NCBI GenBank assembly: GCA_017405875.1 | Contig: JAFQZM010000022.1 | Coordinates: 1 to 64,000 of the forward strand | DNA from: a bacterium | GTDB lineage: Bacteria > UBP6 > UBA1177 | Direction: 5' to 3' | Length of the DNA: 64,000 nucleotides | In this document: one piece after another, positions 1 through 64,000 of the stretch | Layout of the letters: every line of letters starts with the position of its first letter | Position numbering within the stretch: position 1 is the first letter of the stretch | Position numbers and translations under genes: made by a program | The notes under the pieces: model-generated | What the model was told of the DNA's origin: nothing | The model's database searches: none | What the model saw: the letters and a program-made list of their open reading frames with translations, nothing else

Positions 1-2088
1 GAAATCTGGCAGATGGCAACCGTAAATAACGCTGCTGCGCTCAGAATACTCGATGTTACCGGTGCAATCAGACCGGGACTTGTCGGAGATATAGTCGTTT
101 TCGACGCTCAAGGTGCGGAAAATCCGTACAGAGCCGTTATCGAAGGTCACGAAAAGAAAGTTGCTCTCGTGCTTAGAGGCGGCAAAGTGCTCTACGGTGA
201 CGAGAATGTCGTAGCTGCACTTGATACTAAAAACGAATGTGAAAAACTTTCGGTCTGCGGTGTCGACAAAAAAGTCTGCGTAAAAGAAACCGGAATGAGC
301 CTTTCTGATTTCCAAAGCAAAAACAGCGACCAGTACAAACTTTTCTACTGCGGAACTCCGGATGACGAGCCGACATGTGTTCCGAAACGTACGAGAAGTC
401 AGGATGAATCCATTCCTTACTCCGGTCCTGAAGACGGCGACAAGGATGGTGACGGAATCGCTGACGAAGACGATAACTGCCCTGACATTTTCAACCCGAT
501 CCGTCCTGTAGATAACGGCAAACAGGCAGATTCCGACGGTGACGGAGTAGGTGATGTGTGTGATCCGTGTCCGCTCGATAAAAACAAAAGCGACTGTGAT
601 CCCATAGATTTTGACGACAAGGACGGTGACGGCATCATCAACGCATTCGACAACTGCCCGTTCAAATCCAATCCGGGTCAGGAGGATTCAGACCTTAACG
701 GTATCGGCGACGCATGTGAAAAGATAGCCGAAGAGGTTACGATTTATGAAATCAAGCAGAAAAATGTGGATGAAGGCACATATGTTAAAGTAGAAGGAAT
801 CGTCACAGCCTACAATTCGTCGAAAAAGAATTTCTTTATTCAGGTTGCAGCGGCTGATCAGGACAGCACTTTGAAAGAGAAGTATAGCGGACTTTACATC
901 TTCAACTCGACCAAGGCAGTGGCAGTAGGCGACAGAGTAAAGGTCACGGGAACGCTGCAGTTCTACAAAGACAGCGGAAATTCTGAAATTATTGAGATTT
1001 CAAAAGTCAAAAACGTTGAGATCGTATCGTCGAACAATGCTCTTCCGGCTTTTGTCACGGTCGATCCTGCAAAGGTCAAAAACGGCGGCGAACTGAAAGA
1101 CGCATACAACGGCGTTCTTGTAAAAGTCGAAAACGTCAACGTAACAGAAGAAGCCGATTCATACAAAGTTTTCGGCGTTGCGGACGGACTCAAGGTCGAT
1201 GACGATTTCTATTCCTACGAAGATCCTGCTGTCGGCACACACTTCTCGCTGCTGCGCGGCGTTTTAGGCGATACTTTCGGTTATTCAAAAATCCTTCCGA
1301 GATCGGCAGAAGATTTCGTGATTTACGACTGCACCGTTTCAGGCTGCGAAAACTCTTGGGAAAAATGCGATGCAACACTCGGCTGCATTGCGAAAGATGG
1401 TTTCTGCAATTCAAAAGCGGAATGTCCGGCAGTCGACAAAGTCTGTGATACGGCTGATACGCACACATGTATCGACGGCGACCCTTGCGAGGATGTGGCT
1501 TGCGACGACAGTTATCAGCAGTGCGATGCAACTATAAGCCAGTGTGTTTTACAGGACGGAAAATGTGCAGTTAACTCTGACTGTGCGGCAGCAGAAAGAT
1601 GTAATACGGCAACGCACGAATGTGAAGAAATCACTTCAATTATCCCGAACGGCGGTTTTGAAGATTGGAGCGACGGATGGCCTACAAGCTGGAAAGGAGA
1701 AAAAACGACTATCGCCAAATCGAGAGTTTCTAAAGAAACAACAACCGGCCCCTCAGGAGCAGAAACTTCCGTATTGAAAATGGTGGGAACAAAAGGCAGT
1801 AACTCCATAATTTCCACAAAACCGTTTTCTATTGCGGCAGAAACAGAAGAAGACCACTATTCATGCACATATTACGCCAAAGGAACTACAAAAATAGCCG
1901 TCAGAACTTTCCTCAACAGCAGCTTGAGCAATATGTCGGACTATGAAGAACTTACCGATTCTTGGAAAAAAATGACCTATACTTTTACTATTGGCTCCGC
2001 TGTGGAAGACTTCGAGTTTCTCATTTATATTCCAAAATCTGAAGGCGATTATGCTGTTGTTGACGACCTTATCTGCACAAAAGACTAG
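1..2088 (+). CDS. secreted amidohydrolase C-terminus fused to TSP3 and Cys-rich modules (5' partial)
   Basis: The frame is open from base 1, so the gene starts upstream of the window. The first 70 or so codons match the closing strands of a metal-dependent amidohydrolase: RPGLVGDIVVFD followed by LRGGKVLYGD. The metal-binding barrel would lie off the left edge. Then come thrombospondin type 3 repeats (DKDGDGIADEDDNCP and relatives, about bases 430-720), which bind calcium in known proteins; an OB-fold-like segment (about 740-1320, VKVEGIVTAYN); a Cys-rich stretch (about 1325-1640); and a C-terminal carbohydrate-binding-like sandwich beginning NGGFEDWSDGWPTSW. The modules suggest an exported or surface enzyme. 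The fold call is firm; the substrate is unknown. The ATG at base 13 is only an internal methionine. Confidence 0.75.
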   Translation, partial: EIWQMATVNNAAALRILDVTGAIRPGLVGDIVVFDAQGAENPYRAVIEGHEKKVALVLRGGKVLYGDENVVAALDTKNECEKLSVCGVDKKVCVKETGMSLSDFQSKNSDQYKLFYCGTPDDEPTCVPKRTRSQDESIPYSGPEDGDKDGDGIADEDDNCPDIFNPIRPVDNGKQADSDGDGVGDVCDPCPLDKNKSDCDPIDFDDKDGDGIINAFDNCPFKSNPGQEDSDLNGIGDACEKIAEEVTIYEIKQKNVDEGTYVKVEGIVTAYNSSKKNFFIQVAAADQDSTLKEKYSGLYIFNSTKAVAVGDRVKVTGTLQFYKDSGNSEIIEISKVKNVEIVSSNNALPAFVTVDPAKVKNGGELKDAYNGVLVKVENVNVTEEADSYKVFGVADGLKVDDDFYSYEDPAVGTHFSLLRGVLGDTFGYSKILPRSAEDFVIYDCTVSGCENSWEKCDATLGCIAKDGFCNSKAECPAVDKVCDTADTHTCIDGDPCEDVACDDSYQQCDATISQCVLQDGKCAVNSDCAAAERCNTATHECEEITSIIPNGGFEDWSDGWPTSWKGEKTTIAKSRVSKETTTGPSGAETSVLKMVGTKGSNSIISTKPFSIAAETEEDHYSCTYYAKGTTKIAVRTFLNSSLSNMSDYEELTDSWKKMTYTFTIGSAVEDFEFLIYIPKSEGDYAVVDDLICTKD

Positions 2089-2160
2089 TCTGAACAGATT
2101 TTGTAAAGATATTTTTCAATAAAAATTCACTTTAAAAACTTTTTTAACCCGACTCTTCAT

Positions 2161-2177
2161 TGTAAAATTTTTTTACA
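2161..2177. promoter_or_regulatory. palindrome upstream of hisC (operator or activator-site candidate)
   Basis: TGTAAAA and TTTTACA form 7-base arms around TTT, in the 187-base gap between the amidohydrolase gene and hisC. The site lies about 40 bases upstream of the -24 element of a putative sigma-54 promoter, where it could be an activator or repressor site. It could also be a weak terminator hairpin for the upstream gene, although it is AT-rich. Confidence 0.3.
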
Positions 2178-2218
2178 TTGTTTTTGGCGAAAAATTCAGT
2201 CAAATCAAATGGTTGTAG

Positions 2219-2233
2219 TGGCACATTTTTTGC
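2219..2233 (+). promoter_or_regulatory. sigma-54 type (-24/-12) promoter candidate for hisC
   Basis: TGGCAC, five bases, TTGC: both invariant dinucleotides are present, GG at -24 and GC at -12, with ten bases between them, matching the sigma-54 consensus TGGCAC-N5-TTGC. The hisC ATG is 43 bases beyond the element. No competing sigma-70 promoter was obvious in this gap. Confidence 0.5.
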
Positions 2234-2275
2234 TTATTCTTGCCGATTTTTTGTTTTTTAACTTTGGGAAAAAAG

Positions 2276-3406
2276 ATGAAAGGAACTGCTTGTTACAGTA
2301 AGACTGAAAGAAATTTCGCTTCCGATTTTATAGAAAATTTAGAGCCTTATTCGCCGATTTCAAGCCGCGACAAAATCGTTTCGGGGCTTGCGAACTGCGA
2401 TCTTCCACCTTTAAAACTCGACTGGAACGAATCGACTCTTCCGCCGTCAGTAGCCGTTAAAAACGCAATAATAAATGCTTTAGCCTGCAACGACAATCTG
2501 CTCAACTGGTATCCAGAGCTTTCGAGCAAGGAGCTCCGCCGCAAACTGGCGGCATATTCAGGACGTGCTATGGAAGAGATACTCGTCACGAACGGAAGCG
2601 ACGACGCACTTGATCTTATCTGCAAGGTTTTTCTCGATCCGAAAGACGAAGTCGTCGTTCCTTATCCGACATATACGCACTTTCTGACTTATATCCACAC
2701 CCGCGGTGCTGTCGTCAAAAAGGTCGAAACGCCTGATCCTTTCAAGCCGGACATCGCTTCGGTCCTTGAAAACGTAACTCCTGCGACAAAGATGATCTAC
2801 GTTGTCAATCCGAACAATCCGACGGGCGTGCTGCTTTCAAAACAGCAGATCGCGACGCTCTGCTCGATCGCAAGCCACTGCGTCGTTATCGTTGACGAGG
2901 CATACTTTGAATTTGCGGGCGAAACGGTTCTCGATCTCATCGATACTTATCCGAACCTCATCGTCACGAGAACTTTCTCGAAAGCGTGGGCTTTGGCAGG
3001 ACTCAGAGTAGGCTACCTTCTTACGAATCTTTCGCTAATCGCGCAGCTTTCGAAAGTCCTCAATCCGAAAAGTGTCAGCGTTTTAGCTCAGATCGCAGCG
3101 ACAGCCGCACTTGATGACAAGCAGTATATGGAAAAATACGTTGCCGATGTCAAAAACAGCAAACTCGCAATGCTTGATTTTTTCCGCAAACGCGGGATCA
3201 CAGCTTTTGACAGCCGCGCAAACTACATCATGGTTCAGCATCCGCATCTGCCGAAACTCCTTGAAGAAATGGAGCATGAAAATATTTTCGTCCGCGACAG
3301 AAGCTCATTCAAAATGCTTCCCGGCTTCTTCAGAGTCACTTTGGGCGACCATCTCCAGACCGAAGACTTTCTTGCGAGAATGGCGAAAGTTCTCGACAGA
3401 GTGTAA
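2276..3406 (+). CDS. hisC: histidinol-phosphate aminotransferase
   Basis: A PLP-dependent fold type I aminotransferase of 376 residues that converts imidazole-acetol phosphate and glutamate to histidinol phosphate in histidine synthesis. Family marks are LDWNES near the N-terminus, VTNGSDDALDL, YVVNPNNPTG, IVDEAYFEF and the PLP lysine in TRTFSKAWALAGLRVGY (K236). The ATG at 2276 is preferred over the in-frame TTG at 2240 because the family begins near KGTACYS and a GGGA stretch lies just upstream. No other his gene is next to it, so it is an orphan and could also serve aromatic amino acid transamination. A sigma-54 type promoter appears to precede it. Confidence 0.88.
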   Translation: MKGTACYSKTERNFASDFIENLEPYSPISSRDKIVSGLANCDLPPLKLDWNESTLPPSVAVKNAIINALACNDNLLNWYPELSSKELRRKLAAYSGRAMEEILVTNGSDDALDLICKVFLDPKDEVVVPYPTYTHFLTYIHTRGAVVKKVETPDPFKPDIASVLENVTPATKMIYVVNPNNPTGVLLSKQQIATLCSIASHCVVIVDEAYFEFAGETVLDLIDTYPNLIVTRTFSKAWALAGLRVGYLLTNLSLIAQLSKVLNPKSVSVLAQIAATAALDDKQYMEKYVADVKNSKLAMLDFFRKRGITAFDSRANYIMVQHPHLPKLLEEMEHENIFVRDRSSFKMLPGFFRVTLGDHLQTEDFLARMAKVLDRV

Positions 3407-3502
3407 TCCTCATCCAAACCCAATTAATTTTATAAAAATTTTTTGTATATTATAAATTCTTGAGTACCATTCCGCGTCTGTTTTTTTGATTCGGTGGTTT
3501 TG

Positions 3503-4726
3503 ATGGTTCCGGGAATTTCAAACAAAAATCTGCTTCTTATAGTTTCAGGCGGTATTGCCGCATATAAATCGGTCTACCTTCTGCGCGAACTCACAAAGCT
3601 CGGTGCGTCGGTGCAGGTAGTAGGAACTGAAAATTCGCTCAATTTCATCGGAAAATCGACTTGGGAGGCTCTTTCGGGCAAAACTCCGCTTTTCGATTCT
3701 TTCGAAACTTTCGATTCTTCGAAGATAACACACATCACGCTTGCTCAGGATGTCGATGCCGTTATTGTAGCTCCCGCAACAGCAAATTTGATTGCGAAAG
3801 CGGCGTGCGGAATAGCTGATGATCTTGCTTCGACGATCCTTGCTGCGGCTACTGCTCCGGTTCTTTTCGCTCCGGCGATGAATACGGCGATGTTTGAAAA
3901 TCCTGCCAATCTTGAAAATATCGACCGGCTGAAAAAGCGTGAAAACGTTCATTTCGCTGATCCTGAAAGCGGCATTCTTGCCTGCGGAACGAGCGGAAAG
4001 GGCAGGATGGCGGAACCCGAAGAGATAATTTTCAAACTCGAAGAGATCTTCTATCCCGTTAAAAAAAGCGGCGTCAAGTGGCTCGTTACCGGCGGCGCGA
4101 CGAGAGAATATCTCGATCCGGTCCGTTTTGTGACGAACGGTTCTTCGGGAAAAACCGGTTTTGCCGTTTCCGAAGCGGCTCTTAAATCGGGCGGAGAGGT
4201 CACTTTCGTAGGCGTCAACGCGGCTCCGAAATTCAATCCGGGCTACTCTCTGATAAAGACTGTGACTGCGGCTGAAACTGCCGAAGTGGTTGAAAACAAC
4301 GTTAAAGATGCCGATATTTTCGTGATGAGTGCCGCTATCGCCGATTATTCACCGAAAAAGAGCGATCAGAAAATCAAAAAAGGAGAAAACTCGGTAACTG
4401 CTGAATTTTTCAGAACAAAAGACATCCTTGCCGAGTCGGCGAACTGGACAAAGCCGGAAGCTGTGAGAATCGGTTTTGCGGCAGAGACCGAAAATCTTGA
4501 AGAGAACGCGCGGAAAAAACTCGAGAAAAAGCAGCTTGATTTCGTTGTGGCAAATCAGGTTACGGCTGAGTTTAATCCTTTCGGCGCAGATACCAACACG
4601 GTGAAAATCGTCTTTGCAGACCGCGTTGAAGAATTTAAAAATATAGAAAAATCGCAACTTGCCGATATTATTGTTAAAAACGCTTTAAATCTGTATGAGG
4701 TCAAGCGCAATGGCAGAAAAAACTAA
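3503..4726 (+). CDS. coaBC: bifunctional phosphopantothenoylcysteine decarboxylase / phosphopantothenate-cysteine ligase
   Basis: Catalyses two consecutive steps of coenzyme A synthesis: ligation of cysteine to 4'-phosphopantothenate, then decarboxylation to 4'-phosphopantetheine. The N-terminal CoaC flavodoxin-like half shows GGIAAYKS (about residue 16), PATANLIAK and the substrate-recognition clamp PAMNTAMF (from residue 124). The C-terminal CoaB half starts at TGGATREYLDPVRFVTN (from residue 196) and includes SAAIADYSP. The length of 407 residues is usual for the fusion. GGTGG precedes the ATG at 3503; an in-frame GTG at 3494 is the alternative. The 3' end overlaps the DtxR-type gene by 17 bases, suggesting coupling. 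coaD lies 5 kb downstream on the same strand. Confidence 0.92.
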   Translation: MVPGISNKNLLLIVSGGIAAYKSVYLLRELTKLGASVQVVGTENSLNFIGKSTWEALSGKTPLFDSFETFDSSKITHITLAQDVDAVIVAPATANLIAKAACGIADDLASTILAAATAPVLFAPAMNTAMFENPANLENIDRLKKRENVHFADPESGILACGTSGKGRMAEPEEIIFKLEEIFYPVKKSGVKWLVTGGATREYLDPVRFVTNGSSGKTGFAVSEAALKSGGEVTFVGVNAAPKFNPGYSLIKTVTAAETAEVVENNVKDADIFVMSAAIADYSPKKSDQKIKKGENSVTAEFFRTKDILAESANWTKPEAVRIGFAAETENLEENARKKLEKKQLDFVVANQVTAEFNPFGADTNTVKIVFADRVEEFKNIEKSQLADIIVKNALNLYEVKRNGRKN

Positions 4727-5156
4727 CGATAAAAACCTGACTTCGACTCAGGAAGATTACCTTGAGGCTATCCTCGAACTTACCGAAAAAAGGGTAGTGG
4801 CGAGAAACATGGAGCTTTCGAGCAAACTGGGTGTGCGCCGCGCGACAGTCACAAGAGCGCTCAAACTTCTGACGCAGAAAGGGCTTGTCAACCACGAAAT
4901 GAACGGATATGTCACTTTGACCGACGAAGGAAAGGCTATAGCAGAGGATATTTCTGCCAGACATGAGCTTTTCAAACATTTTTTCAGGGATATTCTCAAC
5001 CTTGAAGAAGACGAAGCTGACGAAGTCGCATGCAAAATCGAGCACACGGTTTCGGGAAACGCTCTGCAAAAGTTCAGGCTTTTTATAAAACGCGCCGATG
5101 AATGCGAAGGCAAGTGCCCGAATTCATTGAAATTGAAGAAGGAAGAGGTCGAATAA
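4710..5156 (+). CDS. DtxR/MntR-family metal-dependent transcriptional regulator
   Basis: A 148-residue winged-helix repressor resembling DtxR/MntR/IdeR proteins, which sense Fe(II) or Mn(II) and repress metal uptake genes. LTSTQEDYLEAILEL opens the helix-turn-helix domain, SSKLGVRRATVTRALKLLTQKGLV carries the recognition helix, and RHELFKHFFRDILNL and EHTVS fit the metal-binding and dimerisation region. It lacks a C-terminal SH3-like domain, so it is of the short MntR type. The ATG at 4710 follows GAGG at 4697-4700; an in-frame ATG at 4695 is possible. It overlaps the end of coaBC, and its stop overlaps the next start as TAATG. Its targets are not evident here. Confidence 0.82.
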   Translation: MAEKTNDKNLTSTQEDYLEAILELTEKRVVARNMELSSKLGVRRATVTRALKLLTQKGLVNHEMNGYVTLTDEGKAIAEDISARHELFKHFFRDILNLEEDEADEVACKIEHTVSGNALQKFRLFIKRADECEGKCPNSLKLKKEEVE

Positions 5157-5815
5157 TGGAAAAAGAGTTTCTTCCCGGGGAAACAGTGATTCTGTCCGGT
5201 GAAATTTCGCTGAACCTTTTTCTGATAAAGCACGGCAGCGTGAAACTTGAAGGAAACGGGGAGAGTTTTTTCCTTTCCGAAGACGATTTTTTCGGCGAAG
5301 AAGGGTGTTTTTTCGGAAAACCGGCTAAATTCAGCGTTACGGCAAGGGAAGAAACACAGCTTCAGCTTATGGAAAGCGCCGAAGCAGAGGAGTTTTTTGC
5401 CGGAGATCCCAAGGCTGCGTTTGCTCTTTTTATCAAAAATTCGGCGAGAGCGAACGAAAAGGAGAACCCATTGAACGAAATGAGTCCGCAGCATATCAGG
5501 CTTGTTGCCGGCGTTCTTCCTTATGTCGTTAAGAAAGAAGGAAATGATCCGGTTCACGAAGCGGAGATAGACCTTGAAACTCTTGCCGCACAGATAGAAC
5601 TTCCTACTGACAACTTGCTGAATTTGTTGAACTTGTCAAAAATGTTCGGCTATGTTTCGTTTGTTGACGGAAAGATATTTACATGCGGAAAGGATAAGCT
5701 GGCAACGCTTTTTAAAAGATATAACAGGGAAGAGATTTTTGCCGGAGTAAAAGGAGAAAAGGGCATCGGCTCGGTCTCTTTTTTGAATGTTGTGAATCAA
5801 AAGACAAAAATATAA
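5156..5815 (+). CDS. cyclic nucleotide-binding-domain protein (Crp/Fnr-like)
   Basis: 219 residues. The N-terminal 105 or so form a cupin-like cNMP-binding roll: FLPGETVILSGE, FLIKHGSVKLEG, EDDFFGEEGCFFG, FSVTAREETQLQLM. The typical phosphate-binding RxA signature of true cAMP sensors is not evident, so the ligand is uncertain. The C-terminal half (DLETLAAQIELPTDNLLNLLNLSKMFGYVSF) resembles a winged helix but is less standard than Crp. The start at 5156 is fixed by TAATG overlap with the DtxR-type gene and GGAAGAGG upstream. The three-gene chain coaBC, dtxR-like, cNMP-like is probably one transcript. It could be a local regulator of the zinc-ribbon/TPR gene that follows. Confidence 0.65.
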   Translation: MEKEFLPGETVILSGEISLNLFLIKHGSVKLEGNGESFFLSEDDFFGEEGCFFGKPAKFSVTAREETQLQLMESAEAEEFFAGDPKAAFALFIKNSARANEKENPLNEMSPQHIRLVAGVLPYVVKKEGNDPVHEAEIDLETLAAQIELPTDNLLNLLNLSKMFGYVSFVDGKIFTCGKDKLATLFKRYNREEIFAGVKGEKGIGSVSFLNVVNQKTKI

Positions 5816-5836
5816 ACTTTGGAGAAGGTGGTAACA

Positions 5837-8800
5837 ATGAAAATCGTATGTCCTCACTGCAGTACGAACTATCAGATAGACGATTCGAAAGTTCCGGAGA
5901 AGGGACTTCCTGTAAAATGCTCTGTCTGCGGAAACAAGTTCAGAGTATTCAGGGAACAGGAAGAAGAAAAGCCGGAACCTCCGAAAGAAGAGGAGATTCT
6001 GGAAAACAGAAACTCTTCCGATATGGATTCTCTTTTCGATTCGATGCCTGCCAGCAGCAATAAGGCGGCTAACGATCTCGATGCCCTGCTCGGCGGTGAT
6101 TTCGCTCCTAAACAGCAGGATGAAACTCCTCAGAATGAAGAGAAACCTGAAGAAAACGACGGAATAGAAATCACATCTTACCACGATGAGATATCAGACA
6201 CATCCTCTTCTTCAGATGCGGACAGTGTTTCATTCGGCGGCAGCGGAAAGTCAGATATTGATCTTGCGAACGACCGTTTCGACGCAGACGATGATCTCTT
6301 TTCCGACAATCCTCCTCAGAAACCGGCTGAAGCTGATCCGAATGCAGATGCGCTTTTTTCGGATGCTCCTCAGAAAAGTGCTTCGGCGGATGCTGATTTT
6401 GATGATCTTTTTTCGGATCAACCGCTTAAAAATGAGGCAGGTGCTGCTCAGAAAAAAGAGAACGACCTTTTCGGAGACGATGGAGACGACGATCTTTTCA
6501 GCGATGTTTCTGCCGGTAAAGACAGCGGCTCCGGAGACGACACCGACGATTTCCTGAAAGAGCTTTTCGGAGATGCACCTTCAGCAAAACCACAGCAGAA
6601 CCAGCAGGAACAAAGTCAGAAGATCTACTTCAGAAACAAGCAGACCGGCAAAGTGGTCGGTCCTGTAGATGAATCGCAGGTCGACGAGCTTATGATAAAC
6701 GGCGAAATTACGGAAGACGACGACATCAGCTACGACGGTGTAAACTGGAACGGTGGCGATGCGCCTTCCGCTCCGCAGAGTGCACCTAATTCTTCAAAGC
6801 TTTCCCTCGGTCTCGATCAGGCTGAAGATTCGATGGATTCTCTTCTTTTTGAGGAAGGAACAACGATCAGCAAGGAAAGCAGCGCTGAAGAGATTAATCT
6901 GGATGAAGACGTCAGCAAAGTCGAGCATGTCTATATTCCCGAAGAATTCAACGACACGATGACGGGAATTCAGATAGGCAAGCCGAGAAAAGAGAGAAGG
7001 CGCGGCGGCAGTTCGGCTATGTTTTACATTGCTACTTCCGTTGCAACTCTCGCGATACTTGCGATCGTAATCGGCGGTGCATATTACTTCTATACCAAAC
7101 GCAACAATTCGGCCGATATTCTCGACAACATAAGCGAGCAGATCGCGGTCAATACAGGAACTCTGGCAGATGTCAGAGACGCTCTCGACAAGGATACGCC
7201 GGAAGACTACATCAACAGTATCGGTATTCTGAAACAGTATATAAAACCGGACGATTCGGCTCCCAGCGCTGTCGGTCTTGACGGTCAGGTCAAGATGAAC
7301 CTTCTTATTTCCTACAACAGAAGGATCGAATCTTCATCTTCGATAAACGATAAAATAACTGCTGCAATGAAGAAGGCACCGGGAAATATCGACCTCGTCA
7401 AAGCAAAGGCTCTCTACCTTTACGAGCAGAAGCAGTACGACGAGGCGGCGAAAATCCTGCAGCCTTTTACAGACAAAAACGATCAGGAAGTTTTCTACAT
7501 CCTCGGTCTTCTTGCAAGCGGAAAGCAGGATCTTACAAATGCCGAAAACTTTTTTAACACCGGTTTCATTCAGGGCGGCGGCAAAAGCGTAAAAATCATG
7601 TATGCCCTTGCAAACATGAAATACCAGAACGGAGATGTGCAGTCGGCAATGGCATTCATCAACAGGATAATTTCCGAGTCTCCGAACTACATCAAGGCTT
7701 ATCTCCTCAAATCGAAGATATTGATGAACAGCGACAACAAGCTTGCCGAAGCCGAGAAGTTCCTTAAAAACATAGACAACAACATTATTGCCAAGGCTGA
7801 TGATTCGCAAAAGGCTGAATATTATCAGATGCTTGCAAGTATTTCGACGAGAATGGGCGCATTCAAGGAAGCTATAAAATACTACGAAAAAGCAGTCGAA
7901 ATCAATCAGACAGACACCGAAGCTATAACGAAAATCGCCGATTTCTATGTTCAGATTTCCGATTCGACAAAGGCTATGGAATACTACGATATGGCTCTGA
8001 AAATAGATCCTAAACACGCGGCTTCAATTATCGGAAAGACTGAGATTTACGTTCTGCTCGGTCAGAAGGAGAAAATATACCTCGAACTTGCAAAACTCGA
8101 CATCAAAACTCTTACGAATCCGCAGCTTCTTGCCAGAGTCGCAAAGATATATTCGAATATCGGCGACAAGGCGAAAGCGTTGGAATTTTACGATCTGGCA
8201 ATAAAATCCGATCCTTCCTATGTCGAACCCTATATTGCAAAAGCTCATATTTTATTAGTAGATTTCAACAAGGTCAAAGATCTCGAGCAGATTCTCGTCG
8301 TTCTCGAAAAACTCGGAAAAGACAGGTATCCTTACCATTTGATAAAGGCTATAATCGACCACAAAAACGCCGATTACAAGAGTGCCGCCGAGCATTTCAA
8401 ACAGGCTGATGCAAAGAACTCGGTAGGAGACGAAAGAGTATATTTCTTCTACGGCGAATTCCTCAAAGACCTGAAAAAATATGCCGAAGCGAGCAAAATG
8501 CTTGCAAGAGCGCATAAGATAAATCCCGGAAACTACGATTTTATGCAGTCCTATGTCGACAGTCTCGAAAAGGAAAGAAAGTGGCAGATGATAATATCCA
8601 TGCTTGAGCAGAAAACTTTTGTCGAAAAGAGGATGTACAAAAGCTATGTTTCGCTTGCCAATTCCTATTTCCACGTCAAATCTTATGAAAAAGCGCTCAA
8701 TGCAATAAACAAGGCGCTTGAGCTTGATTCGCAGAGGACGTCGGTTTACTACCTCAAAGCGAAGATTCTCTACACGATGGAGCGTTATCCGGAAGCTGAA

Positions 8801-9649
8801 AAAGAGATTGATACAGCAGTTGTTCTCGACATGAAAAATTTCGACAACTACATGCTTTACGCAAGGATTCTCTCGAAGCGCGGCGACTACAAAGGTGCGG
8901 TCGAAAAGATCGAAGCTGCTGAAAAAATCGATCCTGCAGATCAGGATCTTCTCCTGATGAAAGGCGTTGTTTACAAAAATCTGGACGATTACAGAAGCGC
9001 TCTCAAGTATTTCAACAGAGTTACCGACAATTCTCTGAAGAAAGACGCTTACCTCGAAATCGGAGAAAGTTATCTTCAGCTGGGTAACCGCAGCAAAGCC
9101 ATGGATTACCTCAAAAAAGCGGAAAAGTCGGGCAACCGCGGTGCCGTCAAGCTCCTTGCCGGAATATATTACGAGTCAGGCGATATCAACAAAGCGATAA
9201 ATTACTACAAAAAAGTTCTCGCCGGAAATAAGAAAGATGTCGATTCGATGAGCAAGCTCGGCTATATCTACAAGGAAAGAGGCGATCTTCCGACAGCTCT
9301 GCGTTATTTCCAGCGCTGCCTCAAAAACATCAGCGATCCGAACGAGAAAAGCATGATCCAGGACGAAGTTTACTATATCAAACAGAATATGCCTGCCGGC
9401 AGCTCAACGAGTCCGGCTCCGAAAGCCGAAAAAAGCGGTGATTCCGAAGAGGCGATAGAGGAGGCTGAAGACCTTTACGAAGAGGCTATGTATGTTATTG
9501 ACGAAGATCCTGAAGAGGCTAAACGGCTTTTCCAGGAAGTTATGAAAACAGTCTCCAAAAGCAACGAATTTTACAAAAAGGCTGCAAAAGCTCTCAATAA
9601 AATCAATGCCGAGCAGGAGAAAAAGCAGAAAGAGGGCGAGGCGGAATAA
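5837..9649 (+). CDS. zinc-ribbon (MJ0042) / GYF_2-like / transmembrane / TPR protein
   Basis: A 1270-residue protein. Residues 1-37 form an MJ0042-type zinc ribbon with C5, C8, C28 and C31. A long acidic, Pro/Asp-rich linker follows, with repeated DDLFSD and ADALFSD motifs. A GYF_2-like segment lies at about 262-305 (KIYFRNKQTGKVVGP). One transmembrane helix (about 395-420) is preceded by basic RKERRRGG, which predicts the zinc ribbon in the cytoplasm and the rest in the periplasm. From about residue 470 there are many TPRs (for example AIKYYEKAVEINQTDTEA and KALEFYDLAIKSDPSY). GGAGAAGGTGG precedes the ATG. The layout is common in myxococcal and deltaproteobacterial scaffold proteins; a specific function cannot be assigned. 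The coaD ATG overlaps its stop. Confidence 0.85.
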   Translation: MKIVCPHCSTNYQIDDSKVPEKGLPVKCSVCGNKFRVFREQEEEKPEPPKEEEILENRNSSDMDSLFDSMPASSNKAANDLDALLGGDFAPKQQDETPQNEEKPEENDGIEITSYHDEISDTSSSSDADSVSFGGSGKSDIDLANDRFDADDDLFSDNPPQKPAEADPNADALFSDAPQKSASADADFDDLFSDQPLKNEAGAAQKKENDLFGDDGDDDLFSDVSAGKDSGSGDDTDDFLKELFGDAPSAKPQQNQQEQSQKIYFRNKQTGKVVGPVDESQVDELMINGEITEDDDISYDGVNWNGGDAPSAPQSAPNSSKLSLGLDQAEDSMDSLLFEEGTTISKESSAEEINLDEDVSKVEHVYIPEEFNDTMTGIQIGKPRKERRRGGSSAMFYIATSVATLAILAIVIGGAYYFYTKRNNSADILDNISEQIAVNTGTLADVRDALDKDTPEDYINSIGILKQYIKPDDSAPSAVGLDGQVKMNLLISYNRRIESSSSINDKITAAMKKAPGNIDLVKAKALYLYEQKQYDEAAKILQPFTDKNDQEVFYILGLLASGKQDLTNAENFFNTGFIQGGGKSVKIMYALANMKYQNGDVQSAMAFINRIISESPNYIKAYLLKSKILMNSDNKLAEAEKFLKNIDNNIIAKADDSQKAEYYQMLASISTRMGAFKEAIKYYEKAVEINQTDTEAITKIADFYVQISDSTKAMEYYDMALKIDPKHAASIIGKTEIYVLLGQKEKIYLELAKLDIKTLTNPQLLARVAKIYSNIGDKAKALEFYDLAIKSDPSYVEPYIAKAHILLVDFNKVKDLEQILVVLEKLGKDRYPYHLIKAIIDHKNADYKSAAEHFKQADAKNSVGDERVYFFYGEFLKDLKKYAEASKMLARAHKINPGNYDFMQSYVDSLEKERKWQMIISMLEQKTFVEKRMYKSYVSLANSYFHVKSYEKALNAINKALELDSQRTSVYYLKAKILYTMERYPEAEKEIDTAVVLDMKNFDNYMLYARILSKRGDYKGAVEKIEAAEKIDPADQDLLLMKGVVYKNLDDYRSALKYFNRVTDNSLKKDAYLEIGESYLQLGNRSKAMDYLKKAEKSGNRGAVKLLAGIYYESGDINKAINYYKKVLAGNKKDVDSMSKLGYIYKERGDLPTALRYFQRCLKNISDPNEKSMIQDEVYYIKQNMPAGSSTSPAPKAEKSGDSEEAIEEAEDLYEEAMYVIDEDPEEAKRLFQEVMKTVSKSNEFYKKAAKALNKINAEQEKKQKEGEAE

Positions 9650-10137
9650 TGACTAAAACCGCGATTTATCCGGGCAGTTTCGATCCTTTCACCCTCGGGC
9701 ATCTCGACATTGTCAACCGCGCCAAAACGATTTTTGACAAAATCTATATCGCGATAGGTGAGAACGGGAGCAAAAAGAACCTTTTCACTGCGAAAGAGCG
9801 TAAGGAACAGATCGAAGAGATTTTCAAGGACGATCCGGCGATAACGGTTATGATTTTCAGCGACCTGCTTGTCGATTTTGCGCGTCAGGTCAACGTTTTT
9901 ACCGTGATCCGCGGTCTGCGTGCCGTTTCCGATTTCGAGTACGAATTCCTTATGGCTTCGACTAACAGAGCGATGGAACCTAAGGTCGAATCGGTATTTT
10001 TCATGACTTCCGACAAATATTCGTTCCTCTCTTCAAGTATCGTCAAGGAAGTTGCTTCTAAAAACGGAACTTACCTTTCCCATTTCGTTACTCCCAATGT
10101 CGAAAAGGCTTTGCGTGAGAAATTCAGGCTGATGTAG
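9649..10137 (+). CDS. coaD: phosphopantetheine adenylyltransferase
   Basis: Transfers AMP from ATP to 4'-phosphopantetheine to give dephospho-CoA, the penultimate step of coenzyme A synthesis. The 162 residues match the family length. YPGSFDPFTLGHLDIV carries the nucleotidyltransferase TxGH motif; VIRGLRAVSDFEYEF and KYSFLSSSIVKEVA are the pantetheine- and ATP-binding signatures. The start is set by overlap with the previous stop (TAATG). With coaBC about 5 kb upstream, three CoA steps are encoded in this stretch. Confidence 0.95.
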   Translation: MTKTAIYPGSFDPFTLGHLDIVNRAKTIFDKIYIAIGENGSKKNLFTAKERKEQIEEIFKDDPAITVMIFSDLLVDFARQVNVFTVIRGLRAVSDFEYEFLMASTNRAMEPKVESVFFMTSDKYSFLSSSIVKEVASKNGTYLSHFVTPNVEKALREKFRLM

Positions 10138-10162
10138 TGTTTTGAGTTTGCCGGAGTTGTAA

Positions 10163-11755
10163 ATGTATAATGAAAAGAAAAATAATGTTACGGTTTGGGT
10201 TTTTGCTGCCGTAATAGTGATTCTTGCCCTTCTTGTTGTTTTCTACAAATCGCGTCCCGCGGAGACGGCGGAAAATGCCGCAGAACAGAAAACTGCTGAA
10301 CAAAAACCTGCGGAACAACCGAAACCGTCAACGTCTCCAAAAAACGCCGAGACGCACCACGGCACGGAAAAAGAGACGCACCACGGCACGTCTCTACAAT
10401 CTGGAACGGCAGAAAAAGAACACCGCAAAAACGCGGAAATGCGTGAAAACGAGGAAACCGCGGGAGATGCGATACCGGAATCAACTCCGTCAGAGCCGCA
10501 GAAAGATGCAGAGGATATTGAATCCAGTGAAATTGCAGGCGGAGCCGATGTCGAAGTCGTGAAGGACAAGGACTCAACAGCAGATTCCGAAGGTTTCCTG
10601 CACGGCAAAATTCTTCCGAAGAAAGGTATAGAAGAGGCTTTGCTCAAAGTTCCCGGACTCCAGCTCAAACACGCGATGGAAATAAGCAACGCGATCAGAT
10701 ACGATGTCGATCTCACGCAGATAAAGGCGGGAGAGGACTTCAAAGTGAAGTTCGACAAAGACGGCAATGTCGAAGAGTTCGTCTACTATCCCGATATCGT
10801 CACTTTCCACATTTTAAAGCGCGATCCGGTTGAAAAAAAGCTGAAATATATTGCAAAAACCCTGCCGACAGAGCGCAGATTCAGGATAATCGAAGGCAGA
10901 ATCGATTCGACTCTCAACGAATCGCTTGTCAAAAGAGACGATGTCACGAGAAACATCCGCGCCGTCACGGTCGGAATCCTTGAATGTATCGTAAGTTTCA
11001 GCACCGACGCGAGAAAAGGCGACGAATACAGGATTTTAGTCGAAGACAGATACTACAAAGGCGAAATGGTGCCGGGTTCGAAAGTGCTTTACGCATCGTA
11101 CCGCGGAAAACAGGCGGGTTTCAGCGAGGCTTTCAGGTATGAGGACGAAGAGCCGAAATCGGCTTTCAACGCGCACTATACCGACAAGGGAAAGGCGCTT
11201 ATTCCGAGTGCGATGAGACTTCCGCTCGATACGATCCGCATTACGAGTCCGTTCGGCATGAGGCGTCACCCGATAACCGGAAAAATGACGCAGCACCACG
11301 GTGTTGACTACGGTGCACCGATCGGAACGCCTGTTTATGCAGTTGCTCCAGGCAAAGTAATCGAAGTCAAACAGACTCCGCTCGGCGGCAAGCAGATCAC
11401 GATAAACCACGCCGACAACACGAAAACCTACTATCTTCACCTGAACAGCTACAATGTCAGTGTCGGAACGGCGGTTTCGGCGCGTCAGAGGATCGCATCG
11501 GTCGGAAACACCGGCAGAAGCACCGGCCCGCATCTTCATTTGGGTATCAAAGATCCGAAGGGAAACTGGCTCAACCCTCAGAAAGTCAAGATGATTGCAA
11601 CTCCGCAGCTCGATGCCAAGCGTATGCCGCGCTTCAAAAATCAGATGAAAGAGATTCTTGCTCTCCTTGAAAATACGGAGAAGTATCAGGAATGGATTAG
11701 AAAATACGACGAAGGTCCGCAGCAGGGAGATTTTTACCAGCAGTATAAGGAATAG
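10163..11755 (+). CDS. M23 (LytM) family peptidoglycan endopeptidase with membrane anchor
   Basis: 530 residues. One N-terminal helix (VWVFAAVIVILALLVVF) anchors it in the inner membrane. A low-complexity linker follows (about 30-150), then an OapA/Csd3-like region (LPKKGIEEALLKVPGL to about 350), then the M23 domain. The zinc ligands are all present: H378 and D382 in HHGVDYG, and H457/H459 in TGPHLHLGI. It should therefore be an active endopeptidase cutting peptide cross-links in the periplasm. GGAG lies upstream of the ATG at 10163. The linker includes ETHHGT twice, encoded by a palindromic repeat also found at 23.7 kb. Confidence 0.88.
   Translation: MYNEKKNNVTVWVFAAVIVILALLVVFYKSRPAETAENAAEQKTAEQKPAEQPKPSTSPKNAETHHGTEKETHHGTSLQSGTAEKEHRKNAEMRENEETAGDAIPESTPSEPQKDAEDIESSEIAGGADVEVVKDKDSTADSEGFLHGKILPKKGIEEALLKVPGLQLKHAMEISNAIRYDVDLTQIKAGEDFKVKFDKDGNVEEFVYYPDIVTFHILKRDPVEKKLKYIAKTLPTERRFRIIEGRIDSTLNESLVKRDDVTRNIRAVTVGILECIVSFSTDARKGDEYRILVEDRYYKGEMVPGSKVLYASYRGKQAGFSEAFRYEDEEPKSAFNAHYTDKGKALIPSAMRLPLDTIRITSPFGMRRHPITGKMTQHHGVDYGAPIGTPVYAVAPGKVIEVKQTPLGGKQITINHADNTKTYYLHLNSYNVSVGTAVSARQRIASVGNTGRSTGPHLHLGIKDPKGNWLNPQKVKMIATPQLDAKRMPRFKNQMKEILALLENTEKYQEWIRKYDEGPQQGDFYQQYKE
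10349..10397 (+). repeat. GAGACG-arm palindromic repeat, tandem pair inside the M23 gene
   Basis: Two copies of GAGACGCACCACGGCAC start at 10349 and 10373. The second is closed by CGTCTCTAC, so GAGACG and CGTCTC form matching arms. They are translated in frame as ETHHGT in the periplasmic linker. The same 17 bases and the same closing CGTCTCTAC occur at 23724-23767 between genes, so this is a dispersed element and not only codon-level repetition. Confidence 0.75.
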
Positions 11756-11784
11756 TTTTAACAACAGATTTTTTGGAGGAAATT

Positions 11785-13329
11785 ATGTCAAAAGTAACTG
11801 AAGCAGTCGGAAAATTCAAAAAAGTTTCGATTGATTACGACCATTCGACTTTGTCGGAAGACATCAAAAAGGCACTTCCTTACCTTAAAAACGCGATGGA
11901 CGGCATCACGAGGATTTTCCTCCGCCAGCAGAGCGAAGGACTTCCCGAAGTTTACGATGAAGTTATGGCTGGAAACGACGAAGAGAAGAAGGAATTCTTT
12001 AAACTTTTCATGGGCCCGTGGGGACAGCTTGAAAACTACAAGTCACTTTTCGAGGAATATAACGACAGACCGCGCACATGCGCTTTCTATCCGGTCGATA
12101 TAACGAAGGAAGAGTGGGAAGAGGCTCTTGCGGGAATGACCGAAGAGGAAAAAGAGCTTATGATGGACAACTATTCTGTAATTGTCCGCGAAAACGGAAA
12201 ACTCAAGTCTATTCCTTACCACGTTTACTTTGCTGAAGAGCTCGCCGACATATTCGACAATATGGAAGCTGCTGCAAATGTAGTTGAAAATCAGGAACTT
12301 AAAGAATATTTGCTTGCCCGCGCCGAAGGTCTTGTAACGGGCAACTACCGCGATTCCGATGCGACATGGGTACGCATGAAAAACGTTCCGATCGATCCTG
12401 TCATCGGTCCTTTCGAAGTCTATGCAGACGATTTTATGGGAATCAAGGCGACTTACGAGGCATTCCTCATGGTCGTTGACCACGAAAAAGGTGCGAGACT
12501 TCACGAAATCGAGCAGAATCTCAACAAAATTTCCGAGATCTTCCCGCTTCCGGCTGAATCGAAAGCTGCTGTCGGCGGCATGGCTCCGATGATCGTCGTC
12601 AACCAGATCTATACCGGCGGCGAAGCTGCACAGGGCATCATGGCGAGCGCGTTCAACCTTCCGAACGACGCATGGGTCCGCGGAAACGTCGGCTGGAAAC
12701 AGATCATGATTTACAACATCATGAAGGCTAAGTTCGACACCTGCACCGTAAAAATCGCTGAAAAAGTCTCCCACGGCAAGATCAAAGCCGATTTCGATCC
12801 TTACTTCTACTTCGTTCTCATGCACGAAGTCAGCCACGGCCTCGGCCCGGCATACAGAAAGGACGGAACGCCGGTCGCAAAGGCTATCGGCAAGAACTAC
12901 ACCGCAGTCGAAGAGGCTAAGGCAGACACGGGCAGCCTTTATTCGCTCCTTAAATGCGGCGGAAAATACGGAATCCCCGCTTTCGACAAAGAGAGAATCC
13001 TCAACAGCTTCTTCGCAGGTCTTTTCCGCTCGATGAGATTCGGCGTTCACGAAGCTCACGGCGCTGCAAACGTTGTTGAATACAACTGGCTGAAAGAAAA
13101 GGGCGTCATCAAAGTCCTTGACAACGGTGATTTCGAAACAGATGCTACCAACCTCGTCGAAGCAGCAGAATCACTCCTTTACGAGCTTTGCAGGATCGAA
13201 GCCGAAGCTACTCCGGAAGAAGCAGAGAAGTTCCTTAAGAAGTATGCTGAGCCCGGCAAAGACATCCTTGACGCACTCGAAAAACTCGTCGAGATTCCGA
13301 TCGACATCAGAGTCGAATACGCACTTTAA
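11785..13329 (+). CDS. M49-like (dipeptidyl peptidase III-like) zinc metallopeptidase with pentapeptide HEVSH motif
   Basis: 514 residues. The zinc motif is HEVSH (H347-H351), followed by G-L-G-P. The third ligand is in a VEEAKAD segment (E376/E377), matching the EExx(A/R)D second motif of family M49. Most M49 enzymes have a six-residue HExxGH motif; a five-residue HEISH form is known from Caldithrix abyssi DPP III, and this protein resembles that group. DPP III removes N-terminal dipeptides. No signal peptide is seen, so it is probably cytoplasmic. GGAGGA precedes the ATG at 11785. It appears monocistronic and ends at the edge of the accessory island. Assignment to M49 rests on the two motifs. 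Confidence 0.72.
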   Translation: MSKVTEAVGKFKKVSIDYDHSTLSEDIKKALPYLKNAMDGITRIFLRQQSEGLPEVYDEVMAGNDEEKKEFFKLFMGPWGQLENYKSLFEEYNDRPRTCAFYPVDITKEEWEEALAGMTEEEKELMMDNYSVIVRENGKLKSIPYHVYFAEELADIFDNMEAAANVVENQELKEYLLARAEGLVTGNYRDSDATWVRMKNVPIDPVIGPFEVYADDFMGIKATYEAFLMVVDHEKGARLHEIEQNLNKISEIFPLPAESKAAVGGMAPMIVVNQIYTGGEAAQGIMASAFNLPNDAWVRGNVGWKQIMIYNIMKAKFDTCTVKIAEKVSHGKIKADFDPYFYFVLMHEVSHGLGPAYRKDGTPVAKAIGKNYTAVEEAKADTGSLYSLLKCGGKYGIPAFDKERILNSFFAGLFRSMRFGVHEAHGAANVVEYNWLKEKGVIKVLDNGDFETDATNLVEAAESLLYELCRIEAEATPEEAEKFLKKYAEPGKDILDALEKLVEIPIDIRVEYAL

Positions 13330-13343
13330 TCAGGAAAGATAAA

Positions 13344-13626
13344 TCACAAATTCCTTAAAATTTCAGGTATCCATGACGAATCCATTGTCTCGAATCCGAA
13401 ACATTTTTTTGCCAGATCCTTTAATGATGCTCCGATGTGGTAAAGGATTTTGTTATCTATTATCAAAAACCTGTCGTGGATATTTTCCGTGTATTTAAGT
13501 ATTATGCTTGTTTGAATGGCCGTATCGCTTTTTAGACTCAACCCCGTAAAGTTCAGCTAAGTCGCGGTCTATCATTACGTACTGACCGCGGATCACCAAA
13601 ATTTTGTCTTCGATTTTTATTTGCAG
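13344..13626 (-). pseudogene. ORF6N-domain gene remnant with internal deletion
   Basis: Read leftward, bases 13626 to about 13525 encode LQIKIEDKILVIRGQYVMID followed by RDLAELYGVESK, a clear ORF6N DNA-binding-domain N-terminus. The frame then switches to one encoding IHDRFLIIDNKILYHIGASL and KDLAKKCFGFETM, typical of the C-terminal part of ORF6N proteins. The roughly 150 residues normally between them are missing and the two parts are out of frame. The apparent 65-codon ORF at 13344-13541 is therefore the 3' fragment of a decayed gene. ORF6N proteins are common in phage and mobile DNA. Confidence 0.7.
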
Positions 13627-13647
13627 GCAATTTTACCGCATTTATCC

Positions 13648-13674
13648 AATTGGGAACGCATTGCGTTCCCAATT
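13648..13674. repeat. AATT-flanked palindrome (13-base arms)
   Basis: AATTGGGAACGCA and its exact reverse complement TGCGTTCCCAATT flank one central T. It lies just upstream of the ORF6N remnant. Its plan, AATT followed by a 19-base palindrome and AATT, matches the palindromes inside the DUF1016 genes, but the palindrome sequence is different. Confidence 0.8.
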
Positions 13675-13935
13675 AAACTGGATGCAATATCGCTTACTTA
13701 TTCAAATTTCTGATCCCGATAAAAGGGAGTTCTATGAACTAACGTGAAAGAAGTAAACGAGGCAAAACAGATCGCAGAAGATACGAAAAAACAATCATGA
13801 AAAAGTGGCGACATCACGACTTTTTCCGAAATTTAATCTTACTGAATCCCATAATATTAAAATCAGTTTGGCCTATCAATAAGTTGCACATCTTTTGTTG
13901 CATCTCAAATTAAATTAAGCGCTAAAACTATAAAA
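13675..13935. other. intergenic debris between two decayed genes
   Basis: No intact gene. A short rightward reading frame, 13682-13747 (MQYRLLIQISDPDKREFYEL then T and stop), is followed by a shifted frame 13744-13800 (VKEVNEAKQIAEDTKKQS), which looks like coding debris. AAAAAGT (13800-13806) and ACTTTTT (13819-13825) could form a weak terminator-like hairpin. Nothing else was recognised. Confidence 0.3.
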
Positions 13936-14420
13936 TCACTTCTCTTGGCTGCTGTCCTCATCCATAGCCATTGCAAGTTCTTCTTCGGTCGGAAGAACTT
14001 TACGTACATCCTTTTCAGTTTTGTTATTGGTTTCCCACAAAAGCAAAATCATGACCAAATGTCATAATAAAGTTTTTGACATTGTGAATAATTTCCTTTT
14101 CAACGACACGCTCGTCTATGTCTGCCTTGTCGCGTTCGCCGAGCTCTTCCACATTTATATAATCAAGCAGATATTCATCTTTGAACATTTCGATTGCTTT
14201 TAATGCGTTACTCTTATTCGGCATTGTTTTGGAAAAATTATTCGGCAATTCACCCTGATGATGAAAAAGGTCTGCTTTTAGAATATCCCGCAGAGCATAT
14301 TTGTCCCATTGATTTAAAAATGTCTGATGAATATAGAAAATGCGTTCGTTTATATCTTTTGCCTTTGAAAGAATCTCTATATGATGCGTAAAACTCAGGG
14401 ACGCAAATTCCTCAAAGTCT

Positions 14421-14447
14421 AATTCGGCCGCCGTCGGCGGCCGTTTT
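14421..14447. repeat. AATT/TTTT-flanked palindrome inside the DUF1016 pseudogene
   Basis: CGGCCGCCG, T, CGGCGGCCG: 9-base perfect arms, flanked by AATT on the left and TTTT on the right. On the coding strand it gives E-K-[RPPTAA]-E-L, six residues just before the conserved SFTHH block. The intact DUF1016 gene has a different palindrome at the same place, with the same length and flanks (25229-25255). Confidence 0.85.
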
Positions 14448-14482
14448 TCAAACAACAATAATCTGGTCTGCACTACTTCAGA

Positions 14483-14536
14483 ATCCAATATTTCATTGGA
14501 TATCAACGGTAATTTGGCAGCCACGGCTGCCGAATT
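14483..14536. repeat. two further palindromes in the same linker
   Basis: ATCCAAT/ATTGGAT (7-base arms, 14483-14501) is followed by an AATT-flanked palindrome with arms GGCAGCC and GGCTGCC (14511-14536). The second encodes N-[SAAVAA]-K on the minus strand, again six residues. Three palindromes thus sit in about 115 bases of the DUF1016 linker. Confidence 0.7.
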
Positions 14537-15003
14537 TAAAGCCGGCTGCCATTCTTCATAGAAAGTTCTCATCTTTTTTATACTTCGTGCAGAAAATCCC
14601 CTTAATCCCGGAAGTTCTTTCTGCAAACGCTCGCTTATCTGTTCAATGGCACCTGTTCCCCAGAACCCTTTTCGGGAATGTTCGGAAATATATCTTCCTA
14701 TTCCGAAATAGAGCGAAAGCTGTTCAATGTTTACTCCTTTAGCGGCTCTGTACTGGCTTTCCAGAATCGCTGTTTTTATAGCTTTTACTGCGGTTAAAAG
14801 TCCATTTTCCATCTTGTTTCCCTAAATAAACTGTTCGCAAACAGATAATAAATATTCACGCAACAATGTCAATGTGGAAATCTAATATTAATCTTTAAAA
14901 TATAAAGTAGTATTTAAAAACGCGCCTCAAAATCAAGCGTTTTTATTTAACTCCGCATAGATTAAAATTAGAAAATTATTCAATAAAATTAAGCAGTTAT
15001 TAC

Positions 15004-15031
15004 TTGAAAAGGGCAGGCGTTTGGGTATAGT
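15004..15031 (+). promoter_or_regulatory. sigma-70 type promoter for the TcmP-restriction operon
   Basis: TTGAAA (15004-15009), 16 bases, TATAGT (15026-15031), 57 bases before the first ATG. The 275-base gap 14813-15087 is otherwise AT-rich and holds only a small CTGTT/AACAG hairpin near 14829. The four genes that follow run the same way with short spacing or overlap, so one promoter probably serves them all. Confidence 0.5.
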
Positions 15032-15087
15032 GCGGAGCGGTTTTTGGTGATGATTTTTAGAAAACATAGATTGAAAGGTGAATAAAC

Positions 15088-16299
15088 GTGTCAAAGAAGA
15101 ATGATGATTTTTTCGTAGAAAAGAAACCTTGGTCTGAGGTGAAAGATCAGTTGCTGGGTTGTTATTTAAAACCGTATGTGGCTAAAATTTTATGTACACG
15201 AAAACCGTTGGTGTACGTTGATTGTTTTGCTGGGAAAGGAAAGTTCGATGATGGTAAGCAAGGCTCTCCTTTAATTGCACTCGAAATTATGCAAGAATGC
15301 TTGGCCTCATCAACCATAAAGGGTGTACAAATTAATTCTGCTTTTATCGATCTTAACTACGCGAATGATCTTCGGACTAATTTAAAGGATTATCCTAATA
15401 TAAGTATTATATCGGGTGCATATGAAGATAAAATTGACGAATTATTACAAAACAAGGCCGATTGCAATGTGTTTTTATACATTGATCCGTACGGTATAAA
15501 GGCGCTAGACTGTTCAAAGTTCGATGAATTTGCGAATGGTCGGTTTCACTCTATTGAATTGCTGATTAACATGAACTCTTTTGGATTTATTCGCGAAGGA
15601 TGCCGAGTCATGGGAAAGCAATTCAAAATGGACGATGATGATACCTTTTTTGATGAGCTTGTTGAGTATGAACCTACCAGATTGGACGCATCAGATAAAT
15701 CCGTGGTAGCTTTGAATCATATAGCTGGAGGCGATTACTGGAAATCCATCATAGAACAATATATTAACGGAAAGATTAATGGATATGAGGCGGAGGAATA
15801 TTTGTCGGAACAGTACTGTCAAAGATTAGGACAAACTTTTAAATATGTCCTTAATATGCCTATTCGCATAAGGCCAGGACAACATACAAAATACAGGATG
15901 ATTCATGCTACAAACCATCCAGATGGCTGTGTCTTGATGGCAGATAATATTTCTAAGCGTTGGGAGCTTATGAAGCAAATCCAAACAGGTGGTCAAATGT
16001 CGTTTTTTCAAGAGACAGTTGATAACCAAATTATAAATGAAGCTGAAATCAAGACGAATGTTATGAAGCATTTTTCTCACTATGACAGTTGGACAGCTCT
16101 CAATGAGACTTTGGCGGGATTCTTTGTAAACTATGGTGTTGTATGTAGGTCTGGCGAGATTGCAAAAGTATTAAAGGCATTAGAAAAAGATGGGCGACTC
16201 GAAGTTAGAAGAAATCCGAGATTGACGGAAAAAGGTAAGCCATCAACCTTTATGGCAGAAGGGCACGGCAAGACTGTATCAGTAAAATGGGTGAAATGA
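15088..16299 (+). CDS. tcmP: three-Cys-motif partner protein (TcmP family)
   Basis: 403 residues. The N-terminus matches TcmP proteins: KPWSEVKDQLLGCYLKPY, then YVDCFAGKGKF (from about 43) and GSPLIALE. DCFAGKG resembles the SAM-binding loop of class I methyltransferases, and IDPYG (133-136) sits where such enzymes have DPPY. A nucleic-acid methyltransferase-like fold is therefore plausible, though activity is not established for the family. The C-terminal 90 residues look like a winged helix (FVNYGVVCRSGEIAKVLKALE). Its stop overlaps the start of the radical SAM partner (ATGA). It appears to begin the operon that includes the type III mod and res genes. Confidence 0.82.
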   Translation: MSKKNDDFFVEKKPWSEVKDQLLGCYLKPYVAKILCTRKPLVYVDCFAGKGKFDDGKQGSPLIALEIMQECLASSTIKGVQINSAFIDLNYANDLRTNLKDYPNISIISGAYEDKIDELLQNKADCNVFLYIDPYGIKALDCSKFDEFANGRFHSIELLINMNSFGFIREGCRVMGKQFKMDDDDTFFDELVEYEPTRLDASDKSVVALNHIAGGDYWKSIIEQYINGKINGYEAEEYLSEQYCQRLGQTFKYVLNMPIRIRPGQHTKYRMIHATNHPDGCVLMADNISKRWELMKQIQTGGQMSFFQETVDNQIINEAEIKTNVMKHFSHYDSWTALNETLAGFFVNYGVVCRSGEIAKVLKALEKDGRLEVRRNPRLTEKGKPSTFMAEGHGKTVSVKWVK

Positions 16300-17069
16300 T
16301 GAAGGTTGGAGGCTATATTCGGCGCAAAACCATGCTTTATGAAACAGGTGTAGAGTATGGTGATTATACAATGAATCACATTTTAGGTTGTGCCCACGGA
16401 TGTTTATATCCCTGTTATGCTTTTATGATGAAGAGGCGTTTTGGACAGATAAAAACGTATCATGAATGGTTGCAACCTTATTTAGTATCCAATACGCTTG
16501 AACTGCTTGACAAAGAAATACCTAAATTGAAAGATAAGATACAGTCTGTTCAGCTTTGCTTTACTACAGATCCGTTTATGTACGGATATCCGGAAATTCA
16601 GGAGATGAGTCTTGCTGCAATACAAAGGTTGAATGACGAGCATATAAAATGTTGTATCCTTACAAAAGGGATTTTGCCTATAAAACTGAATGATTTGTAC
16701 CGAGAGAATGAATATGGAATTACGCTAATTTCTCTCAATGAGGATTATCGTAAAAAGACGGAACCGGGAGCTGCACCAATAAAAAAACGCCTTGCTGCCT
16801 TAAAAACACTTCATGATGCTGGTTGTAAAACATGGGTAAGTATTGAACCATATCCTACACCGAATCTAATAAATCAAAGTCTCGAAGAGATTCTTGAAAC
16901 TGTTAGTTTTGTGGACAGAATTATTTTCGGGAGAATGAATTACAACAAGACTGTATCTGCCTATAAGGAGAATAGATGTTTTTATAATGATTGTGCGGAG
17001 AAGGTCATAGCTTTCTGCGAAGAACGTAATATCAGCTATCATATAAAAGCAAAAACACAGACGAAATAA
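16296..17069 (+). CDS. three-Cys radical SAM-like protein (phage Gp37/Gp68 family, TcmP partner)
   Basis: 257 residues. GCAHGCLYPCYAF has three cysteines C32, C36 and C40 in a CX3CX3C pattern, the motif for which TcmP is named; it probably binds a [4Fe-4S] cluster for radical SAM chemistry. CFTTDPFMYGYPEI, CCILTKGI and TWVSIEPYPTPNL resemble spore photoproduct lyase-like barrels. The substrate is unknown; with TcmP it may modify nucleic acid. Start codons at 16287, 16296 and 16299 are all in frame; 16296 overlaps the tcmP stop as ATGA and is preferred. The mod gene begins 14 bases after its stop. Confidence 0.75.
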   Translation: MMKVGGYIRRKTMLYETGVEYGDYTMNHILGCAHGCLYPCYAFMMKRRFGQIKTYHEWLQPYLVSNTLELLDKEIPKLKDKIQSVQLCFTTDPFMYGYPEIQEMSLAAIQRLNDEHIKCCILTKGILPIKLNDLYRENEYGITLISLNEDYRKKTEPGAAPIKKRLAALKTLHDAGCKTWVSIEPYPTPNLINQSLEEILETVSFVDRIIFGRMNYNKTVSAYKENRCFYNDCAEKVIAFCEERNISYHIKAKTQTK

Positions 17070-17083
17070 TGAGGTGAACTGCG

Positions 17084-19504
17084 ATGGCATTAATACAAGA
17101 TTTGATTAAGCAGATAGATGATCAGGCTCTTAGAGATCGGATCATGACAGAGGTTGACAAACTGAGCAAGCAAAAAAAATTCGGTCTGGTCTTTGAGGAG
17201 CATCTGCCGGAATGCACTCCGCTTTATGATGTTAAAATCAGAAAAGATTCAAAAGTGGCTTTAAAAACCGGGCAAGTGTCGGATATTTATATCGTTCGCT
17301 CCATTAACGGAGATAAAGCCATCTGTGAACATAGGATAGATCATGCAGAGGAAGAATTTGCTCTTAATGATCTTGTTGCTGTTGCGGAATTCGGCGAGCC
17401 AATTTATCCGTATCTCAAGCCGATTGATACAGTCTGCAATGCGCCTGACAGCGATTTGTGGCACACATTGATTGAGGCTGACAATTATCATGCTTTGCAG
17501 CTTTTAGAATACCTCTATGCCGGAAAGGTGGACTGCATTTATATTGATCCGCCTTACAATACTGGTGCGAAGGATTGGAAATATAATAACAACTATGTAG
17601 ATTCTGCAGATGCTTACCGCCATTCAAAATGGCTTAGCATGATGAAAAAAAGACTAATCATTGCAAAAAAACTTTTAAATCCTGCAGACAGTGTCCTTAT
17701 TGTTACTATTGATGAAAAAGAATATCTGCATTTGGGTTGCCTTTTGGAAGATCTGTTCCCTGAAGCAACATTACAAATGGTTACAGCAGTAATCAATCCA
17801 AAAGGGCGCGCAACTAATTATTTTACACGTACTGACGAGTATCTTTTTTTTCTTTTTTTTGGCAAAGCTGAAGTCATTCCGTTTGAAAAAGAATCGGGAA
17901 CTATTGAAGTAAGGTGGCCTTATCTAAAAAGAAGCGATGCTGATTCAACAAGAGGTCACAGACCCAGACAATTTTATCCTATTTATATTAATGATAAAAC
18001 TGGCAAAATTGAATCCATTGGAACTCCAATAGATTCTAATATACCTCGTGAATCTGTTCCTATAATTGACGGGTGTACAGCGGTTTTCCCTATAAACGAA
18101 GATGGCACAGAAATGGAATGGGGATTAACTGCAGCACCATTAAAAGAATTAAACGACAGAGGTTTTGTATGTGTCGGAAAAAAAAGAAAAAACAACCCGA
18201 TGCCTTATTCAATAAGTTATTTAAGTACTGCAGATCTTACAAGAATTGAACAAGGACTCCTTAAAGTAATAGGAACTAGAGAAGATGGCACGAAAATTGT
18301 AGTTAGTGAAAATGGCAAACAAAGTAGAATGCAAACCGTTTGGACATCTGGTGTTTATGATGCTGGAGCATACGGAAAAACAATCATTGGCAATATAGTT
18401 CCTAAACATAATTTTCAATATCCTAAATCATTATATGCAGTTCATGATACCCTTAAAAATGTCATATCAAACAAAACAAATGCGCTCATTGTAGACTTTT
18501 TCGCCGGTTCAGGCACAACGCTCCACGCTGTAAATCTTCTTAATGCAGAAGACGGCGGAAAGCGTCGCTGTATCCTTGTTACAAATAATGAAGTCTACAT
18601 AAAAGAAGCTGAAACATTGGCTAAGAATGGATATAAACCTGGTGATTTTGAATGGGAACGATTTGGTATAGCACATTACATTACATGGCCGCGAACTGTC
18701 TGCAGCATCGAAGGGCGCGATGTCAACGGGGAAATGCTTGAAGGGGAATATATTACATCCCAAACAGTGAAACAAGAAACAATGAGAAGTGTCACCCAAA
18801 TCAAGTTTATCGATGATGTCTCTTTATTGAAAATAGGAGACAAAAAGCAACTGGTAACACTTATTTCAGACGGTGTTCTACCACAAAACTTGGTTGACAG
18901 TAATACGAAATATATAGTCTCAGATGATCTTGATCATACGGTGTCTATTTTGTTTGATGAGACCGCAGCTGATGAATACATTGAAGCACTTGAAGGAATG
19001 ACACATATTACCGATTTCTTTATTATCACAACAAAGCAAAAGATATTCAAAACTATAAAGGAACAAATCAATGAAATACTTGGAAGTATTACCATAGATG
19101 TTCCGGTTAAAATGCCGATGTCTGAAGGTTTCAAGGCTAATGCTGCCTTTTTCAAACTTGGTTTTCTTGATAAGGCGTCAGTTCGCATTGGTATGCAGTT
19201 TAGAGAAATGTTGCCAACCTTATGGATGAAAGCAGGATGCTTCGGACTCTGTCCAACCCTCAAAGGGCAAAAGATTCCGGAGTATATGATTCTACCAGAG
19301 AACCGCATGGCAATTCTGAACGACAATAGTTGCTTTGCAAAATTCGCTGAGGAAGTAGGAAATGCGCCGGAGATCGAAACAGTTTATCTTGTAACGGATT
19401 CTGATGCCGATTACCGCAGCATGTCCAGAGGACTGAATGTAAAACAAACCTATCAGTTATACAGAGACTATCTGGATAACTTCAGAATAAACAGCAGGAG
19501 GTAA
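17084..19504 (+). CDS. mod: type III restriction-modification system DNA methyltransferase (Mod)
   Basis: 806 residues. Catalytic DPPYNTG (from D155) precedes the SAM-binding DFFAGSGTT (from D471), the order of beta-class amino-methyltransferases, which make N6-methyladenine or N4-methylcytosine. The long region between them is where type III Mods recognise DNA. Mod also gives the Res subunit its specificity. It is 14 bases downstream of the radical SAM-like gene and 5 bases upstream of res. Two T8 tracts separated by one C (17844-17860) lie in the coding region and are possible slippage sites. The gene is AT-richer than its chromosomal neighbours, consistent with transfer. Confidence 0.92.
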   Translation: MALIQDLIKQIDDQALRDRIMTEVDKLSKQKKFGLVFEEHLPECTPLYDVKIRKDSKVALKTGQVSDIYIVRSINGDKAICEHRIDHAEEEFALNDLVAVAEFGEPIYPYLKPIDTVCNAPDSDLWHTLIEADNYHALQLLEYLYAGKVDCIYIDPPYNTGAKDWKYNNNYVDSADAYRHSKWLSMMKKRLIIAKKLLNPADSVLIVTIDEKEYLHLGCLLEDLFPEATLQMVTAVINPKGRATNYFTRTDEYLFFLFFGKAEVIPFEKESGTIEVRWPYLKRSDADSTRGHRPRQFYPIYINDKTGKIESIGTPIDSNIPRESVPIIDGCTAVFPINEDGTEMEWGLTAAPLKELNDRGFVCVGKKRKNNPMPYSISYLSTADLTRIEQGLLKVIGTREDGTKIVVSENGKQSRMQTVWTSGVYDAGAYGKTIIGNIVPKHNFQYPKSLYAVHDTLKNVISNKTNALIVDFFAGSGTTLHAVNLLNAEDGGKRRCILVTNNEVYIKEAETLAKNGYKPGDFEWERFGIAHYITWPRTVCSIEGRDVNGEMLEGEYITSQTVKQETMRSVTQIKFIDDVSLLKIGDKKQLVTLISDGVLPQNLVDSNTKYIVSDDLDHTVSILFDETAADEYIEALEGMTHITDFFIITTKQKIFKTIKEQINEILGSITIDVPVKMPMSEGFKANAAFFKLGFLDKASVRIGMQFREMLPTLWMKAGCFGLCPTLKGQKIPEYMILPENRMAILNDNSCFAKFAEEVGNAPEIETVYLVTDSDADYRSMSRGLNVKQTYQLYRDYLDNFRINSRR
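17844..17860 (+). repeat. T8-C-T8 homopolymer tract inside mod
   Basis: Eight T, one C, eight T, encoding LFFLFF. A one-base slip in either tract would shift the frame about 254 codons into Mod, between the DPPY and FxGxG motifs, and inactivate it. Type III mod genes in Haemophilus, Neisseria and Moraxella are known to phase-vary through simple repeats; eight bases is short for that. Confidence 0.4.
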
Positions 19505-19509
19505 CCATA

Positions 19510-22353
19510 ATGAGAGACGAATTGATGTCTTTTCAACAAACAGCTGTTTCAAAACTGCTTGCTGAGATAAACAGCGCAGAGGCTTATCACAAGGTCGACG
19601 GGCGTCCTCAGGTGATAGCGTTCCGAGCTCCTACCGGTTCAGGTAAGACGATTGTCATGACGACGGTGATTGAGGACATTCTGAACGGTACGGAAACGAC
19701 TGTCGAGCAGCCGGAGGCAATCTTTGTGTGGCTTTCCGACTCGCCACAGTTAAATGAGCAGTCAAAGACAAAGATTATACAGAAAGCGGACAAGATTCGT
19801 CCGAATCAGTGCGTTACCATTGAGGATAACTCCTTTGACCAGGAAATGCTTGATGACGGGATGATTTATTTCCTGAATACACAGAAACTCGGAAAGTCGA
19901 GCCGTCTTGTTAATGGCGGCGATAATCGTACTTATACCATTTGGCAGACCTTGCAGAATACCGCCGAGCAAAAGGGAGATCATCTCTATGTGATTATTGA
20001 TGAGGCACATCGTGGAATGCATGATAAGGATGCAGCTAGTGCTACTACTATCATGCAGAAATTTTTAAAAGGCAGTGAGCCAGACGGTCTTGAAGCAATG
20101 CCGATAGTTATTGGCATGAGTGCCACAGATGAGCGTTTTCGCCGACTTGTTGGCAATATATCCTCCGTCCGCCATGATGTCGATGTCCGACCGGATGAAG
20201 TCAGAGCATCAGGGCTGCTTAAGGACAAAATTATTATTACCTATCCAGAGCAGGACTCAATTGACGATATGGTCATTTTGCAGGCAGCGGCCGACGAATG
20301 GAAAGATAAGTGTGAGCATTGGAATTACTATTGTGAGACACAACATTCACAACAGGTTCGCCCTGTGCTGGTCATTCAGGTCGAAAATCGCAGTAGTGAC
20401 AGTGCCTCTGCAACGGAAATAGGAGAATGCTTATCCCGCATTGAATCAAGGACAGGCGCAAGATTCTCGGAATATGAGGTTGTTCACACTTTTGGACAGA
20501 CTGCTACCATTGAAGCAGGTGGTCTTAAGATACACCATGTGGATGCCTCGGACATTGCTGAAAACAGGAAAATCCGAGTAGTGTTCTTCAAAGAAAACCT
20601 CTCAACAGGTTGGGATTGCCCTAGAGCGGAAACCATGATGTCTTTCCGTCACGCACAGGATGCCACTTACATTGCGCAACTGCTCGGTCGCATGATCCGC
20701 ACACCTTTACAGCGGCATATTGACGTAGATGAGACTCTGAATGAGGTGCGTCTCTTCCTGCCACACTTCAATAAAGACAACGTTGAGTCGGTTATGAAGG
20801 CATTGCAGGACGAGGAAGGTGGTGACATTCCGGCTGATGTCGAAGGAGAAAGCTACGGGAATGATTCTCGGGAGACATGGGGATACCGTCCGAAGATACG
20901 CCAATCGAATGTTTATAAAGATCAGATGACGCTTACAGACTATGAACAGTCGCATGATATTACTGTCGATCCTCTGTTTAAATTATCAGAAAATATGAAA
21001 GACTGTGCAGATTCGGCATTTTCCTCACAAATAGAAAGGCCAAATTCAAACATTGACAATCCGTCAGTAAGGACAATGCCTGCGAAGCAAGACACGAATC
21101 AAGATACGGCAACGGCATCTCATGAACTAGGTGCAGATGTTCCAAAAATGCCGGAGCCTGAACAGGAACCGCTTGTTTTCACGAACAGTATTAACAGGGA
21201 AGCAATTGCGAATTTCTTAAATAGAGCCGCTCTCATAACATACGAAATCAAGCCTTTCAAAACGACGGATTATCTGCCGTCATTGATTAAACTTGCCTCG
21301 CTTATCAAAAACACTGGCCTTGATAACTATGCCCTAGACAGCATTCAGCAGGACGGTGCTAAGATGGTAGAGGAATATATCAGCAAGCTAAAGGAAATCG
21401 GTGAGTATGAAACGCTTGCTGCTGAAGTGAAAAAGTTGAACCTGTCGTGGAAGGTGTTTGATGCATTCGGTAAGGCTGTCAACGAGGATAAGGAATATAT
21501 TTACTACACATCTTCGGATGAGGACATCGACCGCAAGTTCTGTATTGCCGAAAAGATACTCGGCGGATTTGGACTTGGTAAAGCATACGGTTTTAAACAC
21601 TTTAATCAGGACACGCCGTCCGAATATATGGTTCATGTCATTCTGTTCGCAGCAGACAAGGACTGCGTGGATAAGTTGCATCTCTATGCCAAAAACAAGT
21701 TCAATGAAATGAGCGATGTATACAGGCTCCAATTCGCTCGTATGAGCGATAAGTACCGCAAGCAGTACGATGCTATCATTTCAAACGGAAATGAGGTCAG
21801 CGTACATAGTTTTCATCTGCCAGAACAAATCCGCCCGATAGTAGATCAGGATGGCGAGAAATATTATAACCATTTCTTTGTGAACGAAGATGTCGGCTAT
21901 GCAAAGATAAGGCTAGATTCCTGGGAAAAAGCTGTGATTGATGAGGAGTCCAAACGGGGCGATTTTGTTTGCTGGATTCGTAATCCTTCAAAGGGATGGG
22001 GACTCTGCCTGCAAAGACAGGAAAACAGCATCATCAAGGGCTTCTATCCGGACTTCCTCATCATAAGGAATGTCGCGGAGATAGGATATGTCATCGATAT
22101 CCTTGAGCCGCACCGTGGTGATTTAACCGACAATCTTTCCAAGGCAAAAGCTCTCGCAGATTATGCACAGAAACAGCCGAGTGCACCGATTGGCAGATTG
22201 CAGTTGATTCGCGAGGGTAAGGATAACATCAGCGGCAAGAAACGCATGAAGAGGCTTGACCTTGCAAAGAGTGCGGTTAGAGCTAAGGTTATGCAATTGC
22301 ACACAACACAAGAACTGGATGATATGTTTCTTGATGACAGCATGGTAGACTAA
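19510..22353 (+). CDS. res: type III restriction enzyme Res subunit (SF2 helicase / endonuclease)
   Basis: 947 residues. Walker A is APTGSGKT (residues 40-47), the Walker B box is DEAH (164-167) with IIDEAHRGM, motif III-like is GMSATDERF, and the helicase C-lobe has FKENLSTGWDCPRAETMMSF and QLLGRMIRTP. The C-terminus has PDFLIIRN and, 14 residues on, DILEPH, which occupies the place of the PD-(D/E)xK nuclease but lacks an obvious ExK lysine. AGGAGG lies just before the ATG at 19510. With Mod it would cut unmodified foreign DNA after ATP-driven translocation or sliding. Confidence 0.88.
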   Translation: MRDELMSFQQTAVSKLLAEINSAEAYHKVDGRPQVIAFRAPTGSGKTIVMTTVIEDILNGTETTVEQPEAIFVWLSDSPQLNEQSKTKIIQKADKIRPNQCVTIEDNSFDQEMLDDGMIYFLNTQKLGKSSRLVNGGDNRTYTIWQTLQNTAEQKGDHLYVIIDEAHRGMHDKDAASATTIMQKFLKGSEPDGLEAMPIVIGMSATDERFRRLVGNISSVRHDVDVRPDEVRASGLLKDKIIITYPEQDSIDDMVILQAAADEWKDKCEHWNYYCETQHSQQVRPVLVIQVENRSSDSASATEIGECLSRIESRTGARFSEYEVVHTFGQTATIEAGGLKIHHVDASDIAENRKIRVVFFKENLSTGWDCPRAETMMSFRHAQDATYIAQLLGRMIRTPLQRHIDVDETLNEVRLFLPHFNKDNVESVMKALQDEEGGDIPADVEGESYGNDSRETWGYRPKIRQSNVYKDQMTLTDYEQSHDITVDPLFKLSENMKDCADSAFSSQIERPNSNIDNPSVRTMPAKQDTNQDTATASHELGADVPKMPEPEQEPLVFTNSINREAIANFLNRAALITYEIKPFKTTDYLPSLIKLASLIKNTGLDNYALDSIQQDGAKMVEEYISKLKEIGEYETLAAEVKKLNLSWKVFDAFGKAVNEDKEYIYYTSSDEDIDRKFCIAEKILGGFGLGKAYGFKHFNQDTPSEYMVHVILFAADKDCVDKLHLYAKNKFNEMSDVYRLQFARMSDKYRKQYDAIISNGNEVSVHSFHLPEQIRPIVDQDGEKYYNHFFVNEDVGYAKIRLDSWEKAVIDEESKRGDFVCWIRNPSKGWGLCLQRQENSIIKGFYPDFLIIRNVAEIGYVIDILEPHRGDLTDNLSKAKALADYAQKQPSAPIGRLQLIREGKDNISGKKRMKRLDLAKSAVRAKVMQLHTTQELDDMFLDDSMVD

Positions 22354-22470
22354 AAGAGGCAACTTTTAGCGTTTGCAGTTTTTTTTGGTAATTATCCACT
22401 TATAACGTCAAAATTTTTTACTCCTCAAGCCAAAATCTCCACCATACCCATTTTTTACATTTTTCTAACC

Positions 22471-22596
22471 TCAAATCCGGCGCAATCTGAACCTCAAAAA
22501 CCCTGCGGGCGAGACGTCCGCGCTCCGACAAACAGCCTGAATTTATCGGGGAAGGGGAACAAGATGCAAAATTGCGATCTTGGAAAAACAACTTCT
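22471..22596. repeat. dispersed repeat, copy 1 (3' of rhuM-fic)
   Basis: Contains AAATCCGGCG, CTGAACCTCAAAAA, CCTGCGGGCG, CGCTCCGACA and GCCTGAATTTAT in order, then AATTGCGATCTTGGA. The same ordered blocks recur at 23.7, 24.3 and 25.7 kb. It lies between the converging res and rhuM-fic genes and ends about 19 bases from the rhuM-fic stop. The rest of the gap 22354-22614 holds no gene. Confidence 0.7.
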
Positions 22597-22614
22597 TGGG
22601 TTTTTTAGAGATTT

Positions 22615-23583
22615 TCAAACGATACAATTCATTATCACGCTAATCATCGTTTCTTTTTCTTCTGGTTTTGATTCAGCGATCAATATTGTGAGAGCTGCAA
22701 GAGCATGACCGTCAATCAGTTTTTTGTCTCCATCGAAGAGAACACCGTTTTTATCCAGAAAATAGAGGAATATTGTCGCCGCAATGCGCTTATTGCCGTC
22801 AACGAAACTGTGGTTTTTTGTGATGAAATAGAGAAGATTCGCCGCTTTTTCCTCCAAAGTAGGATAAAGTTCCGAACCGTTGAAACACTGATAAATATTC
22901 CCTATGCTGCCTTTGAAAGAATCGTCTTTTTCCTTTCCGAAAAGCGTGGATGAAATTCCAAACCCCATAGCGTCAATAATTTTGCGGCATTCATCATAAT
23001 TCAAAACGTAAGTTGCCGCGTTTCCTTCAGGACGTTTCAAACTCTGATGGTCATAGTTGTCAAGCAGTTGCAGCGCTTCGGCATAGCGCTCGATCACGCT
23101 TAAAACCTGATTGGTATCGAGTTTTTCCTCGGTGCGCTTCATCAGTTTTACCACTTCGTTCAGCTGTTTTAAGCGGGAATCATTGACAACATAGCCTTTT
23201 AAAATGAATTCTTTTAAAATTTTATTCGCCCACTTTCGAAACTCTACGCCACGATTTGATTTGATGCGGTATCCGACAGAAATAATGACATCAAGATTGT
23301 AATATTCCGTCATGTGTGTCTGCGTTTTGCCTTGAATTGCTCCGTGCTGAGTGGTAGTCGCAAATTTTGCGACCACCACTTGTCCTTTCAATTCTTCATG
23401 TCGGGCATTAGCGATATGTTTTCCTATTGTTTTGATGTCACGGTCAAACAACTCTGCCATTTGAATACGGCTGAGCCAGACGGTGTCCTGTTCAGGCGAG
23501 ATTGTAACTTCCAGTTTTAAGCCCTCAGTTTCAAAAATGGCGATCTCTTTTGTTGTTTTTCTTTCCACAATTTCATTTTCCAT
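22615..23583 (-). CDS. RhuM-family protein with C-terminal Fic/DOC domain
   Basis: 322 residues. The N-terminal 190 or so match RhuM (virulence-associated) proteins: TVWLSRIQMAELFDRDIKTI, VVVAKFATT, YYNLDVIISVGYRIKSNRG, FRKWANKILKEF. The C-terminal 130 match Fic/DOC AMP- or phospho-transferases, with HSFVDGNKR as the catalytic HxFxxGN(K/G)R loop, closest to the Doc form. No inhibitory helix motif was recognised. It could act as a stand-alone or toxin-like enzyme fused to a DNA-binding part. The ATG at 23583 follows GGAG; the upstream TTG is less likely. A near-perfect 15-base-arm palindrome lies in the RhuM part (23350-23380). Confidence 0.82.
   Translation of the reverse strand: MENEIVERKTTKEIAIFETEGLKLEVTISPEQDTVWLSRIQMAELFDRDIKTIGKHIANARHEELKGQVVVAKFATTTQHGAIQGKTQTHMTEYYNLDVIISVGYRIKSNRGVEFRKWANKILKEFILKGYVVNDSRLKQLNEVVKLMKRTEEKLDTNQVLSVIERYAEALQLLDNYDHQSLKRPEGNAATYVLNYDECRKIIDAMGFGISSTLFGKEKDDSFKGSIGNIYQCFNGSELYPTLEEKAANLLYFITKNHSFVDGNKRIAATIFLYFLDKNGVLFDGDKKLIDGHALAALTILIAESKPEEKETMISVIMNCIV
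23350..23380. repeat. large palindrome inside rhuM-fic
   Basis: AGTGGTAGTCGCAAA, T, then TTTGCGACCACCACT: 15-base arms with one mismatch (base 7). It encodes VVVAKFATTT on the minus strand. VAKFAT is common in RhuM proteins, so the palindrome may be constrained by protein sequence, but the nearly exact symmetry is striking. Confidence 0.7.
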
Positions 23584-23693
23584 TTCAAACTCCAAAGAAA
23601 AATTTCTGAAATGTAAGATAGAAATCTTGATAGAAAAATCAAGTTTTATTTAATAATTTTTGGAAAAATTGCAAAAATAATATTGAGATAAAA

Positions 23694-23838
23694 ACAACCT
23701 GCGGGCGAGCTGCCATGATATTGAGACGCACCACGGCACAGAGACGCCATGGTATGACGTCTCTACGGGAAAAACCGCCTGAATTTATTGGGAAATTGGT
23801 TCAAGGTCACAAATTGCGACTTTGGACAACAGGCGAGC
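23694..23838. repeat. dispersed repeat, copy 2, interrupted by a GAGACG palindrome
   Basis: CCTGCGGGCGAG opens and CCGCCTGAATTTAT resumes after an insert of about 60 bases; AATTGCGACTTTGGA matches copy 1. The insert holds the GAGACG element at 23724-23767. It ends about 27 bases from the stop of the DUF1016 remnant. The 280-base gap 23584-23864 has no gene. Confidence 0.65.
23724..23767. repeat. GAGACG-arm palindromic repeat (intergenic copy)
   Basis: GAGACGCACCACGGCAC is followed at once by AGAGACGCCATGGTATG and closed by ACGTCTCTAC. The first 17 bases are identical to both units in the M23 gene at 10.3 kb, and the closing CGTCTCTAC is shared. It sits within copy 2 of the longer dispersed repeat, where the other copies have unrelated sequence, so insertion into an older repeat is likely. 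Confidence 0.75.
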
Positions 23839-23864
23839 CGCCCGCGTTCACGAAAGACGAATCG

Positions 23865-24236
23865 TCAGCCTTCTTTCTTTTCATTTGATTCCAGCAATTT
23901 CCTTAAATCATCAATATCCGGCAAGGCTTTTTTAAGTTTATCCGGCATATCTTTTGATGTTTTGTAAGTGGCGACCCCCATTGGTTTCGTATAATCTCGG
24001 ATTACAAAATCAACAAACGATTTATTCATATCTTTGCATAAAATGATTCTGATTTTCAGTTCATCGTGGCTAAGTTTTTCTGACGCTGCCAGCCTTATAT
24101 AAAATATCCGCTCATCGTAATTTTTTATTTTGGACAAAATGAGTGTGTGATGTGAAAAGCTGATGTTAAAAAACTCATTTCTGGAAAAAATGTCGGAATT
24201 TGGCAGACGCGTCTGCCAAATTTGCAGTTCAGCCTT
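23865..24236 (-). pseudogene. DUF1016 (YhcG/PDDEXK) gene remnant
   Basis: Read leftward from about 24236, the frame encodes ELQIWQTRLPNSDIF, NEFFNISFSHHTLILSKIKN and DERIFYIRLAASEKLS, the end of a DUF1016 N-terminal domain. It then passes straight to CKDMNKSFVDFVIRDYTKPM, GVATYKTSKDMPDKLKKALP and DIDDLRKLLES, the end of the nuclease domain. The N-terminal portion and most of the catalytic core are absent. The 90-codon ORF from 24137 begins inside this remnant. The upstream boundary is approximate. A perfect 26-base palindrome (24197-24222) lies in the coding frame. Confidence 0.65.
24197..24222. repeat. AATT-flanked perfect palindrome in DUF1016 remnant
   Basis: AATTTGGCAGACG and its exact reverse complement CGTCTGCCAAATT: 13-base arms with no loop. 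The inner 18 bases encode [WQTRLP] on the minus strand, just upstream of the conserved SFSHH block, the same region that carries palindromes in the other two DUF1016 genes. A smaller palindrome (TATTCCAA, T, TTGGAATA) follows at 24270-24286. Confidence 0.85.
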
Positions 24237-24303
24237 TCCAGAGAGATTTTTCGAGGATGTGTGTTATCGCTATTCCAATTTGGAATACCGATGCAGACAA
24301 AGT

Positions 24304-24492
24304 GAAATCAAATCCGGCGAAAACTGAACCTCAAAAATCTGCTGGCGAGCAGATAAAACCGCCTGAATTTTAAGACCACACACGCCATTGTCATCTTGAA
24401 CGAATGTGAAAGATCTCGGAGATTCTTCGCTCACGCTCAGAATGACGACATTTTGTTGCTTCGACAGGCTTGCTTCGACAGGCTCAGCAACC
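24304..24492. repeat. dispersed repeat, copy 3 (3' of the intact DUF1016 gene)
   Basis: Close to copy 4 at 25733-25921 over nearly 190 bases apart from a variable patch near 24340-24360. It contains AAATCCGGCGAAAACTGAAC, CGCCTGAATTTTAAGACC, CACACACGCCATTGTCATC and GATTCTTCGCTCACGCTCAG. An extra GATTCTTCGCTACGCTCAG unit at 24502-24520 reaches into the DUF1016 coding region and supplies its stop codon. Confidence 0.85.
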
Positions 24493-24516
24493 GGAAACTG
24501 AGATTCTTCGCTACGC

Positions 24517-25569
24517 TCAGAATGATGCAGGCTTATCTAAGCCGTTTTCAATTTCCTCATTTGTAGGCAGAGCCGATTTTATATCGGATATATTTATGTC
24601 GTAAACTGCGACACCCAATGGTTTCTGCAATCCTTCAAAAGACCATTCAACTTTGGTGTTATCCTTCGATTTGCAGATTAGAAGACCGATTGTAGGATTG
24701 TCGTCATTGCGCTTCAAAAGTTTGTCTACAGCGGTGACATAGAAATTGAGTTTCCCGATAAATTCCGGTTTGAAAGGCACGACCTTCAGTTCCACCACAA
24801 CATAACATTTCAAATGTATGTGATAAAAAAGCATATCGATGTGATATGAAGTCCCTGAAACGACTAATTCTACCTGCCTTCCGACAAAAGCAAAACCTTT
24901 TCCCAATTCGAGAAGAAGTTTCGTAATCTCATGTATGAGGGAATCTTCCAAAGCTTCCTCGTCATAGCCCGGATGCATGGTCAGAAAATCAAATTTGTAA
25001 GGATCTTTAAGCATTTCATGAGCCAAATTTCCTTGTATCTCGCCCAGTGTGTTTTTAAAATTCGTGAGAGCTTTGCCACTGGTTTCATGCAGCTTTAATG
25101 ATAAAATGTCCTGAAGAGCGGAACGGCTCAAATTGTTTTCAACGGTTTTCCGTATGTAGAAAAACGCTTCTCCGGCATCTCTGCACTTGGTTATGATCTC
25201 GATGTGGTGACGCCACGGAACACAGAAAAATTCTCCACCAAGCTGGTGGAGTTTTTCCAAATCATGCGAATAGAACAAAAACCACTTTTTAATATACCAA
25301 AGATTTGTTGTTGAAAACCCCTTTTGTCCCGGAAAAGCCGACTTGAAATCCGAACTAAGCCTTTCAATCACGCCGCTGCCCCAGCGTTCTTCGGCTTTCT
25401 TTTCAGCAATATCACGTCCCAGAGACCAATAGAACTCAAGTAATTCGGTATTTATTTTTACAACAGCTTTTATCTGACTTGATCTGTAACGATTTTTTAA
25501 GGTTTCAAACCATGCAGAATATTCTGGATCATTGATTTTTGCAGAACCAACAATGATTTTATTTTTCAT
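24517..25569 (-). CDS. DUF1016 / YhcG-type PDDEXK nuclease, intact
   Basis: 350 residues, full length for the family. The N-terminal DUF1016 helical domain (LLEFYWSLGRDIAEKKAEER, FSTTNLWYIKKWFLFY) is joined by a variable linker to RHHIEIITKCRD and the nuclease domain: GKGFAFVGRQVELVVSGTSY, HIDMLFYHIHLKCYVVVELK (D and ExK of the PD-(D/E)xK site), FYVTAVDKLL. Homologues occur as stand-alone genes in defence and mobile regions and are thought to cut DNA; the exact role is unsettled. GGAGGTG precedes the ATG at 25569. The linker carries an AATT/TTTT palindrome (25229-25255), and the last codons (KPASF and stop) derive from a dispersed repeat. Confidence 0.85.
   Translation of the reverse strand: MKNKIIVGSAKINDPEYSAWFETLKNRYRSSQIKAVVKINTELLEFYWSLGRDIAEKKAEERWGSGVIERLSSDFKSAFPGQKGFSTTNLWYIKKWFLFYSHDLEKLHQLGGEFFCVPWRHHIEIITKCRDAGEAFFYIRKTVENNLSRSALQDILSLKLHETSGKALTNFKNTLGEIQGNLAHEMLKDPYKFDFLTMHPGYDEEALEDSLIHEITKLLLELGKGFAFVGRQVELVVSGTSYHIDMLFYHIHLKCYVVVELKVVPFKPEFIGKLNFYVTAVDKLLKRNDDNPTIGLLICKSKDNTKVEWSFEGLQKPLGVAVYDINISDIKSALPTNEEIENGLDKPASF
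25229..25255. repeat. AATT/TTTT-flanked palindrome inside intact DUF1016 gene
   Basis: CTCCACCA, AGC, TGGTGGAG: 8-base perfect arms flanked by AATT and TTTT. On the coding strand it gives E-K-[LHQLGG]-E-F directly before the conserved RHH block. Length, flanks, frame and position match the palindrome at 14421-14447, but the arm sequence is unrelated. Confidence 0.85.
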
Positions 25570-25732
25570 TAACACCTCCAATAATTGCAAAATCAATTTG
25601 TAAAGATCTCGACGAGGTTTTTTATATAAAATAGCATGAAAAAAATCAAATTTTATCTAAATAATTATGCTTGCAAATTTAGAATTTATGAAAAGCTTTC
25701 ATAGAATCCATGAAATTTCCCACCTTTTATCT

Positions 25733-25921
25733 GAAATCAAATCCGGCGAAAACTGAACCTCAAAAAACCTGCGGGCGGGATAAACACGCTCCGACAAAAC
25801 CGCCTGAATTTTAAGACCACACACGCCATTGTCATCTTGAACAAATGTGAAAGATCTCGGAGATTCTTCGCTCACGCTCAGAATGACGACATTTTGTTGC
25901 TTCGACAGGCTCAGCAACCGC
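25733..25921. repeat. dispersed repeat, copy 4 (3' of the alpha/beta hydrolase gene)
   Basis: Matches copy 3 from GAAATCAAATCCGGCG to TTCGACAGGCTCAGCAACCG, about 190 bases. The sub-block read in reverse as TCATTCTGAGCGTGAGCGA resembles short repeats seen in many unrelated genomes. It ends 25 bases from the hydrolase stop. The 377-base gap 25570-25946 holds this repeat and no gene. Confidence 0.85.
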
Positions 25922-25946
25922 GGCATGTCTACGGTATGTGGCGATC

Positions 25947-26627
25947 CTATTTCTGTAAAAATTCAAGCACTTTCTTATTGAATTCTCTAGGATTTCTGCT
26001 GGCGATGAAGTGGTCGCCTTTGATGAAGGAAAGTTCGGCTCCCGGGATATTTGCCGCGATAAGTTTAGTGTGGTATCCCTTTATCATGTCGTCAGTTCCG
26101 GCGATGACGAGTGTCGGGGCTTTGATCGCAGCGAGTTCTTCAGGCTTTATGTTCGGGTCGTTTACCATCAGACCGAGCATTTCCGCCTTTGCTTTTGCAG
26201 AGTCGCTTCTGCCGGCGAAGAGTTTTGCTATCCTGTAGCCGATCTCGATCGGGAGCTGCGTCATCAGCTTTACTCCGCGTGCATCGAGATTGCCGCCGTT
26301 CAGTATGAGTTTGTTCACAAGAGCAGGGTATTTGAGCGCAAAGATCATAGCGATATTTGCTCCGTCGGAAAAGCCTAAAATATCTGCCTTTTCAATATGT
26401 CGGATCGTCATGAATCCGGCGAGATCATCCGCAAACTGCCTGATGGTAAAGGGGGCAGAGCCTCTTGCAGTCTTTCCGTGTCCTCTCGTGTCAAGCGCAT
26501 AGACGTGATAGAGCGGGGAGAAAGCGCTTATCTGGTTTTCGAAATAGGTGGAATCCTCTCCGTTTCCGTGAAGAAGGATCAGCGGAAAGCCGTTTCCCTG
26601 CTCGATGAAATGATGCTGTATATCCAT
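25947..26627 (-). CDS. alpha/beta hydrolase
   Basis: 226 residues with the alpha/beta hydrolase fold. The oxyanion region is LILLHGNGED, the nucleophile elbow is GFSDG (S87), an acid is likely at D179/D180 in GTDDMIKG and the catalytic histidine is H206 in KGDHF. RGHGKT near residue 50 is a family landmark. No signal peptide. Substrate unknown; it may be an esterase or other small-molecule hydrolase. It starts only two bases after the stop of the htrA-like gene, so the two are probably cotranscribed. A dispersed repeat lies just beyond its stop. Confidence 0.8.
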   Translation of the reverse strand: MDIQHHFIEQGNGFPLILLHGNGEDSTYFENQISAFSPLYHVYALDTRGHGKTARGSAPFTIRQFADDLAGFMTIRHIEKADILGFSDGANIAMIFALKYPALVNKLILNGGNLDARGVKLMTQLPIEIGYRIAKLFAGRSDSAKAKAEMLGLMVNDPNIKPEELAAIKAPTLVIAGTDDMIKGYHTKLIAANIPGAELSFIKGDHFIASRNPREFNKKVLEFLQK

Positions 26628-26629
26628 TG

Positions 26630-27964
26630 CTATCTGTTGATTACCACGATGAAATCACGACCGTTTCTGTTGATCGTGAAGAGGAGTTTCTTCGATTTGT
26701 TTATGATCTGGTTCGCTTCCGCGGCGTTTTTGACCCGTTTTTTGTTGATTGCGACTATCACATCGCCGTTCATAAGTCCGGCGGAGAAGGCGAGCGAGCC
26801 CTGTTCGACGTTGGAAACTGTGATCTTTCCTTTGTTGTCGGTGAGCGTGAGGCCTATCTCGTCGAGGACTTTCTGGTCAAGTTCCTGCGGAGTTTCAGAA
26901 ATCTGGTAGTTTTTGTCGAGAACGACGTCTAACTTCATCGCTTTGCCGTTACGGATTATTTCGAGCGGTATCTTCTTGCCGTAAGGGCTGAACGCGACTG
27001 CCGTTCTGAACTGCGAGATGTTTTCTACTTCCTTGCCGTCGAATTTCGTGATGAGGTCGTACTGCTGAAGTCCCGCTTTGTCCGCCGGGCTTTTCGGTTC
27101 AACGCTGGAGACAAGGATGCCGTTTACGGATTTATCGATCTCGAAGTAGCTTCGCATATCGTCGTTGAGTTCCTGGATCATGATCCCCATCATAGCGCGC
27201 TGGATCTTTTTGCCGGTTTTAAGCTGCTGCGTGATGTCCTTGACCATGTTTGCCGGAACTGCGAGACCGATTCCCATGTAGCCGCCTGACTGCGAAAGGA
27301 TCGCGGTGTTCATGCCGATGACTTCGCCTTCGATATTGAGCAGCGGGCCGCCGGAGTTGCCGGGGTTGATCGCCGCATCGGTCTGGATGAAGTCTTCGTA
27401 ATCGGTGACACGCATGCCGCTTCTCCCTTTTGCCGAGACGATGCCGAATGTTACGCTGTTCGAAAGACCGAACGGGTTGCCTATCGCGATCGCGAAACTG
27501 CCGACTTTTATCTTGTCAGAATCGGCGAACTTGAGTTCCTGAATCTCTCCTTTTTTGAATTCTTCTATTTTGATGAGACCGACATCAGTGTGAGGGTCCG
27601 TGCCGATGAGTTTCGCGTTGAAAGTCTTGCCGTCAATAATGACTTCGATCTTTTCTGCTTTCTGAACGACGTGGTTGTTCGTAACGATGAAACCTTCCTT
27701 GTCGTCGATAACGAAACCCGATCCCTGCGCCTGGCTTTTTCTGCTGCGCGGCTGTGTCGGATTGCCGAAAAAGAAGTCGAAAAAGGGGTCTCTCATTCTC
27801 TGCTGCTCGGTTATCTCGACTTTGATCGAAGCGACGCTTTTTTTCGCCTTTTCCGAAACTTTGATGATCTCCTGCTCGAAATCCTTCATGTCCGAAGCGC
27901 CGAGCTGAGCGAAAGAAAAGAACAAAAAGAGCGGTAAAAACAAAAATTTTGCTAAATTTTTCAT
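26630..27964 (-). CDS. HtrA/DegP-type periplasmic serine protease
   Basis: 444 residues with a signal peptide (KFLFLPLFLFFSFAQLGA). The trypsin-like domain has the complete triad H98 (TNNHVV), D127 (HTDVGL) and S204 (NPGNSGGPL). Two PDZ domains follow (from about GILVSSVEPKSPADKAGL and GLTLTDNKGKITVSNVEQ). This is the standard DegP/DegQ plan: degradation and chaperoning of misfolded envelope proteins. GGAGGA precedes the ATG at 27964; the GTG/TTG-type extension to 27991 is unlikely. The presence of several exported Cys-rich proteins downstream fits such a quality-control enzyme. Confidence 0.93.
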   Translation of the reverse strand: MKNLAKFLFLPLFLFFSFAQLGASDMKDFEQEIIKVSEKAKKSVASIKVEITEQQRMRDPFFDFFFGNPTQPRSRKSQAQGSGFVIDDKEGFIVTNNHVVQKAEKIEVIIDGKTFNAKLIGTDPHTDVGLIKIEEFKKGEIQELKFADSDKIKVGSFAIAIGNPFGLSNSVTFGIVSAKGRSGMRVTDYEDFIQTDAAINPGNSGGPLLNIEGEVIGMNTAILSQSGGYMGIGLAVPANMVKDITQQLKTGKKIQRAMMGIMIQELNDDMRSYFEIDKSVNGILVSSVEPKSPADKAGLQQYDLITKFDGKEVENISQFRTAVAFSPYGKKIPLEIIRNGKAMKLDVVLDKNYQISETPQELDQKVLDEIGLTLTDNKGKITVSNVEQGSLAFSAGLMNGDVIVAINKKRVKNAAEANQIINKSKKLLFTINRNGRDFIVVINR

Positions 27965-28057
27965 ATTTTCCTCCAACAAAAAAACTCTCAATAAACAAAT
28001 CCCCGCTTTTATTTATTTCCGTTTTGCGGAAAGAAAAGGGGGAAGGAGAAATTTTTA

Positions 28058-28984
28058 TCAGTAGTAGAATCCGGCGACGATAAGGTATCCGATATCTTTT
28101 TGAGTCGATTTTTTGCCGTCGTTTTCTCGGAATTCCGCCGATCCGAGAACTCCGACACCGAGTTTAGGTCGTATTTTCCCGGCGATCTCAAACGGAAGGA
28201 CGTAGGACATGCTTGCCGAGTATTCAAGAAAGTTCTGGGTCACGCCGACTTTGTCGAAAACGTATTTTCCGGACCTTTTTTTGAGCACTGCCGACTTGTA
28301 TTTTGCCTGCCAGAATGAAAAATTTCCGCTCAGAAGGATTCCGCCGAAAGGGGAGAAACTGAAAAGGACCTCTTCAGAAAGCTCGACAGCCGGAACCTGC
28401 CACTTGACCGAATCAGTTTCGTAAACGCGCAGGGTGAGCGGATCAAAGAAAAGCGTCTGGTCTGTGAAAAGGCAGTAGGTCGGGTAGAAAACAAAGGTGA
28501 AACGGTTGTTTATGCGCTCTGTGTATTTATCGATCCTGAGTTTCAGAAAGGGAAAGATCATGTCGAGCTGAGTTGTGTCTTCAAAAGTGACGGTAGAATC
28601 TTCAAGGTCGAAATAACCGAATTCCTCGTTTTTCACCCGTTTGTATTCGACTCCGACACTGAGTGCGAAAAGAGCAGGATCTTTCTTTACATAAAACCCG
28701 ATAACTTCGGCTCCAACGACGAAAGTTTTCGAAAAAAGGGCGTATTTACTCTTTTCATAGTTTTCCAAACTCTTTTTTTCAGCCGCGATGTAGTAGTTTC
28801 CGTACAAAGATGAAAAAATATCTGAGGTGTAGTGCCAGAGAATGTCGGCTGCCGGAATGAAGCCCGAAGTCTGGCTGTACTGGATGTTAACGCTGAATTT
28901 GTTCTGAGGCGCTTCATCTTTGGCGAAAGCGGTAAAAAGTGAAAATATAATGAGTGTGAAAAATAAGTATTTGATTTTATTCAT
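28058..28984 (-). CDS. predicted outer-membrane beta-barrel protein
   Basis: 308 residues, not assigned to a named family. A signal peptide (KYLFFTLIIFSLFTAFA) is followed by alternating hydrophobic/polar strands typical of barrels (FSVNIQYSQTSG, SLYGNYYIAAE, NRFTFVFYPTYCLF) and a C-terminal aromatic ending GYLIVAGFYY, as in outer-membrane proteins recognised by BamA. The ATG overlaps the stop of the upstream Cys-rich lipoprotein gene (TAATG), so the pair is translationally coupled and may work together at the cell surface. Confidence 0.6.
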   Translation of the reverse strand: MNKIKYLFFTLIIFSLFTAFAKDEAPQNKFSVNIQYSQTSGFIPAADILWHYTSDIFSSLYGNYYIAAEKKSLENYEKSKYALFSKTFVVGAEVIGFYVKKDPALFALSVGVEYKRVKNEEFGYFDLEDSTVTFEDTTQLDMIFPFLKLRIDKYTERINNRFTFVFYPTYCLFTDQTLFFDPLTLRVYETDSVKWQVPAVELSEEVLFSFSPFGGILLSGNFSFWQAKYKSAVLKKRSGKYVFDKVGVTQNFLEYSASMSYVLPFEIAGKIRPKLGVGVLGSAEFRENDGKKSTQKDIGYLIVAGFYY

Positions 28985-30639
28985 TATTTGCTCATGTCAA
29001 TGATCCAGAAATCGAGGTCGCTTTTGTGCAGATAGGATGTCGTCTGCGAATTCATGTAGACGGTTTTTGCCTGCGATTCCTGATTGTTGGGTTCATAGTT
29101 CGAAACGTCGGTGAAATTTTCTTTATCGGAAATCCATTTGTCGTTATCCCACGAACCGACGCCGATTGAGTAGACTCCTTCGGTGTTAAGCGTTAGACTC
29201 TGTGCGATGAGTTTGTATTTTGCATCCGGCCGGTAGGGGACCCAGACGACGCTCGACATGCTTATTATCTCGCGGTGCGGTGAGAGGAGAATGAACGGGT
29301 TCGACATCGTGGAATAAAGGTAAATCGGCACAGCTTTTCTGAAAATCCGCAGGGTTACGACATCTTCCCAGGTTTCACCGTTTATATCTTTGAGCGAAAC
29401 TGTGAATTCGACATCGTGATAGACTGCATTTTTCAGGTTTGTAATCTTTGAAAAGGGGATAGTTTCAATGGAAAAACTGTATGATACGTAACTTTCCGGC
29501 TCTATTGTGCCTAAAATCTCGTCCTTTGCTTCTACTTTGACCGAGGTGTCATCGGTTTTAAGCGAGATCGTTGTGGCAGAAGCGTCCTGATTTCCGAGAT
29601 TGTAGACGCGGAGACGGACCGTGTAGCGGTTTCCCTCTTCGCTGTTATCGCGGTCTTCGGCGTAGTAAACATCGTTTGTCGAGTTGAGAAGCGCCTTGTA
29701 AATGTAGCCGTTTTTTGAAAAGTAGAAGTTCCCGGCATTGAGGTGGTCTGCGATGGTCTGCGTCACGCTGGTGCTTCCGACCGAAATCGTGTATTCGCCT
29801 GAAACTATGCCGTTAAACTCGGTGTTGCCGTCGCTTCCCGAAGTCTCTTCATAAGTTTCGCCCGAATCCTGCGTGTTTTCAAGGACTACGTCGATCCCGC
29901 CGACACCGCTTCCCGAAGGCGATTTCGTGAAAGTTCCGGCCCGTTTTACGTTCAGTTTCAGAGTCGCGTCGGTAATACTGTTGCGGATTAGCCTGAAAGT
30001 CTCGCCTTCAGTCGCTATCTCAAGCATATTGTCGTCGATTTTCGTAATCGATTCCGGGATGAACTGACTGTTGTATGAGCCTCTCGTGATGCCGTTTGTT
30101 CCGAGATAGAAATCGGAACCGTTATCGAGCCTGAACCACTTCCCGCGGAAAGCCTTTTTTATCTTAGGAACGCACTTCGGCTCGTAGTATTCATTTGTTG
30201 AATAGCATGCGCCGCTTTCGACGATTTCGCTTTCTGGGAATAGTAATTTGCAGTTTTTCTGTTTTTCCCAGACATGTCCTGTGTATAAGTGCTCAAAGCT
30301 CTCGCATTTTTCGATATCGTCGCCGTTGCAGCGGTAACTGCCGCCGTGTTCGCAGGTGTATTTGGACGGTACAGAGCATGAGCATGAGTATGAGTGAGTG
30401 CTGCATGACGGTGTTCCGATATCGGAGGGGCACCCGATTGCGCAGTTTTTGACCTGTTCCCAGTAGTAGTCCCCGCCGTTCGGACGGCACTGTTCAAGAT
30501 AAATCCCGTTGCACTGGTAAGAGTAGGCATTCGAACTTGAGCAGTCGCCGAAACAGGATGAAACCAAAAAAGCGAGAGACGAAACGAAAAACAGAAAAAA
30601 TCCGTATTTATATCTTGAAATCACTGCTTTTTTTGTCAT
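28984..30639 (-). CDS. Cys-rich surface lipoprotein, function unknown
   Basis: 551 residues. A lipobox (FLVSSC) ends the signal peptide. The next 130 residues are Cys-rich with repeats of the form YxCNGxxLExC and NCxxGC (SYQCNGIYLEQC, SYRCNGDDIEKC). A middle region has carboxypeptidase-regulatory-like and CARDB-like sandwiches (SGEYTISVGSTSVTQ, RVYNLGNQDASATTI). The C-terminus resembles a bacterial pre-peptidase domain (NYEPNNQESQ then DLDFWIID). GAGGAAAA lies before the ATG. It is the first gene of a pair with the beta-barrel gene. No enzyme motif was seen. Confidence 0.62.
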   Translation of the reverse strand: MTKKAVISRYKYGFFLFFVSSLAFLVSSCFGDCSSSNAYSYQCNGIYLEQCRPNGGDYYWEQVKNCAIGCPSDIGTPSCSTHSYSCSCSVPSKYTCEHGGSYRCNGDDIEKCESFEHLYTGHVWEKQKNCKLLFPESEIVESGACYSTNEYYEPKCVPKIKKAFRGKWFRLDNGSDFYLGTNGITRGSYNSQFIPESITKIDDNMLEIATEGETFRLIRNSITDATLKLNVKRAGTFTKSPSGSGVGGIDVVLENTQDSGETYEETSGSDGNTEFNGIVSGEYTISVGSTSVTQTIADHLNAGNFYFSKNGYIYKALLNSTNDVYYAEDRDNSEEGNRYTVRLRVYNLGNQDASATTISLKTDDTSVKVEAKDEILGTIEPESYVSYSFSIETIPFSKITNLKNAVYHDVEFTVSLKDINGETWEDVVTLRIFRKAVPIYLYSTMSNPFILLSPHREIISMSSVVWVPYRPDAKYKLIAQSLTLNTEGVYSIGVGSWDNDKWISDKENFTDVSNYEPNNQESQAKTVYMNSQTTSYLHKSDLDFWIIDMSK

Positions 30640-30726
30640 TTTTCCTCGAATCTCAGTAAAAAACTAAAAGTTGTTTATTTTAAGGAATAGGGGAAAATAG
30701 TCAAGATGGAGTAAGGGTGCGGTTTC

Positions 30727-32580
30727 TTAGCTGTTTTCCTTGAGGCTTTCCATATATTCTTTGCCGCGCATAGCGTGACGCAGAGCAGCTGAAAGAACGG
30801 TTTTTCTGAGTCTGAGTGAATTCGGGGTGACTTCGACGAGTTCGTCTTCGTTGATGAAATGAATCGCCCTTTCGAGAGTCATCGGTTTGACAGGGGTGAG
30901 CGTTACGGCGTCATCCTTTCCGGCTGCACGCATGTTCGTGAGCTTCTTTGCCTTGCAGGGGTTGACGTCGATGTCGAGGTCTTTCGAGTGCTCGCCGATG
31001 ATCATTCCTTCGTAAACCGGCATTCCTGGAGTTATAAAAAGTTCGCCGCGCGGCTCAAGGTTGAAAAGTGCGTATGCGATGGCTTCACCCTGCCTGTCGG
31101 AAACGATCGAACCCGTGAATCTGACAGGGAAGTTGCCGCGGTATTCTTCATATCCTTCAAAAAGCGTGTTGAGAGTTCCGGTGCCTTTCGTATCGGTTAG
31201 GAACTGGTCACGGTAGCCGATAAGTCCGCGTGAAGGAACTGTGAATTCCATGAAAGCGCGTTCGTTTGCCGAGTTGACGAGATTGGTCATTCTTCCTTTT
31301 CTTGCCGAAAGTTTCTCGGTTACGATGCCCGTGAACATTTCGTGGCATTCGATGTAAACGTGCTCGATCGGCTCGTATTTTTTGCCGTCGATCTCTTTGT
31401 AAATAACGGTCGGTCTGCCGACGCAGAGTTCGAAGCCTTCACGCCTCATCTGCTCGACGATGATCGCCATCTGAAGCTCGCCACGCCCTTTGACTATGAC
31501 GTAATCGTTCGTTTCGGGCTCTTCCAGCCTGATCGAAACGTTCATCAGAGTCTCTTTGTGAAGTCTCTCCTTGATTTTTCTGAGCTGGACATATTTTCCA
31601 TCTTTCCCTGCCAAAGGACCGTTGTTTATCGTGAAGACCATGCTGACTGTCGGTTCATCGACTTTGATTCTCGGAAGTGCGACGGGCTGATCTATCGTTG
31701 CAACCGTGTCACCGATGTGGACGTCTTCGATTCCGGCGAGAATTACGATGTCACCGGGTTCGACTATTTCGGCATCAACGAGTTTAACGCCCTGATAAAG
31801 CTGGAGTTTCGACACTTTAAGGCGTGCCTGCTCGTTGCCTTCCTTGATGCAGACAAGCGACTCGTTGCAGTGGACGCTGCCGTTTACGACTTTGCCTATC
31901 GCAAGTCTGCCGAGGTAGTCGTTGTAGCTCAGATCGGTGACGAGCATCTGGAAAGGCTGCTCAGGATCGTAGAGCGGACCTTTCGTGAATTCGATGATCT
32001 TATCCATGAGGATGTGGAGGTTTTCGCCTTTTTCCTCAAGCGTTTCCTGAGCTATTCCGTCACGACCTATCGCGTAGAGAACAGGGAAGTCAAGCTGTTC
32101 GTCGTCAGCCCCCAAGTCTATGAAAAGATTGCCGATTTCGTTAAGAACTTCCTGCGGTCTCGCATCTTTTCTATCGATCTTATTTATGACGACCATGATC
32201 TGGAGCTTCGCTTCGAGAGCCTTTCTGAGAACGAATCTCGTCTGCGGAAGAGGACCTTCTGACGCGTCAACGAGAAGTATCGCGCTGTCCGCCATGAAAA
32301 GCGCACGCTCGACTTCGCCGCCGAAATCAGCGTGTCCGGGAGTGTCGATGATGTTGATTTTTACCCCTTTCCATACGACCGAGCAGTTTTTCGCAGCGAT
32401 CGTGATGCCGCGCTCGCGCTCAAGATCCATGTTGTCCATGATCCTGTCGTTTACTACTTCGCCTTCGCGGAATACGCCGCTCTGCTTGAACATCGCATCG
32501 ACGAGAGTTGTTTTGCCGTGGTCAACGTGAGCGATTATCGCCACGTTCCTGATTTTGTCGTTTCTTACTAAATTGCCCAT
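30727..32580 (-). CDS. typA: ribosome-associated GTPase TypA/BipA
   Basis: 617 residues, usual length. An EF-G-like translational GTPase that acts in 50S subunit assembly and stress adaptation. G1 is AHVDHGKT, G2 region RERGITI, G3 DTPGHADF, G4 NKID. Domain III/V and the BipA-specific C-terminal domain are present (GRGELQMAIIVEQMRREGFE, SRGLIGYRDQFLTDTKGTG). GGAA precedes the ATG at 32580. Nothing unusual. Confidence 0.96.
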   Translation of the reverse strand: MGNLVRNDKIRNVAIIAHVDHGKTTLVDAMFKQSGVFREGEVVNDRIMDNMDLERERGITIAAKNCSVVWKGVKINIIDTPGHADFGGEVERALFMADSAILLVDASEGPLPQTRFVLRKALEAKLQIMVVINKIDRKDARPQEVLNEIGNLFIDLGADDEQLDFPVLYAIGRDGIAQETLEEKGENLHILMDKIIEFTKGPLYDPEQPFQMLVTDLSYNDYLGRLAIGKVVNGSVHCNESLVCIKEGNEQARLKVSKLQLYQGVKLVDAEIVEPGDIVILAGIEDVHIGDTVATIDQPVALPRIKVDEPTVSMVFTINNGPLAGKDGKYVQLRKIKERLHKETLMNVSIRLEEPETNDYVIVKGRGELQMAIIVEQMRREGFELCVGRPTVIYKEIDGKKYEPIEHVYIECHEMFTGIVTEKLSARKGRMTNLVNSANERAFMEFTVPSRGLIGYRDQFLTDTKGTGTLNTLFEGYEEYRGNFPVRFTGSIVSDRQGEAIAYALFNLEPRGELFITPGMPVYEGMIIGEHSKDLDIDVNPCKAKKLTNMRAAGKDDAVTLTPVKPMTLERAIHFINEDELVEVTPNSLRLRKTVLSAALRHAMRGKEYMESLKENS

Positions 32581-32685
32581 CTGTTTCCTTCATTAAAAGA
32601 CCGTTTTTCAAAAAACGCGCGTAATTTATTTAGAGTTTTTCCAATTTCAAGAAAAATATTGAATTTTGTTGAAAAATCAGCGGAA

Positions 32686-33585
32686 TCAGAAGAGAAAAAC
32701 GGTTGAAAGCATGAAGTTATAGCTCTGCATTTCGTGTGTCGCACCGAAAAGACCGAGTTCGATGTTCGTAGGAGAGACGTTGAAAGAGGCTGCCGCTTCA
32801 AACCATTTTATCCGGTAGGCAAGCCTGAAAACGAAAAATTCGCGGTGGAAAAGAACGCCTTTTGCGCTGTAAAGGGCAACTTCGAAGCCTGTGGAGAAGC
32901 GGACGTTGTAAAGGTCGATGATGTCAAACTGGAGATTCAGGCTGTACGATTCCCAGGGGACCGAGTTGTTTGCAAGTTTCAGGTTTATCCCTTTTTTGAA
33001 GCGTGCCCCGACGCGCAGAAAGGAGAATCCTACCGAAAATTTTAGACCGAAAGCCCATTTTTCTTCGGAAGTTGCGAAAAGCGAGACTCCGAAACGGTCG
33101 CTTTTTTTAGCCCACGGGAAAAATTCGATCCTGTCGGTCAGTTTTATGCCGCCTTTCAGGAAAATCGGCTTGGGCTTTTCTTCTGTTTCAGGTTTTTCCT
33201 CGGCATAAAAACTTTCTTTGAATTCGTCTTTCTGCCACTTTGAAGAAAGATTTTTGATTTTTGCCAACTTCTCGGAATCTTTAGGTATTTTGTCCTGATT
33301 TTCGTCTTTTTCATATATTACGGCGACCATTTCTTCCATGAGGTTGCAGACGTCTTCGGCAGTTATTTCCTTTATCGGCAGAGTTCTTACGAAACCGTTT
33401 TCGGCAACGATCGAAAGGGTGTTTTCGTCGGGCATTTCAATTAGAAAGTTTACCGAAGTTTTCTTTTCTTTGTAGAATGCCGTGATTTTGCTGCGAAGCT
33501 CTTCGGGGATGTTTTCATCGAAAAAAATGTTTCCGAAAAGTGAAAATGAAAAAAATAAGCATAAAACAAAGAAAAATGCTTTCAA
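32686..33585 (-). CDS. exported protein with predicted C-terminal beta-barrel
   Basis: 299 residues, no family recognised. A signal peptide (FFFVLCLFFSFSLFG) precedes an N-terminal domain of about 120 residues (EELRSKITAFYKEKKT, VNFLIEMPDENTLSIVAEN) and a charged linker (EEKPETEEKPKP). The last 160 residues alternate in the manner of membrane strands and end in a phenylalanine (NFMLSTVFLF), a usual C-terminal signature for outer-membrane barrels. It lies 11 bases downstream of a lipoprotein gene. Probably envelope-located. Confidence 0.55.
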   Translation of the reverse strand: MKAFFFVLCLFFSFSLFGNIFFDENIPEELRSKITAFYKEKKTSVNFLIEMPDENTLSIVAENGFVRTLPIKEITAEDVCNLMEEMVAVIYEKDENQDKIPKDSEKLAKIKNLSSKWQKDEFKESFYAEEKPETEEKPKPIFLKGGIKLTDRIEFFPWAKKSDRFGVSLFATSEEKWAFGLKFSVGFSFLRVGARFKKGINLKLANNSVPWESYSLNLQFDIIDLYNVRFSTGFEVALYSAKGVLFHREFFVFRLAYRIKWFEAAASFNVSPTNIELGLFGATHEMQSYNFMLSTVFLF

Positions 33586-33596
33586 ATCAAAATCCG

Positions 33597-34121
33597 TCAG
33601 TCGTGTTTTTGAATAAATCCCATATTTTCCGAAGTTTCCAAAACATCGGGGTTGGTCTGGTCTATTCTGAGCATAACATCCGAGAAAAACTTGGCTTTTT
33701 CAATATTCTTTTCTTCGATCGCCTTGCGCATCGAAACAAACGCGATATGCGGAAAAACTATTTTGCCGGCGTTCAGTTTAACGTGTTCGATATTTTTCGT
33801 CATGTAGAAAGTGTAAAGCTCGTCACTCCCTTTTTTGTATTTTTTATCATAAAAAGTGTAGGAAACAGGCGTATATCCGTTTTCTTCCGGCAGGATTTCG
33901 AATTCGGAAGGTTTGAAAACGAAGCAGTATTCTTCAAAATCACGCTCCGAAAAAGTTTCCTGCGTGGTTTTGTCAAGCAGAATGTAGGCCTGATGGGTAT
34001 TTCCGTCGGTTCTTGCCTGCATGAAGAGCGTTACTGGATCCTGCGGTTTTTCGGCTTTGGAACATGATGCAAAAAATACCGGTAAAAATAAAAAAATGAG
34101 AAGAAATCTCTTTAAAGTCAT
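33597..34121 (-). CDS. small lipoprotein of unknown function
   Basis: 174 residues with a lipobox (VFFASC). The mature part (DPVTLFMQARTDGNTHQAYI, then LLDKTTQETFSERDFEEYC) resembles small NTF2-like or DUF4878-like lipoproteins, but the match is only by general pattern. Its start lies four bases after the deoC stop, so it is in the same run of genes as deoC and the barrel gene. Confidence 0.55.
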   Translation of the reverse strand: MTLKRFLLIFLFLPVFFASCSKAEKPQDPVTLFMQARTDGNTHQAYILLDKTTQETFSERDFEEYCFVFKPSEFEILPEENGYTPVSYTFYDKKYKKGSDELYTFYMTKNIEHVKLNAGKIVFPHIAFVSMRKAIEEKNIEKAKFFSDVMLRIDQTNPDVLETSENMGFIQKHD

Positions 34122-34125
34122 GGTC

Positions 34126-34899
34126 TTACCAATTTTCCATTATCGAAACCGAACTGCTGCAGCCGATCCTGTCGGCGCCTGCCTGCATCATTGCGACAAG
34201 CGTTTCTTTGTCTCTGATTCCGCCGGCAGCTTTGACTCCGAGCCTTTTTCCGGCAACGGCTCTCAGAAGTTTAACATCTTCTACAGTCGCCTTGCCGTTT
34301 ACGCCCGTTGAAGTTTTGAGCATGTCGGCTCCTGCAAAAACCGCGATAAGGGCTGCATCGATTTTCTCATCTTGCGAAAGGGCAGAAGTCTCCAGTATGA
34401 CTTTTATGTAAGCCTTTGTTTTTGTTGTGCTTTTTAAAAGTTCAAAGCACTCTTTCAATTTTCTGCTTTTAATAAGTCCGATATTTATTACGACATCGAT
34501 TTCGTCTGCTCCGTCAAGAGCTGCAGTGACCGATTCAGCCGTTTTTGCCGCTGCGGTCGAAGCTCCGAGCGGAAAATCTATGACAGTAGCGATGAGAAAT
34601 TTTGCATTGTTTCTGCTTCTGAAATCTGCTGCGGTTTTTACCCACATCGGATTTATGCAGACTGCTTTGAAACCGAATTCAGCGGCTTCACGGCAGATTC
34701 TTAGAACGTCTTCTTCCGCTGCATTGAAGGAAAGGATCGTGTGGTCGATCGCATTGGCAGCGGTTTTTTTGGAAATTTTCGGTGCCGTGTATGTAAATTC
34801 AAGGTTTTCTTCGATTTTTTTTGCTTCAAGAGGCGAAATTTCAAGGATTTTCACAAGTTCTTTAGCTCTTTTTGCAATCTTTTTTTTCAAGTTTTCCAT
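34126..34899 (-). CDS. deoC: deoxyribose-phosphate aldolase
   Basis: Cleaves 2-deoxyribose 5-phosphate to glyceraldehyde 3-phosphate and acetaldehyde in nucleoside salvage. 257 residues, slightly longer than the short bacterial type because of a 45-residue helical N-terminus. The Schiff-base lysine is K195 in LKTSTGVNG and the second active lysine is K223 in GVKAAGGIRD; DEIDVVINIG and KVILET are further family motifs. No deoA/deoB/deoD neighbours are in the window. It lies between a polysaccharide deacetylase gene and a lipoprotein gene. Confidence 0.94.
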   Translation of the reverse strand: MENLKKKIAKRAKELVKILEISPLEAKKIEENLEFTYTAPKISKKTAANAIDHTILSFNAAEEDVLRICREAAEFGFKAVCINPMWVKTAADFRSRNNAKFLIATVIDFPLGASTAAAKTAESVTAALDGADEIDVVINIGLIKSRKLKECFELLKSTTKTKAYIKVILETSALSQDEKIDAALIAVFAGADMLKTSTGVNGKATVEDVKLLRAVAGKRLGVKAAGGIRDKETLVAMMQAGADRIGCSSSVSIMENW

Positions 34900-34917
34900 T
34901 TTTATCTCCCTAAAAAG

Positions 34918-35853
34918 TTATATATTTCCGTTAAGTTTCATTTCAGCTGCTTCGCAGAGCGTTTTGAAAGTAAATCCGCTGTTTTTGTAAAAATCTATAA
35001 CATGTTGGAATCTTTCAATTTTTCTGTCAAGTGAAAAGGCAAGGTCGGGCTGCTTTCCTTTCAAAGGCTCGAAATGCTGTGATTCATCCGCGCCGCAGAG
35101 GTCTATTCCGTGGGCTTCGATGTTTATGAAAGTTCTGCTTTTTGAAATTTTAAGCATCCATTCAAGTAGGAATGCTGGGAATGCGATTATCGAAGTGCCG
35201 ATAAGCGGGATGTTTGCAAGCGGAAAAAGGGTTGTCATAGGAAGCTCGACGAAAGTTCCTTCTGTTTTTATATCGCGCACTGTTTTGTCAATAAATTCAG
35301 GCGTATATCTGCCGAAAGCATCGGCAAAGGATGAAATGATGGATTTCGATTCATGCCCCGAAAGTTTTTTCAGATTAATGAGAAGCCACTTTGCAAGATA
35401 GTATGAAATAGAGGGGAAAAGCGATGAATCATAAGTGTAACCGACTGATTTTAATACTGAAATCAAATCTGGCGAAGAGTTGTAGCCCGGACTTCTGAAA
35501 CCAAGGCACTTTATTCCGGCGGTTTCTTCAAGAAAATCCTTATTTTTCTTTATTTCCTGAAAAATCTCATCTTTCGCCATTCTCGTCAGCTGATAGTTGT
35601 GAGAAAAGGAGTGGTCTGCGATTTCATGCCCGCTGCGGACGATTTCTCTAAGGATTTCGCTGTTTTTTTCTGAAAAACCGTGCGCTGTGATGAAAAAAGT
35701 CCCTTTTATCGAATTTTTGTCGAAAAGTTCGATAAATCGTCTGATTCCGTTGATATAGATCGGATCTTCGCTGATTCCGGAAGTTTCGATTCCGTGTATC
35801 GCGTAATAGCAGATCAAAGGGTCGACATCGACGTTTATGCAGGCGATTTTCAT
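34918..35853 (-). CDS. polysaccharide deacetylase (NodB-homology) family protein
   Basis: 311 residues. VDVDP near the N-terminus, SGHEIADHSFSH (metal-binding H-x3-H) and GFRSPGY are NodB-domain motifs. The NodB fold is at about 1-170; the remaining 140 residues vary among relatives. These enzymes remove acetyl or other acyl groups from glycans in the envelope. No signal peptide was seen, so it could act on a lipid-linked precursor on the cytoplasmic side. The spacing of 18 bases to deoC and 12 bases to the GNAT gene suggests one transcript. Confidence 0.82.
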   Translation of the reverse strand: MKIACINVDVDPLICYYAIHGIETSGISEDPIYINGIRRFIELFDKNSIKGTFFITAHGFSEKNSEILREIVRSGHEIADHSFSHNYQLTRMAKDEIFQEIKKNKDFLEETAGIKCLGFRSPGYNSSPDLISVLKSVGYTYDSSLFPSISYYLAKWLLINLKKLSGHESKSIISSFADAFGRYTPEFIDKTVRDIKTEGTFVELPMTTLFPLANIPLIGTSIIAFPAFLLEWMLKISKSRTFINIEAHGIDLCGADESQHFEPLKGKQPDLAFSLDRKIERFQHVIDFYKNSGFTFKTLCEAAEMKLNGNI

Positions 35854-35864
35854 TAAAACCTCAA

Positions 35865-36293
35865 TTATTTCCGCACTTTTCTCATTTCAAAGTAGGGGAG
35901 TGAAGTCATCTGGCAAACTCCGCTTCCGCTTATTTCAAAACCGTTTTTTTTGTAAAATCTTACGGCTCTTTCGTTGTCGGCATAGACTTGCAGAAAAAGC
36001 TCGTCTTTTCCTGACATGGCTGAATTTAAAAGCTCGGTTCCGATTCCTCTTCCCCAGAATTCGGGAAGAACGAAAAGTCCTTCGATGCAGTCGGCTGAAG
36101 ATGAAACCACGCCGACAACTTTTCCGTCATGCTCGTAAACTGAATTTTTACAGCTTCTAAGAGTGGAAGTGACGAATTTCTTTTTGTCTTTTTTAAAAAA
36201 ATCGGGACTTACATTCAGTGCTAGAGCGTTGTTCGACTTTTCATAAACGGTTTCGATATCGTGTATGTCGGATTCTTTAAAATTCCTTATCAC
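35865..36293 (-). CDS. GNAT-family N-acetyltransferase
   Basis: 142 residues. IRNFKESDIHDI is a typical first strand and helix. LFVLPEFWGRGIGTELL is the acetyl-CoA-binding motif A (Q/RxxGxG/A), and VYADNERAVRFYKKNGFE is motif B. The acceptor is unknown. A GTG at 36293 (MIRNF) fits the family start best; an in-frame TTG at 36302 would add three residues. Shine-Dalgarno signals are weak at either. Confidence 0.78.
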   Translation of the reverse strand: MIRNFKESDIHDIETVYEKSNNALALNVSPDFFKKDKKKFVTSTLRSCKNSVYEHDGKVVGVVSSSADCIEGLFVLPEFWGRGIGTELLNSAMSGKDELFLQVYADNERAVRFYKKNGFEISGSGVCQMTSLPYFEMRKVRK

Positions 36294-36321
36294 TTCACGC
36301 AACCAACTAAATTTATTGCGG

Positions 36322-39198
36322 TTATTCGTAGGCGCCGGCTCTTTTCAGCATGTCTACAATCTGATAGTTTCCGGTGTATTGAGCCCTTGTGAGAGCAGTT
36401 CTTCCTTTATCGTCTTTAGCATTGACATCGACTCTTTTGGAAATCAGGAACTGGACGACTTTCTCGAAACCTCTGCTTGCTGCAATCATGAGCGGAGTGC
36501 TTTTCTGCTTGTCGAGGATATTGTAGTTCGCCCCTTTGTTGAGGATCGTGAGGACTACCTGTTCTTCCCTTTTTGCACAGGCATAAAGAAGAACCGTTTC
36601 GCCTTCCTTGCTTTTCGCTTCAAGGTCTGCGCCTGCCGCAAGGAGTATGTCGATCATTTTTGCATTGCCGTTACGCACTGCGTACCAGAGCGGGAAGAGT
36701 CCGTCGGAAAATCTGCGGTTTACCGATATCTGACGCTGGATCAGATTCTCTGCGATATCGTGATAGTTGTTCAGAACAGCGTAAGCCATAAGTTCGTCCT
36801 GCTCGGAACGTTTTTCGATAAGCGCATCTTTGTTGAGAAGGTAGATAACTACATCGTGCCTGTTCTCTCTTTTTGCGAGAATAAGTGCCGTATCGCCGTT
36901 TTTGTCGGCTGCATCAATTGTTGCACCTCTTTCAACGAAGACTTTGACGAATTTTATGTGACCTTTCTTTGCTGCAACGATGAGCGGTGTTTCTCCAGAG
37001 TTGTTCGCTTTGTTCAGATCAGCGTCTTTCGAAAGAAGAAGTTCCGTTATGTCGTCGAAATTCTTGTGGAGCGAGATAAGAAGCGGAGTGTTGCCGAACA
37101 AATCTGATGCGTTCAGGAAAGCTCCGTGTTCGAGGAAGAGCTTTACAAGCCCGATATTTCCGCGTGATGCTGCAACGAGAAGAGGGGAATTGCCTTCGCT
37201 GTCCTTGAGGTCGATCTGCGCATTGTTTTTAACGAGCATGTGGACCATTCTCGGTTTGTCTGCAATGACTGCGGAGAGAAGGGCGGTTCTTTTTTTATTA
37301 TCCATCAGATTGACGTTTGCACCGTGCGTTATAAGTGTGTTGGCGACTTCTTTTTTATCGTTTTCGACTGCCCACATAAGGACGGTTTTACCGTTTTTGT
37401 CCTTGATGTTCATGTTTGCCTTGCCTTCGGCGAGAACTTCGATCATGTCGCGGTTGTTCGTGAAAGCCGCGATCCAGAGTGCACTAAGACCGTCGCTGAA
37501 CTTGGTATTTACGTTTACACCGAGCTCTATCAGTGTTTTTACAAGTTCTCCGTCACCGATGACGAGACCGCGCTGGAGCAGAAAAATTGAATCTTTGGGT
37601 TTGATCTGCGCACTGTGTTTCTTGAGGAGCTTCGCCATTTCGTATTTGCGTCTCTCAACACAGTAGGTGATGAGGTTTTTGCCCGTTTTGTCGACTACGT
37701 CCGCTTTTGCACCGGCGTTCAGGAGAAGTTCTGCGATATCGGCTCTTTCCTTGACTGCGGCATACCAGAGCAGCGTGAGACCGTCTTCGTAAACTTTGTT
37801 CACGTTTGCCTTGAGAAGAGTGAGCGATCTGACTCTGTCGGCATCTTCGTTTACGACAGCCTGTTTGAGCATTGTGTCGGCGTCTGTCGAAGCGAAGCGG
37901 ACTCCGAATTTCGTGAGCCTGTTGATTACTTCTACATTTCCTGTGTCTATAGCCCAGGCCAAAAGCGTCTGACCGGCGGAATCCTTAATGTTGACGTTGA
38001 CTCCGCCTTTAAGATATTCGTCGAAAGCGTTCCAAGCCTGCTTTTCAGCGGCAAGCCACAAAACTGTCCTGCCGTTTTCAAAGGTGAGGTTGAGCATGGT
38101 TTTCTGTTTTGTAACGATTGAAGCAAGCCACGGATCGTTCTTATCGACCGAAACGCGCATGAGAGCCGAGCACTCAGTCGATGAAAGCAGTGCGCCTCTG
38201 CCGGTGAAGTATCCTGCCATAACCTTCTGACCGCCCAAAACTGCTGCGAGAAGCGGAGAAAGCCCCGATTTGTCATGGTAATTTATGCTTGCACCTTTGG
38301 AGAGGAGATCTTTTGCGAGATCCAAATCACCAGATTTCGCCGCTGCCACGAGTTCGTTGTTTACCTCTTCAAGGCTTTTGATTATCGGGATTATCGTGAT
38401 TTTTTTCTCGGTTTTTTTGCCGGATTTGATTTCGATTGCCTCGTCTTTTGTCGTATGTCCTTCAAGTTCGAATCTTACCGTGTGTGTTCCGGGCTCGATG
38501 TCGTTTATCGTGCACGGAGCGGTGCAGCTTTTCGGCGAAGTGCCTGAAACATCAAGTGTAACTTTTACTCCCTGTTTTTCAGATGAAAACGCTGCGGAAC
38601 CGGGAAGAATTACTTCCGGAACCGGAGCCGGAGCAACAGGTTCTTCGGGAACGACATACTCTTTCGGAGCGGCTTCTTTAAAGTTTTCCGCTTTGTATTT
38701 TTCAAGTTCTTTGTTCTCTTCAACGAAAACAGGATTTTCGGTCTTTTTGCCGTGGATCATTGAAACTACCGCTTCGAGAGCCTTTTTCATGCCTGCTGCC
38801 GTGCCGTTGAAGTCGGTTGCGCCGGCTTCGGTCTTTCTTTTGCCGTCAACATAGATGTAGTTTACCGTCAGTGTGAAGATTCCGGCAAAGTATTCGATGG
38901 AGGGAAGCACGACGATGTCGGCTTTCAGGGCTTTTCCGATTTCGACCTGACACTCCATCTGGTTGCAGTTCGACCATTCGGGCGAGCGTTTTTTCATATC
39001 GTTCAGAGTGCTGTCGGCAACGATCGTGTATTTACCGATGCTCCCTAAAAGCTGGGTGATGTATTCTTTAGAACCTTTTACGACATCCGGATGTATCTTG
39101 CCGGTGTTGTCTGAAGTGTCCATAACAATAAGCGTTTCTGCAAAAAGTCCTGAAGTTGCAATAAAAACAAGGAATAAGATTCCAAACAGTTTTTTCAT
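36322..39198 (-). CDS. exported PEGA-domain and ankyrin-repeat protein
   Basis: 958 residues with a signal peptide (FGILFLVFIATSGLFA). Residues about 20-150 resemble a periplasmic TolB-N/CsgG-like nucleotide-binding fold (KALKADIVVLPSIEYFAG). A PEGA domain follows at about 210-275 (TCTIND-like CTAPCTINDIEPGTHTV). From about 285 to the end there are roughly 19 ankyrin repeats (for example DKSGLSPLLAAVLGGQKVMA and DKNGDTALILAKRENRHDVV). GGAGG precedes the ATG at 39198. It probably works as a periplasmic or surface scaffold. Ankyrin arrays of this length outside the cytoplasm are notable but known in related bacteria. Confidence 0.82.
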   Translation of the reverse strand: MKKLFGILFLVFIATSGLFAETLIVMDTSDNTGKIHPDVVKGSKEYITQLLGSIGKYTIVADSTLNDMKKRSPEWSNCNQMECQVEIGKALKADIVVLPSIEYFAGIFTLTVNYIYVDGKRKTEAGATDFNGTAAGMKKALEAVVSMIHGKKTENPVFVEENKELEKYKAENFKEAAPKEYVVPEEPVAPAPVPEVILPGSAAFSSEKQGVKVTLDVSGTSPKSCTAPCTINDIEPGTHTVRFELEGHTTKDEAIEIKSGKKTEKKITIIPIIKSLEEVNNELVAAAKSGDLDLAKDLLSKGASINYHDKSGLSPLLAAVLGGQKVMAGYFTGRGALLSSTECSALMRVSVDKNDPWLASIVTKQKTMLNLTFENGRTVLWLAAEKQAWNAFDEYLKGGVNVNIKDSAGQTLLAWAIDTGNVEVINRLTKFGVRFASTDADTMLKQAVVNEDADRVRSLTLLKANVNKVYEDGLTLLWYAAVKERADIAELLLNAGAKADVVDKTGKNLITYCVERRKYEMAKLLKKHSAQIKPKDSIFLLQRGLVIGDGELVKTLIELGVNVNTKFSDGLSALWIAAFTNNRDMIEVLAEGKANMNIKDKNGKTVLMWAVENDKKEVANTLITHGANVNLMDNKKRTALLSAVIADKPRMVHMLVKNNAQIDLKDSEGNSPLLVAASRGNIGLVKLFLEHGAFLNASDLFGNTPLLISLHKNFDDITELLLSKDADLNKANNSGETPLIVAAKKGHIKFVKVFVERGATIDAADKNGDTALILAKRENRHDVVIYLLNKDALIEKRSEQDELMAYAVLNNYHDIAENLIQRQISVNRRFSDGLFPLWYAVRNGNAKMIDILLAAGADLEAKSKEGETVLLYACAKREEQVVLTILNKGANYNILDKQKSTPLMIAASRGFEKVVQFLISKRVDVNAKDDKGRTALTRAQYTGNYQIVDMLKRAGAYE

Positions 39199-39283
39199 AT
39201 AAATCCTCCACACACAAAAAGACTTGGAACTATAACCTAAAAGAATTTTTATTTAAAGAAAAAATAGGTGTCAGGTCGCGTTT

Positions 39284-40042
39284 CTACATTTCAGAAAGAA
39301 AATTCATCGGATCAACAGGTTTTGCCGCTTTTCTCACTTCAAAATGAAGCGTCGGAACTGATTTCTTTTCAGTGGTGTCTGCAATTCCCAAAACACTGTT
39401 CTGTTTTATTGTCAGACCTTCTTTTGCGAAAATAGTGTGAAGATATGCGTAAACCGTGATGATGTTGTTATCATGCTGAATTATTACCATGTTGCCGAAG
39501 CTGGAGTGAGACGCGCTGTAGATGACTTTTCCGTCGGCTGCAGCATGGATTTCGGTGCTTTTTTCGAACTCGATGTCGATTCCGTCGTTTTTGGGAGAAC
39601 TTGAAGAAAACTTTTTGACGATTTTTCCAGTTGCCGGCCAGATCAGATTTATCTCATTTTCACTTTCCGGTTCAGGCTCTTCAGAAGAGATCACTTCGGG
39701 TTTTTCTTCATTAACTTCGGCATTCTGTTCAGGTTCTGTTTGAGGAGTTTCTTTTTCTTCAATATTTTCCGTCTGTTCCGGCTCTGCATCAATTTCGGAA
39801 ACAGGTTCGGTTTCAATAACTTCTTCGGCTCCGGGAATAAAAATCGCGGAACCTTCCTTCAGTTCGTTGATTCCTTTAGGAATGGAGTTTTCAGATCTGA
39901 GCTCGTTTTCGTCTACATTGTATAACTGGCTGATTTTAGTTAGATTTTCTCCTTTTTTAACCGTGTGGTAAACGCCGAATGAATCAGTGGCGCATGAAAG
40001 ACAGAAAACGGCTGAAAAGATAAAAATGCAGAAGTTTTTCAT
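39284..40042 (-). CDS. LysM-LytM lipoprotein, NlpD-like, catalytically degenerate
   Basis: 252 residues. A lipobox (AVFCLSC) is followed by one LysM domain (YHTVKKGENLTKISQLYNVD), a long acidic linker and a LytM/M23 domain. The zinc site is broken: the first ligand position reads KNDGIDI (N for H), and the HxH motif reads TLHFEVR (T for the first H). NlpD and EnvC of E. coli are also non-catalytic LytM proteins that activate amidases at the division site, which is the best guess here. The ATG at 40042 overlaps the pyrD stop as ATGA, so upstream start codons are rejected. Confidence 0.82.
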   Translation of the reverse strand: MKNFCIFIFSAVFCLSCATDSFGVYHTVKKGENLTKISQLYNVDENELRSENSIPKGINELKEGSAIFIPGAEEVIETEPVSEIDAEPEQTENIEEKETPQTEPEQNAEVNEEKPEVISSEEPEPESENEINLIWPATGKIVKKFSSSSPKNDGIDIEFEKSTEIHAAADGKVIYSASHSSFGNMVIIQHDNNIITVYAYLHTIFAKEGLTIKQNSVLGIADTTEKKSVPTLHFEVRKAAKPVDPMNFLSEM

Positions 40043-40944
40043 TCTTTTATCGATCCTATGAGCTGGTTGATATTTTCTTTTCTTTTTTCGAGATATTCTT
40101 CCAGTTTTTCGGCACATTCGCCTGCGATTGCCGGATTTACGAAGTTGTACGCGCCGATCTGAACCGCTTTCGCGCCGACGATGAGGAAGTCGAGCACGTC
40201 TTCAAACGACGATATTCCGCCGATTCCTATGACCGGAATTTTTACTGTTTTTGCAGTCTGCCAGACCATTCTTAGTGCGACAGGTTTTATCGCAGGACCG
40301 CTCAAACCGCCTATTTTGTTGCCTAAAATGAAAGTCCTTTTTTCGCGGTTTATTGCAGTTCCTATCAGCGTGTTTATGAGTGAAACCGCGTCTGCTCCGC
40401 CTGCTTCAGCTGCTAATGCAGTCTGCGTTATGTCGGTCACATTCGGCGAAAGTTTGACAATTACCGGTTTATCGGTCGCAGCTTTGACAGCTTCGGTAAG
40501 TCTTTGAATTATTTCAGGATTTGCGCCGAAAGCCGAACCGCCTGATTTTACGTTGGGGCAGGAGAGATTCATTTCGAAAGCGTCGATTCTCTCTTCTTTC
40601 GACAAAATTTCGGTGAGACGGACGAAATCATCTTCCGAAGAGGCGTAAAGGTTGACGATTATCGCGCACTTGAGGTCTCTTATTTTCGGCATGATTTCAT
40701 TCAGGAAATGCTTCGAGCCGCAGTTTTCAAGTCCGATGGAGTTGAGCATTCCGGAAGCGGTTTCAACCACACGCGGACTCGGATTTCCCGCTCTCGGTTC
40801 GATCGAGATACCTTTCGTGCAGAATCCGCCGATTTTGTTGAGGTCGAAAAAGTCAGTAAATTCGCTTCCGTAGCCGAAAGTTCCGGAAGCGGTGAGAATC
40901 GGGTTTTTGAGTTTGAGTTTTCCGATATTTACAGAAAGATCCAT
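40039..40944 (-). CDS. pyrD: dihydroorotate dehydrogenase, class 1B catalytic subunit
   Basis: Oxidises dihydroorotate to orotate in pyrimidine synthesis. 301 residues. ASGTFGYGSEF is the FMN/substrate motif; the active-site base is C129 in NLSCPNVKSGG, as expected for class 1 (serine in class 2). NTLIGTAIN, GGLSGPAIKP and GIGGISSFEDVLDFL fit the 1B group. This form partners with PyrK (FAD, 2Fe-2S) and uses NAD, typical of anaerobes; pyrK is not in the window. The next gene overlaps it by four bases although it is unrelated in function. Confidence 0.93.
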   Translation of the reverse strand: MDLSVNIGKLKLKNPILTASGTFGYGSEFTDFFDLNKIGGFCTKGISIEPRAGNPSPRVVETASGMLNSIGLENCGSKHFLNEIMPKIRDLKCAIIVNLYASSEDDFVRLTEILSKEERIDAFEMNLSCPNVKSGGSAFGANPEIIQRLTEAVKAATDKPVIVKLSPNVTDITQTALAAEAGGADAVSLINTLIGTAINREKRTFILGNKIGGLSGPAIKPVALRMVWQTAKTVKIPVIGIGGISSFEDVLDFLIVGAKAVQIGAYNFVNPAIAGECAEKLEEYLEKRKENINQLIGSIKE

Positions 40945-41124
40945 ACCTTAGTGACTCCTTTTTCAAATCAAACAAAGACCGTAAACAATAGTATAAAAGA
41001 TTTTTTTATCAAATTTCTTGTTTTATCTGAATAAACTGTTCGCTTGTTTTTTTAAGTGTGAAAAATTTCCAGCTTTCTGCAAAAAGTGCTATATTGCCGC
41101 GCTTTCTGTTTTCGGAGAGAAAAA

Positions 41125-41754
41125 ATGAACGGAAAAAAGTGCTACATTTTAGATTTTGACGGAACGGTGACGGCGCTTGACACTCTCGTCGTTGCTTTTG
41201 ACAAATACTGCATCGTTGACTGGCGTGAGCTAGAAAACGAAATGCGTGCAGGGCGCAAGGAGCGTCATCAGACTTTGGTTGATGAAGTTGAGTCGATGAA
41301 GGCTGAAAAAGACGAACTCTTCGATTTTATTAAGAAAAATGTTCCGGTGCGTGAAGGTTTCTTCGATTTTGTTAAAAAAGTGCGCGAAAACGGAGACGAG
41401 ATCGTGATTTTAAGCGGCGGTTTCAGAAGTTTTGCCGAACTTTTCATGGGAAATACCGAAGTCGAGGCTTATATCAACGATATCAGATACTTAGGTGACA
41501 AAAACTGGGAACTCATTCCGTGCAGAAACGCGCTGCCTCCGCTTTGCAGCAAAAACTGCTCAAACTGCAAACGCGCAGTCGTTGAAAAGTATAAAAACGA
41601 AGGCTTCGAAACGATCTATTTCGGTGACGGCGAGACCGATTTCTGCGGATCAAGATACGCTGATAAAATCTATGCGACAGACGAACTCGCCGAAAAACTC
41701 GCTTCCGAAAACGTTAAATTCACATATTTTAAAGACTATACAGATATTTTGTGA
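41125..41754 (+). CDS. HAD-superfamily phosphatase, MtnX/phosphoserine phosphatase-like
   Basis: 209 residues. Motif I is DFDGTVT (D10 nucleophile, D12 acid), motif II is ILSGG, motif IV is YFGDGETDFC. The cap is inserted after motif I (subtype I). The length and motifs are closest to MtnX-like 2-hydroxy-3-keto-5-methylthiopentenyl-1-phosphate phosphatases of methionine salvage, with phosphoserine phosphatase as an alternative. A Cys cluster (LCSKNCSNCKR) in the cap or core could bind metal. GGAGAG precedes the ATG at 41125. No other mtn gene is nearby. Confidence 0.75.
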   Translation: MNGKKCYILDFDGTVTALDTLVVAFDKYCIVDWRELENEMRAGRKERHQTLVDEVESMKAEKDELFDFIKKNVPVREGFFDFVKKVRENGDEIVILSGGFRSFAELFMGNTEVEAYINDIRYLGDKNWELIPCRNALPPLCSKNCSNCKRAVVEKYKNEGFETIYFGDGETDFCGSRYADKIYATDELAEKLASENVKFTYFKDYTDIL

Positions 41755-41828
41755 AATCTGTTATTCGTTTCGCTTAATTATGCGGTTGCTGAGCTTCTGT
41801 TGGTGAACTTGTAGAACCGGTCGTTGCA

Positions 41829-43409
41829 CTATCTGACGCAGCGGACTGTGCCGTAGTCAAGTTCCTTGTTGAGGGTGTGAGGTGATGCACTATCAAAATC
41901 TACACGCCACCTTGCAGTAGTGCTGTCGGATCTGATAGATGATGACCACAAAATATCGGTTTCTTCGAATACGCTGTATTTGCCTGATAAATCTTCGCTG
42001 CATGAACAAGTTGCTTCTGTATAACAGGAAGACATTGATAGGCAGTCAGGGTCTTTTACCGCACAGTTTCCGTCCGGCATTGTTCCCGGACAATTGAGGA
42101 TAAGCGTTCTTAGTTCGCTTATTGTCGGCAGTCTCCAGTCGTCAAAACCGCCTTCGGTTAAATCGTTGCAGTATGTCTGAGCATTCGCCCATTTCATTGT
42201 TTCGGTAGCTTTTTTAGACCAGACAAGATAATCATCGTCATTACCGTTACGGCACGGTGTGACATCGGCGGGGCTGCATTCAGGCATCATTTTGCATTTT
42301 GTGCCATCCCAGAAATAGGGCTTTTCGCATTCACAGCTGTATTCGTTTTCAGCCGTCTCAATGCATTTTCCGCTTTCTACAGCATGTTCGGCCGTTGTGC
42401 ATTTGTCGCACGGACTGGTGCAGGTTGATGTCGATTCGTCGTAAGTCAAGCCGCTTTTGCAGATGAAAAAGCACTGGTCTGTGCTCGGTTCTTTGCTGTA
42501 AGATCCGATTTCGCTCGGTTCCCACGCAGTGCCGTTCCATGTCTGCGAAATTTCGTCAGCCGTGTTCCAGTATGAGTTTTCAGGTTTTCCTGTGCATTCC
42601 TTATTTCTGGTATCGGCTTTGCAGACCGAATTATTCCAAGTGTAGTGTGTGTCGCAGACATATCTGCATTCTTTCGGATCGGCATCTTCGTTGTAGACAC
42701 CTTTTGTATCGGGTTTCCATGCAGTGCCGTTCCATGTCTGGATTATACTCGAATATTCGTTCCACTTTGCTCCGTCCGGCAGCCCTGTGCAGTTTGAAAC
42801 ACGTGTGTCTGCCTGACATTTTTCCTCAGCTTCATCCCAAGTGTAGTTTTCCTTGCATTTAAAGCGGCACTCCTCAGTGCTCGGTTCAGGGTTGAAAACG
42901 CCTGCTTCCGACGGAACCCATTCTTCGCCGTTCCATGTCTGGGCTATGGTTGAAACGGTGTTCCATTCGGCGTTTTCCGGCAGGCCTGTGCAGTAAGCGG
43001 CGTGGGGAGCTTTGCATTCGGTTCCTGTCCAGCTGAAACCCTCTCTGCATTTGAATGTGCATGTTCCGGAAGTTTCGCTGAAAGTTGAGTCAACACTTTC
43101 CGGTTCCCATGTTTCGCCGTCAAAAGTCTGGACAAAATTTCCGTTTGCCCCGCCGTCGTTCCATTCAGTGTTTTCGGGTTTCGATCCGCATTGCGCGTTT
43201 CTTGTATCACCGGAATTCGGTTCTGTGTCATCTGCATCAACATCCTCTGTTTCGACATCGCCTGTCTTATCATCGTCTGCATCGACGTCGCTTGTTTCTC
43301 CATCGTTTGTTTCATCACCATGTACGTAGATACTTTTGCTGGCTTCACCGCATGAAATCATCACAACCGCGCAGAAAAACGCGAAAACACCGACAAAAAA
43401 CTTTTTCAT
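41829..43409 (-). CDS. Cys-rich repeat lipoprotein with C-terminal DUF1566 domain
   Basis: 526 residues. A lipobox (VVMISC) is followed by an Asp/Glu/Thr-rich spacer with repeated DVDADD-type units. Then four copies of a module of about 60 residues with the pattern CxGxPENxxWN, QTWNGxxWxPS and CxxxCxxxxxW (for example ECTGKPENSYWNTADEISQT) span about residues 75-330. An EGF-like segment (CDKCTTAEHAVESGKC) comes next. The last 150 residues are a DUF1566 (Lcl C-terminal) domain: WANAQTYCNDLTEGGFDDWR, LPTISELRTLI, WSSSI. Surface-located; possibly adhesive. Function unknown. Confidence 0.78.
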   Translation of the reverse strand: MKKFFVGVFAFFCAVVMISCGEASKSIYVHGDETNDGETSDVDADDDKTGDVETEDVDADDTEPNSGDTRNAQCGSKPENTEWNDGGANGNFVQTFDGETWEPESVDSTFSETSGTCTFKCREGFSWTGTECKAPHAAYCTGLPENAEWNTVSTIAQTWNGEEWVPSEAGVFNPEPSTEECRFKCKENYTWDEAEEKCQADTRVSNCTGLPDGAKWNEYSSIIQTWNGTAWKPDTKGVYNEDADPKECRYVCDTHYTWNNSVCKADTRNKECTGKPENSYWNTADEISQTWNGTAWEPSEIGSYSKEPSTDQCFFICKSGLTYDESTSTCTSPCDKCTTAEHAVESGKCIETAENEYSCECEKPYFWDGTKCKMMPECSPADVTPCRNGNDDDYLVWSKKATETMKWANAQTYCNDLTEGGFDDWRLPTISELRTLILNCPGTMPDGNCAVKDPDCLSMSSCYTEATCSCSEDLSGKYSVFEETDILWSSSIRSDSTTARWRVDFDSASPHTLNKELDYGTVRCVR

Positions 43410-43500
43410 AGTCCTCTCCTTAAAAAAAGTTGATAAAAGTGCAGAAATATTGAAGAAAAAACTTGACTTGGTGAAAAACGGGTTTCGCTTTTTTAATAAT

Positions 43501-43522
43501 GTGCTGTGCTGTGCTGTGCTGT
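43501..43522 (+). repeat. GTGCT pentanucleotide microsatellite
   Basis: GTGCT four times followed by GT, between the lipoprotein gene and the toxin-antitoxin promoter, about 90 bases upstream of the lipoprotein start on the other strand. The copy number could vary between strains. The 296-base gap 43410-43705 otherwise holds only the promoter at 43650. Confidence 0.8.
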
Positions 43523-43636
43523 CATCACTGCGCCTTAAAAAACTGAACCAGCAAAAAAAACGGGATATTATAGACAGCTTAACGCTGAAAGCAAATTTTT
43601 GATCAAGTCGATAAAAACTGACACTGAACTGTGATA

Positions 43637-43677
43637 AAGCAAAAATGCCTTGCTTTTCTTTAGCCGTACAATATAAT
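43637..43677 (+). promoter_or_regulatory. promoter and operator candidate for the toxin-antitoxin operon
   Basis: TTGCTT (43650-43655), 16 bases, TATAAT (43672-43677), 28 bases before the antitoxin ATG. AAGCAA at 43637 is the inverted copy of TTGCTT, giving a small palindrome over the -35 box that could be the autoregulatory operator usual in yefM-yoeB operons. Confidence 0.6.
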
Positions 43678-43705
43678 ATTGGTCAAATTTGTTGAGGAGG
43701 TCATT

Positions 43706-43957
43706 ATGAAAGCGATGGATGTCGCACAGGCGGGCACAAATCTTGTAAAAGTCGTAGCTTATGTAAATGAAAGTTCTCAGCCGGTGACTTTAACCAGCAG
43801 CAAAGGCAAAAACGCCGTCCTTATCGGTGAGGATGACTGGAATGCGATTCAGGAAACGATATACTTGAATTCTGTTCCGGGAATGACTGCATCTCTGCTG
43901 CAGGGAAAAGCTACTCCGCTTGAAGAGTGTCTTTCAGAATCTGAAGTCGATTGGTAA
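43706..43957 (+). CDS. antitoxin, Phd/YefM family
   Basis: 83 residues. KAMDVAQAGTNLVKVVAYVN and then VTLTSSKGKNAVLIGEDDWN follow the YefM/Phd DNA-binding fold, and the acidic tail (EECLSESEVDW) would wrap the toxin. It neutralises the YoeB-type RNase encoded three bases downstream and probably represses the operon. GAGGAGG precedes the ATG at 43706. Confidence 0.86.
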   Translation: MKAMDVAQAGTNLVKVVAYVNESSQPVTLTSSKGKNAVLIGEDDWNAIQETIYLNSVPGMTASLLQGKATPLEECLSESEVDW

Positions 43958-43960
43958 CGA

Positions 43961-44257
43961 ATGTATCTCATAAAATATGACAAACAGGCTGTTAAGGATA
44001 TAAAAAATCTGAAGTCTGCGAAATTAGATTTAAAAGCAAAACAACTGGTTGAAATTATTAGAAAAAATCCGCTGCAAAATCCTCCGCCGTTTGAGGCTCT
44101 TGTCGGAAATCTTTCTGGATTGTATTCGCGGAGAATAAATATTCAGCACAGGCTTGTGTATGAAATTTTCAATGAAGAAGTTTCGGACAGCGGAACAATA
44201 TATGAAGGGACTGTAAAAATAATCCGTATGTGGACACATTATGAAGATGTGCGCTGA
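43961..44257 (+). CDS. toxin, YoeB/Txe family mRNA interferase
   Basis: 98 residues. YSRRINIQHRLVYEI and VKIIRMWTHYED are the C-terminal catalytic signatures of YoeB/Txe; AVKDIKNLKSAKL is the N-terminal helix. YoeB cleaves mRNA on the ribosome. The segment EEVSDSGTIYEGT is a slight insertion relative to the short E. coli protein (84 residues). It is only three bases after the antitoxin stop, as in known operons. Confidence 0.88.
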   Translation: MYLIKYDKQAVKDIKNLKSAKLDLKAKQLVEIIRKNPLQNPPPFEALVGNLSGLYSRRINIQHRLVYEIFNEEVSDSGTIYEGTVKIIRMWTHYEDVR

Positions 44258-44281
44258 GAAATATCATTTTGTGAGGTTGTT

Positions 44282-45475
44282 ATGGCAAGAGTAATGACGG
44301 GCGACAGGCTCCGCATTTCGATTTTCGGCAGGAGGAATGCCGGAAAGTCTTCTCTGATAAACGCTTTTACCGGGCAGAACGTGGCGATAGTTTCTGATGT
44401 TCCGGGAACCACGACCGATCCGGTCATGAAGGCGATCGAGCTTTTTCCGACAGGACCTGCGATCCTTATCGACACAGCCGGACTTGACGATACCGGAGAC
44501 GCTCTTGGACTTGAAAGAGTAAAAAAATCGGTAAGTTATCTCAAAAAATCGGACATGGTGATACTCGTTGTCGATGCAGCCGGAGTTGCCGGAGAGCTTG
44601 AAGACGAGATAATTACTGAGTGCGGAAATGAGAAAATCCCGCTCATTTTAGTTCTCAACAAGTCGGAACTGACCCTTTCGGAAAGCGTGAAAAAGTGGCT
44701 TGAAGGCAAAGAATACATCTCTGCAAGTGCCAAAAACAACGAAGGAATTGAAAAAATCACGAAAAAGATAACGGAACTTTCGCCAGACGAATGGGAACCT
44801 CCGTTCCTGCGCGATCTCATCAATCCGGGAGATGTCGTTTTAATGATTACCCCGATCGATTCAAGTGCGCCGAAAGGAAGAATGATCATGCCGCAGGTTA
44901 GAGCCTGGAGAGATATTTTAGACGGCGGCGGGATAGCTCTTTCGTGCGAGCCTCAAAATCTGCAGAAAACGCTTGATTCGTTGAAGGAAAAGCCGGCTCT
45001 CGTCATCACCGATTCGCAGGTTTTTTCAAAAGTGGCTCCCATTGTTCCCGAAGATGTTCCGTTCACGTCGTTTTCTATCCTTTCGATCAGGCAGAAAGGA
45101 AATCTTGCCGAAATGGTTAAGGCTGTGAAAACGGTCGAAACGCTGAAACCAGGCGACAAAGTGCTTATCGCAGAAAGCTGCTCGCACCATTCTCAGGATG
45201 ACGACATTGCACGGGTCAAAATTCCGAAATGGCTGAACGACAAAGTGGGAGGAGGGCTTATAATCGAAACTTCTAGCGGCAGGGATTATCCCGAAAATCT
45301 TACCGACTACAAACTGATAGTCCACTGCGGTGCCTGCACTCTGAACCGCCGCGAGATGCTGCTTCGTCAGGCGATTCCTGCAGAAAAAGGAGTTCCCGTT
45401 ACCAATTTCGGAGTTCTCATAAGCTATCTGCACGGCGTTTTTCCGCGCGCTCTGAAACCTTTCGGAATAGAGTGA
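44282..45475 (+). CDS. hydF: [FeFe]-hydrogenase maturation GTPase HydF
   Basis: 397 residues. HydF assembles the 2Fe subcluster of the H-cluster and delivers it to hydrogenase. The GTPase domain has GRRNAGKSS (P-loop, G16-S23), PGTTTDP, DTAGLDD and LNKSE. The cluster-binding cysteines are present: C300-S-H302, then 45 residues later H348-C349-x-x-C352 (HCGAC), close to the CxHx(46-53)HCxxC pattern. GAGGTTGTT precedes the ATG. hydE, hydG and hydrogenase genes are not in the window. It indicates fermentative, anaerobic hydrogen metabolism. Confidence 0.94.
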   Translation: MARVMTGDRLRISIFGRRNAGKSSLINAFTGQNVAIVSDVPGTTTDPVMKAIELFPTGPAILIDTAGLDDTGDALGLERVKKSVSYLKKSDMVILVVDAAGVAGELEDEIITECGNEKIPLILVLNKSELTLSESVKKWLEGKEYISASAKNNEGIEKITKKITELSPDEWEPPFLRDLINPGDVVLMITPIDSSAPKGRMIMPQVRAWRDILDGGGIALSCEPQNLQKTLDSLKEKPALVITDSQVFSKVAPIVPEDVPFTSFSILSIRQKGNLAEMVKAVKTVETLKPGDKVLIAESCSHHSQDDDIARVKIPKWLNDKVGGGLIIETSSGRDYPENLTDYKLIVHCGACTLNRREMLLRQAIPAEKGVPVTNFGVLISYLHGVFPRALKPFGIE

Positions 45476-45486
45476 TCGAGGTTAAG

Positions 45487-45702
45487 ATGGTTACTGAAAC
45501 GATGATAGTGATAGCTCTCAGGCAGAAAAACTGGGAGGCTGCGGCTGAAATGGTCAAAGAATACGCCGAAAAAAAGCCCGAAAGCGAGATCGCGAAAATC
45601 GCCGCGGCGGTCGGAACGGCTGAAAAATCGGTTAAAGCGGCGTGGCTGCTTTCAATTTTTTCAGAAATAAAATGGCGTGAAATGAACGAGGTCGAATTAT
45701 GA
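45487..45702 (+). CDS. small protein of unknown function
   Basis: 71 residues, no family recognised. It is largely helical by pattern (KNWEAAAEMVKEYAEKKPES, EKSVKAAWLLSIFSEIKWRE). GAGGT five bases before the ATG supports the start at 45487; a GTG at 45472 overlapping the hydF stop is the alternative. Its end overlaps the aroQ start, so it is in a hydF-small-aroQ transcript. Retained spacing argues it is real. Confidence 0.6.
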   Translation: MVTETMIVIALRQKNWEAAAEMVKEYAEKKPESEIAKIAAAVGTAEKSVKAAWLLSIFSEIKWREMNEVEL

Positions 45703-46133
45703 AAATCCTGCTTATCGAAGGACCTCTGCTTGACAAAATAGGCGAGAGGGAGCCTGAAATCTACGGCGGAAAGGGAACCCGCGAAAAACTGATTTCCGCT
45801 TTTAATGAAAAGGCTGCCGCTCTCGGAGTTGAGACCGAGGCAGTTTCAGAATACTGCGAAGGAGCTCTTGCAAAAATAATCGTAAACGCAAAGTGTGACG
45901 GGATCATAATAAATCCCGGAGCTTACACCCACACGAGCGTTTTGCTGCGTGATGCCTTGCTCTGCTCGAAAATCCCTTTTGTCGAAGCGCACATCTCCAA
46001 TGTTTTTGAAAGAGAAGAATTCCGCCGCAAATCATATTTAAGTGATATCGCCGTCAAAGTCGTTTACGGTCTCGGACCTGTGACTTATTCAGCTGCTCTT
46101 GAAAGTTTAGTTGCTTTTCTTAAAGCAAACTAA
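45699..46133 (+). CDS. aroQ: 3-dehydroquinate dehydratase, type II
   Basis: Converts 3-dehydroquinate to dehydroshikimate in the shikimate pathway. 144 residues, the type II length. IGEREPEIYG carries the active-site tyrosine loop, INPGAYTHTSVLLRDAL the substrate-binding loop, and EAHISNVFEREEFRRKS the catalytic histidine region. The family start NGPNLNLLG is replaced by EGPLLDKIG, a somewhat divergent form. The ATG overlaps the preceding stop. Its 3' end overlaps that of the converging rimM gene by four bases. Confidence 0.88.
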   Translation: MKILLIEGPLLDKIGEREPEIYGGKGTREKLISAFNEKAAALGVETEAVSEYCEGALAKIIVNAKCDGIIINPGAYTHTSVLLRDALLCSKIPFVEAHISNVFEREEFRRKSYLSDIAVKVVYGLGPVTYSAALESLVAFLKAN

Positions 46134-46606
46134 GGCTTGGCGACGAGCACGATCTTTCCTTTTTCAAGTTTGAAAAACTTTTCGGTAAACGGAATGAATT
46201 CCGAAGATTTGTCCTCTTTTTCGATTTCGGCTAAAGAGTAAGTCGGAGTAGGGGTGAATGCGACGATTTTACCTAATGAAGTCCCGTGCTTGTCGAAGAC
46301 GGTCTCTCCGATCATAAGATCCTGTGATCTGCCGAAAATCTCTTCTTCTGGAAGTGCAAACTTTTCGCCTATCAAAAACTCGGCTTTTTTGAATGAGTCG
46401 ACTCCGTCAAGACGAACCGCAAAGCCTTTGCCGATCTTTGTTATAGAGGCGATATGCCACTTTGTTTTGAACTCAAAATGGTATAGAGACTCAAAATCCA
46501 ATAAAAAATCACTGTCTTTGAATTCCGGCTTGAAAAGAAGAGAACCGTCTTTTTTCAGAACTTTCGAAAAAGTTCCTACGACTTTTAAAGATGGGATATT
46601 TTTCAA
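46130..46606 (-). CDS. rimM: ribosome maturation factor RimM
   Basis: 158 residues. The N-terminal RimM barrel (FAVRLDGVDSFKKAEFLIG, IGEKFALPEE) and the C-terminal PRC-barrel (TVFDKHGTSLGKIVAFTPTP, then FIPFTEKFF) are recognisable though divergent. RimM binds S19 and assists assembly of the 30S head. It overlaps khpA by four bases, in the expected ffh-rpsP-khpA-rimM order, but trmD and rplS, which usually follow, are absent; the converging aroQ is next. Confidence 0.86.
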   Translation of the reverse strand: MKNIPSLKVVGTFSKVLKKDGSLLFKPEFKDSDFLLDFESLYHFEFKTKWHIASITKIGKGFAVRLDGVDSFKKAEFLIGEKFALPEEEIFGRSQDLMIGETVFDKHGTSLGKIVAFTPTPTYSLAEIEKEDKSSEFIPFTEKFFKLEKGKIVLVAKP

Positions 46607-46836
46607 TCTTCGACTATTTCAAGAGTACACTTTTTCTGCTCGTGGGAAGTTGCCGCACCGAGAAGAACTCTCATTGCCTTCGCAATCCTACCTTCTTTTC
46701 CGATAACTTTACCAAGATCAGATTTTGCTACTCTGAGTTCGAGAACGGTCGAGTTTTCGCCTTCAACTTCTGTTACTGAAACCTGTTCGGGATGATCAAC
46801 CAGTTTCATAGCGATTTGTTCAATGAGTTCTTTCAT
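46603..46836 (-). CDS. khpA: KH-domain RNA-binding protein KhpA
   Basis: 77 residues. GKVIGKEGRIAKAMRVLL is the GxxG loop and following helix of a type II KH domain. KhpA proteins bind RNA, often with KhpB/Jag, and influence cell envelope and translation. It lies between rpsP and rimM, the most common location in bacteria. The stop overlaps the rimM ATG. Confidence 0.92.
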   Translation of the reverse strand: MKELIEQIAMKLVDHPEQVSVTEVEGENSTVLELRVAKSDLGKVIGKEGRIAKAMRVLLGAATSHEQKKCTLEIVED

Positions 46837-46868
46837 AAAATCCTCCGAAAATAGAAAAAGTTATTTTC

Positions 46869-47108
46869 TTACTTTCTTACTTTTTTTACGAGAGAAGCGA
46901 CGGTGTCGGAGCTCTGTGCACCTTTTTTGATCCATTCGTCATACTTTTCAACATCGATAACGATTTCAGCCGGATCAACACACGGATTGTAGTGTCCGAG
47001 TCTTTCAAGGTAATCGCTGTCTCTTTTCTTTCTGCTGTCAAGAACAACAACTCTGTAAGAAGGTTTTTTCTTGGAACCGCCTCTGGTCAGTCTGATACTA
47101 ACGCTCAT
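46869..47108 (-). CDS. rpsP: 30S ribosomal protein S16
   Basis: 79 residues. SIRLTRGGSKKKPSYRVVVL, DSRKKRDSDYLERLGHYNP and WIKKGAQSSDTV are diagnostic for bS16. The ATG at 47108 with GGAGG upstream is chosen over the in-frame codon at 47120. It is 15 bases downstream of ffh. Confidence 0.97.
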   Translation of the reverse strand: MSVSIRLTRGGSKKKPSYRVVVLDSRKKRDSDYLERLGHYNPCVDPAEIVIDVEKYDEWIKKGAQSSDTVASLVKKVRK

Positions 47109-47123
47109 TAAATCCTCCAAAAA

Positions 47124-48476
47124 TTATTTGACTAAGTTGCCTAAACCCTTGAATTTTTTCATAAGTCCGCCCAATCCGAGCTTATTTATGCTTTTCATCA
47201 TTTTTTTCATTTCAAGGTATTGCTTCATAAACTGGTTTATATCCTGAACCTTCGTTCCGCTGCCGTTCGCGATCCTTCTGCGGCGCGAGGCGTTGAGAAT
47301 TTCGGGTTTTCTGCGCTCTTCTTTTGTCATTGAGAAGATGATGGCTTCGATTTTGGAAAGCTCTTTATCCAAGTTGACTTTGCCTTCCATCTGCTTCATC
47401 GCTTTGCCCATTCCCGGAATCATTTCAAGCATGTTTTCCATCGGGCCCATGTTCTTTATCATCTTCATCTGTGAGAGGAAATCTTCGAGGTCAAACTCGT
47501 CTTTCCCCATTTTTTTCTGAAGTCTGAGAGCTTCTTCTGCGTTGATTTTTTCGGTAGCTTTTTCGACAAGCGAAAGGACGTCTCCCAAACCGACGATACG
47601 ACCCGCGATCCTTTCCGGATGGAAAACTTCGAACTGTTCGATTTTTTCACCCATACCGACGAATTTGAGCGGAGCGCCCGTTGCAGCGTTGATAGAAAGA
47701 GCCGCACCGCCTCTTGCATCACCGTCCATTTTCGTGAGGACGACGCCTGTGATCGAAAGTCTTTTGTGAAACTCAGCCGCGACGTTTACCGCTTCCTGAC
47801 CCGTCATCGCATCTGCTACGAAAAGGATTTCCGACGGTTCGACCGCGTTTTTGATGTTCGTGATCTCATCCATCATCTCTTCATCGACCTGAAGACGGCC
47901 GGCGGTATCGATTATGATGACATCTGCGACGTTGTTTTTGCCGTATTCGACCGATTTTACCGCGATGTCAACAGGATTCATGCCGACTTCCGACGGATAG
48001 ACGTCAACATCGATTTTTGCAGCCAGAGTTTTGAGCTGATCGATTGCGGCAGGTCTATAAACATCGGCGGGAACGAGAAGAACTCTCTTTTTCATCTTGT
48101 TTTTGAGAAGGTAGGCAAGCTTTCCGGCAGTCGTCGTTTTACCGCTTCCCTGAAGACCCGCCATAAGGATTATTGCAGGCGGTCTCACGTTCAGGTTGAG
48201 CGAATGATCGCCCTCTCCGAGCATCGAAATAAGCTCTTCGTGGAAAATTTTGATGAACATCTGACCCGGATTTATGCTTTTCGCAACTTCTGTTCCCAGT
48301 GCTCTTTCCTTAACCTTTTCAACGAGTTCCTTGACGACTTTGAAGTTTACGTCGGCTTCTAAAAGAGAAATTTTGAGCTCTCTTATTCCGTCTTTGATAT
48401 TGTCTTCAGTAAGCTTGCCGACACCGCGCAACTTTTTAAAGGTCGCTTCGAGTTTGTCGGTGAGTTGATCAAACAT
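47124..48476 (-). CDS. ffh: signal recognition particle protein Ffh (SRP54)
   Basis: 450 residues, usual length. It binds 4.5S RNA and signal sequences of nascent membrane proteins and delivers them to FtsY. N domain at 1-90, G domain with GLQGSGKTTTAGKLAYLLK (G1), DVYRPAAIDQL, DTAGRLQVDEEMM (G3), TKMDGDARGGAALS (G4/G5 region), and the methionine-rich M domain from about 310 (SQMKMIKNMGPMENMLEMIP, RRRRIANGSGT). A strong promoter lies upstream on the minus strand. It leads the rpsP-khpA-rimM operon. Confidence 0.97.
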   Translation of the reverse strand: MFDQLTDKLEATFKKLRGVGKLTEDNIKDGIRELKISLLEADVNFKVVKELVEKVKERALGTEVAKSINPGQMFIKIFHEELISMLGEGDHSLNLNVRPPAIILMAGLQGSGKTTTAGKLAYLLKNKMKKRVLLVPADVYRPAAIDQLKTLAAKIDVDVYPSEVGMNPVDIAVKSVEYGKNNVADVIIIDTAGRLQVDEEMMDEITNIKNAVEPSEILFVADAMTGQEAVNVAAEFHKRLSITGVVLTKMDGDARGGAALSINAATGAPLKFVGMGEKIEQFEVFHPERIAGRIVGLGDVLSLVEKATEKINAEEALRLQKKMGKDEFDLEDFLSQMKMIKNMGPMENMLEMIPGMGKAMKQMEGKVNLDKELSKIEAIIFSMTKEERRKPEILNASRRRRIANGSGTKVQDINQFMKQYLEMKKMMKSINKLGLGGLMKKFKGLGNLVK

Positions 48477-48502
48477 TCCACCCTCTCAAAAAAAGCCGTG
48501 CG

Positions 48503-48530
48503 ATTATAGTGAAATTCTTTTTGTAGTCAA
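48503..48530 (-). promoter_or_regulatory. sigma-70 type promoter for the ffh-rpsP-khpA-rimM operon
   Basis: On the minus strand TTGACT (48530-48525), 16 bases, TATAAT (48508-48503), ending 27 bases from the ffh ATG. Both boxes are near consensus, as expected for ribosomal and SRP genes. Confidence 0.72.
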
Positions 48531-48538
48531 GATTTTAG

Positions 48539-48566
48539 TTTATTTTCGCTGATAAAAGTGTATAAT
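48539..48566 (+). promoter_or_regulatory. promoter candidate for the mlaE-like operon
   Basis: TATAAT at 48561-48566 preceded by a weak TTTATT (48539-48544) at 16 bases. It is divergent from, and only about 10 bases away from, the ffh promoter, so the two may compete for RNA polymerase. The start codon is 26 bases downstream. Confidence 0.45.
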
Positions 48567-48591
48567 CGGGCGTTGTTTTTCGGGGGATTCC

Positions 48592-49389
48592 GTGCGAGAC
48601 TTTATTGAACAGCTAGGTTCCAAGGCGGTAAGCACTTCTAAAAACGTTTCGGGTTTCTGCGTATTCTGCCTAAAATGTCTGCGCGAATTTCTTCAGGGAT
48701 CGTTTTTCAACCGCGCCGCATTCGATATTCTCGTCATGCAGATATTCTTCACGGCGTATCAGCTTCTGAATTTTTTCGTTGTTCTGAGTGCGGTTTTCGG
48801 CAGCATTTTCATCGGTATCGTTTTCCAGACTGTCAAAAGTTTCGGTCTTGTCCAGTATTTGGGAAACATCATCATGGGTGTTGTCGTTCTTGAGTTTTCA
48901 CCGCTCATTACGGTTGTTCTGCTTGCTCTCAGAAGCTCGTCTGCCGTCAATTCGGAGATCGCCGTCATGAAGGTAAACCGCGAAATCGATGCGCTTGAAT
49001 CTTTCGGGATCGATCCGGTCGTTTATCTTTTTCTGCCGCGAATCATCAGTTTTATCATAAGTGTCACGATCCTTTCTTCGCTTTTCGCGATAATAGTCCT
49101 TTTCAGCGGCTTCATTTTCAGCAGCATAATTTTTGAAATGAGTGCCGGAATCTTTTCAGAAATGATCACGAAATCAATCTCGGTTTTTGATATAATTCTG
49201 TTTTACATAAAAACGATAGTCTTCGGCTTCTTCATATCGGTTATCCCGCTTTACAACGGCTGGAAAACTCAGTACCGTTTTACCGATGTTCCGGTTTCGG
49301 TTCTGCGCGGAATGATGGGCGTTTTCATGTCAATAGTTTTTGTGGAGATTGTGTCATTAGTAGCAAGATTCTTCCTGAATTCTTTGTGA
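48592..49389 (+). CDS. MlaE/YrbE-family ABC transporter permease
   Basis: 265 residues, five to six predicted membrane helices. LRSSSAVNSEIAVMKVNREI then DALESFGIDPVVYLFLPRII is the MlaE signature (GR.GSAiaAElGtMkvteQIDALevmGi in relatives). The family forms the membrane part of Mla/Mce-type lipid transporters that move phospholipid between inner and outer membranes. The start is GTG at 48592 after GGGGGA. Its last codons overlap the start of the ATPase-like gene by four bases. mlaD (MCE) is not next to it. Confidence 0.85.
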   Translation: MRDFIEQLGSKAVSTSKNVSGFCVFCLKCLREFLQGSFFNRAAFDILVMQIFFTAYQLLNFFVVLSAVFGSIFIGIVFQTVKSFGLVQYLGNIIMGVVVLEFSPLITVVLLALRSSSAVNSEIAVMKVNREIDALESFGIDPVVYLFLPRIISFIISVTILSSLFAIIVLFSGFIFSSIIFEMSAGIFSEMITKSISVFDIILFYIKTIVFGFFISVIPLYNGWKTQYRFTDVPVSVLRGMMGVFMSIVFVEIVSLVARFFLNSL

Positions 49390-49814
49390 GCGAGGCAGAG
49401 CTTAAAGCCCGCGCCAAAGCGATCGGCGCCGAACAGCGTGTCGGTTTTGTATCGCCCGATATCCCGCTTCTTTCGAACCTGAGCGTTTACGACAACATTT
49501 CACTTATTCCGCGTTATCTGACGGCTGAAAAAGACGATGCGATACGTGCCGAAATCGAAAAACTGCTCGCTCTTCTGGAGATTTCAGATTCAATAGGCAA
49601 AAAAACTTTTCAGATTGATTCCGATACGGTTTTCAAAGTCAAACTGCTGCGCGCCCTCATGCTGAAAGATTCCGTCACCGTCATCGACAGGCCGTTTGTC
49701 ATGCTGAGTACTGCCGCCGACATAAAACCTATCGTGAAAATGCTTGACACGCTTGAGCTGGACGGAAAAAAAGTCGTGTTTTTCGATTTCGAGTGGAATA
49801 AAAACAAATATTAA
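49386..49814 (+). CDS. truncated, Walker-A-less MlaF-like ABC ATPase fragment
   Basis: 142 residues. RVGFVSPDIPLLSNLSVYDN then ISLIPRYL aligns with the region after the Q-loop of MlaF (SLTVFENVAF in relatives); the C-terminal part aligns with the signature and Walker B region, but both are altered: IDSDTVFKVKLLRALML in place of LSGGxxxRxALARAL, and VTVIDRPF in place of LLLDEPT. The first 70 residues of the family, including Walker A, are absent. It cannot be a normal ATPase. The GTG start overlaps the permease stop, so translation is coupled and maintained. It may be a regulatory pseudo-ATPase or a decaying gene. Confidence 0.62.
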   Translation: MSEAELKARAKAIGAEQRVGFVSPDIPLLSNLSVYDNISLIPRYLTAEKDDAIRAEIEKLLALLEISDSIGKKTFQIDSDTVFKVKLLRALMLKDSVTVIDRPFVMLSTAADIKPIVKMLDTLELDGKKVVFFDFEWNKNKY

Positions 49815-49815
49815 T

Positions 49816-49870
49816 CGGAATCCCGAGATTCCGGAATCAGGTTCGCGCCGCCGGGATCCCGAGATCCCGG
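49816..49870. terminator. twin hairpins between converging genes
   Basis: CGGAATC, CCGA, GATTCCG (49816-49833) and CCGGGATC, CCGA, GATCCCGG (49851-49870). The two stems differ slightly but have the same CCGA loop. They fill the 69-base gap between the ATPase-like gene and the converging lpdA and could end transcription from both sides, though no T-run follows on the plus strand. They may also belong to a dispersed palindrome family. Confidence 0.55.
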
Positions 49871-49883
49871 TATTATTTCGGCG

Positions 49884-51254
49884 CTAAATATGAATTGCTC
49901 TTCCGAGCGCGCCGAGAAGCGCTTCAAGTGATGCTTCCGAAAGTGTCGGATGAGGATGGATCGATTCGACGATTTCTTCTGCTGTAAGTCCTGCGTTCAT
50001 TGCCGGAATGAATTCCGAAATGAGGTCGGTCGCACCGTTTCCGATGATGTGAACGCCGAGAATCTTATGCGTTTCTTCGTCAATTATGACTTTTACGAAT
50101 CCGGTCGTGTGGTTTGCCGCAACAGCTTTTCCGTTCGCGCTGAATGGGAATTTGCCGACTTTGAATTTAAGTCCTTTCTCAGCCGCCTGAGCCTCTTTGA
50201 GACCCATCGACGCGATCGACGGAGTGCAGTAGATGCAAGCCGGATTGTAGAGGTAGTTTATCGGTTTAAGATCTTTCATTCCAGCGATCTGCTCAACAGC
50301 CAAAATTCCTTCGTGCTCTGCCGTGTGTGCGAGCATCGGGGTGAAAATGACGTCGCCGACTGCGTAGATTCCCGGAACGTTCGTGCGGCAGAATTCGTCA
50401 ACGGGGATGAAACCGCGTCTGTCGGGAGTGATTCCGGCAGCTTCGAGGTTGAGGTTCGCCGTATTCGGAGAGCGTCCGACGCAGGAAAGAACCTGTTCAG
50501 CCTCAACGACATTTCCGTTTGCGAGAGTGAGCGTTACGCTTTCTTCCCTAACTTCAGCTTTTTCAACCGAAGTACCTGTAATTATTTTGATTTTTTTCTT
50601 CTTAAACTCTTTTGTGAGTTCTTTCGAAATGTCTGCGTCTTCCATCGGAATGATCGAATTCATCGCTTCGATTATCGTTACTTCGACTCCGAAAGTGCGG
50701 TAAACGAAACCAAGCTCGACTCCGATAACGCCGCCGCCGATTATTGCAAGGCTTTTCGGCAGTTTAGCCTGGAAAAGCGCCTGATCGGAACTGATTATTT
50801 TTTTGTTATCGATTGAGAAATTGGGGAAATCGCGGACAACCGATCCTGTTGCAATGATGATGTTTTCAGCGTCAAATTCGGTTTCGCCGGCTTTTACGGT
50901 GTGGGGCGAAGTGAATTGTGCTTCAGCCTGAACGAGACGGACGTTGTTTTTCTTGAAAAGGTATGCAATACCCATTCTGTTCTTCGACGCCGCGTTTTTT
51001 GCGTGGTCATTTACTTTTGTCCAGTCAAATTCGGCACTTGCCGTGATTCCTAAAGCCTCTGCGCCAAGTATCGAATTGAATGTTTCTGCTGCCGAAATGA
51101 GCGCTTTCGTCGGGATGCAGCCGCGGTTGAGGCATGTTCCGCCGACAAATCCGCGTTCGATGACGACCGGTTCTAACCCAAGCTGAGCCGCTCTGATTGC
51201 TGCAACATAACCGCCTGGACCTGCACCGATGATGAGAAGTTTTACTTTTTCCAT
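49884..51254 (-). CDS. lpdA: dihydrolipoyl dehydrogenase
   Basis: 456 residues. FAD-binding GAGPGGYVAAI; redox-active pair C41/C46 in GGTCLNRGCIPTKA; NAD-binding GGGVIGVELGF; FAD motif GIYAVGDV; catalytic HPHPTLSE (H435 as the base) near the C-terminus. It reoxidises dihydrolipoamide in 2-oxoacid dehydrogenases or the glycine cleavage system. No E1/E2 or gcv genes are adjacent, so its complex is not known. AGGAGG precedes the ATG. Confidence 0.95.
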   Translation of the reverse strand: MEKVKLLIIGAGPGGYVAAIRAAQLGLEPVVIERGFVGGTCLNRGCIPTKALISAAETFNSILGAEALGITASAEFDWTKVNDHAKNAASKNRMGIAYLFKKNNVRLVQAEAQFTSPHTVKAGETEFDAENIIIATGSVVRDFPNFSIDNKKIISSDQALFQAKLPKSLAIIGGGVIGVELGFVYRTFGVEVTIIEAMNSIIPMEDADISKELTKEFKKKKIKIITGTSVEKAEVREESVTLTLANGNVVEAEQVLSCVGRSPNTANLNLEAAGITPDRRGFIPVDEFCRTNVPGIYAVGDVIFTPMLAHTAEHEGILAVEQIAGMKDLKPINYLYNPACIYCTPSIASMGLKEAQAAEKGLKFKVGKFPFSANGKAVAANHTTGFVKVIIDEETHKILGVHIIGNGATDLISEFIPAMNAGLTAEEIVESIHPHPTLSEASLEALLGALGRAIHI

Positions 51255-51317
51255 TATTTCCTCCTTAAAAAATAAAAAGAATCAACAAATTGCGCGCAAT
51301 ATTAGGAAAAAGCGGGA

Positions 51318-51344
51318 AAAAGGCAAAATTTTTGTTGCCTTTTT
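51318..51344. terminator. hairpin with T-run between divergent genes
   Basis: AAGGCAA and TTGCCTT arms around an eight-base AT-rich loop, followed by a run of T on the plus strand. It has the form of an intrinsic terminator but lies between the divergent lpdA and radical SAM genes, so it would act on a rightward leader transcript or be incidental. Confidence 0.4.
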
Positions 51345-51400
51345 TATTTCAGGTATTATAAAGGCTGTGCTTTTGTTTTTTAAGGTTGTTAAGGGCTTTT

Positions 51401-52648
51401 ATGGAACTTGTTGAAAAACTTGAGATTTTGGGCGCTGCGGCAAAGTTCGACGCAAGCTGTTCGTCGAGCGGAAGCAGCAGAAAAGGTGTCGAAGGCGGCA
51501 TCGGAAGCGCATACAGAGCCGGGATTTGTCACAGCTGGGCTGCTGACGGCAGATGCATAAGTCTGCTCAAAGTTCTGTTCACGAACTACTGCATAAACGA
51601 CTGTGCCTACTGCATAAACAGGCGCAGCAACGACGTGAAGCGGGCGACTTTCACGGTTGACGAGCTTGTCTCGCTCACGATGAATTTCTACAAAAGAAAC
51701 TACATCGAAGGGCTTTTTTTAAGTTCAGGCATCATAAAAAATGCCGATTTTACTATGGAAAAGCTGATTGCGGTAGCAAAAAAACTTAGAAATGAAGAGA
51801 ATTTTCACGGCTATATTCATTTGAAAGTGATTCCGGGAGCGAGCGACATTCTGATAAAAGAGGCAGGGCTCTATGCCGACAGAGTTTCTGTAAATATTGA
51901 ACTTCCTTCAGAAAAAAGTCTGAAACTTCTCACCGAAAAAAGCAAAGAATCGATAATAAAACCGATGACCGACATAACCGGCGACATCGTTGAAAACAGG
52001 GAAGAGAGGAGAAAAACGAAAAAACTTCCGCTTTTTGCTCCTGCCGGGCAGACAACTCAGCTTATTGTCGGTGCAACGCCCGAAACCGACCGGAAAATAG
52101 TGAAACTGACAGAGGCTTTCTACAAAAAATTCAGCATGAAAAGGGTTTACTACTCGGCTTTCGTGCCTGTAAATTCCGACAACCGCCTTCCCGTTGTTTC
52201 GATGCCTCCGCTTGACCGAGAGCACAGGCTCTATCAGGCTGACTGGCTCATGCGTTTTTACGGTTTTCAGGCTGACGAAATCGTAACGGAGGAAAATCCG
52301 TTTCTTTCCGACGACATCGATCCGAAGGCAGTCTGGGCGATGCGGAACATGCACCTTTTTCCGCTTGAAATCAACACCGCAGCGTTCGAAATGATTCTGC
52401 GCGTGCCGGGAATAGGGCGGACATCGGCTTTTCGGATAATTTATGCGAGAAAAAACGGCTCGCTCGATTTCGACGACCTCAAAAGAATCGGCGTTGTCCT
52501 CAAAAGGGCGCGCTATTTCATCACCTGCAAAGGAAAAATGATGACAGACACTCTTATTACCGAGAAAAGTGTTTTCGAGGCGATGAAAACAACGAGTACT
52601 AAAGCGGGTGCGGCTGACCACACTTACGAGCAGCTTTCACTGTTTTGA
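51401..52648 (+). CDS. putative DNA modification/repair radical SAM protein (TIGR03916 type)
   Basis: 415 residues. TNYCINDCAYCINRRS gives C64, C68 and C71 in the CX3CX2C pattern that binds the radical SAM [4Fe-4S] cluster. FLSSGIIKNADFTMEKLI and HLKVIPGAS fit the barrel. A helix-hairpin-helix (ILRVPGIGRTSAFRIIYARK) near the C-terminus suggests DNA binding. The family is known as a linked pair with the protein encoded next, sometimes together with a uracil-DNA-glycosylase. GTTG..GGGC precedes the ATG weakly. Substrate unknown. Confidence 0.84.
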   Translation: MELVEKLEILGAAAKFDASCSSSGSSRKGVEGGIGSAYRAGICHSWAADGRCISLLKVLFTNYCINDCAYCINRRSNDVKRATFTVDELVSLTMNFYKRNYIEGLFLSSGIIKNADFTMEKLIAVAKKLRNEENFHGYIHLKVIPGASDILIKEAGLYADRVSVNIELPSEKSLKLLTEKSKESIIKPMTDITGDIVENREERRKTKKLPLFAPAGQTTQLIVGATPETDRKIVKLTEAFYKKFSMKRVYYSAFVPVNSDNRLPVVSMPPLDREHRLYQADWLMRFYGFQADEIVTEENPFLSDDIDPKAVWAMRNMHLFPLEINTAAFEMILRVPGIGRTSAFRIIYARKNGSLDFDDLKRIGVVLKRARYFITCKGKMMTDTLITEKSVFEAMKTTSTKAGAADHTYEQLSLF

Positions 52649-52652
52649 AACC

Positions 52653-53414
52653 ATGATTTTTCTCTATGACGGCACATTTGAAGGTTTTTTGAGCGCTGTT
52701 TTTGACGCTTTTACCTGCAAAGAAGATGTTGCGATTGAAAAAAGAGAAGGTTGGCAGCCGCAATTTTTTACTGAAACAACAGAACTCGAAACATCACCGG
52801 AAAAAGCGGAAAGAGTTGTAAATAAACTTCTGTCAATATGCGGGCGACGCGGATTTTCGGCGATAGTCCAGATTTTTCTTTCCGAAGAGGAAAATGCTGA
52901 AACATATACATTTCACCTTGTTAAATCGGTGATGAAATACGGTTCGAAGGCTTTTTCACGCTTTCAAGATGAAAAAATCACGCGAGCTATGGAATTTAGA
53001 AAAAGAGTCTCTAAGGAGTGTGACAAAATTTTGGGAATTCTGCGCTTTACCGAGCTTGCAAACGGTGTTTTCTATGCTCCGTTCGAACCTGATCACAATA
53101 TCCTTCCTCTTATCACCGGTCATTTTTACGAGCGTCTTTCCGGGTGTTGCTGGATGATCCACGACATCAGGCGCGGAAATGCAATTTATCACAGCAAAGG
53201 GAAAATGGAAAATGTTGAATTTGTTGATGAAATGACATCTCACCTGAATATGGCGGATCTTCTGGGAAAATCCGAAAACGAGGACGATTTTGCAAAGATG
53301 TGGCGCGGTTACTTCAAAACGATAGCCATTGAAACCCGCATAAATCCTAAATTACAAAGGCAGTTCATGCCGCAGCGTTACTGGAAATACATGACGGAAA
53401 AGAAGAACGGGTAA
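52653..53414 (+). CDS. probable DNA-metabolism protein (TIGR03915/DUF4130 family)
   Basis: 253 residues. It begins IFLYDGTFEGFLSAVFDAFT, the family hallmark; FVDEMTSHLNMADLL is less usual, and FYAPFEPDHNILPLITGHFY then ERLSGCCWMIHDIRRGNAIY match its conserved centre (HF.eRl....W.i.D..R). It starts four bases after the radical SAM gene and forms the known two-gene unit. The family has been associated with DNA repair by context only. No catalytic residues are established. Confidence 0.82.
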   Translation: MIFLYDGTFEGFLSAVFDAFTCKEDVAIEKREGWQPQFFTETTELETSPEKAERVVNKLLSICGRRGFSAIVQIFLSEEENAETYTFHLVKSVMKYGSKAFSRFQDEKITRAMEFRKRVSKECDKILGILRFTELANGVFYAPFEPDHNILPLITGHFYERLSGCCWMIHDIRRGNAIYHSKGKMENVEFVDEMTSHLNMADLLGKSENEDDFAKMWRGYFKTIAIETRINPKLQRQFMPQRYWKYMTEKKNG

Positions 53415-53500
53415 GGGTCTCATTGTTGACTTTATTTGCCGCAAACCGATAATGCACAATCTTTTGTTTATTGATTGAAGTGAGTAAATCATAAAAAAGC

Positions 53501-55516
53501 ATGAGCAAATTTCCTAAATTCGACAAACAGGAAACCAAAGAAGGAAACATCAGACGTTTCGTCGCAAAGTGTCTGGAAAGGATGAAACACGACAATGTCC
53601 GCCCGTGTGAAGATGAAAAAATTGAGGATATAATCAAAATTCTGTCCGAGTTTCTGAGTGAGAAAGAGGCTAAGGATCTGCTCAGTATCGCAAATTACGA
53701 CAAGATTCTGGGAAAAGATGAAGAAGCCGATTTCTTGGAATTGAGAAGCAAACTCTTTGAATTAAGTGAAAAAACGAGTGATTATGAAAAGTTTCTTAAA
53801 AGTTTTTACTATGACGTTCTTCCGACGGTACTGATTGCCGATTTTCACGGCTTCGGCAAGGTGAGGAATGATTTTCTCCGCTATTTCATTCTTTGGGATA
53901 ACTTCGCCGATAAAAAGAAAATGATAATAGGCTGGATTCCGAAATACAGCTTTGAAGCATCGAAGAAGATTAATTCTGAAAAGCTGGATAAATTAAACGA
54001 TATTAAAGCGTTTTATGAATTTGCGGCAAAAGAGATTGCGTTTCTTATCTATGATCAACCGACAACTTTGTGTTTTTACAATGTTTTCAGAGGATTATTC
54101 AATAACTTGGATTTTTTTAAGGCTGTTATTGAAGAAAAAATGCTCCAGCCGGAAGATGTTCTCGATATATTCTCTTTTCATCCCGATTTGTTTAAAGTGC
54201 TGGATATTTTCGGGATGCCGAATAATGAGAAGTTCGAATTCGATGTTTTTGACCGTGAAACAAAGCTGAAATATGCCGAAATCCTTTTCTCATGGGAAGA
54301 AATGACAAATTACCTTGCCAAAAAAGTTTCCGGGTTCGGTATTGGTATTGATGAATTCAGAAACAGAGGGTTCTTCTCTTTTATGATGAAACTCGATCCA
54401 GAGTATAGAAAGCCGATAAAAAGGCGTGTGTTTAAAATAAATTTAAGAAATTTGGAGGAGTTGAGAGATGCCTGCGATCTTTTTGTGAATTTTGGCGAGA
54501 TTCTGCTTGGACAGCTTGGACGCTGCTGCAACGGTGAAGCGGCGGAGTCTCAGGAAGAGAGAGTTGAGTATCTTAAGGAGTTTCTTGAGGAGTGGGTGCT
54601 CGGGAAATGGTATTTTACGGAGCTTCCGGAACTTTTTCAGAAAATAGTCTTAGTTTTGCATACATTGGATTTTTGCGGAAAAAGTGCCGATTTTTCCGAA
54701 GTCGGAATCGACAAAGATGCTTTGAAAAAAGAGATAGACACGTTTTTGGGTGAGCTTAAAAAAATTGCTGCATCGGGTGGTAAACCGTCTGATTATTATG
54801 AAAACAAGCCTTTTGAGTCATTCAATATTCCTAATGTTGAATCCTATATCTCGACTCAGGCGTTTCACGCAGCCGTCTCGTTTTTGAGAGAGTGTTTCGG
54901 CGCCTGGAAGGCTGTGAAGCCGATGCTTGCGATTTTCAGGAATCTCAAGGAGCAGGCTTATTCGATCGATATGGAACATTACGAGTATGACCGCTACACT
55001 TGGGCTTTCGTGCCGGTGCGCATAACGCCGCTTCTCGGCAGTCTGGAAAGTGAAGAAGCTGCTAAAGTGTGCGAAGAGTGGTTCAAGCATCTTGCAGGTC
55101 TGCTCAAATCTGCGGATGATTTTGCAATAAACAAGCGCAAAGAAAACCCGGAAGATGTGCCGGAAGAATTTAAGGAAGGCTATGATATTACGGTCATTGA
55201 ACCTCATCCGCTCTGGAGAGAGGCTTTCTGCGAGGCGGCAGGAGATCTGAGAGTCAATTTGGGTTGCAAATCTGTTTTCAATCACTTGAAAAAAAACGAT
55301 ATTGACAAAGATGTGAGGGAAGCGGCGGCAAAAACTCTGGAGCGTATTGAAAAAATCAAGGGAAAATTCGATTCCGGTTCGAGAAAACGGGCGCTTCTCA
55401 ACGCGTGGTGGTGGTACAGGGTCGCTCACCTGAAGAGTCTGGGAATCAATTTCGACTGGGTTTCCGCGCAAAACCTTAAGAGCAAAGAAGTCAAAATAAA
55501 TTATCCGAAAGTTTAA
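53501..55516 (+). CDS. large protein of unknown function with HEAT-like C-terminus
   Basis: 671 residues, not recognised. No signal peptide or membrane segment, so probably cytoplasmic. It is strongly helical and charged, with a middle of aromatic-rich helices (FYNVFRGLFNNLDFFKAVIE, CLxxVLHTLDFCGKS-like). The C-terminal 120 residues contain EAAGDLRVNLGCKSVFNHLK and VREAAAKTLERIEKIKGKF, which look like HEAT repeats. The ATG at 53501 has only a weak ribosome site. It stands alone, 86 bases after the DNA-metabolism pair, and is followed by a 387-base gap. A nucleic-acid or complex-scaffold role is possible but unproven. Confidence 0.6.
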   Translation: MSKFPKFDKQETKEGNIRRFVAKCLERMKHDNVRPCEDEKIEDIIKILSEFLSEKEAKDLLSIANYDKILGKDEEADFLELRSKLFELSEKTSDYEKFLKSFYYDVLPTVLIADFHGFGKVRNDFLRYFILWDNFADKKKMIIGWIPKYSFEASKKINSEKLDKLNDIKAFYEFAAKEIAFLIYDQPTTLCFYNVFRGLFNNLDFFKAVIEEKMLQPEDVLDIFSFHPDLFKVLDIFGMPNNEKFEFDVFDRETKLKYAEILFSWEEMTNYLAKKVSGFGIGIDEFRNRGFFSFMMKLDPEYRKPIKRRVFKINLRNLEELRDACDLFVNFGEILLGQLGRCCNGEAAESQEERVEYLKEFLEEWVLGKWYFTELPELFQKIVLVLHTLDFCGKSADFSEVGIDKDALKKEIDTFLGELKKIAASGGKPSDYYENKPFESFNIPNVESYISTQAFHAAVSFLRECFGAWKAVKPMLAIFRNLKEQAYSIDMEHYEYDRYTWAFVPVRITPLLGSLESEEAAKVCEEWFKHLAGLLKSADDFAINKRKENPEDVPEEFKEGYDITVIEPHPLWREAFCEAAGDLRVNLGCKSVFNHLKKNDIDKDVREAAAKTLERIEKIKGKFDSGSRKRALLNAWWWYRVAHLKSLGINFDWVSAQNLKSKEVKINYPKV

Positions 55517-55834
55517 AGAAAAAATTTGTTTTTTTCTGAAAAATCCCTAAAATTCCGCGTTTATTGTTGCTGATAAGTAGCAGATGTTATTTGTGCGATC
55601 TGGGAAGGTTTCCCGCTTGTCGTGAACGGCGGACATTTCGCCGGCAGATAACGAAGTTACGGAAAGCGTAAAAGTTTTTTGTGACTTCGGATGGTTGTTT
55701 ATCAGGTGTAAACAGTCATTTTTAATCAGCATAACATTCGAGTTTGTTTTATCGGAAAAGGGCGGAAAGCGTTTTTTCAGGCGTTTTTTCTTTTTTTGAA
55801 CCTTTACGTTTCCAAATCTGATGAAACAAAAAAA
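55517..55834. other. intergenic region without recognised gene
   Basis: No convincing coding frame, tRNA or terminator. The region is AT-rich towards its right end and runs into the operator-like site at 55835. A leftward 97-codon frame here (55547-55840) lacks protein-like composition and a ribosome site. Confidence 0.4.
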
Positions 55835-55855
55835 TTGCATACCAAAATGGTAGCA
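55835..55855 (+). promoter_or_regulatory. operator-like site 1 upstream of small regulator candidate
   Basis: TTGCAT directly followed by ACCAAAATGGTAGCA. ACCA and TGGT form a short palindrome (TACCA, AAA, TGGTA). The same arrangement, TTGACA followed by ACCAATTTGGTAGCA, occurs at 56382-56402 after the gene. The TTG(C/A) parts resemble -35 boxes, with the palindrome in the spacer. Matching -10 boxes are not obvious. Confidence 0.5.
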
Positions 55856-55903
55856 TTTTTTTCAAAAAGGGTAGGTCTGTTTTTGGTAAACCCGGGAGAC
55901 AAA

Positions 55904-56377
55904 ATGACGAAAAAAACAGGTGTTATGGTTTTGATTGATCTGGTGAGGGCGCTCGGTTATAAAAATCCCGAAAAGCTCGCAAACTGGATCCGCGACATTA
56001 TCAAAAACAAGGAAGATTTCGACAAACGGTTTCATATCGCAGGTCCGGAGCGCGATTTCGGCAGAAGGGAGGAAAAGTTCCTGCTTGATGCCGATGCCGT
56101 TGTGCTGGTGGAAAACCTCTGCTTTCTGAAACCTTATATGTCGTGCTTCGGAAAGTCGATGGAGGACAGCCGTGAATTCCAGCCTTACAGGATTCTTGCC
56201 AAAGAGAAAGGTTTCAATAAGGCTGAACTCGAAAGAAAGTATAAACGGCTTCGTGACGAACTTCAGGCAATGAAGGAGAAAAGCGAATGCGCTCTGATGG
56301 AACTCGAAACATTCCATGCGATTCTTGTTAGCGGAGAACCGATTGATATTACTAAAGAAAAGTTGGTGAAGAAGTAA
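55904..56377 (+). CDS. small protein with possible DNA-binding N-terminus, function unknown
   Basis: 157 residues. VMVLIDLVRALGYKNPEKLA then NWIRDIIKNKEDFDKRFHIA resembles the helix arrangement of phage-type KilA-N/antirepressor-like domains, but the match is weak. The C-terminus is a coiled coil (ELERKYKRLRDELQAMKEKS). GGGAG precedes the ATG at 55904; in-frame codons upstream at 55796 would place the start inside the operator-like site. Two matching operator-like sites bracket the gene, which suggests it regulates itself and the following lipoprotein gene. Confidence 0.5.
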   Translation: MTKKTGVMVLIDLVRALGYKNPEKLANWIRDIIKNKEDFDKRFHIAGPERDFGRREEKFLLDADAVVLVENLCFLKPYMSCFGKSMEDSREFQPYRILAKEKGFNKAELERKYKRLRDELQAMKEKSECALMELETFHAILVSGEPIDITKEKLVKK

Positions 56378-56381
56378 TTTT

Positions 56382-56402
56382 TTGACAACCAATTTGGTAG
56401 CA
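56382..56402 (+). promoter_or_regulatory. operator-like site 2 upstream of lipoprotein gene
   Basis: TTGACA, a consensus -35 box, directly followed by ACCAATTTGGTAGCA. ACCAA and TTGGT form a palindrome. It repeats site 1 at 55835-55855, including the trailing TAGCA. The lipoprotein ATG is 48 bases downstream. Confidence 0.5.
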
Positions 56403-56449
56403 ATAGCAAGGTTTTGTTTTATTTGTTTTATCAATTTCAGGAGGAGAAA

Positions 56450-57346
56450 ATGAAAAAATTTCTTGTTTGTGCAGCTATGATTGCTGCAATGTTTCTGACA
56501 GTTTCCTGCGGCGGAAGCGGCAGTGATGACAACAACAGCGGCGACAACAACGCTTCCCAGCTCTGTCACTACGGCGAGTACAAATGCGACGGCGGAAATT
56601 CTTATTTCTGCGGCTACATGGATTCAGGCAACGATCTGACTTGGAAATTTGCGGAACAGTGCTCTAACGGATGTGATTCCGTGACTGGAAAATGTTCTGA
56701 AGGTTCCAACAGCAATGAAAACGAGAACAACAACGAGAACAACAACGGTGACAGCGATTATCCTGCAGCGGATAATTCCTACAATGCAAATTACGGCTTC
56801 ATTTCGCTGAATTTCTCGTTTGACGGCATCGGAAACGCTGATGACAGCGATTTTACTTCGGACAATTACGCTTACGGAACAGAAGAGGGCGATGCCTATG
56901 CGACGGGAACTTACGGCAACGGAAGTGCAGCGATCAATCCTGCAAATGCATCGACATTTGTTAAACATGCAAACTATTATTCTTCAGAGAATTTAATTGA
57001 TATTCAACAGATGCCTGTTTTTTTAAGTGACGGCGAATATATAGGAGGAAATCCGGTTGTTATGCTGCAGATCAATGCGAATCAGGCTTCGGTCGGCAAC
57101 ATGAGCGTCGGTCTTAATGAAGAAGATGTTGCGCTGTATGTTGTGGAAGTAAATTGGAGTACTCATCAGATAAAATGTATCCACGCTTTTGCTGAAGGTC
57201 AGACCAATATTTCGAAACTCGGTGACCTTCTTTATCACGGTGCATTACAGCTGACCGGTGCTTTGCAGCTTTACAGCCCGAAAAATTATAAGGGTAATGA
57301 CGTTTCATCTGTTTTCAACTTTAGTACCTGTCCCGCCGTCTATTAA
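56450..57346 (+). CDS. lipoprotein with Asn/Glu-rich linker, function unknown
   Basis: 298 residues. The signal peptide ends in a lipobox (LTVSC) followed by GGSGSDDNNSGDNN, a flexible tether. A Cys-containing motif of the YxCDGxxxxxC type (GEYKCDGGNSYFCGYMD, CSNGCDSVTGKC) resembles those in the 29 kb lipoprotein. An NENENNNENNNGD linker leads to a C-terminal 190-residue domain with no recognised family (NYGFISLNFSFDGIGNADDS). GGAGGAG precedes the ATG. Probably outer-membrane-anchored and under the operator-like site upstream. Confidence 0.7.
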   Translation: MKKFLVCAAMIAAMFLTVSCGGSGSDDNNSGDNNASQLCHYGEYKCDGGNSYFCGYMDSGNDLTWKFAEQCSNGCDSVTGKCSEGSNSNENENNNENNNGDSDYPAADNSYNANYGFISLNFSFDGIGNADDSDFTSDNYAYGTEEGDAYATGTYGNGSAAINPANASTFVKHANYYSSENLIDIQQMPVFLSDGEYIGGNPVVMLQINANQASVGNMSVGLNEEDVALYVVEVNWSTHQIKCIHAFAEGQTNISKLGDLLYHGALQLTGALQLYSPKNYKGNDVSSVFNFSTCPAVY

Positions 57347-57449
57347 TTCTGAGTTTATCCCGGTATTCTGACTTATTCTACATATAAAAATTGTTATTTT
57401 TTGATTTCTGCTTAAAATCTGTCGGTTTTTTTTGTTTAAGGAGGCAAAA

Positions 57450-58190
57450 ATGAAAAAAATTTCTATGTTCATGCTGATGATTTTCGGAATGTTTATGCTT
57501 TTTGCGCAGGATGCTGCTCCTGAAACTGCTCAGGAAAATGCTGTCGCTCCAGAAACGGCTCAAACACCCGCTGAAACTGCTCCTGAACAGGCTCAACCCG
57601 CTGAAAACACTGCCGAACCTGTAGAAACAGCGCCTGAAACGACTCAGGAACCCGTACAAACTGCTGAAACGCCTGCGGAACAAAACGTAGAAACTTCACC
57701 TGAAACACCCGCGGAAACTGCGGAACAAAAGGTAGAAACGGAGCCTGAAACGTCTCAGGAAACCGCAGAACAGGATGTTGAAAAGGCAAAAACCGCTAAA
57801 AAATCGAAAAAAAACCGCTCTGAAAAACCGCAGAAAATCAAAATGGACAGACCTTATGCCGGTGCCGGAATACCGCTTATTGCAATCGGCGCAGTATCTT
57901 TCGCAGTTATGATGCCTGCTATGGGAGCTATGGCGTTTGCAGCTTCCGATGCATGCGAGGGCAAAGACTGGGGTTTCTGCGAGGAGCTTCACGACAACAA
58001 TAAAAAGCATCACACCGCATGGACTGTAGGTGCTGTTATGACCGGAGTTGTCGGCGCAGGAATGATTGTTGTCGGATCATGGATGACAAGTGTTAAAAAA
58101 CCTAAAGAAAATCAATGCGTTGAGTTGAAGAATATGGCCGTTCTCCCGACGAAGGAAGGAATGTATGCTTCAATAGGTTTTGGTTTCTGA
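57450..58190 (+). CDS. exported protein with PETA-repeat linker and two membrane segments
   Basis: 246 residues. A signal peptide or first helix (FMLMIFGMFMLFA) precedes about 90 residues of Pro-Glu-Thr-Ala repeats (PETAQE, PAETAPE, VETAPETTQE, VETSPETPAE) that would span the periplasm. A basic segment (KTAKKSKKNRSEKPQKIK) follows, then two hydrophobic helices (IPLIAIGAVSFAVMMPAMGA and AVMTGVVGAGMIVVGSWM) separated by a Cys-containing loop. GGAGG precedes the ATG. Function unknown. The DNA of the repeats resembles that of the SPOR protein at 61 kb (GTAGAAAC and CCTGAAACGTCTC units). Confidence 0.65.
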   Translation: MKKISMFMLMIFGMFMLFAQDAAPETAQENAVAPETAQTPAETAPEQAQPAENTAEPVETAPETTQEPVQTAETPAEQNVETSPETPAETAEQKVETEPETSQETAEQDVEKAKTAKKSKKNRSEKPQKIKMDRPYAGAGIPLIAIGAVSFAVMMPAMGAMAFAASDACEGKDWGFCEELHDNNKKHHTAWTVGAVMTGVVGAGMIVVGSWMTSVKKPKENQCVELKNMAVLPTKEGMYASIGFGF

Positions 58191-58226
58191 CCAGAATAGA
58201 CCGCTTATATTTTGAGGGGAAAAATT

Positions 58227-59438
58227 ATGGGAAAAACTGTCATCGAAAAGATTTTTTACAACCATCTGATCGACAAAAACGAGCCCGTAACGCCGGGTTC
58301 TATCGTCTGGATCAATATTGACTACAAAAGCGCGAGAGATTTCGGCGGCGCAAACGTCGTCAACAACCTCGAAAGCAAATTTTCAGGCTCTCTGATTGCC
58401 GATAAAGAGCGCACGATGTTCACTTTCGACTGCGTCGCTCCGGCAAAAACGATTCCATACGCCGTAAACCAGCAGAGATGCAGGGTTTTCGCGAGAAAGG
58501 AAGGGCTCAAAGTCTATGACGTTGATTCGGGAATCGGTTCGCACATCCTTATCGACGAGTATGCAAAGCCGGGAATGACGATCGTCAGCACCGACAGCCA
58601 CTTCAACATCATGGGTGCTATAAGCTGCTTCGGTCAGGGAATGGGAGATGTCGATATTTCCTACATCTGGAAAACCGGCAGAACGTGGTTTGAAGTGCCG
58701 CAGAGCGTAAAACTTACTCTCAAAGGCAAACGCAAAGCGGGAATAAAAGCGAAAGACATCGTTCTTTTCATGCTCAAGAAGTTCGGTTCGCGCACTTTCC
58801 TTGGTCAAGTTGTAGAACTTTACGGTGAGGAAGCCGAGAAACTCACACTTGACGAAAGAGTCACGATTGCCAGCATGGGAACCGAAATGGGCGTAATTTC
58901 GATAATGATTCCTACAACAGGACTCGAAGGTTTCAAAGAGATAAAGGCTGATCCCGATGCAGATTATGCTGCTGAATACGAGCTTGATCTCGATGCACTC
59001 ACTGAGCCGCAGGTAGCCGCTCCGCCGCATCCGCACAACGTTCACAATGTCAGCGAATTTGCGGGAAAGGCTGTTGACACGGTTTTCATCGGAAGCTGCA
59101 CGAACGGCAGGATCTCCGATTTTGAAGATGTCGCCAGAATAGTCAAAGGCAAAAAAATCAAAACGAACGGATATATCGTTCCGTCATCGCGCAGGATTTA
59201 CGGCGAACTTATGAAGTCCGGCATTCTCGAAACTCTTTTCGATGCAGGTTTTGTCATTGCGAACCCGGGCTGCGGCGGCTGCGCTTCAGGTCAGATCGGA
59301 ATGACCGGCGACGGCGAAGTGATCGTTTCGACTTCCAACCGCAACTTCAAAGGCAAACAGGGAAACGGCGAAGTCCACTTGGCTAGCCCTGCAACGGCTG
59401 CATATTCGGCATTGAAAGGGGAGATCTGTGGATTCTGA
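58227..59438 (+). CDS. leuC: 3-isopropylmalate dehydratase (or homoaconitase-type) large subunit
   Basis: 403 residues, the short LeuC/HacA type. Cluster ligands are in GSCTNGR and NPGCGGC; STDSHFNIMGAISCFGQGMG carries substrate-binding residues. It isomerises 2- and 3-isopropylmalate in leucine synthesis; homoaconitase or a related dehydratase remains possible because the subclasses are not separable by eye. GGGG precedes the ATG at 58227. The matching small subunit gene lies 2.3 kb downstream, after two unrelated genes that overlap each other and leuC. Confidence 0.88.
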   Translation: MGKTVIEKIFYNHLIDKNEPVTPGSIVWINIDYKSARDFGGANVVNNLESKFSGSLIADKERTMFTFDCVAPAKTIPYAVNQQRCRVFARKEGLKVYDVDSGIGSHILIDEYAKPGMTIVSTDSHFNIMGAISCFGQGMGDVDISYIWKTGRTWFEVPQSVKLTLKGKRKAGIKAKDIVLFMLKKFGSRTFLGQVVELYGEEAEKLTLDERVTIASMGTEMGVISIMIPTTGLEGFKEIKADPDADYAAEYELDLDALTEPQVAAPPHPHNVHNVSEFAGKAVDTVFIGSCTNGRISDFEDVARIVKGKKIKTNGYIVPSSRRIYGELMKSGILETLFDAGFVIANPGCGGCASGQIGMTGDGEVIVSTSNRNFKGKQGNGEVHLASPATAAYSALKGEICGF

Positions 59439-60846
59439 GAATTTGATCTCGCTGCTCTTTGTTCTGGATTCGTCTCCGCAAAGCGGCGCGTCTCTTGCAT
59501 TTTTCAACAGCTTTATCGAGCAGCTTATCGACTGCATGGCTGAAAAAGTTGCTTTGACTGTGTTTTATCCTGAATTTTCAGACAAAGAGGAACATTTTTC
59601 GCTGAGCATAACCCAAATGCCGAAATACCGCCGCATGGTGACATACATTCCGACGCGGCTTGAATCTTTCAGCGATACTTATCTCAACGAAAAAATGGAA
59701 GGCGTTTTCAGTTTTATTCTTAAGGAAGACCACTTTGACGCGATCCACATCTGGAGCCTCAAAAACCACTCTTTCAACTATCCGGTGCTTGCGAAGGAGC
59801 GCGGGATTCCTGTGGTTTACACTTTCTGCGACGGATTTCTTTTTTCGAATTCGATTTTTGAAAAAGGGCTGGGCGAAATCAGCGGAAAAGTGAGGGTATC
59901 GAATTTCGTGAACTCTTCGATAACTTCTTTTGTCCGCAGGCTGGTAAGTGCCGTCAAGCCGAAACCTCGTTCGTACTGGTTCGAAAATATCGGCAGATAC
60001 AGCCGCTACTACAACAGAACCTCAGAAAGCGGGATCGAACCTGATGTCTTTGAAGAGCGTGCCGGTCTGGCTGACGAAGTTGTCTCTTTCTGCGACAAAT
60101 TCCTGTTTTTTTCGGAGCTTGAATACAACCTTTTCTACCGTCCGCTGATTCCGGAAAGCAAGGCGGCTTTTATGGAACAGGGGATAATGCGGGAACTCGA
60201 TTTCTGGAACCGTCCTTTCGAAATTGAAGGAGCAGTAAAATTCTGTTTTATGGGCGAAATCCTGCCTGAAGAAGGGATTTTAGAACTTGTCGAGGCGTTC
60301 AACATCCTTTACAGCGAAGGTTTCTGCAACGAACTGCACGTCTACGGCGAAACGCACGAAAATTCGCCTTATTTCAGCAGGCTCAAACAGCGCGTAAAAA
60401 GCCCTGACATTTTCTTTCACGGCTCGATTCAGGGCGGAAGGATAAATGCGGCGCTCAATACCGCCGACGTGCTGATAGTTCCCTCAAAATGGACGCGCAG
60501 CGACACTTTTTTAGTGAATAACGCGATTTCGGAAAGAAAGGCTCTTATCGTTTCGGGGAAAAACGCGCTCGCCGAAAAAGTGAGAAAGTCGGGCAGGGGA
60601 ATTATTCTTGACGAAGTGACTCCCCGCGCAATCGCAGACGCCGTTTCTGAGCTTGAACGCAACAGAAAAAGGCTTTACTATTTCATGCGTGTCACCGACG
60701 ATTTCAGAGTTTCCGATATAAACGAAAACTGCGAGGCACTGACTTCGCTTTACGGCGAACTTGCAAAAAATTATAAAGAGGCTGATCCGCTTTTACTGGC
60801 GAGAAAACTTAACAGAAGAAGAAAAGAGAGGCAACAACGTGGATAA
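59428..60846 (+). CDS. glycosyltransferase, GT4-like
   Basis: 472 residues with a two-lobed GT-B plan. The C-terminal lobe has VKFCFMGEILPEEGILELVE, ELHVYGETHE, FFHGSIQGGRINAALNTADV and the family 4 acidic motif region VPSKWTRSDTFLVNNAISER. No signal peptide. Sugar donor and acceptor are unknown. The start is GTG at 59428, 11 bases inside the leuC end, after GGGGAG; translation coupling to leuC is likely. The end overlaps the SPOR-protein start. Confidence 0.75.
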   Translation: MDSENLISLLFVLDSSPQSGASLAFFNSFIEQLIDCMAEKVALTVFYPEFSDKEEHFSLSITQMPKYRRMVTYIPTRLESFSDTYLNEKMEGVFSFILKEDHFDAIHIWSLKNHSFNYPVLAKERGIPVVYTFCDGFLFSNSIFEKGLGEISGKVRVSNFVNSSITSFVRRLVSAVKPKPRSYWFENIGRYSRYYNRTSESGIEPDVFEERAGLADEVVSFCDKFLFFSELEYNLFYRPLIPESKAAFMEQGIMRELDFWNRPFEIEGAVKFCFMGEILPEEGILELVEAFNILYSEGFCNELHVYGETHENSPYFSRLKQRVKSPDIFFHGSIQGGRINAALNTADVLIVPSKWTRSDTFLVNNAISERKALIVSGKNALAEKVRKSGRGIILDEVTPRAIADAVSELERNRKRLYYFMRVTDDFRVSDINENCEALTSLYGELAKNYKEADPLLLARKLNRRRKERQQRG

Positions 60847-61690
60847 ATTGAAAAACAGCGGCACTCCTACGCCGGCTTTGGTCGTAAAACTTGTACTCGT
60901 ACTCGTTTTTCTCCTTACCGCAGCTTTTGTGAGCGGTGTCATGATCGGGAAAAACGGCAGACGTAACATCGACAGAACGAGTTCCGACGAAGAGGGGATA
61001 AATGAAAAACTCTCAAACTGCATTTTCAACTCGGACGAGCTTCGTGAAAAATATCTGAAACTCAGGGATGCGGCGCGTGAAAAAGGGCTGGTGGACGAGA
61101 ATGACGTTGTCAACAGCAAGGTTGTCTGCTCACCGGAAGCGAAACCCGCTGAAAAACCGGTTGAGCCTGAACCTGCACCCGTAGAGACGTCTCCTGAAAC
61201 GTCTCCGGCAGGCAAACCAGACGAACCTGAATCCGTAGAGACGTCGCCTGAGACGTCTCAAAAAGAACCGTCTGAACCGGAAAAACCGAAACCTGTCGAA
61301 ACAAAACCTGAAGAAAAACCTGCAGACAAAAAAGTAGAGACGTCACCTGAGACGTCTCAAAAAGAACCCGCAAAACCGGAGAAAACGGAAAAATCTGATA
61401 AAAACAAGACAATCGATGAAATACTGACAGAAAAAAAAGCGGAACCTGCAAAAGAAAAAGGGCATAAGTGCCGCTATTCGATACAGATTTTTGCAGCAAG
61501 CACAAAAGAACAGGCTGATGCGGCTGTCAAAAAGCTGAAATCTCTTAAACCGCGCATTGTCAGCGGCGGAGACAAGGGCAAAACCTGGTATAAGCTGAGA
61601 ACCGGATGTTTTGATTCGATCGAAGCTGCCGAAGCTCAACTGCCTGAAGTCAAAAAATCGGAAAAATCGGCATATATTGTCTCGGAATAA
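60839..61690 (+). CDS. inner-membrane protein with SPOR domain
   Basis: 283 residues. A GTG at 60839 (GAGAGG upstream, overlapping the previous stop) starts a protein with one membrane helix (VKLVLVLVFLLTAAFVSGVM), a short folded region, a Pro/Glu/Thr linker with three VETSPETS units, and a C-terminal SPOR domain (YSIQIFAASTKEQADAAVKK, TWYKLRTGCFDSIEAAEAQL). SPOR domains bind denuded septal peptidoglycan, so a cell-division role is likely, as for FtsN or DamX. Its position between leuC and leuD is odd. Confidence 0.82.
   Translation: MDKLKNSGTPTPALVVKLVLVLVFLLTAAFVSGVMIGKNGRRNIDRTSSDEEGINEKLSNCIFNSDELREKYLKLRDAAREKGLVDENDVVNSKVVCSPEAKPAEKPVEPEPAPVETSPETSPAGKPDEPESVETSPETSQKEPSEPEKPKPVETKPEEKPADKKVETSPETSQKEPAKPEKTEKSDKNKTIDEILTEKKAEPAKEKGHKCRYSIQIFAASTKEQADAAVKKLKSLKPRIVSGGDKGKTWYKLRTGCFDSIEAAEAQLPEVKKSEKSAYIVSE
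61181..61358 (+). repeat. three in-frame GTAGAGACG-type repeats in the SPOR gene
   Basis: Copies at 61181-61206, 61235-61259 and 61334-61358. The second and third are GTAGAGACGTC, one variable base, CCTGAGACGTCTC, with GAGACGTC and the GAGACGTCTC palindrome as arms. Each encodes VETSPETS. GTAGAGACG is also the reverse complement of the CGTCTCTAC end of the elements at 10.3 and 23.7 kb. Simple codon repetition could explain part of the similarity. Confidence 0.6.
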
Positions 61691-61711
61691 TAATTTTTTA
61701 AGGAGGAATCC

Positions 61712-62215
61712 ATGGCAATCATCAAAGGAAAGGTTTTCGTTTACGGACACGATGTGAACACCGATGTCATTTTCCCCGGAAAATACACTTACACCGTGAC
61801 TGATCCGAAAGAGATCGCGTCTCATGCGCTTGAAGACGAAGATCCGGATTTTATTAAGGAAGTTAAACCGGGAGACATCATTGTTGCCGGAAAAAATTTC
61901 GGCTGCGGCTCGTCGCGTGAACAGGCTGCATTCTGCTTCAAATACTTGGGAATGGGTGCTGTAATCGCCGAATCCTACAGCAGAATCTACTTCAGAAACT
62001 GCATAAACGCAGGTCTTCCGGCTCTCGAGATCAAAAATCTTCTCGGTAAAGTCAAAAGGGGAGACACCCTTGAAATCAACACCGAAACGGGAACGGTTTT
62101 CCTTCCAGACGGCTCCACAGTCACGTTCCCGCCGCTTCCTCCGGAAGTTGACGAAATCATGCAGAAAGGCGGTCTCGACGAATACATCAAAGCAAAACTT
62201 GCTGCGAAAAATTAA
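61712..62215 (+). CDS. leuD: 3-isopropylmalate dehydratase (or homoaconitase-type) small subunit
   Basis: 167 residues. [27 protein letters not shown] and [15 protein letters not shown] are the small-subunit signatures of LeuD/HacB. It completes the LeuCD enzyme with the large subunit at 58.2 kb. GGAGGA precedes the ATG at 61712. The short substrate-specificity loop ([12 protein letters not shown]) would decide between isopropylmalate and homoaconitate, but I cannot settle it by eye. Its stop overlaps that of the converging lipoprotein gene by four bases. Confidence 0.9.
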
Positions 62216-63009
62216 AGGCTTAATGATTTTCTCGGTTTATCCGGTCTGGGATTGTCTGAAGTTGCCGTGTAGTCAAAGTTTACTTCAACTTCATCGTCGC
62301 TGTCTCCTTTCGGAAAGACGGTGTCTTCAAGTTTTTCGACAGTGCAGTTGATGACGTATTTGTCGGTGAAAGTGTTGTTTCTGAGTTTGATGTCGTAAAC
62401 TTCGCCGTCAGGGTCGATTGTGAATTTAAGTGTGAATTTTCCCTGTAATTTCGGGTTTTTTGCTTTTCGGTTGTCGAAACATTCCTTGAATTTCTTCATT
62501 TTTGCAAGAGAGGCTATCGTCTTCGAGCGCAGATCGTTTATTTTGTGTTTTTCCTTTTCTTTGTGTTTTTCTCTGACGATTTTGTAGGAGAGGTGGAATT
62601 CGGCATCACGCGATTTCCCGGGTCTTACACCGATCTGTTCCATCTCCTTTTTTATGCATTTGGCGATTTTGTTGGCGTTTTTCGATTTCATTTTCTCGAT
62701 TTCTATCATTTCGAAGAAACCTTCGATGTCGATACTAAGGAGAAAATCAATATTCATGTTTTCGGCTTCACCTGGTTTTATCGTGTCCTGGTAACAGTCG
62801 ATAAAATCCATATCGAGCAGCTTCATTTTACGTGCGACTTCTGGATCTTTCGAATATCCGTAGACTTTGAGAGTTTCGCCACCCTCCATTTCGACATATC
62901 CTATTTCGGAATTTTCACTTTTTTTCGTGTTTTTTTTGGAAGAACTTTTTCCCGATGAACAGGAAAAAACAGAACAAACGATTAAAAGGATTGCAAGTAA
63001 TTTTTTCAA
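62212..63009 (-). CDS. lipoprotein with AgmX/PglI-like C-terminus
   Basis: 265 residues. The lipobox is VCSVFSC. A charged, helical middle (IEIEKMKSKNANKIAKCIKK, EHKEKEKHKINDLRSKTIA) leads to a C-terminal TonB-like fold (GKFTLKFTIDPDGEVYDIKL, CTVEKLEDTVFPKG) typical of the AgmX/PglI group of myxobacteria. These proteins are linked to gliding or polarity complexes in Myxococcus, but this assignment is by fold only. Its start overlaps the end of the HAD gene (ATGA), so the pair is cotranscribed. Confidence 0.65.
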   Translation of the reverse strand: MKKLLAILLIVCSVFSCSSGKSSSKKNTKKSENSEIGYVEMEGGETLKVYGYSKDPEVARKMKLLDMDFIDCYQDTIKPGEAENMNIDFLLSIDIEGFFEMIEIEKMKSKNANKIAKCIKKEMEQIGVRPGKSRDAEFHLSYKIVREKHKEKEKHKINDLRSKTIASLAKMKKFKECFDNRKAKNPKLQGKFTLKFTIDPDGEVYDIKLRNNTFTDKYVINCTVEKLEDTVFPKGDSDDEVEVNFDYTATSDNPRPDKPRKSLSL

Positions 63010-63650
63010 ATCAACCTCTTATTTAAAAGTTCCGTCAATGAACTGAAAACCGGAGCACCGGTGCTTTTCAATACTTCCGCCGTGTTGTGACCGCGTGAAA
63101 CGAGCGCGACGTCGCAACAGGCCGCCTTAGCTGTTTCGTAGTCGTGGCATGTATCGCCGACAAAAAGGATCTCGTTTTCGGAATAACCAGACTGGTCGAG
63201 GATTTTTCTGCAAAGATGGGTCTTTCCTTCGGCGTAGTAGTTTTCAATTCCTTCGATAAAGCGGAAATATTTGTTTATTCTGAGCATTTCGACATGTTTG
63301 TTGAGCATTTTGTGTTCCATTGCCGAAAGAATGCTGACTTCGATTCCTGCTTTGGTGAGTTCGTCAAGCGTTGAGACGACATCGGGAAAAAGTTTAACCT
63401 TTTCTATGTCTGTAATATAGAGTTTTCCGAATTCCTGCGCTATTTCATCCCATTCGCCTTTGACGTCAAGCCCGAGCTCTTTATAAAATACTGATACTGG
63501 GAATTGAAAATTTTCTCTGTAATATTCGGTTGTTATCGGCTTGATTCCGCGTTTTTCCAAAACACCGTTTATAGCGTTCAGGTTGAGCCAGACATCATCA
63601 ATCAGAGTGCCGTTCCAATCGAAAATTATCATTTTTTTGCCGTTTGCCAT
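63006..63650 (-). CDS. HAD-superfamily hydrolase, phosphoglycolate phosphatase-like
   Basis: 214 residues. Motif I FDWNGTLIDD, motif II ILSAME, motif III lysine in the GKTHLCRKIL region, motif IV LFVGDTCHDYETAKAA. The small helical cap after motif I is the subtype used by phosphoglycolate phosphatases and pyrophosphatases. DWNGT in place of the usual DxDGT is frequent in one Gph-like group. Substrate unknown. It lies three bases after the partial gene at the right edge. Confidence 0.8.
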   Translation of the reverse strand: MANGKKMIIFDWNGTLIDDVWLNLNAINGVLEKRGIKPITTEYYRENFQFPVSVFYKELGLDVKGEWDEIAQEFGKLYITDIEKVKLFPDVVSTLDELTKAGIEVSILSAMEHKMLNKHVEMLRINKYFRFIEGIENYYAEGKTHLCRKILDQSGYSENEILFVGDTCHDYETAKAACCDVALVSRGHNTAEVLKSTGAPVFSSLTELLNKRLI

Positions 63651-63653
63651 TTT

Positions 63654-64000
63654 TTACTCCACGGCGTAGCTTACAAGCTCGGTCGTCGTCTGCGGTATCA
63701 TCTTGTTTTCACGGACGTCTTCAAGAACTGTAACGATCTTTACAATGCCGACTTTAAGCGCGAAATAATGGTATGAGTGAAGCACTTTTTTGTTCGGAAG
63801 TTCAACGGTGGTGTGGACTTTGATCGTTCCTTCGAATTTTCCTGCCGGAACGGTTACGGTCTCGTCGACTCCTTCAGTTTTTCTGATTTCGCGCGTTTTC
63901 TGCTTGATTATCGTGATCCATGACTCTCTCTGGAGCGGGAACATCAGAAGATAGCGGTCTGCGTCTCTGATTCCGTGTCTGTCGGTTTTGAGCCTGCCGC
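63654..64000 (-). CDS. exported or lipoprotein-like protein of unknown function (5' partial)
   Basis: The frame is open to the right edge, encoding GRLKTDRHGIRDADRYLLMF before the apparent methionine at 63944, so the true start lies outside the window. The visible 115 residues are beta-rich: VTVPAGKFEGTIKVHTTVEL and YHYFALKVGIVKIVTVLED are typical of DUF3108-like or similar lipoprotein domains, in which VPAGxFxxxxKV is common. Function unknown. Confidence 0.5.
   Translation of the reverse strand, partial: GRLKTDRHGIRDADRYLLMFPLQRESWITIIKQKTREIRKTEGVDETVTVPAGKFEGTIKVHTTVELPNKKVLHSYHYFALKVGIVKIVTVLEDVRENKMIPQTTTELVSYAVE

Follow-up and report, generated by a model that had tools for sequence, protein, structure and literature searches.

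For Mla systems it is disputed in which direction lipids move between the two membranes and what energizes this movement. In ABC transporters the NBD dimer needs the P-loop and the signature from opposite subunits, and it is the helical-subdomain/Q-loop side of the NBDs that normally docks on the permease's coupling helices. Degenerate nucleotide sites, with NBDs that have lost catalytic residues, are found in the ABC transporters TAP and Cdr1, but these keep at least one competent site, whereas the only NBD encoded in the system described here has none. In MlaFEDB, MlaE binds MlaF through the coupling helix that lies between its TM2 and TM3 (PMC7790496), the P-loop mutant MlaF K47R has no ATPase activity (PMC5016091), and lipid transfer from MlaD to MlaC was reported to proceed without ATP and to be prevented by ATP hydrolysis (PMC10212509), according to the available parts of these papers. 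In the mycobacterial Mce1 system (YrbE1A/B, MceG, Mce1N), as far as the accessible text goes, MlaE-type permeases perhaps take their ATPase from elsewhere and a non-catalytic protein sits at the NBD docking site (PMC10517005). The three-component MlaEFD of Veillonella parvula is described, in the accessible portion of PMC10665443, as having the order MlaE-F-D, an elongated MlaD, no MlaA or MlaC nearby and an MlaF close to that of model diderms.

The locus studied here resembles each of these systems in part. It shares with E. coli MlaFEDB the MlaE and MlaD homologues and the fold of MlaF residues 32-208, but its NBD is dead as judged by its motifs and only 152 aa long, its gene cluster holds no ATPase, and a helical lipoprotein of unmatched fold accompanies MlaD. 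The dead NBD and the lipoprotein also set it apart from the V. parvula system, with which it shares the gene order, the elongated MlaD and the lack of MlaA and MlaC among its neighbours. The likeness to Mce1 extends to the permease type, the ATPase that perhaps comes from elsewhere and a non-catalytic protein at the docking site, docking being our proposal here; however, Mce1N is a membrane protein according to the title of the paper, whereas the docking protein here would be a degenerate NBD encoded beside its permease.

The window, that is, the whole stretch of 64,000 nucleotides that was analysed, comes from a genome of 2.5 Mb (G000) that is 99% complete and belongs to the candidate phylum UBP6. 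On the forward strand, positions 48592-49389 encode a permease of 265 aa that belongs to the MlaE family (PF02405, E 2e-44, profile positions 2-208 of 212) and shares 48-95% identity with its orthologues in 19 further genomes of UBP6. It is followed by an intact MlaF-like frame ending at 49814, as the first-pass annotation had read it, and we refer to the product as pseudo-MlaF. The same protein also occurs in named records, which are MAGs from the rumen or from digesters; two of these carry the UBP6 label.

Pseudo-MlaF is recognizable as an NBD, with a best E of 4e-7 against curated ABC ATPase profiles, although its 13.9 bits against Pfam ABC_tran (PF00005) lie below the curated cut-off of 25 and leave it outside that family. 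Used as a profile against PDB NBD sequences it gave E values down to 7e-10, and the profile-profile comparison with full-length MlaF gave a probability of 97.7 and an E of 1.9e-12. The AlphaFold model of the 152-aa protein had a mean pLDDT of 92.0 (residues 1-10 averaging 77) and a pTM of 0.87; its input, an alignment of 20 sequences (A1), included the residues encoded from the ATT start proposed below, and the model is thus no independent proof of that start. The model has the ABC NBD fold, with Foldseek matches from E 1.3e-7 and VIA Z scores of 13-15, and its residues 1-152 superpose on MlaF 32-208 (6xbd_I) with a Z of 14.3, 149 aligned residues and an rmsd of 2.9. Since this alignment runs over the whole length, the strand that precedes the P-loop in MlaF numbering appears to be kept, as modelled strand 4-10, and the protein is not just the second half of an MlaF, as had been thought; what it lacks relative to MlaF is the N-terminal part, the P-loop and a stretch in the interior.

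The earlier reading of the motifs, by contrast, held: there is no Walker A, and the signature and Walker B are altered. In the motif table for the window protein, Walker A is a gap, the Q-loop reads VSPDI, the signature IDSDTV, Walker B VTVIDRP (D-R, not D-E) and the H-loop FFDFE, a pattern that does not qualify as that of a functional ATPase at Walker A, the signature or Walker B. All 5 UBP6 rows that were scored depart from the functional motif at Walker A, the Q-loop Gln, the signature, the Walker B Glu and the H-loop His. The Walker B replacement D/E-R-P-F is invariant in 20/20 UBP6 copies, and 21 columns are invariant in the 20 sequences, including PLLSNL, N47, L98-R99-A100 and the R-P-F at the former Walker B.

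A permease search across 61 genomes yielded 20 orthologous loci, our own genome counted, and in all 20 an MlaF-like frame follows the permease. The gene had been given a GTG start at 49386 and a four-base overlap with the permease, but its frame stays open upstream of that codon. At 30 nt upstream of the GTG position, the 20 loci have ATT (18) or ATC (2) followed by AGY and preceded, at 4-8 nt, by a stretch of the GGAGG/GAGG type; in the window this is a Shine-Dalgarno-like GGAG within the permease gene (49345-49348, forward strand, spacing 8 nt). ATT behind such a stretch is also present in a 21st copy (G001), whose contig begins just upstream, giving ATT or ATC with a Shine-Dalgarno-like stretch in 21/21 copies from the phylum. 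A start codon at the GTG position, in contrast, occurs in 11/20 loci only, and three loci (L024, L025 and L027) have no in-frame ATG, GTG or TTG before codon 45. Since the GTG position is not conserved as a start codon among the loci, GTG 49386 was rejected, and since ATT/ATC is conserved together with its Shine-Dalgarno-like stretch, the pseudo-MlaF gene most likely spans 49356-49814 on the forward strand, starting at ATT 49356 and overlapping the permease by 34 nt (49356-49389) rather than four; the overlap is 22 nt in family f3 and G018.

Codon usage in the overlap lends this start support, if not proof. The overlaps of family f3, which is GC-rich (GC3 0.84), contain TCA TTA in 5/5 copies, these five being related, although elsewhere in the same two genes TCA makes up 3/114 Ser codons and TTA 3/270 Leu codons. 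The codon at the Shine-Dalgarno place is GAG in 20/20 loci versus 171/363 Glu codons elsewhere in the same genes, an argument that is weak by itself, given that the Deferribacterota permeases, as far as their ends were read, have a conserved Val-Glu as well. In the Deferribacterota homologues described below, the equivalent position carries an ATG start. One substitution turning an ATGA overlap into ATTA may have given rise to the ATT start, as it would have removed the permease stop, and the conserved ATT/ATC would add a rare natural case of non-canonical initiation.

Pseudo-MlaF was found in 21/28 UBP6 genomes from 7 genera, with the frame intact and always short, and conservation on this scale excludes chance. 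The first-pass annotation had suggested looking for the short form in relatives, and had taken full-length ATPases in all close relatives, at the same locus, as the sign of a recent deletion; the short form is indeed conserved, and 0/21 copies are full length. A strong orthologous MlaD is present in 20/28 UBP6 genomes, all of them pseudo-MlaF carriers (20/21 carriers), the one carrier in which it was not found being G011 (72% complete). The 7 genomes without pseudo-MlaF had no orthologous MlaD, save a weak match in G025 (E 7e-9, 23% identity), and the absence of pseudo-MlaF from G014 (97% complete) and others thus goes with a missing MlaD. MlaD lies directly behind pseudo-MlaF in all 8 carriers outside genus g1. 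Within g1, the genus of the window, the system is split and MlaD is found elsewhere in the 12 genomes that have it; that of the window's own genome, at C18:141107-142045, is an MCE protein by its PF02470 match (2.5e-7). In the five UBP6 loci read (L084-L087, L090), MlaD is followed by a lipoprotein of about 215-220 aa. The model of this lipoprotein (L084:2449-3105 and homologues, alignment A6) is helical with a pLDDT of 91.1 and had no match in the PDB at E 0.001 or better. No MlaA or MlaC was seen among the neighbour genes read. Judged by this co-occurrence, pseudo-MlaF is a fixed subunit of a distinct MlaE/pseudo-MlaF/MlaD/lipoprotein system. Following the MlaD-lipoprotein pair, an ankyrin-repeat protein (by Pfam; L084:1294-2436) is encoded in the window's genome and a similar-looking ORF in G015 (L086:7081-8211).

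The short form is not confined to UBP6. In the Deferribacterota, the phylum of G152, a mini form was present in 34/50 genomes, including those of Deferribacter desulfuricans SSM1 and Calditerrivibrio nitroreducens DSM 19672. Twenty loci were fetched and 18 proteins read (L207 and L209 were left out), and these mini forms fall in the same length class as the UBP6 protein. The order MlaE, mini pseudo-MlaF, MlaD, lipoprotein was found in five Deferribacterota loci (L213-L217), as in UBP6, and the lipoproteins align at 14-39% identity.

The permeases nearest to that of the window in other groups also accompany odd forms of MlaF. In the order of G044 such a permease is present in 9/13 genomes, and its MlaF (L131-L139) has an intact P-loop, an LSxGE signature (LSTGE/LSMGE), no H-loop histidine and a Walker B that reads WDNP in two of three families and otherwise WDEP, possibly representing a stage midway through the decay. 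Within the class of G033, with a related permease in 3/4 genomes, MlaF (L140-L142) is full length, has no P-loop (VESEW.ARL) and is conserved between two genera. Of 386 genomes searched with the permease profile A4, 62 matched at E values up to 1e-48; 38 of the 62 lie outside the UBP6, G044 and G033 groups, and 26 of these 38 were examined. The resulting permease tree had 53 rows, used 8 of the 20 UBP6 permeases and left out L136 (ATPase cut by a contig end) and L137 (masked stretch). Its rows were labelled from the motif table as pseudo (no P-loop), semi (P-loop, no Walker B glutamate) or intact (both). The canonical clade (support 100/100) has an intact MlaF in 17/17 rows, and the clade of the window permease, with 36 rows, has 22 without a P-loop, 8 with a P-loop and no Walker B glutamate, and 6 intact. 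The labels are strongly clustered on the tree (0/200 shuffles as low), and the rows without a P-loop come from 13 families. The UBP6 permeases are sister to those of G152 and G287 (100/99), both of which have a mini form of 171-175 aa. In our first permease tree they joined the G044 and G033 groups on long branches; in the wider tree the canonical clade and the second one stay apart, though it does not fix the number of independent decays.

How, then, is pseudo-MlaF to be understood? With its catalytic motifs gone and its protein short, the gene might be taken for a decaying pseudogene or the relic of a recent deletion, but with intact frames in 21 genomes and 7 genera, and with no UBP6 copy of the locus being full length, this is barely conceivable. 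Selection speaks against it too, the dN/dS calculation proposed in the first-pass annotation having yielded a within-genus median of 0.160 (range 0.077-0.237, Nei-Gojobori) over 44 pairs, one of 45 being left out for a dS that could not be computed and dS values near 0.9 being partly saturated. The median is 0.121 in the Q-loop region (columns 12-55) and 0.066 around the degenerate Walker B, the two regions under the strongest constraint, compared with 0.056 for the permease (Nei-Gojobori, genus); six Deferribacterota pairs from one genus gave 0.088-0.142. An ATPase that is active through unconventional residues would suit the modelled ABC NBD fold, yet we hold it to be highly improbable, given that the P-loop region is deleted, all five motif positions are changed in the UBP6 rows scored, and a P-loop (Walker A GxxxxGK[S/T]) was found in 0/38 of the mini forms read. 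DEP was likewise found in 0/38, and the letters LSG, at any position, in 3/38. Improbable as well, if less so, is a frameshift in the overlap that would produce a permease-NBD fusion and no separate pseudo-MlaF: the frames do overlap by 22-34 nt and several copies have no ordinary start codon, but by eye no slippery heptamer is conserved in the 20 aligned overlaps, the ribosome-binding-like stretch and ATT/ATC keep a conserved spacing, and the Deferribacterota homologues begin with an ordinary ATG. Taken from the sequences, the evidence supports pseudo-MlaF as a catalytically dead but conserved NBD remnant that is coupled to MlaE and under purifying selection.

As to its function, we lean towards a lipid conduit of MlaE and MlaD in which the dead NBD is kept as the scaffold for docking and would supply no energy. 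Pseudo-MlaF appears to have lost all ATP-handling elements but to retain the helical subdomain along with what follows the Q-loop, and this side, its most conserved retained part, would be expected to hold the MlaE coupling helix. Since it has neither P-loop nor signature, a homodimer or a mixed dimer with MlaF would have no complete site, and this together with the conserved docking side favours a scaffold that holds MlaE in one conformation. Two copies may dock under the MlaE dimer, holding it together and fixing it in a nucleotide-free-like state, and MlaE, the elongated MlaD and an outer-membrane lipoprotein would then form the conduit. Initiation at ATT inside the permease gene would couple synthesis of pseudo-MlaF to that of the permease and may keep its level low. 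A point against the conduit is that an unenergized path would equilibrate lipids.

The most serious alternative, which we consider unlikely, is that a full-length MlaF from another Mla system drives the permease at times, with pseudo-MlaF acting as a competitor or placeholder that blocks or stabilizes the docking site. The first-pass annotation had likewise suggested that another MlaF supplies the hydrolysis, and had advised looking for a separate full-length mlaF with mlaD elsewhere. Such genes do exist: besides the pseudo-MlaF permease, the window's genome has two further MlaE, one in a complete MlaE-MlaF-MlaD operon (L081) and one of 348 aa with a long N-terminal extension (L082:4256-5302), in which Pfam sees MlaE only, and a second full-length MlaF-like ATPase lies as an orphan at C3:15323 (L103:2809-3561), far from the 348-aa MlaE. 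The second, higher-scoring MlaE in 34/34 Deferribacterota genomes with a mini form, together with the further MlaE in UBP6, makes a borrowed ATPase possible, and a precedent is offered by the mycobacterial Mce permeases, which share one MceG and in which Mce1N displaces MceG from YrbE1B (PMC10517005, available part). However, although the window's genome has three MlaE for two intact MlaF-type ATPases, both ATPases have an MlaE of their own, L081 by position and that at C3:15323 by synteny, its counterpart in G018 (L105) lying near the 348-aa MlaE; hydrolysis by another MlaF is thus possible but not supported. Furthermore, in many families of the clade the ATPase has decayed in step with the permease, a pattern more in keeping with the loss of a motor than with a separate regulator. 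Extending the scaffold reading to the whole clade, we tentatively propose, as a possibility that we rate below the scaffold itself, that an ancient and widespread MlaE-MlaD branch gave up ATP hydrolysis, its NBD decaying stepwise to a scaffold in at least 13 sampled families and ending in the mini-NBD of UBP6 and the Deferribacterota; the complexes would be motorless lipid conduits, perhaps opposing an active Mla pump in the same cell.

In the open-access literature we found neither a catalytically dead MlaF subunit nor a system of this kind described. A phylogenomic study of 1083 genomes identified MlaF by the PRK11831 profile and synteny and stated an uncertainty in MlaF annotation (PMC10665443); the part of its text that was available does not describe a dead MlaF and has 0 occurrences of 'degenerate'. 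Surveys of MlaF by a canonical profile would miss subunits of the pseudo-MlaF type. A naturally occurring MlaE-MlaD system that encodes no NBD apart from one incapable of handling ATP would show either a role of MlaE and MlaD without a motor or ATPase sharing in diderms, and the similar remnants in other bacterial groups suggest, at the level of sequence, a lipid-transport system that keeps its motor only as a structural part. With D. desulfuricans and C. nitroreducens as cultured and sequenced hosts, the system is testable.

At the locus itself, a promoter scan of the forward strand gave no signal above chance. Past the stop codon of pseudo-MlaF, at window positions 49816-49871, there is a pair of short palindromes that have the core CCCGAGAT in common and are terminator-like by scan.
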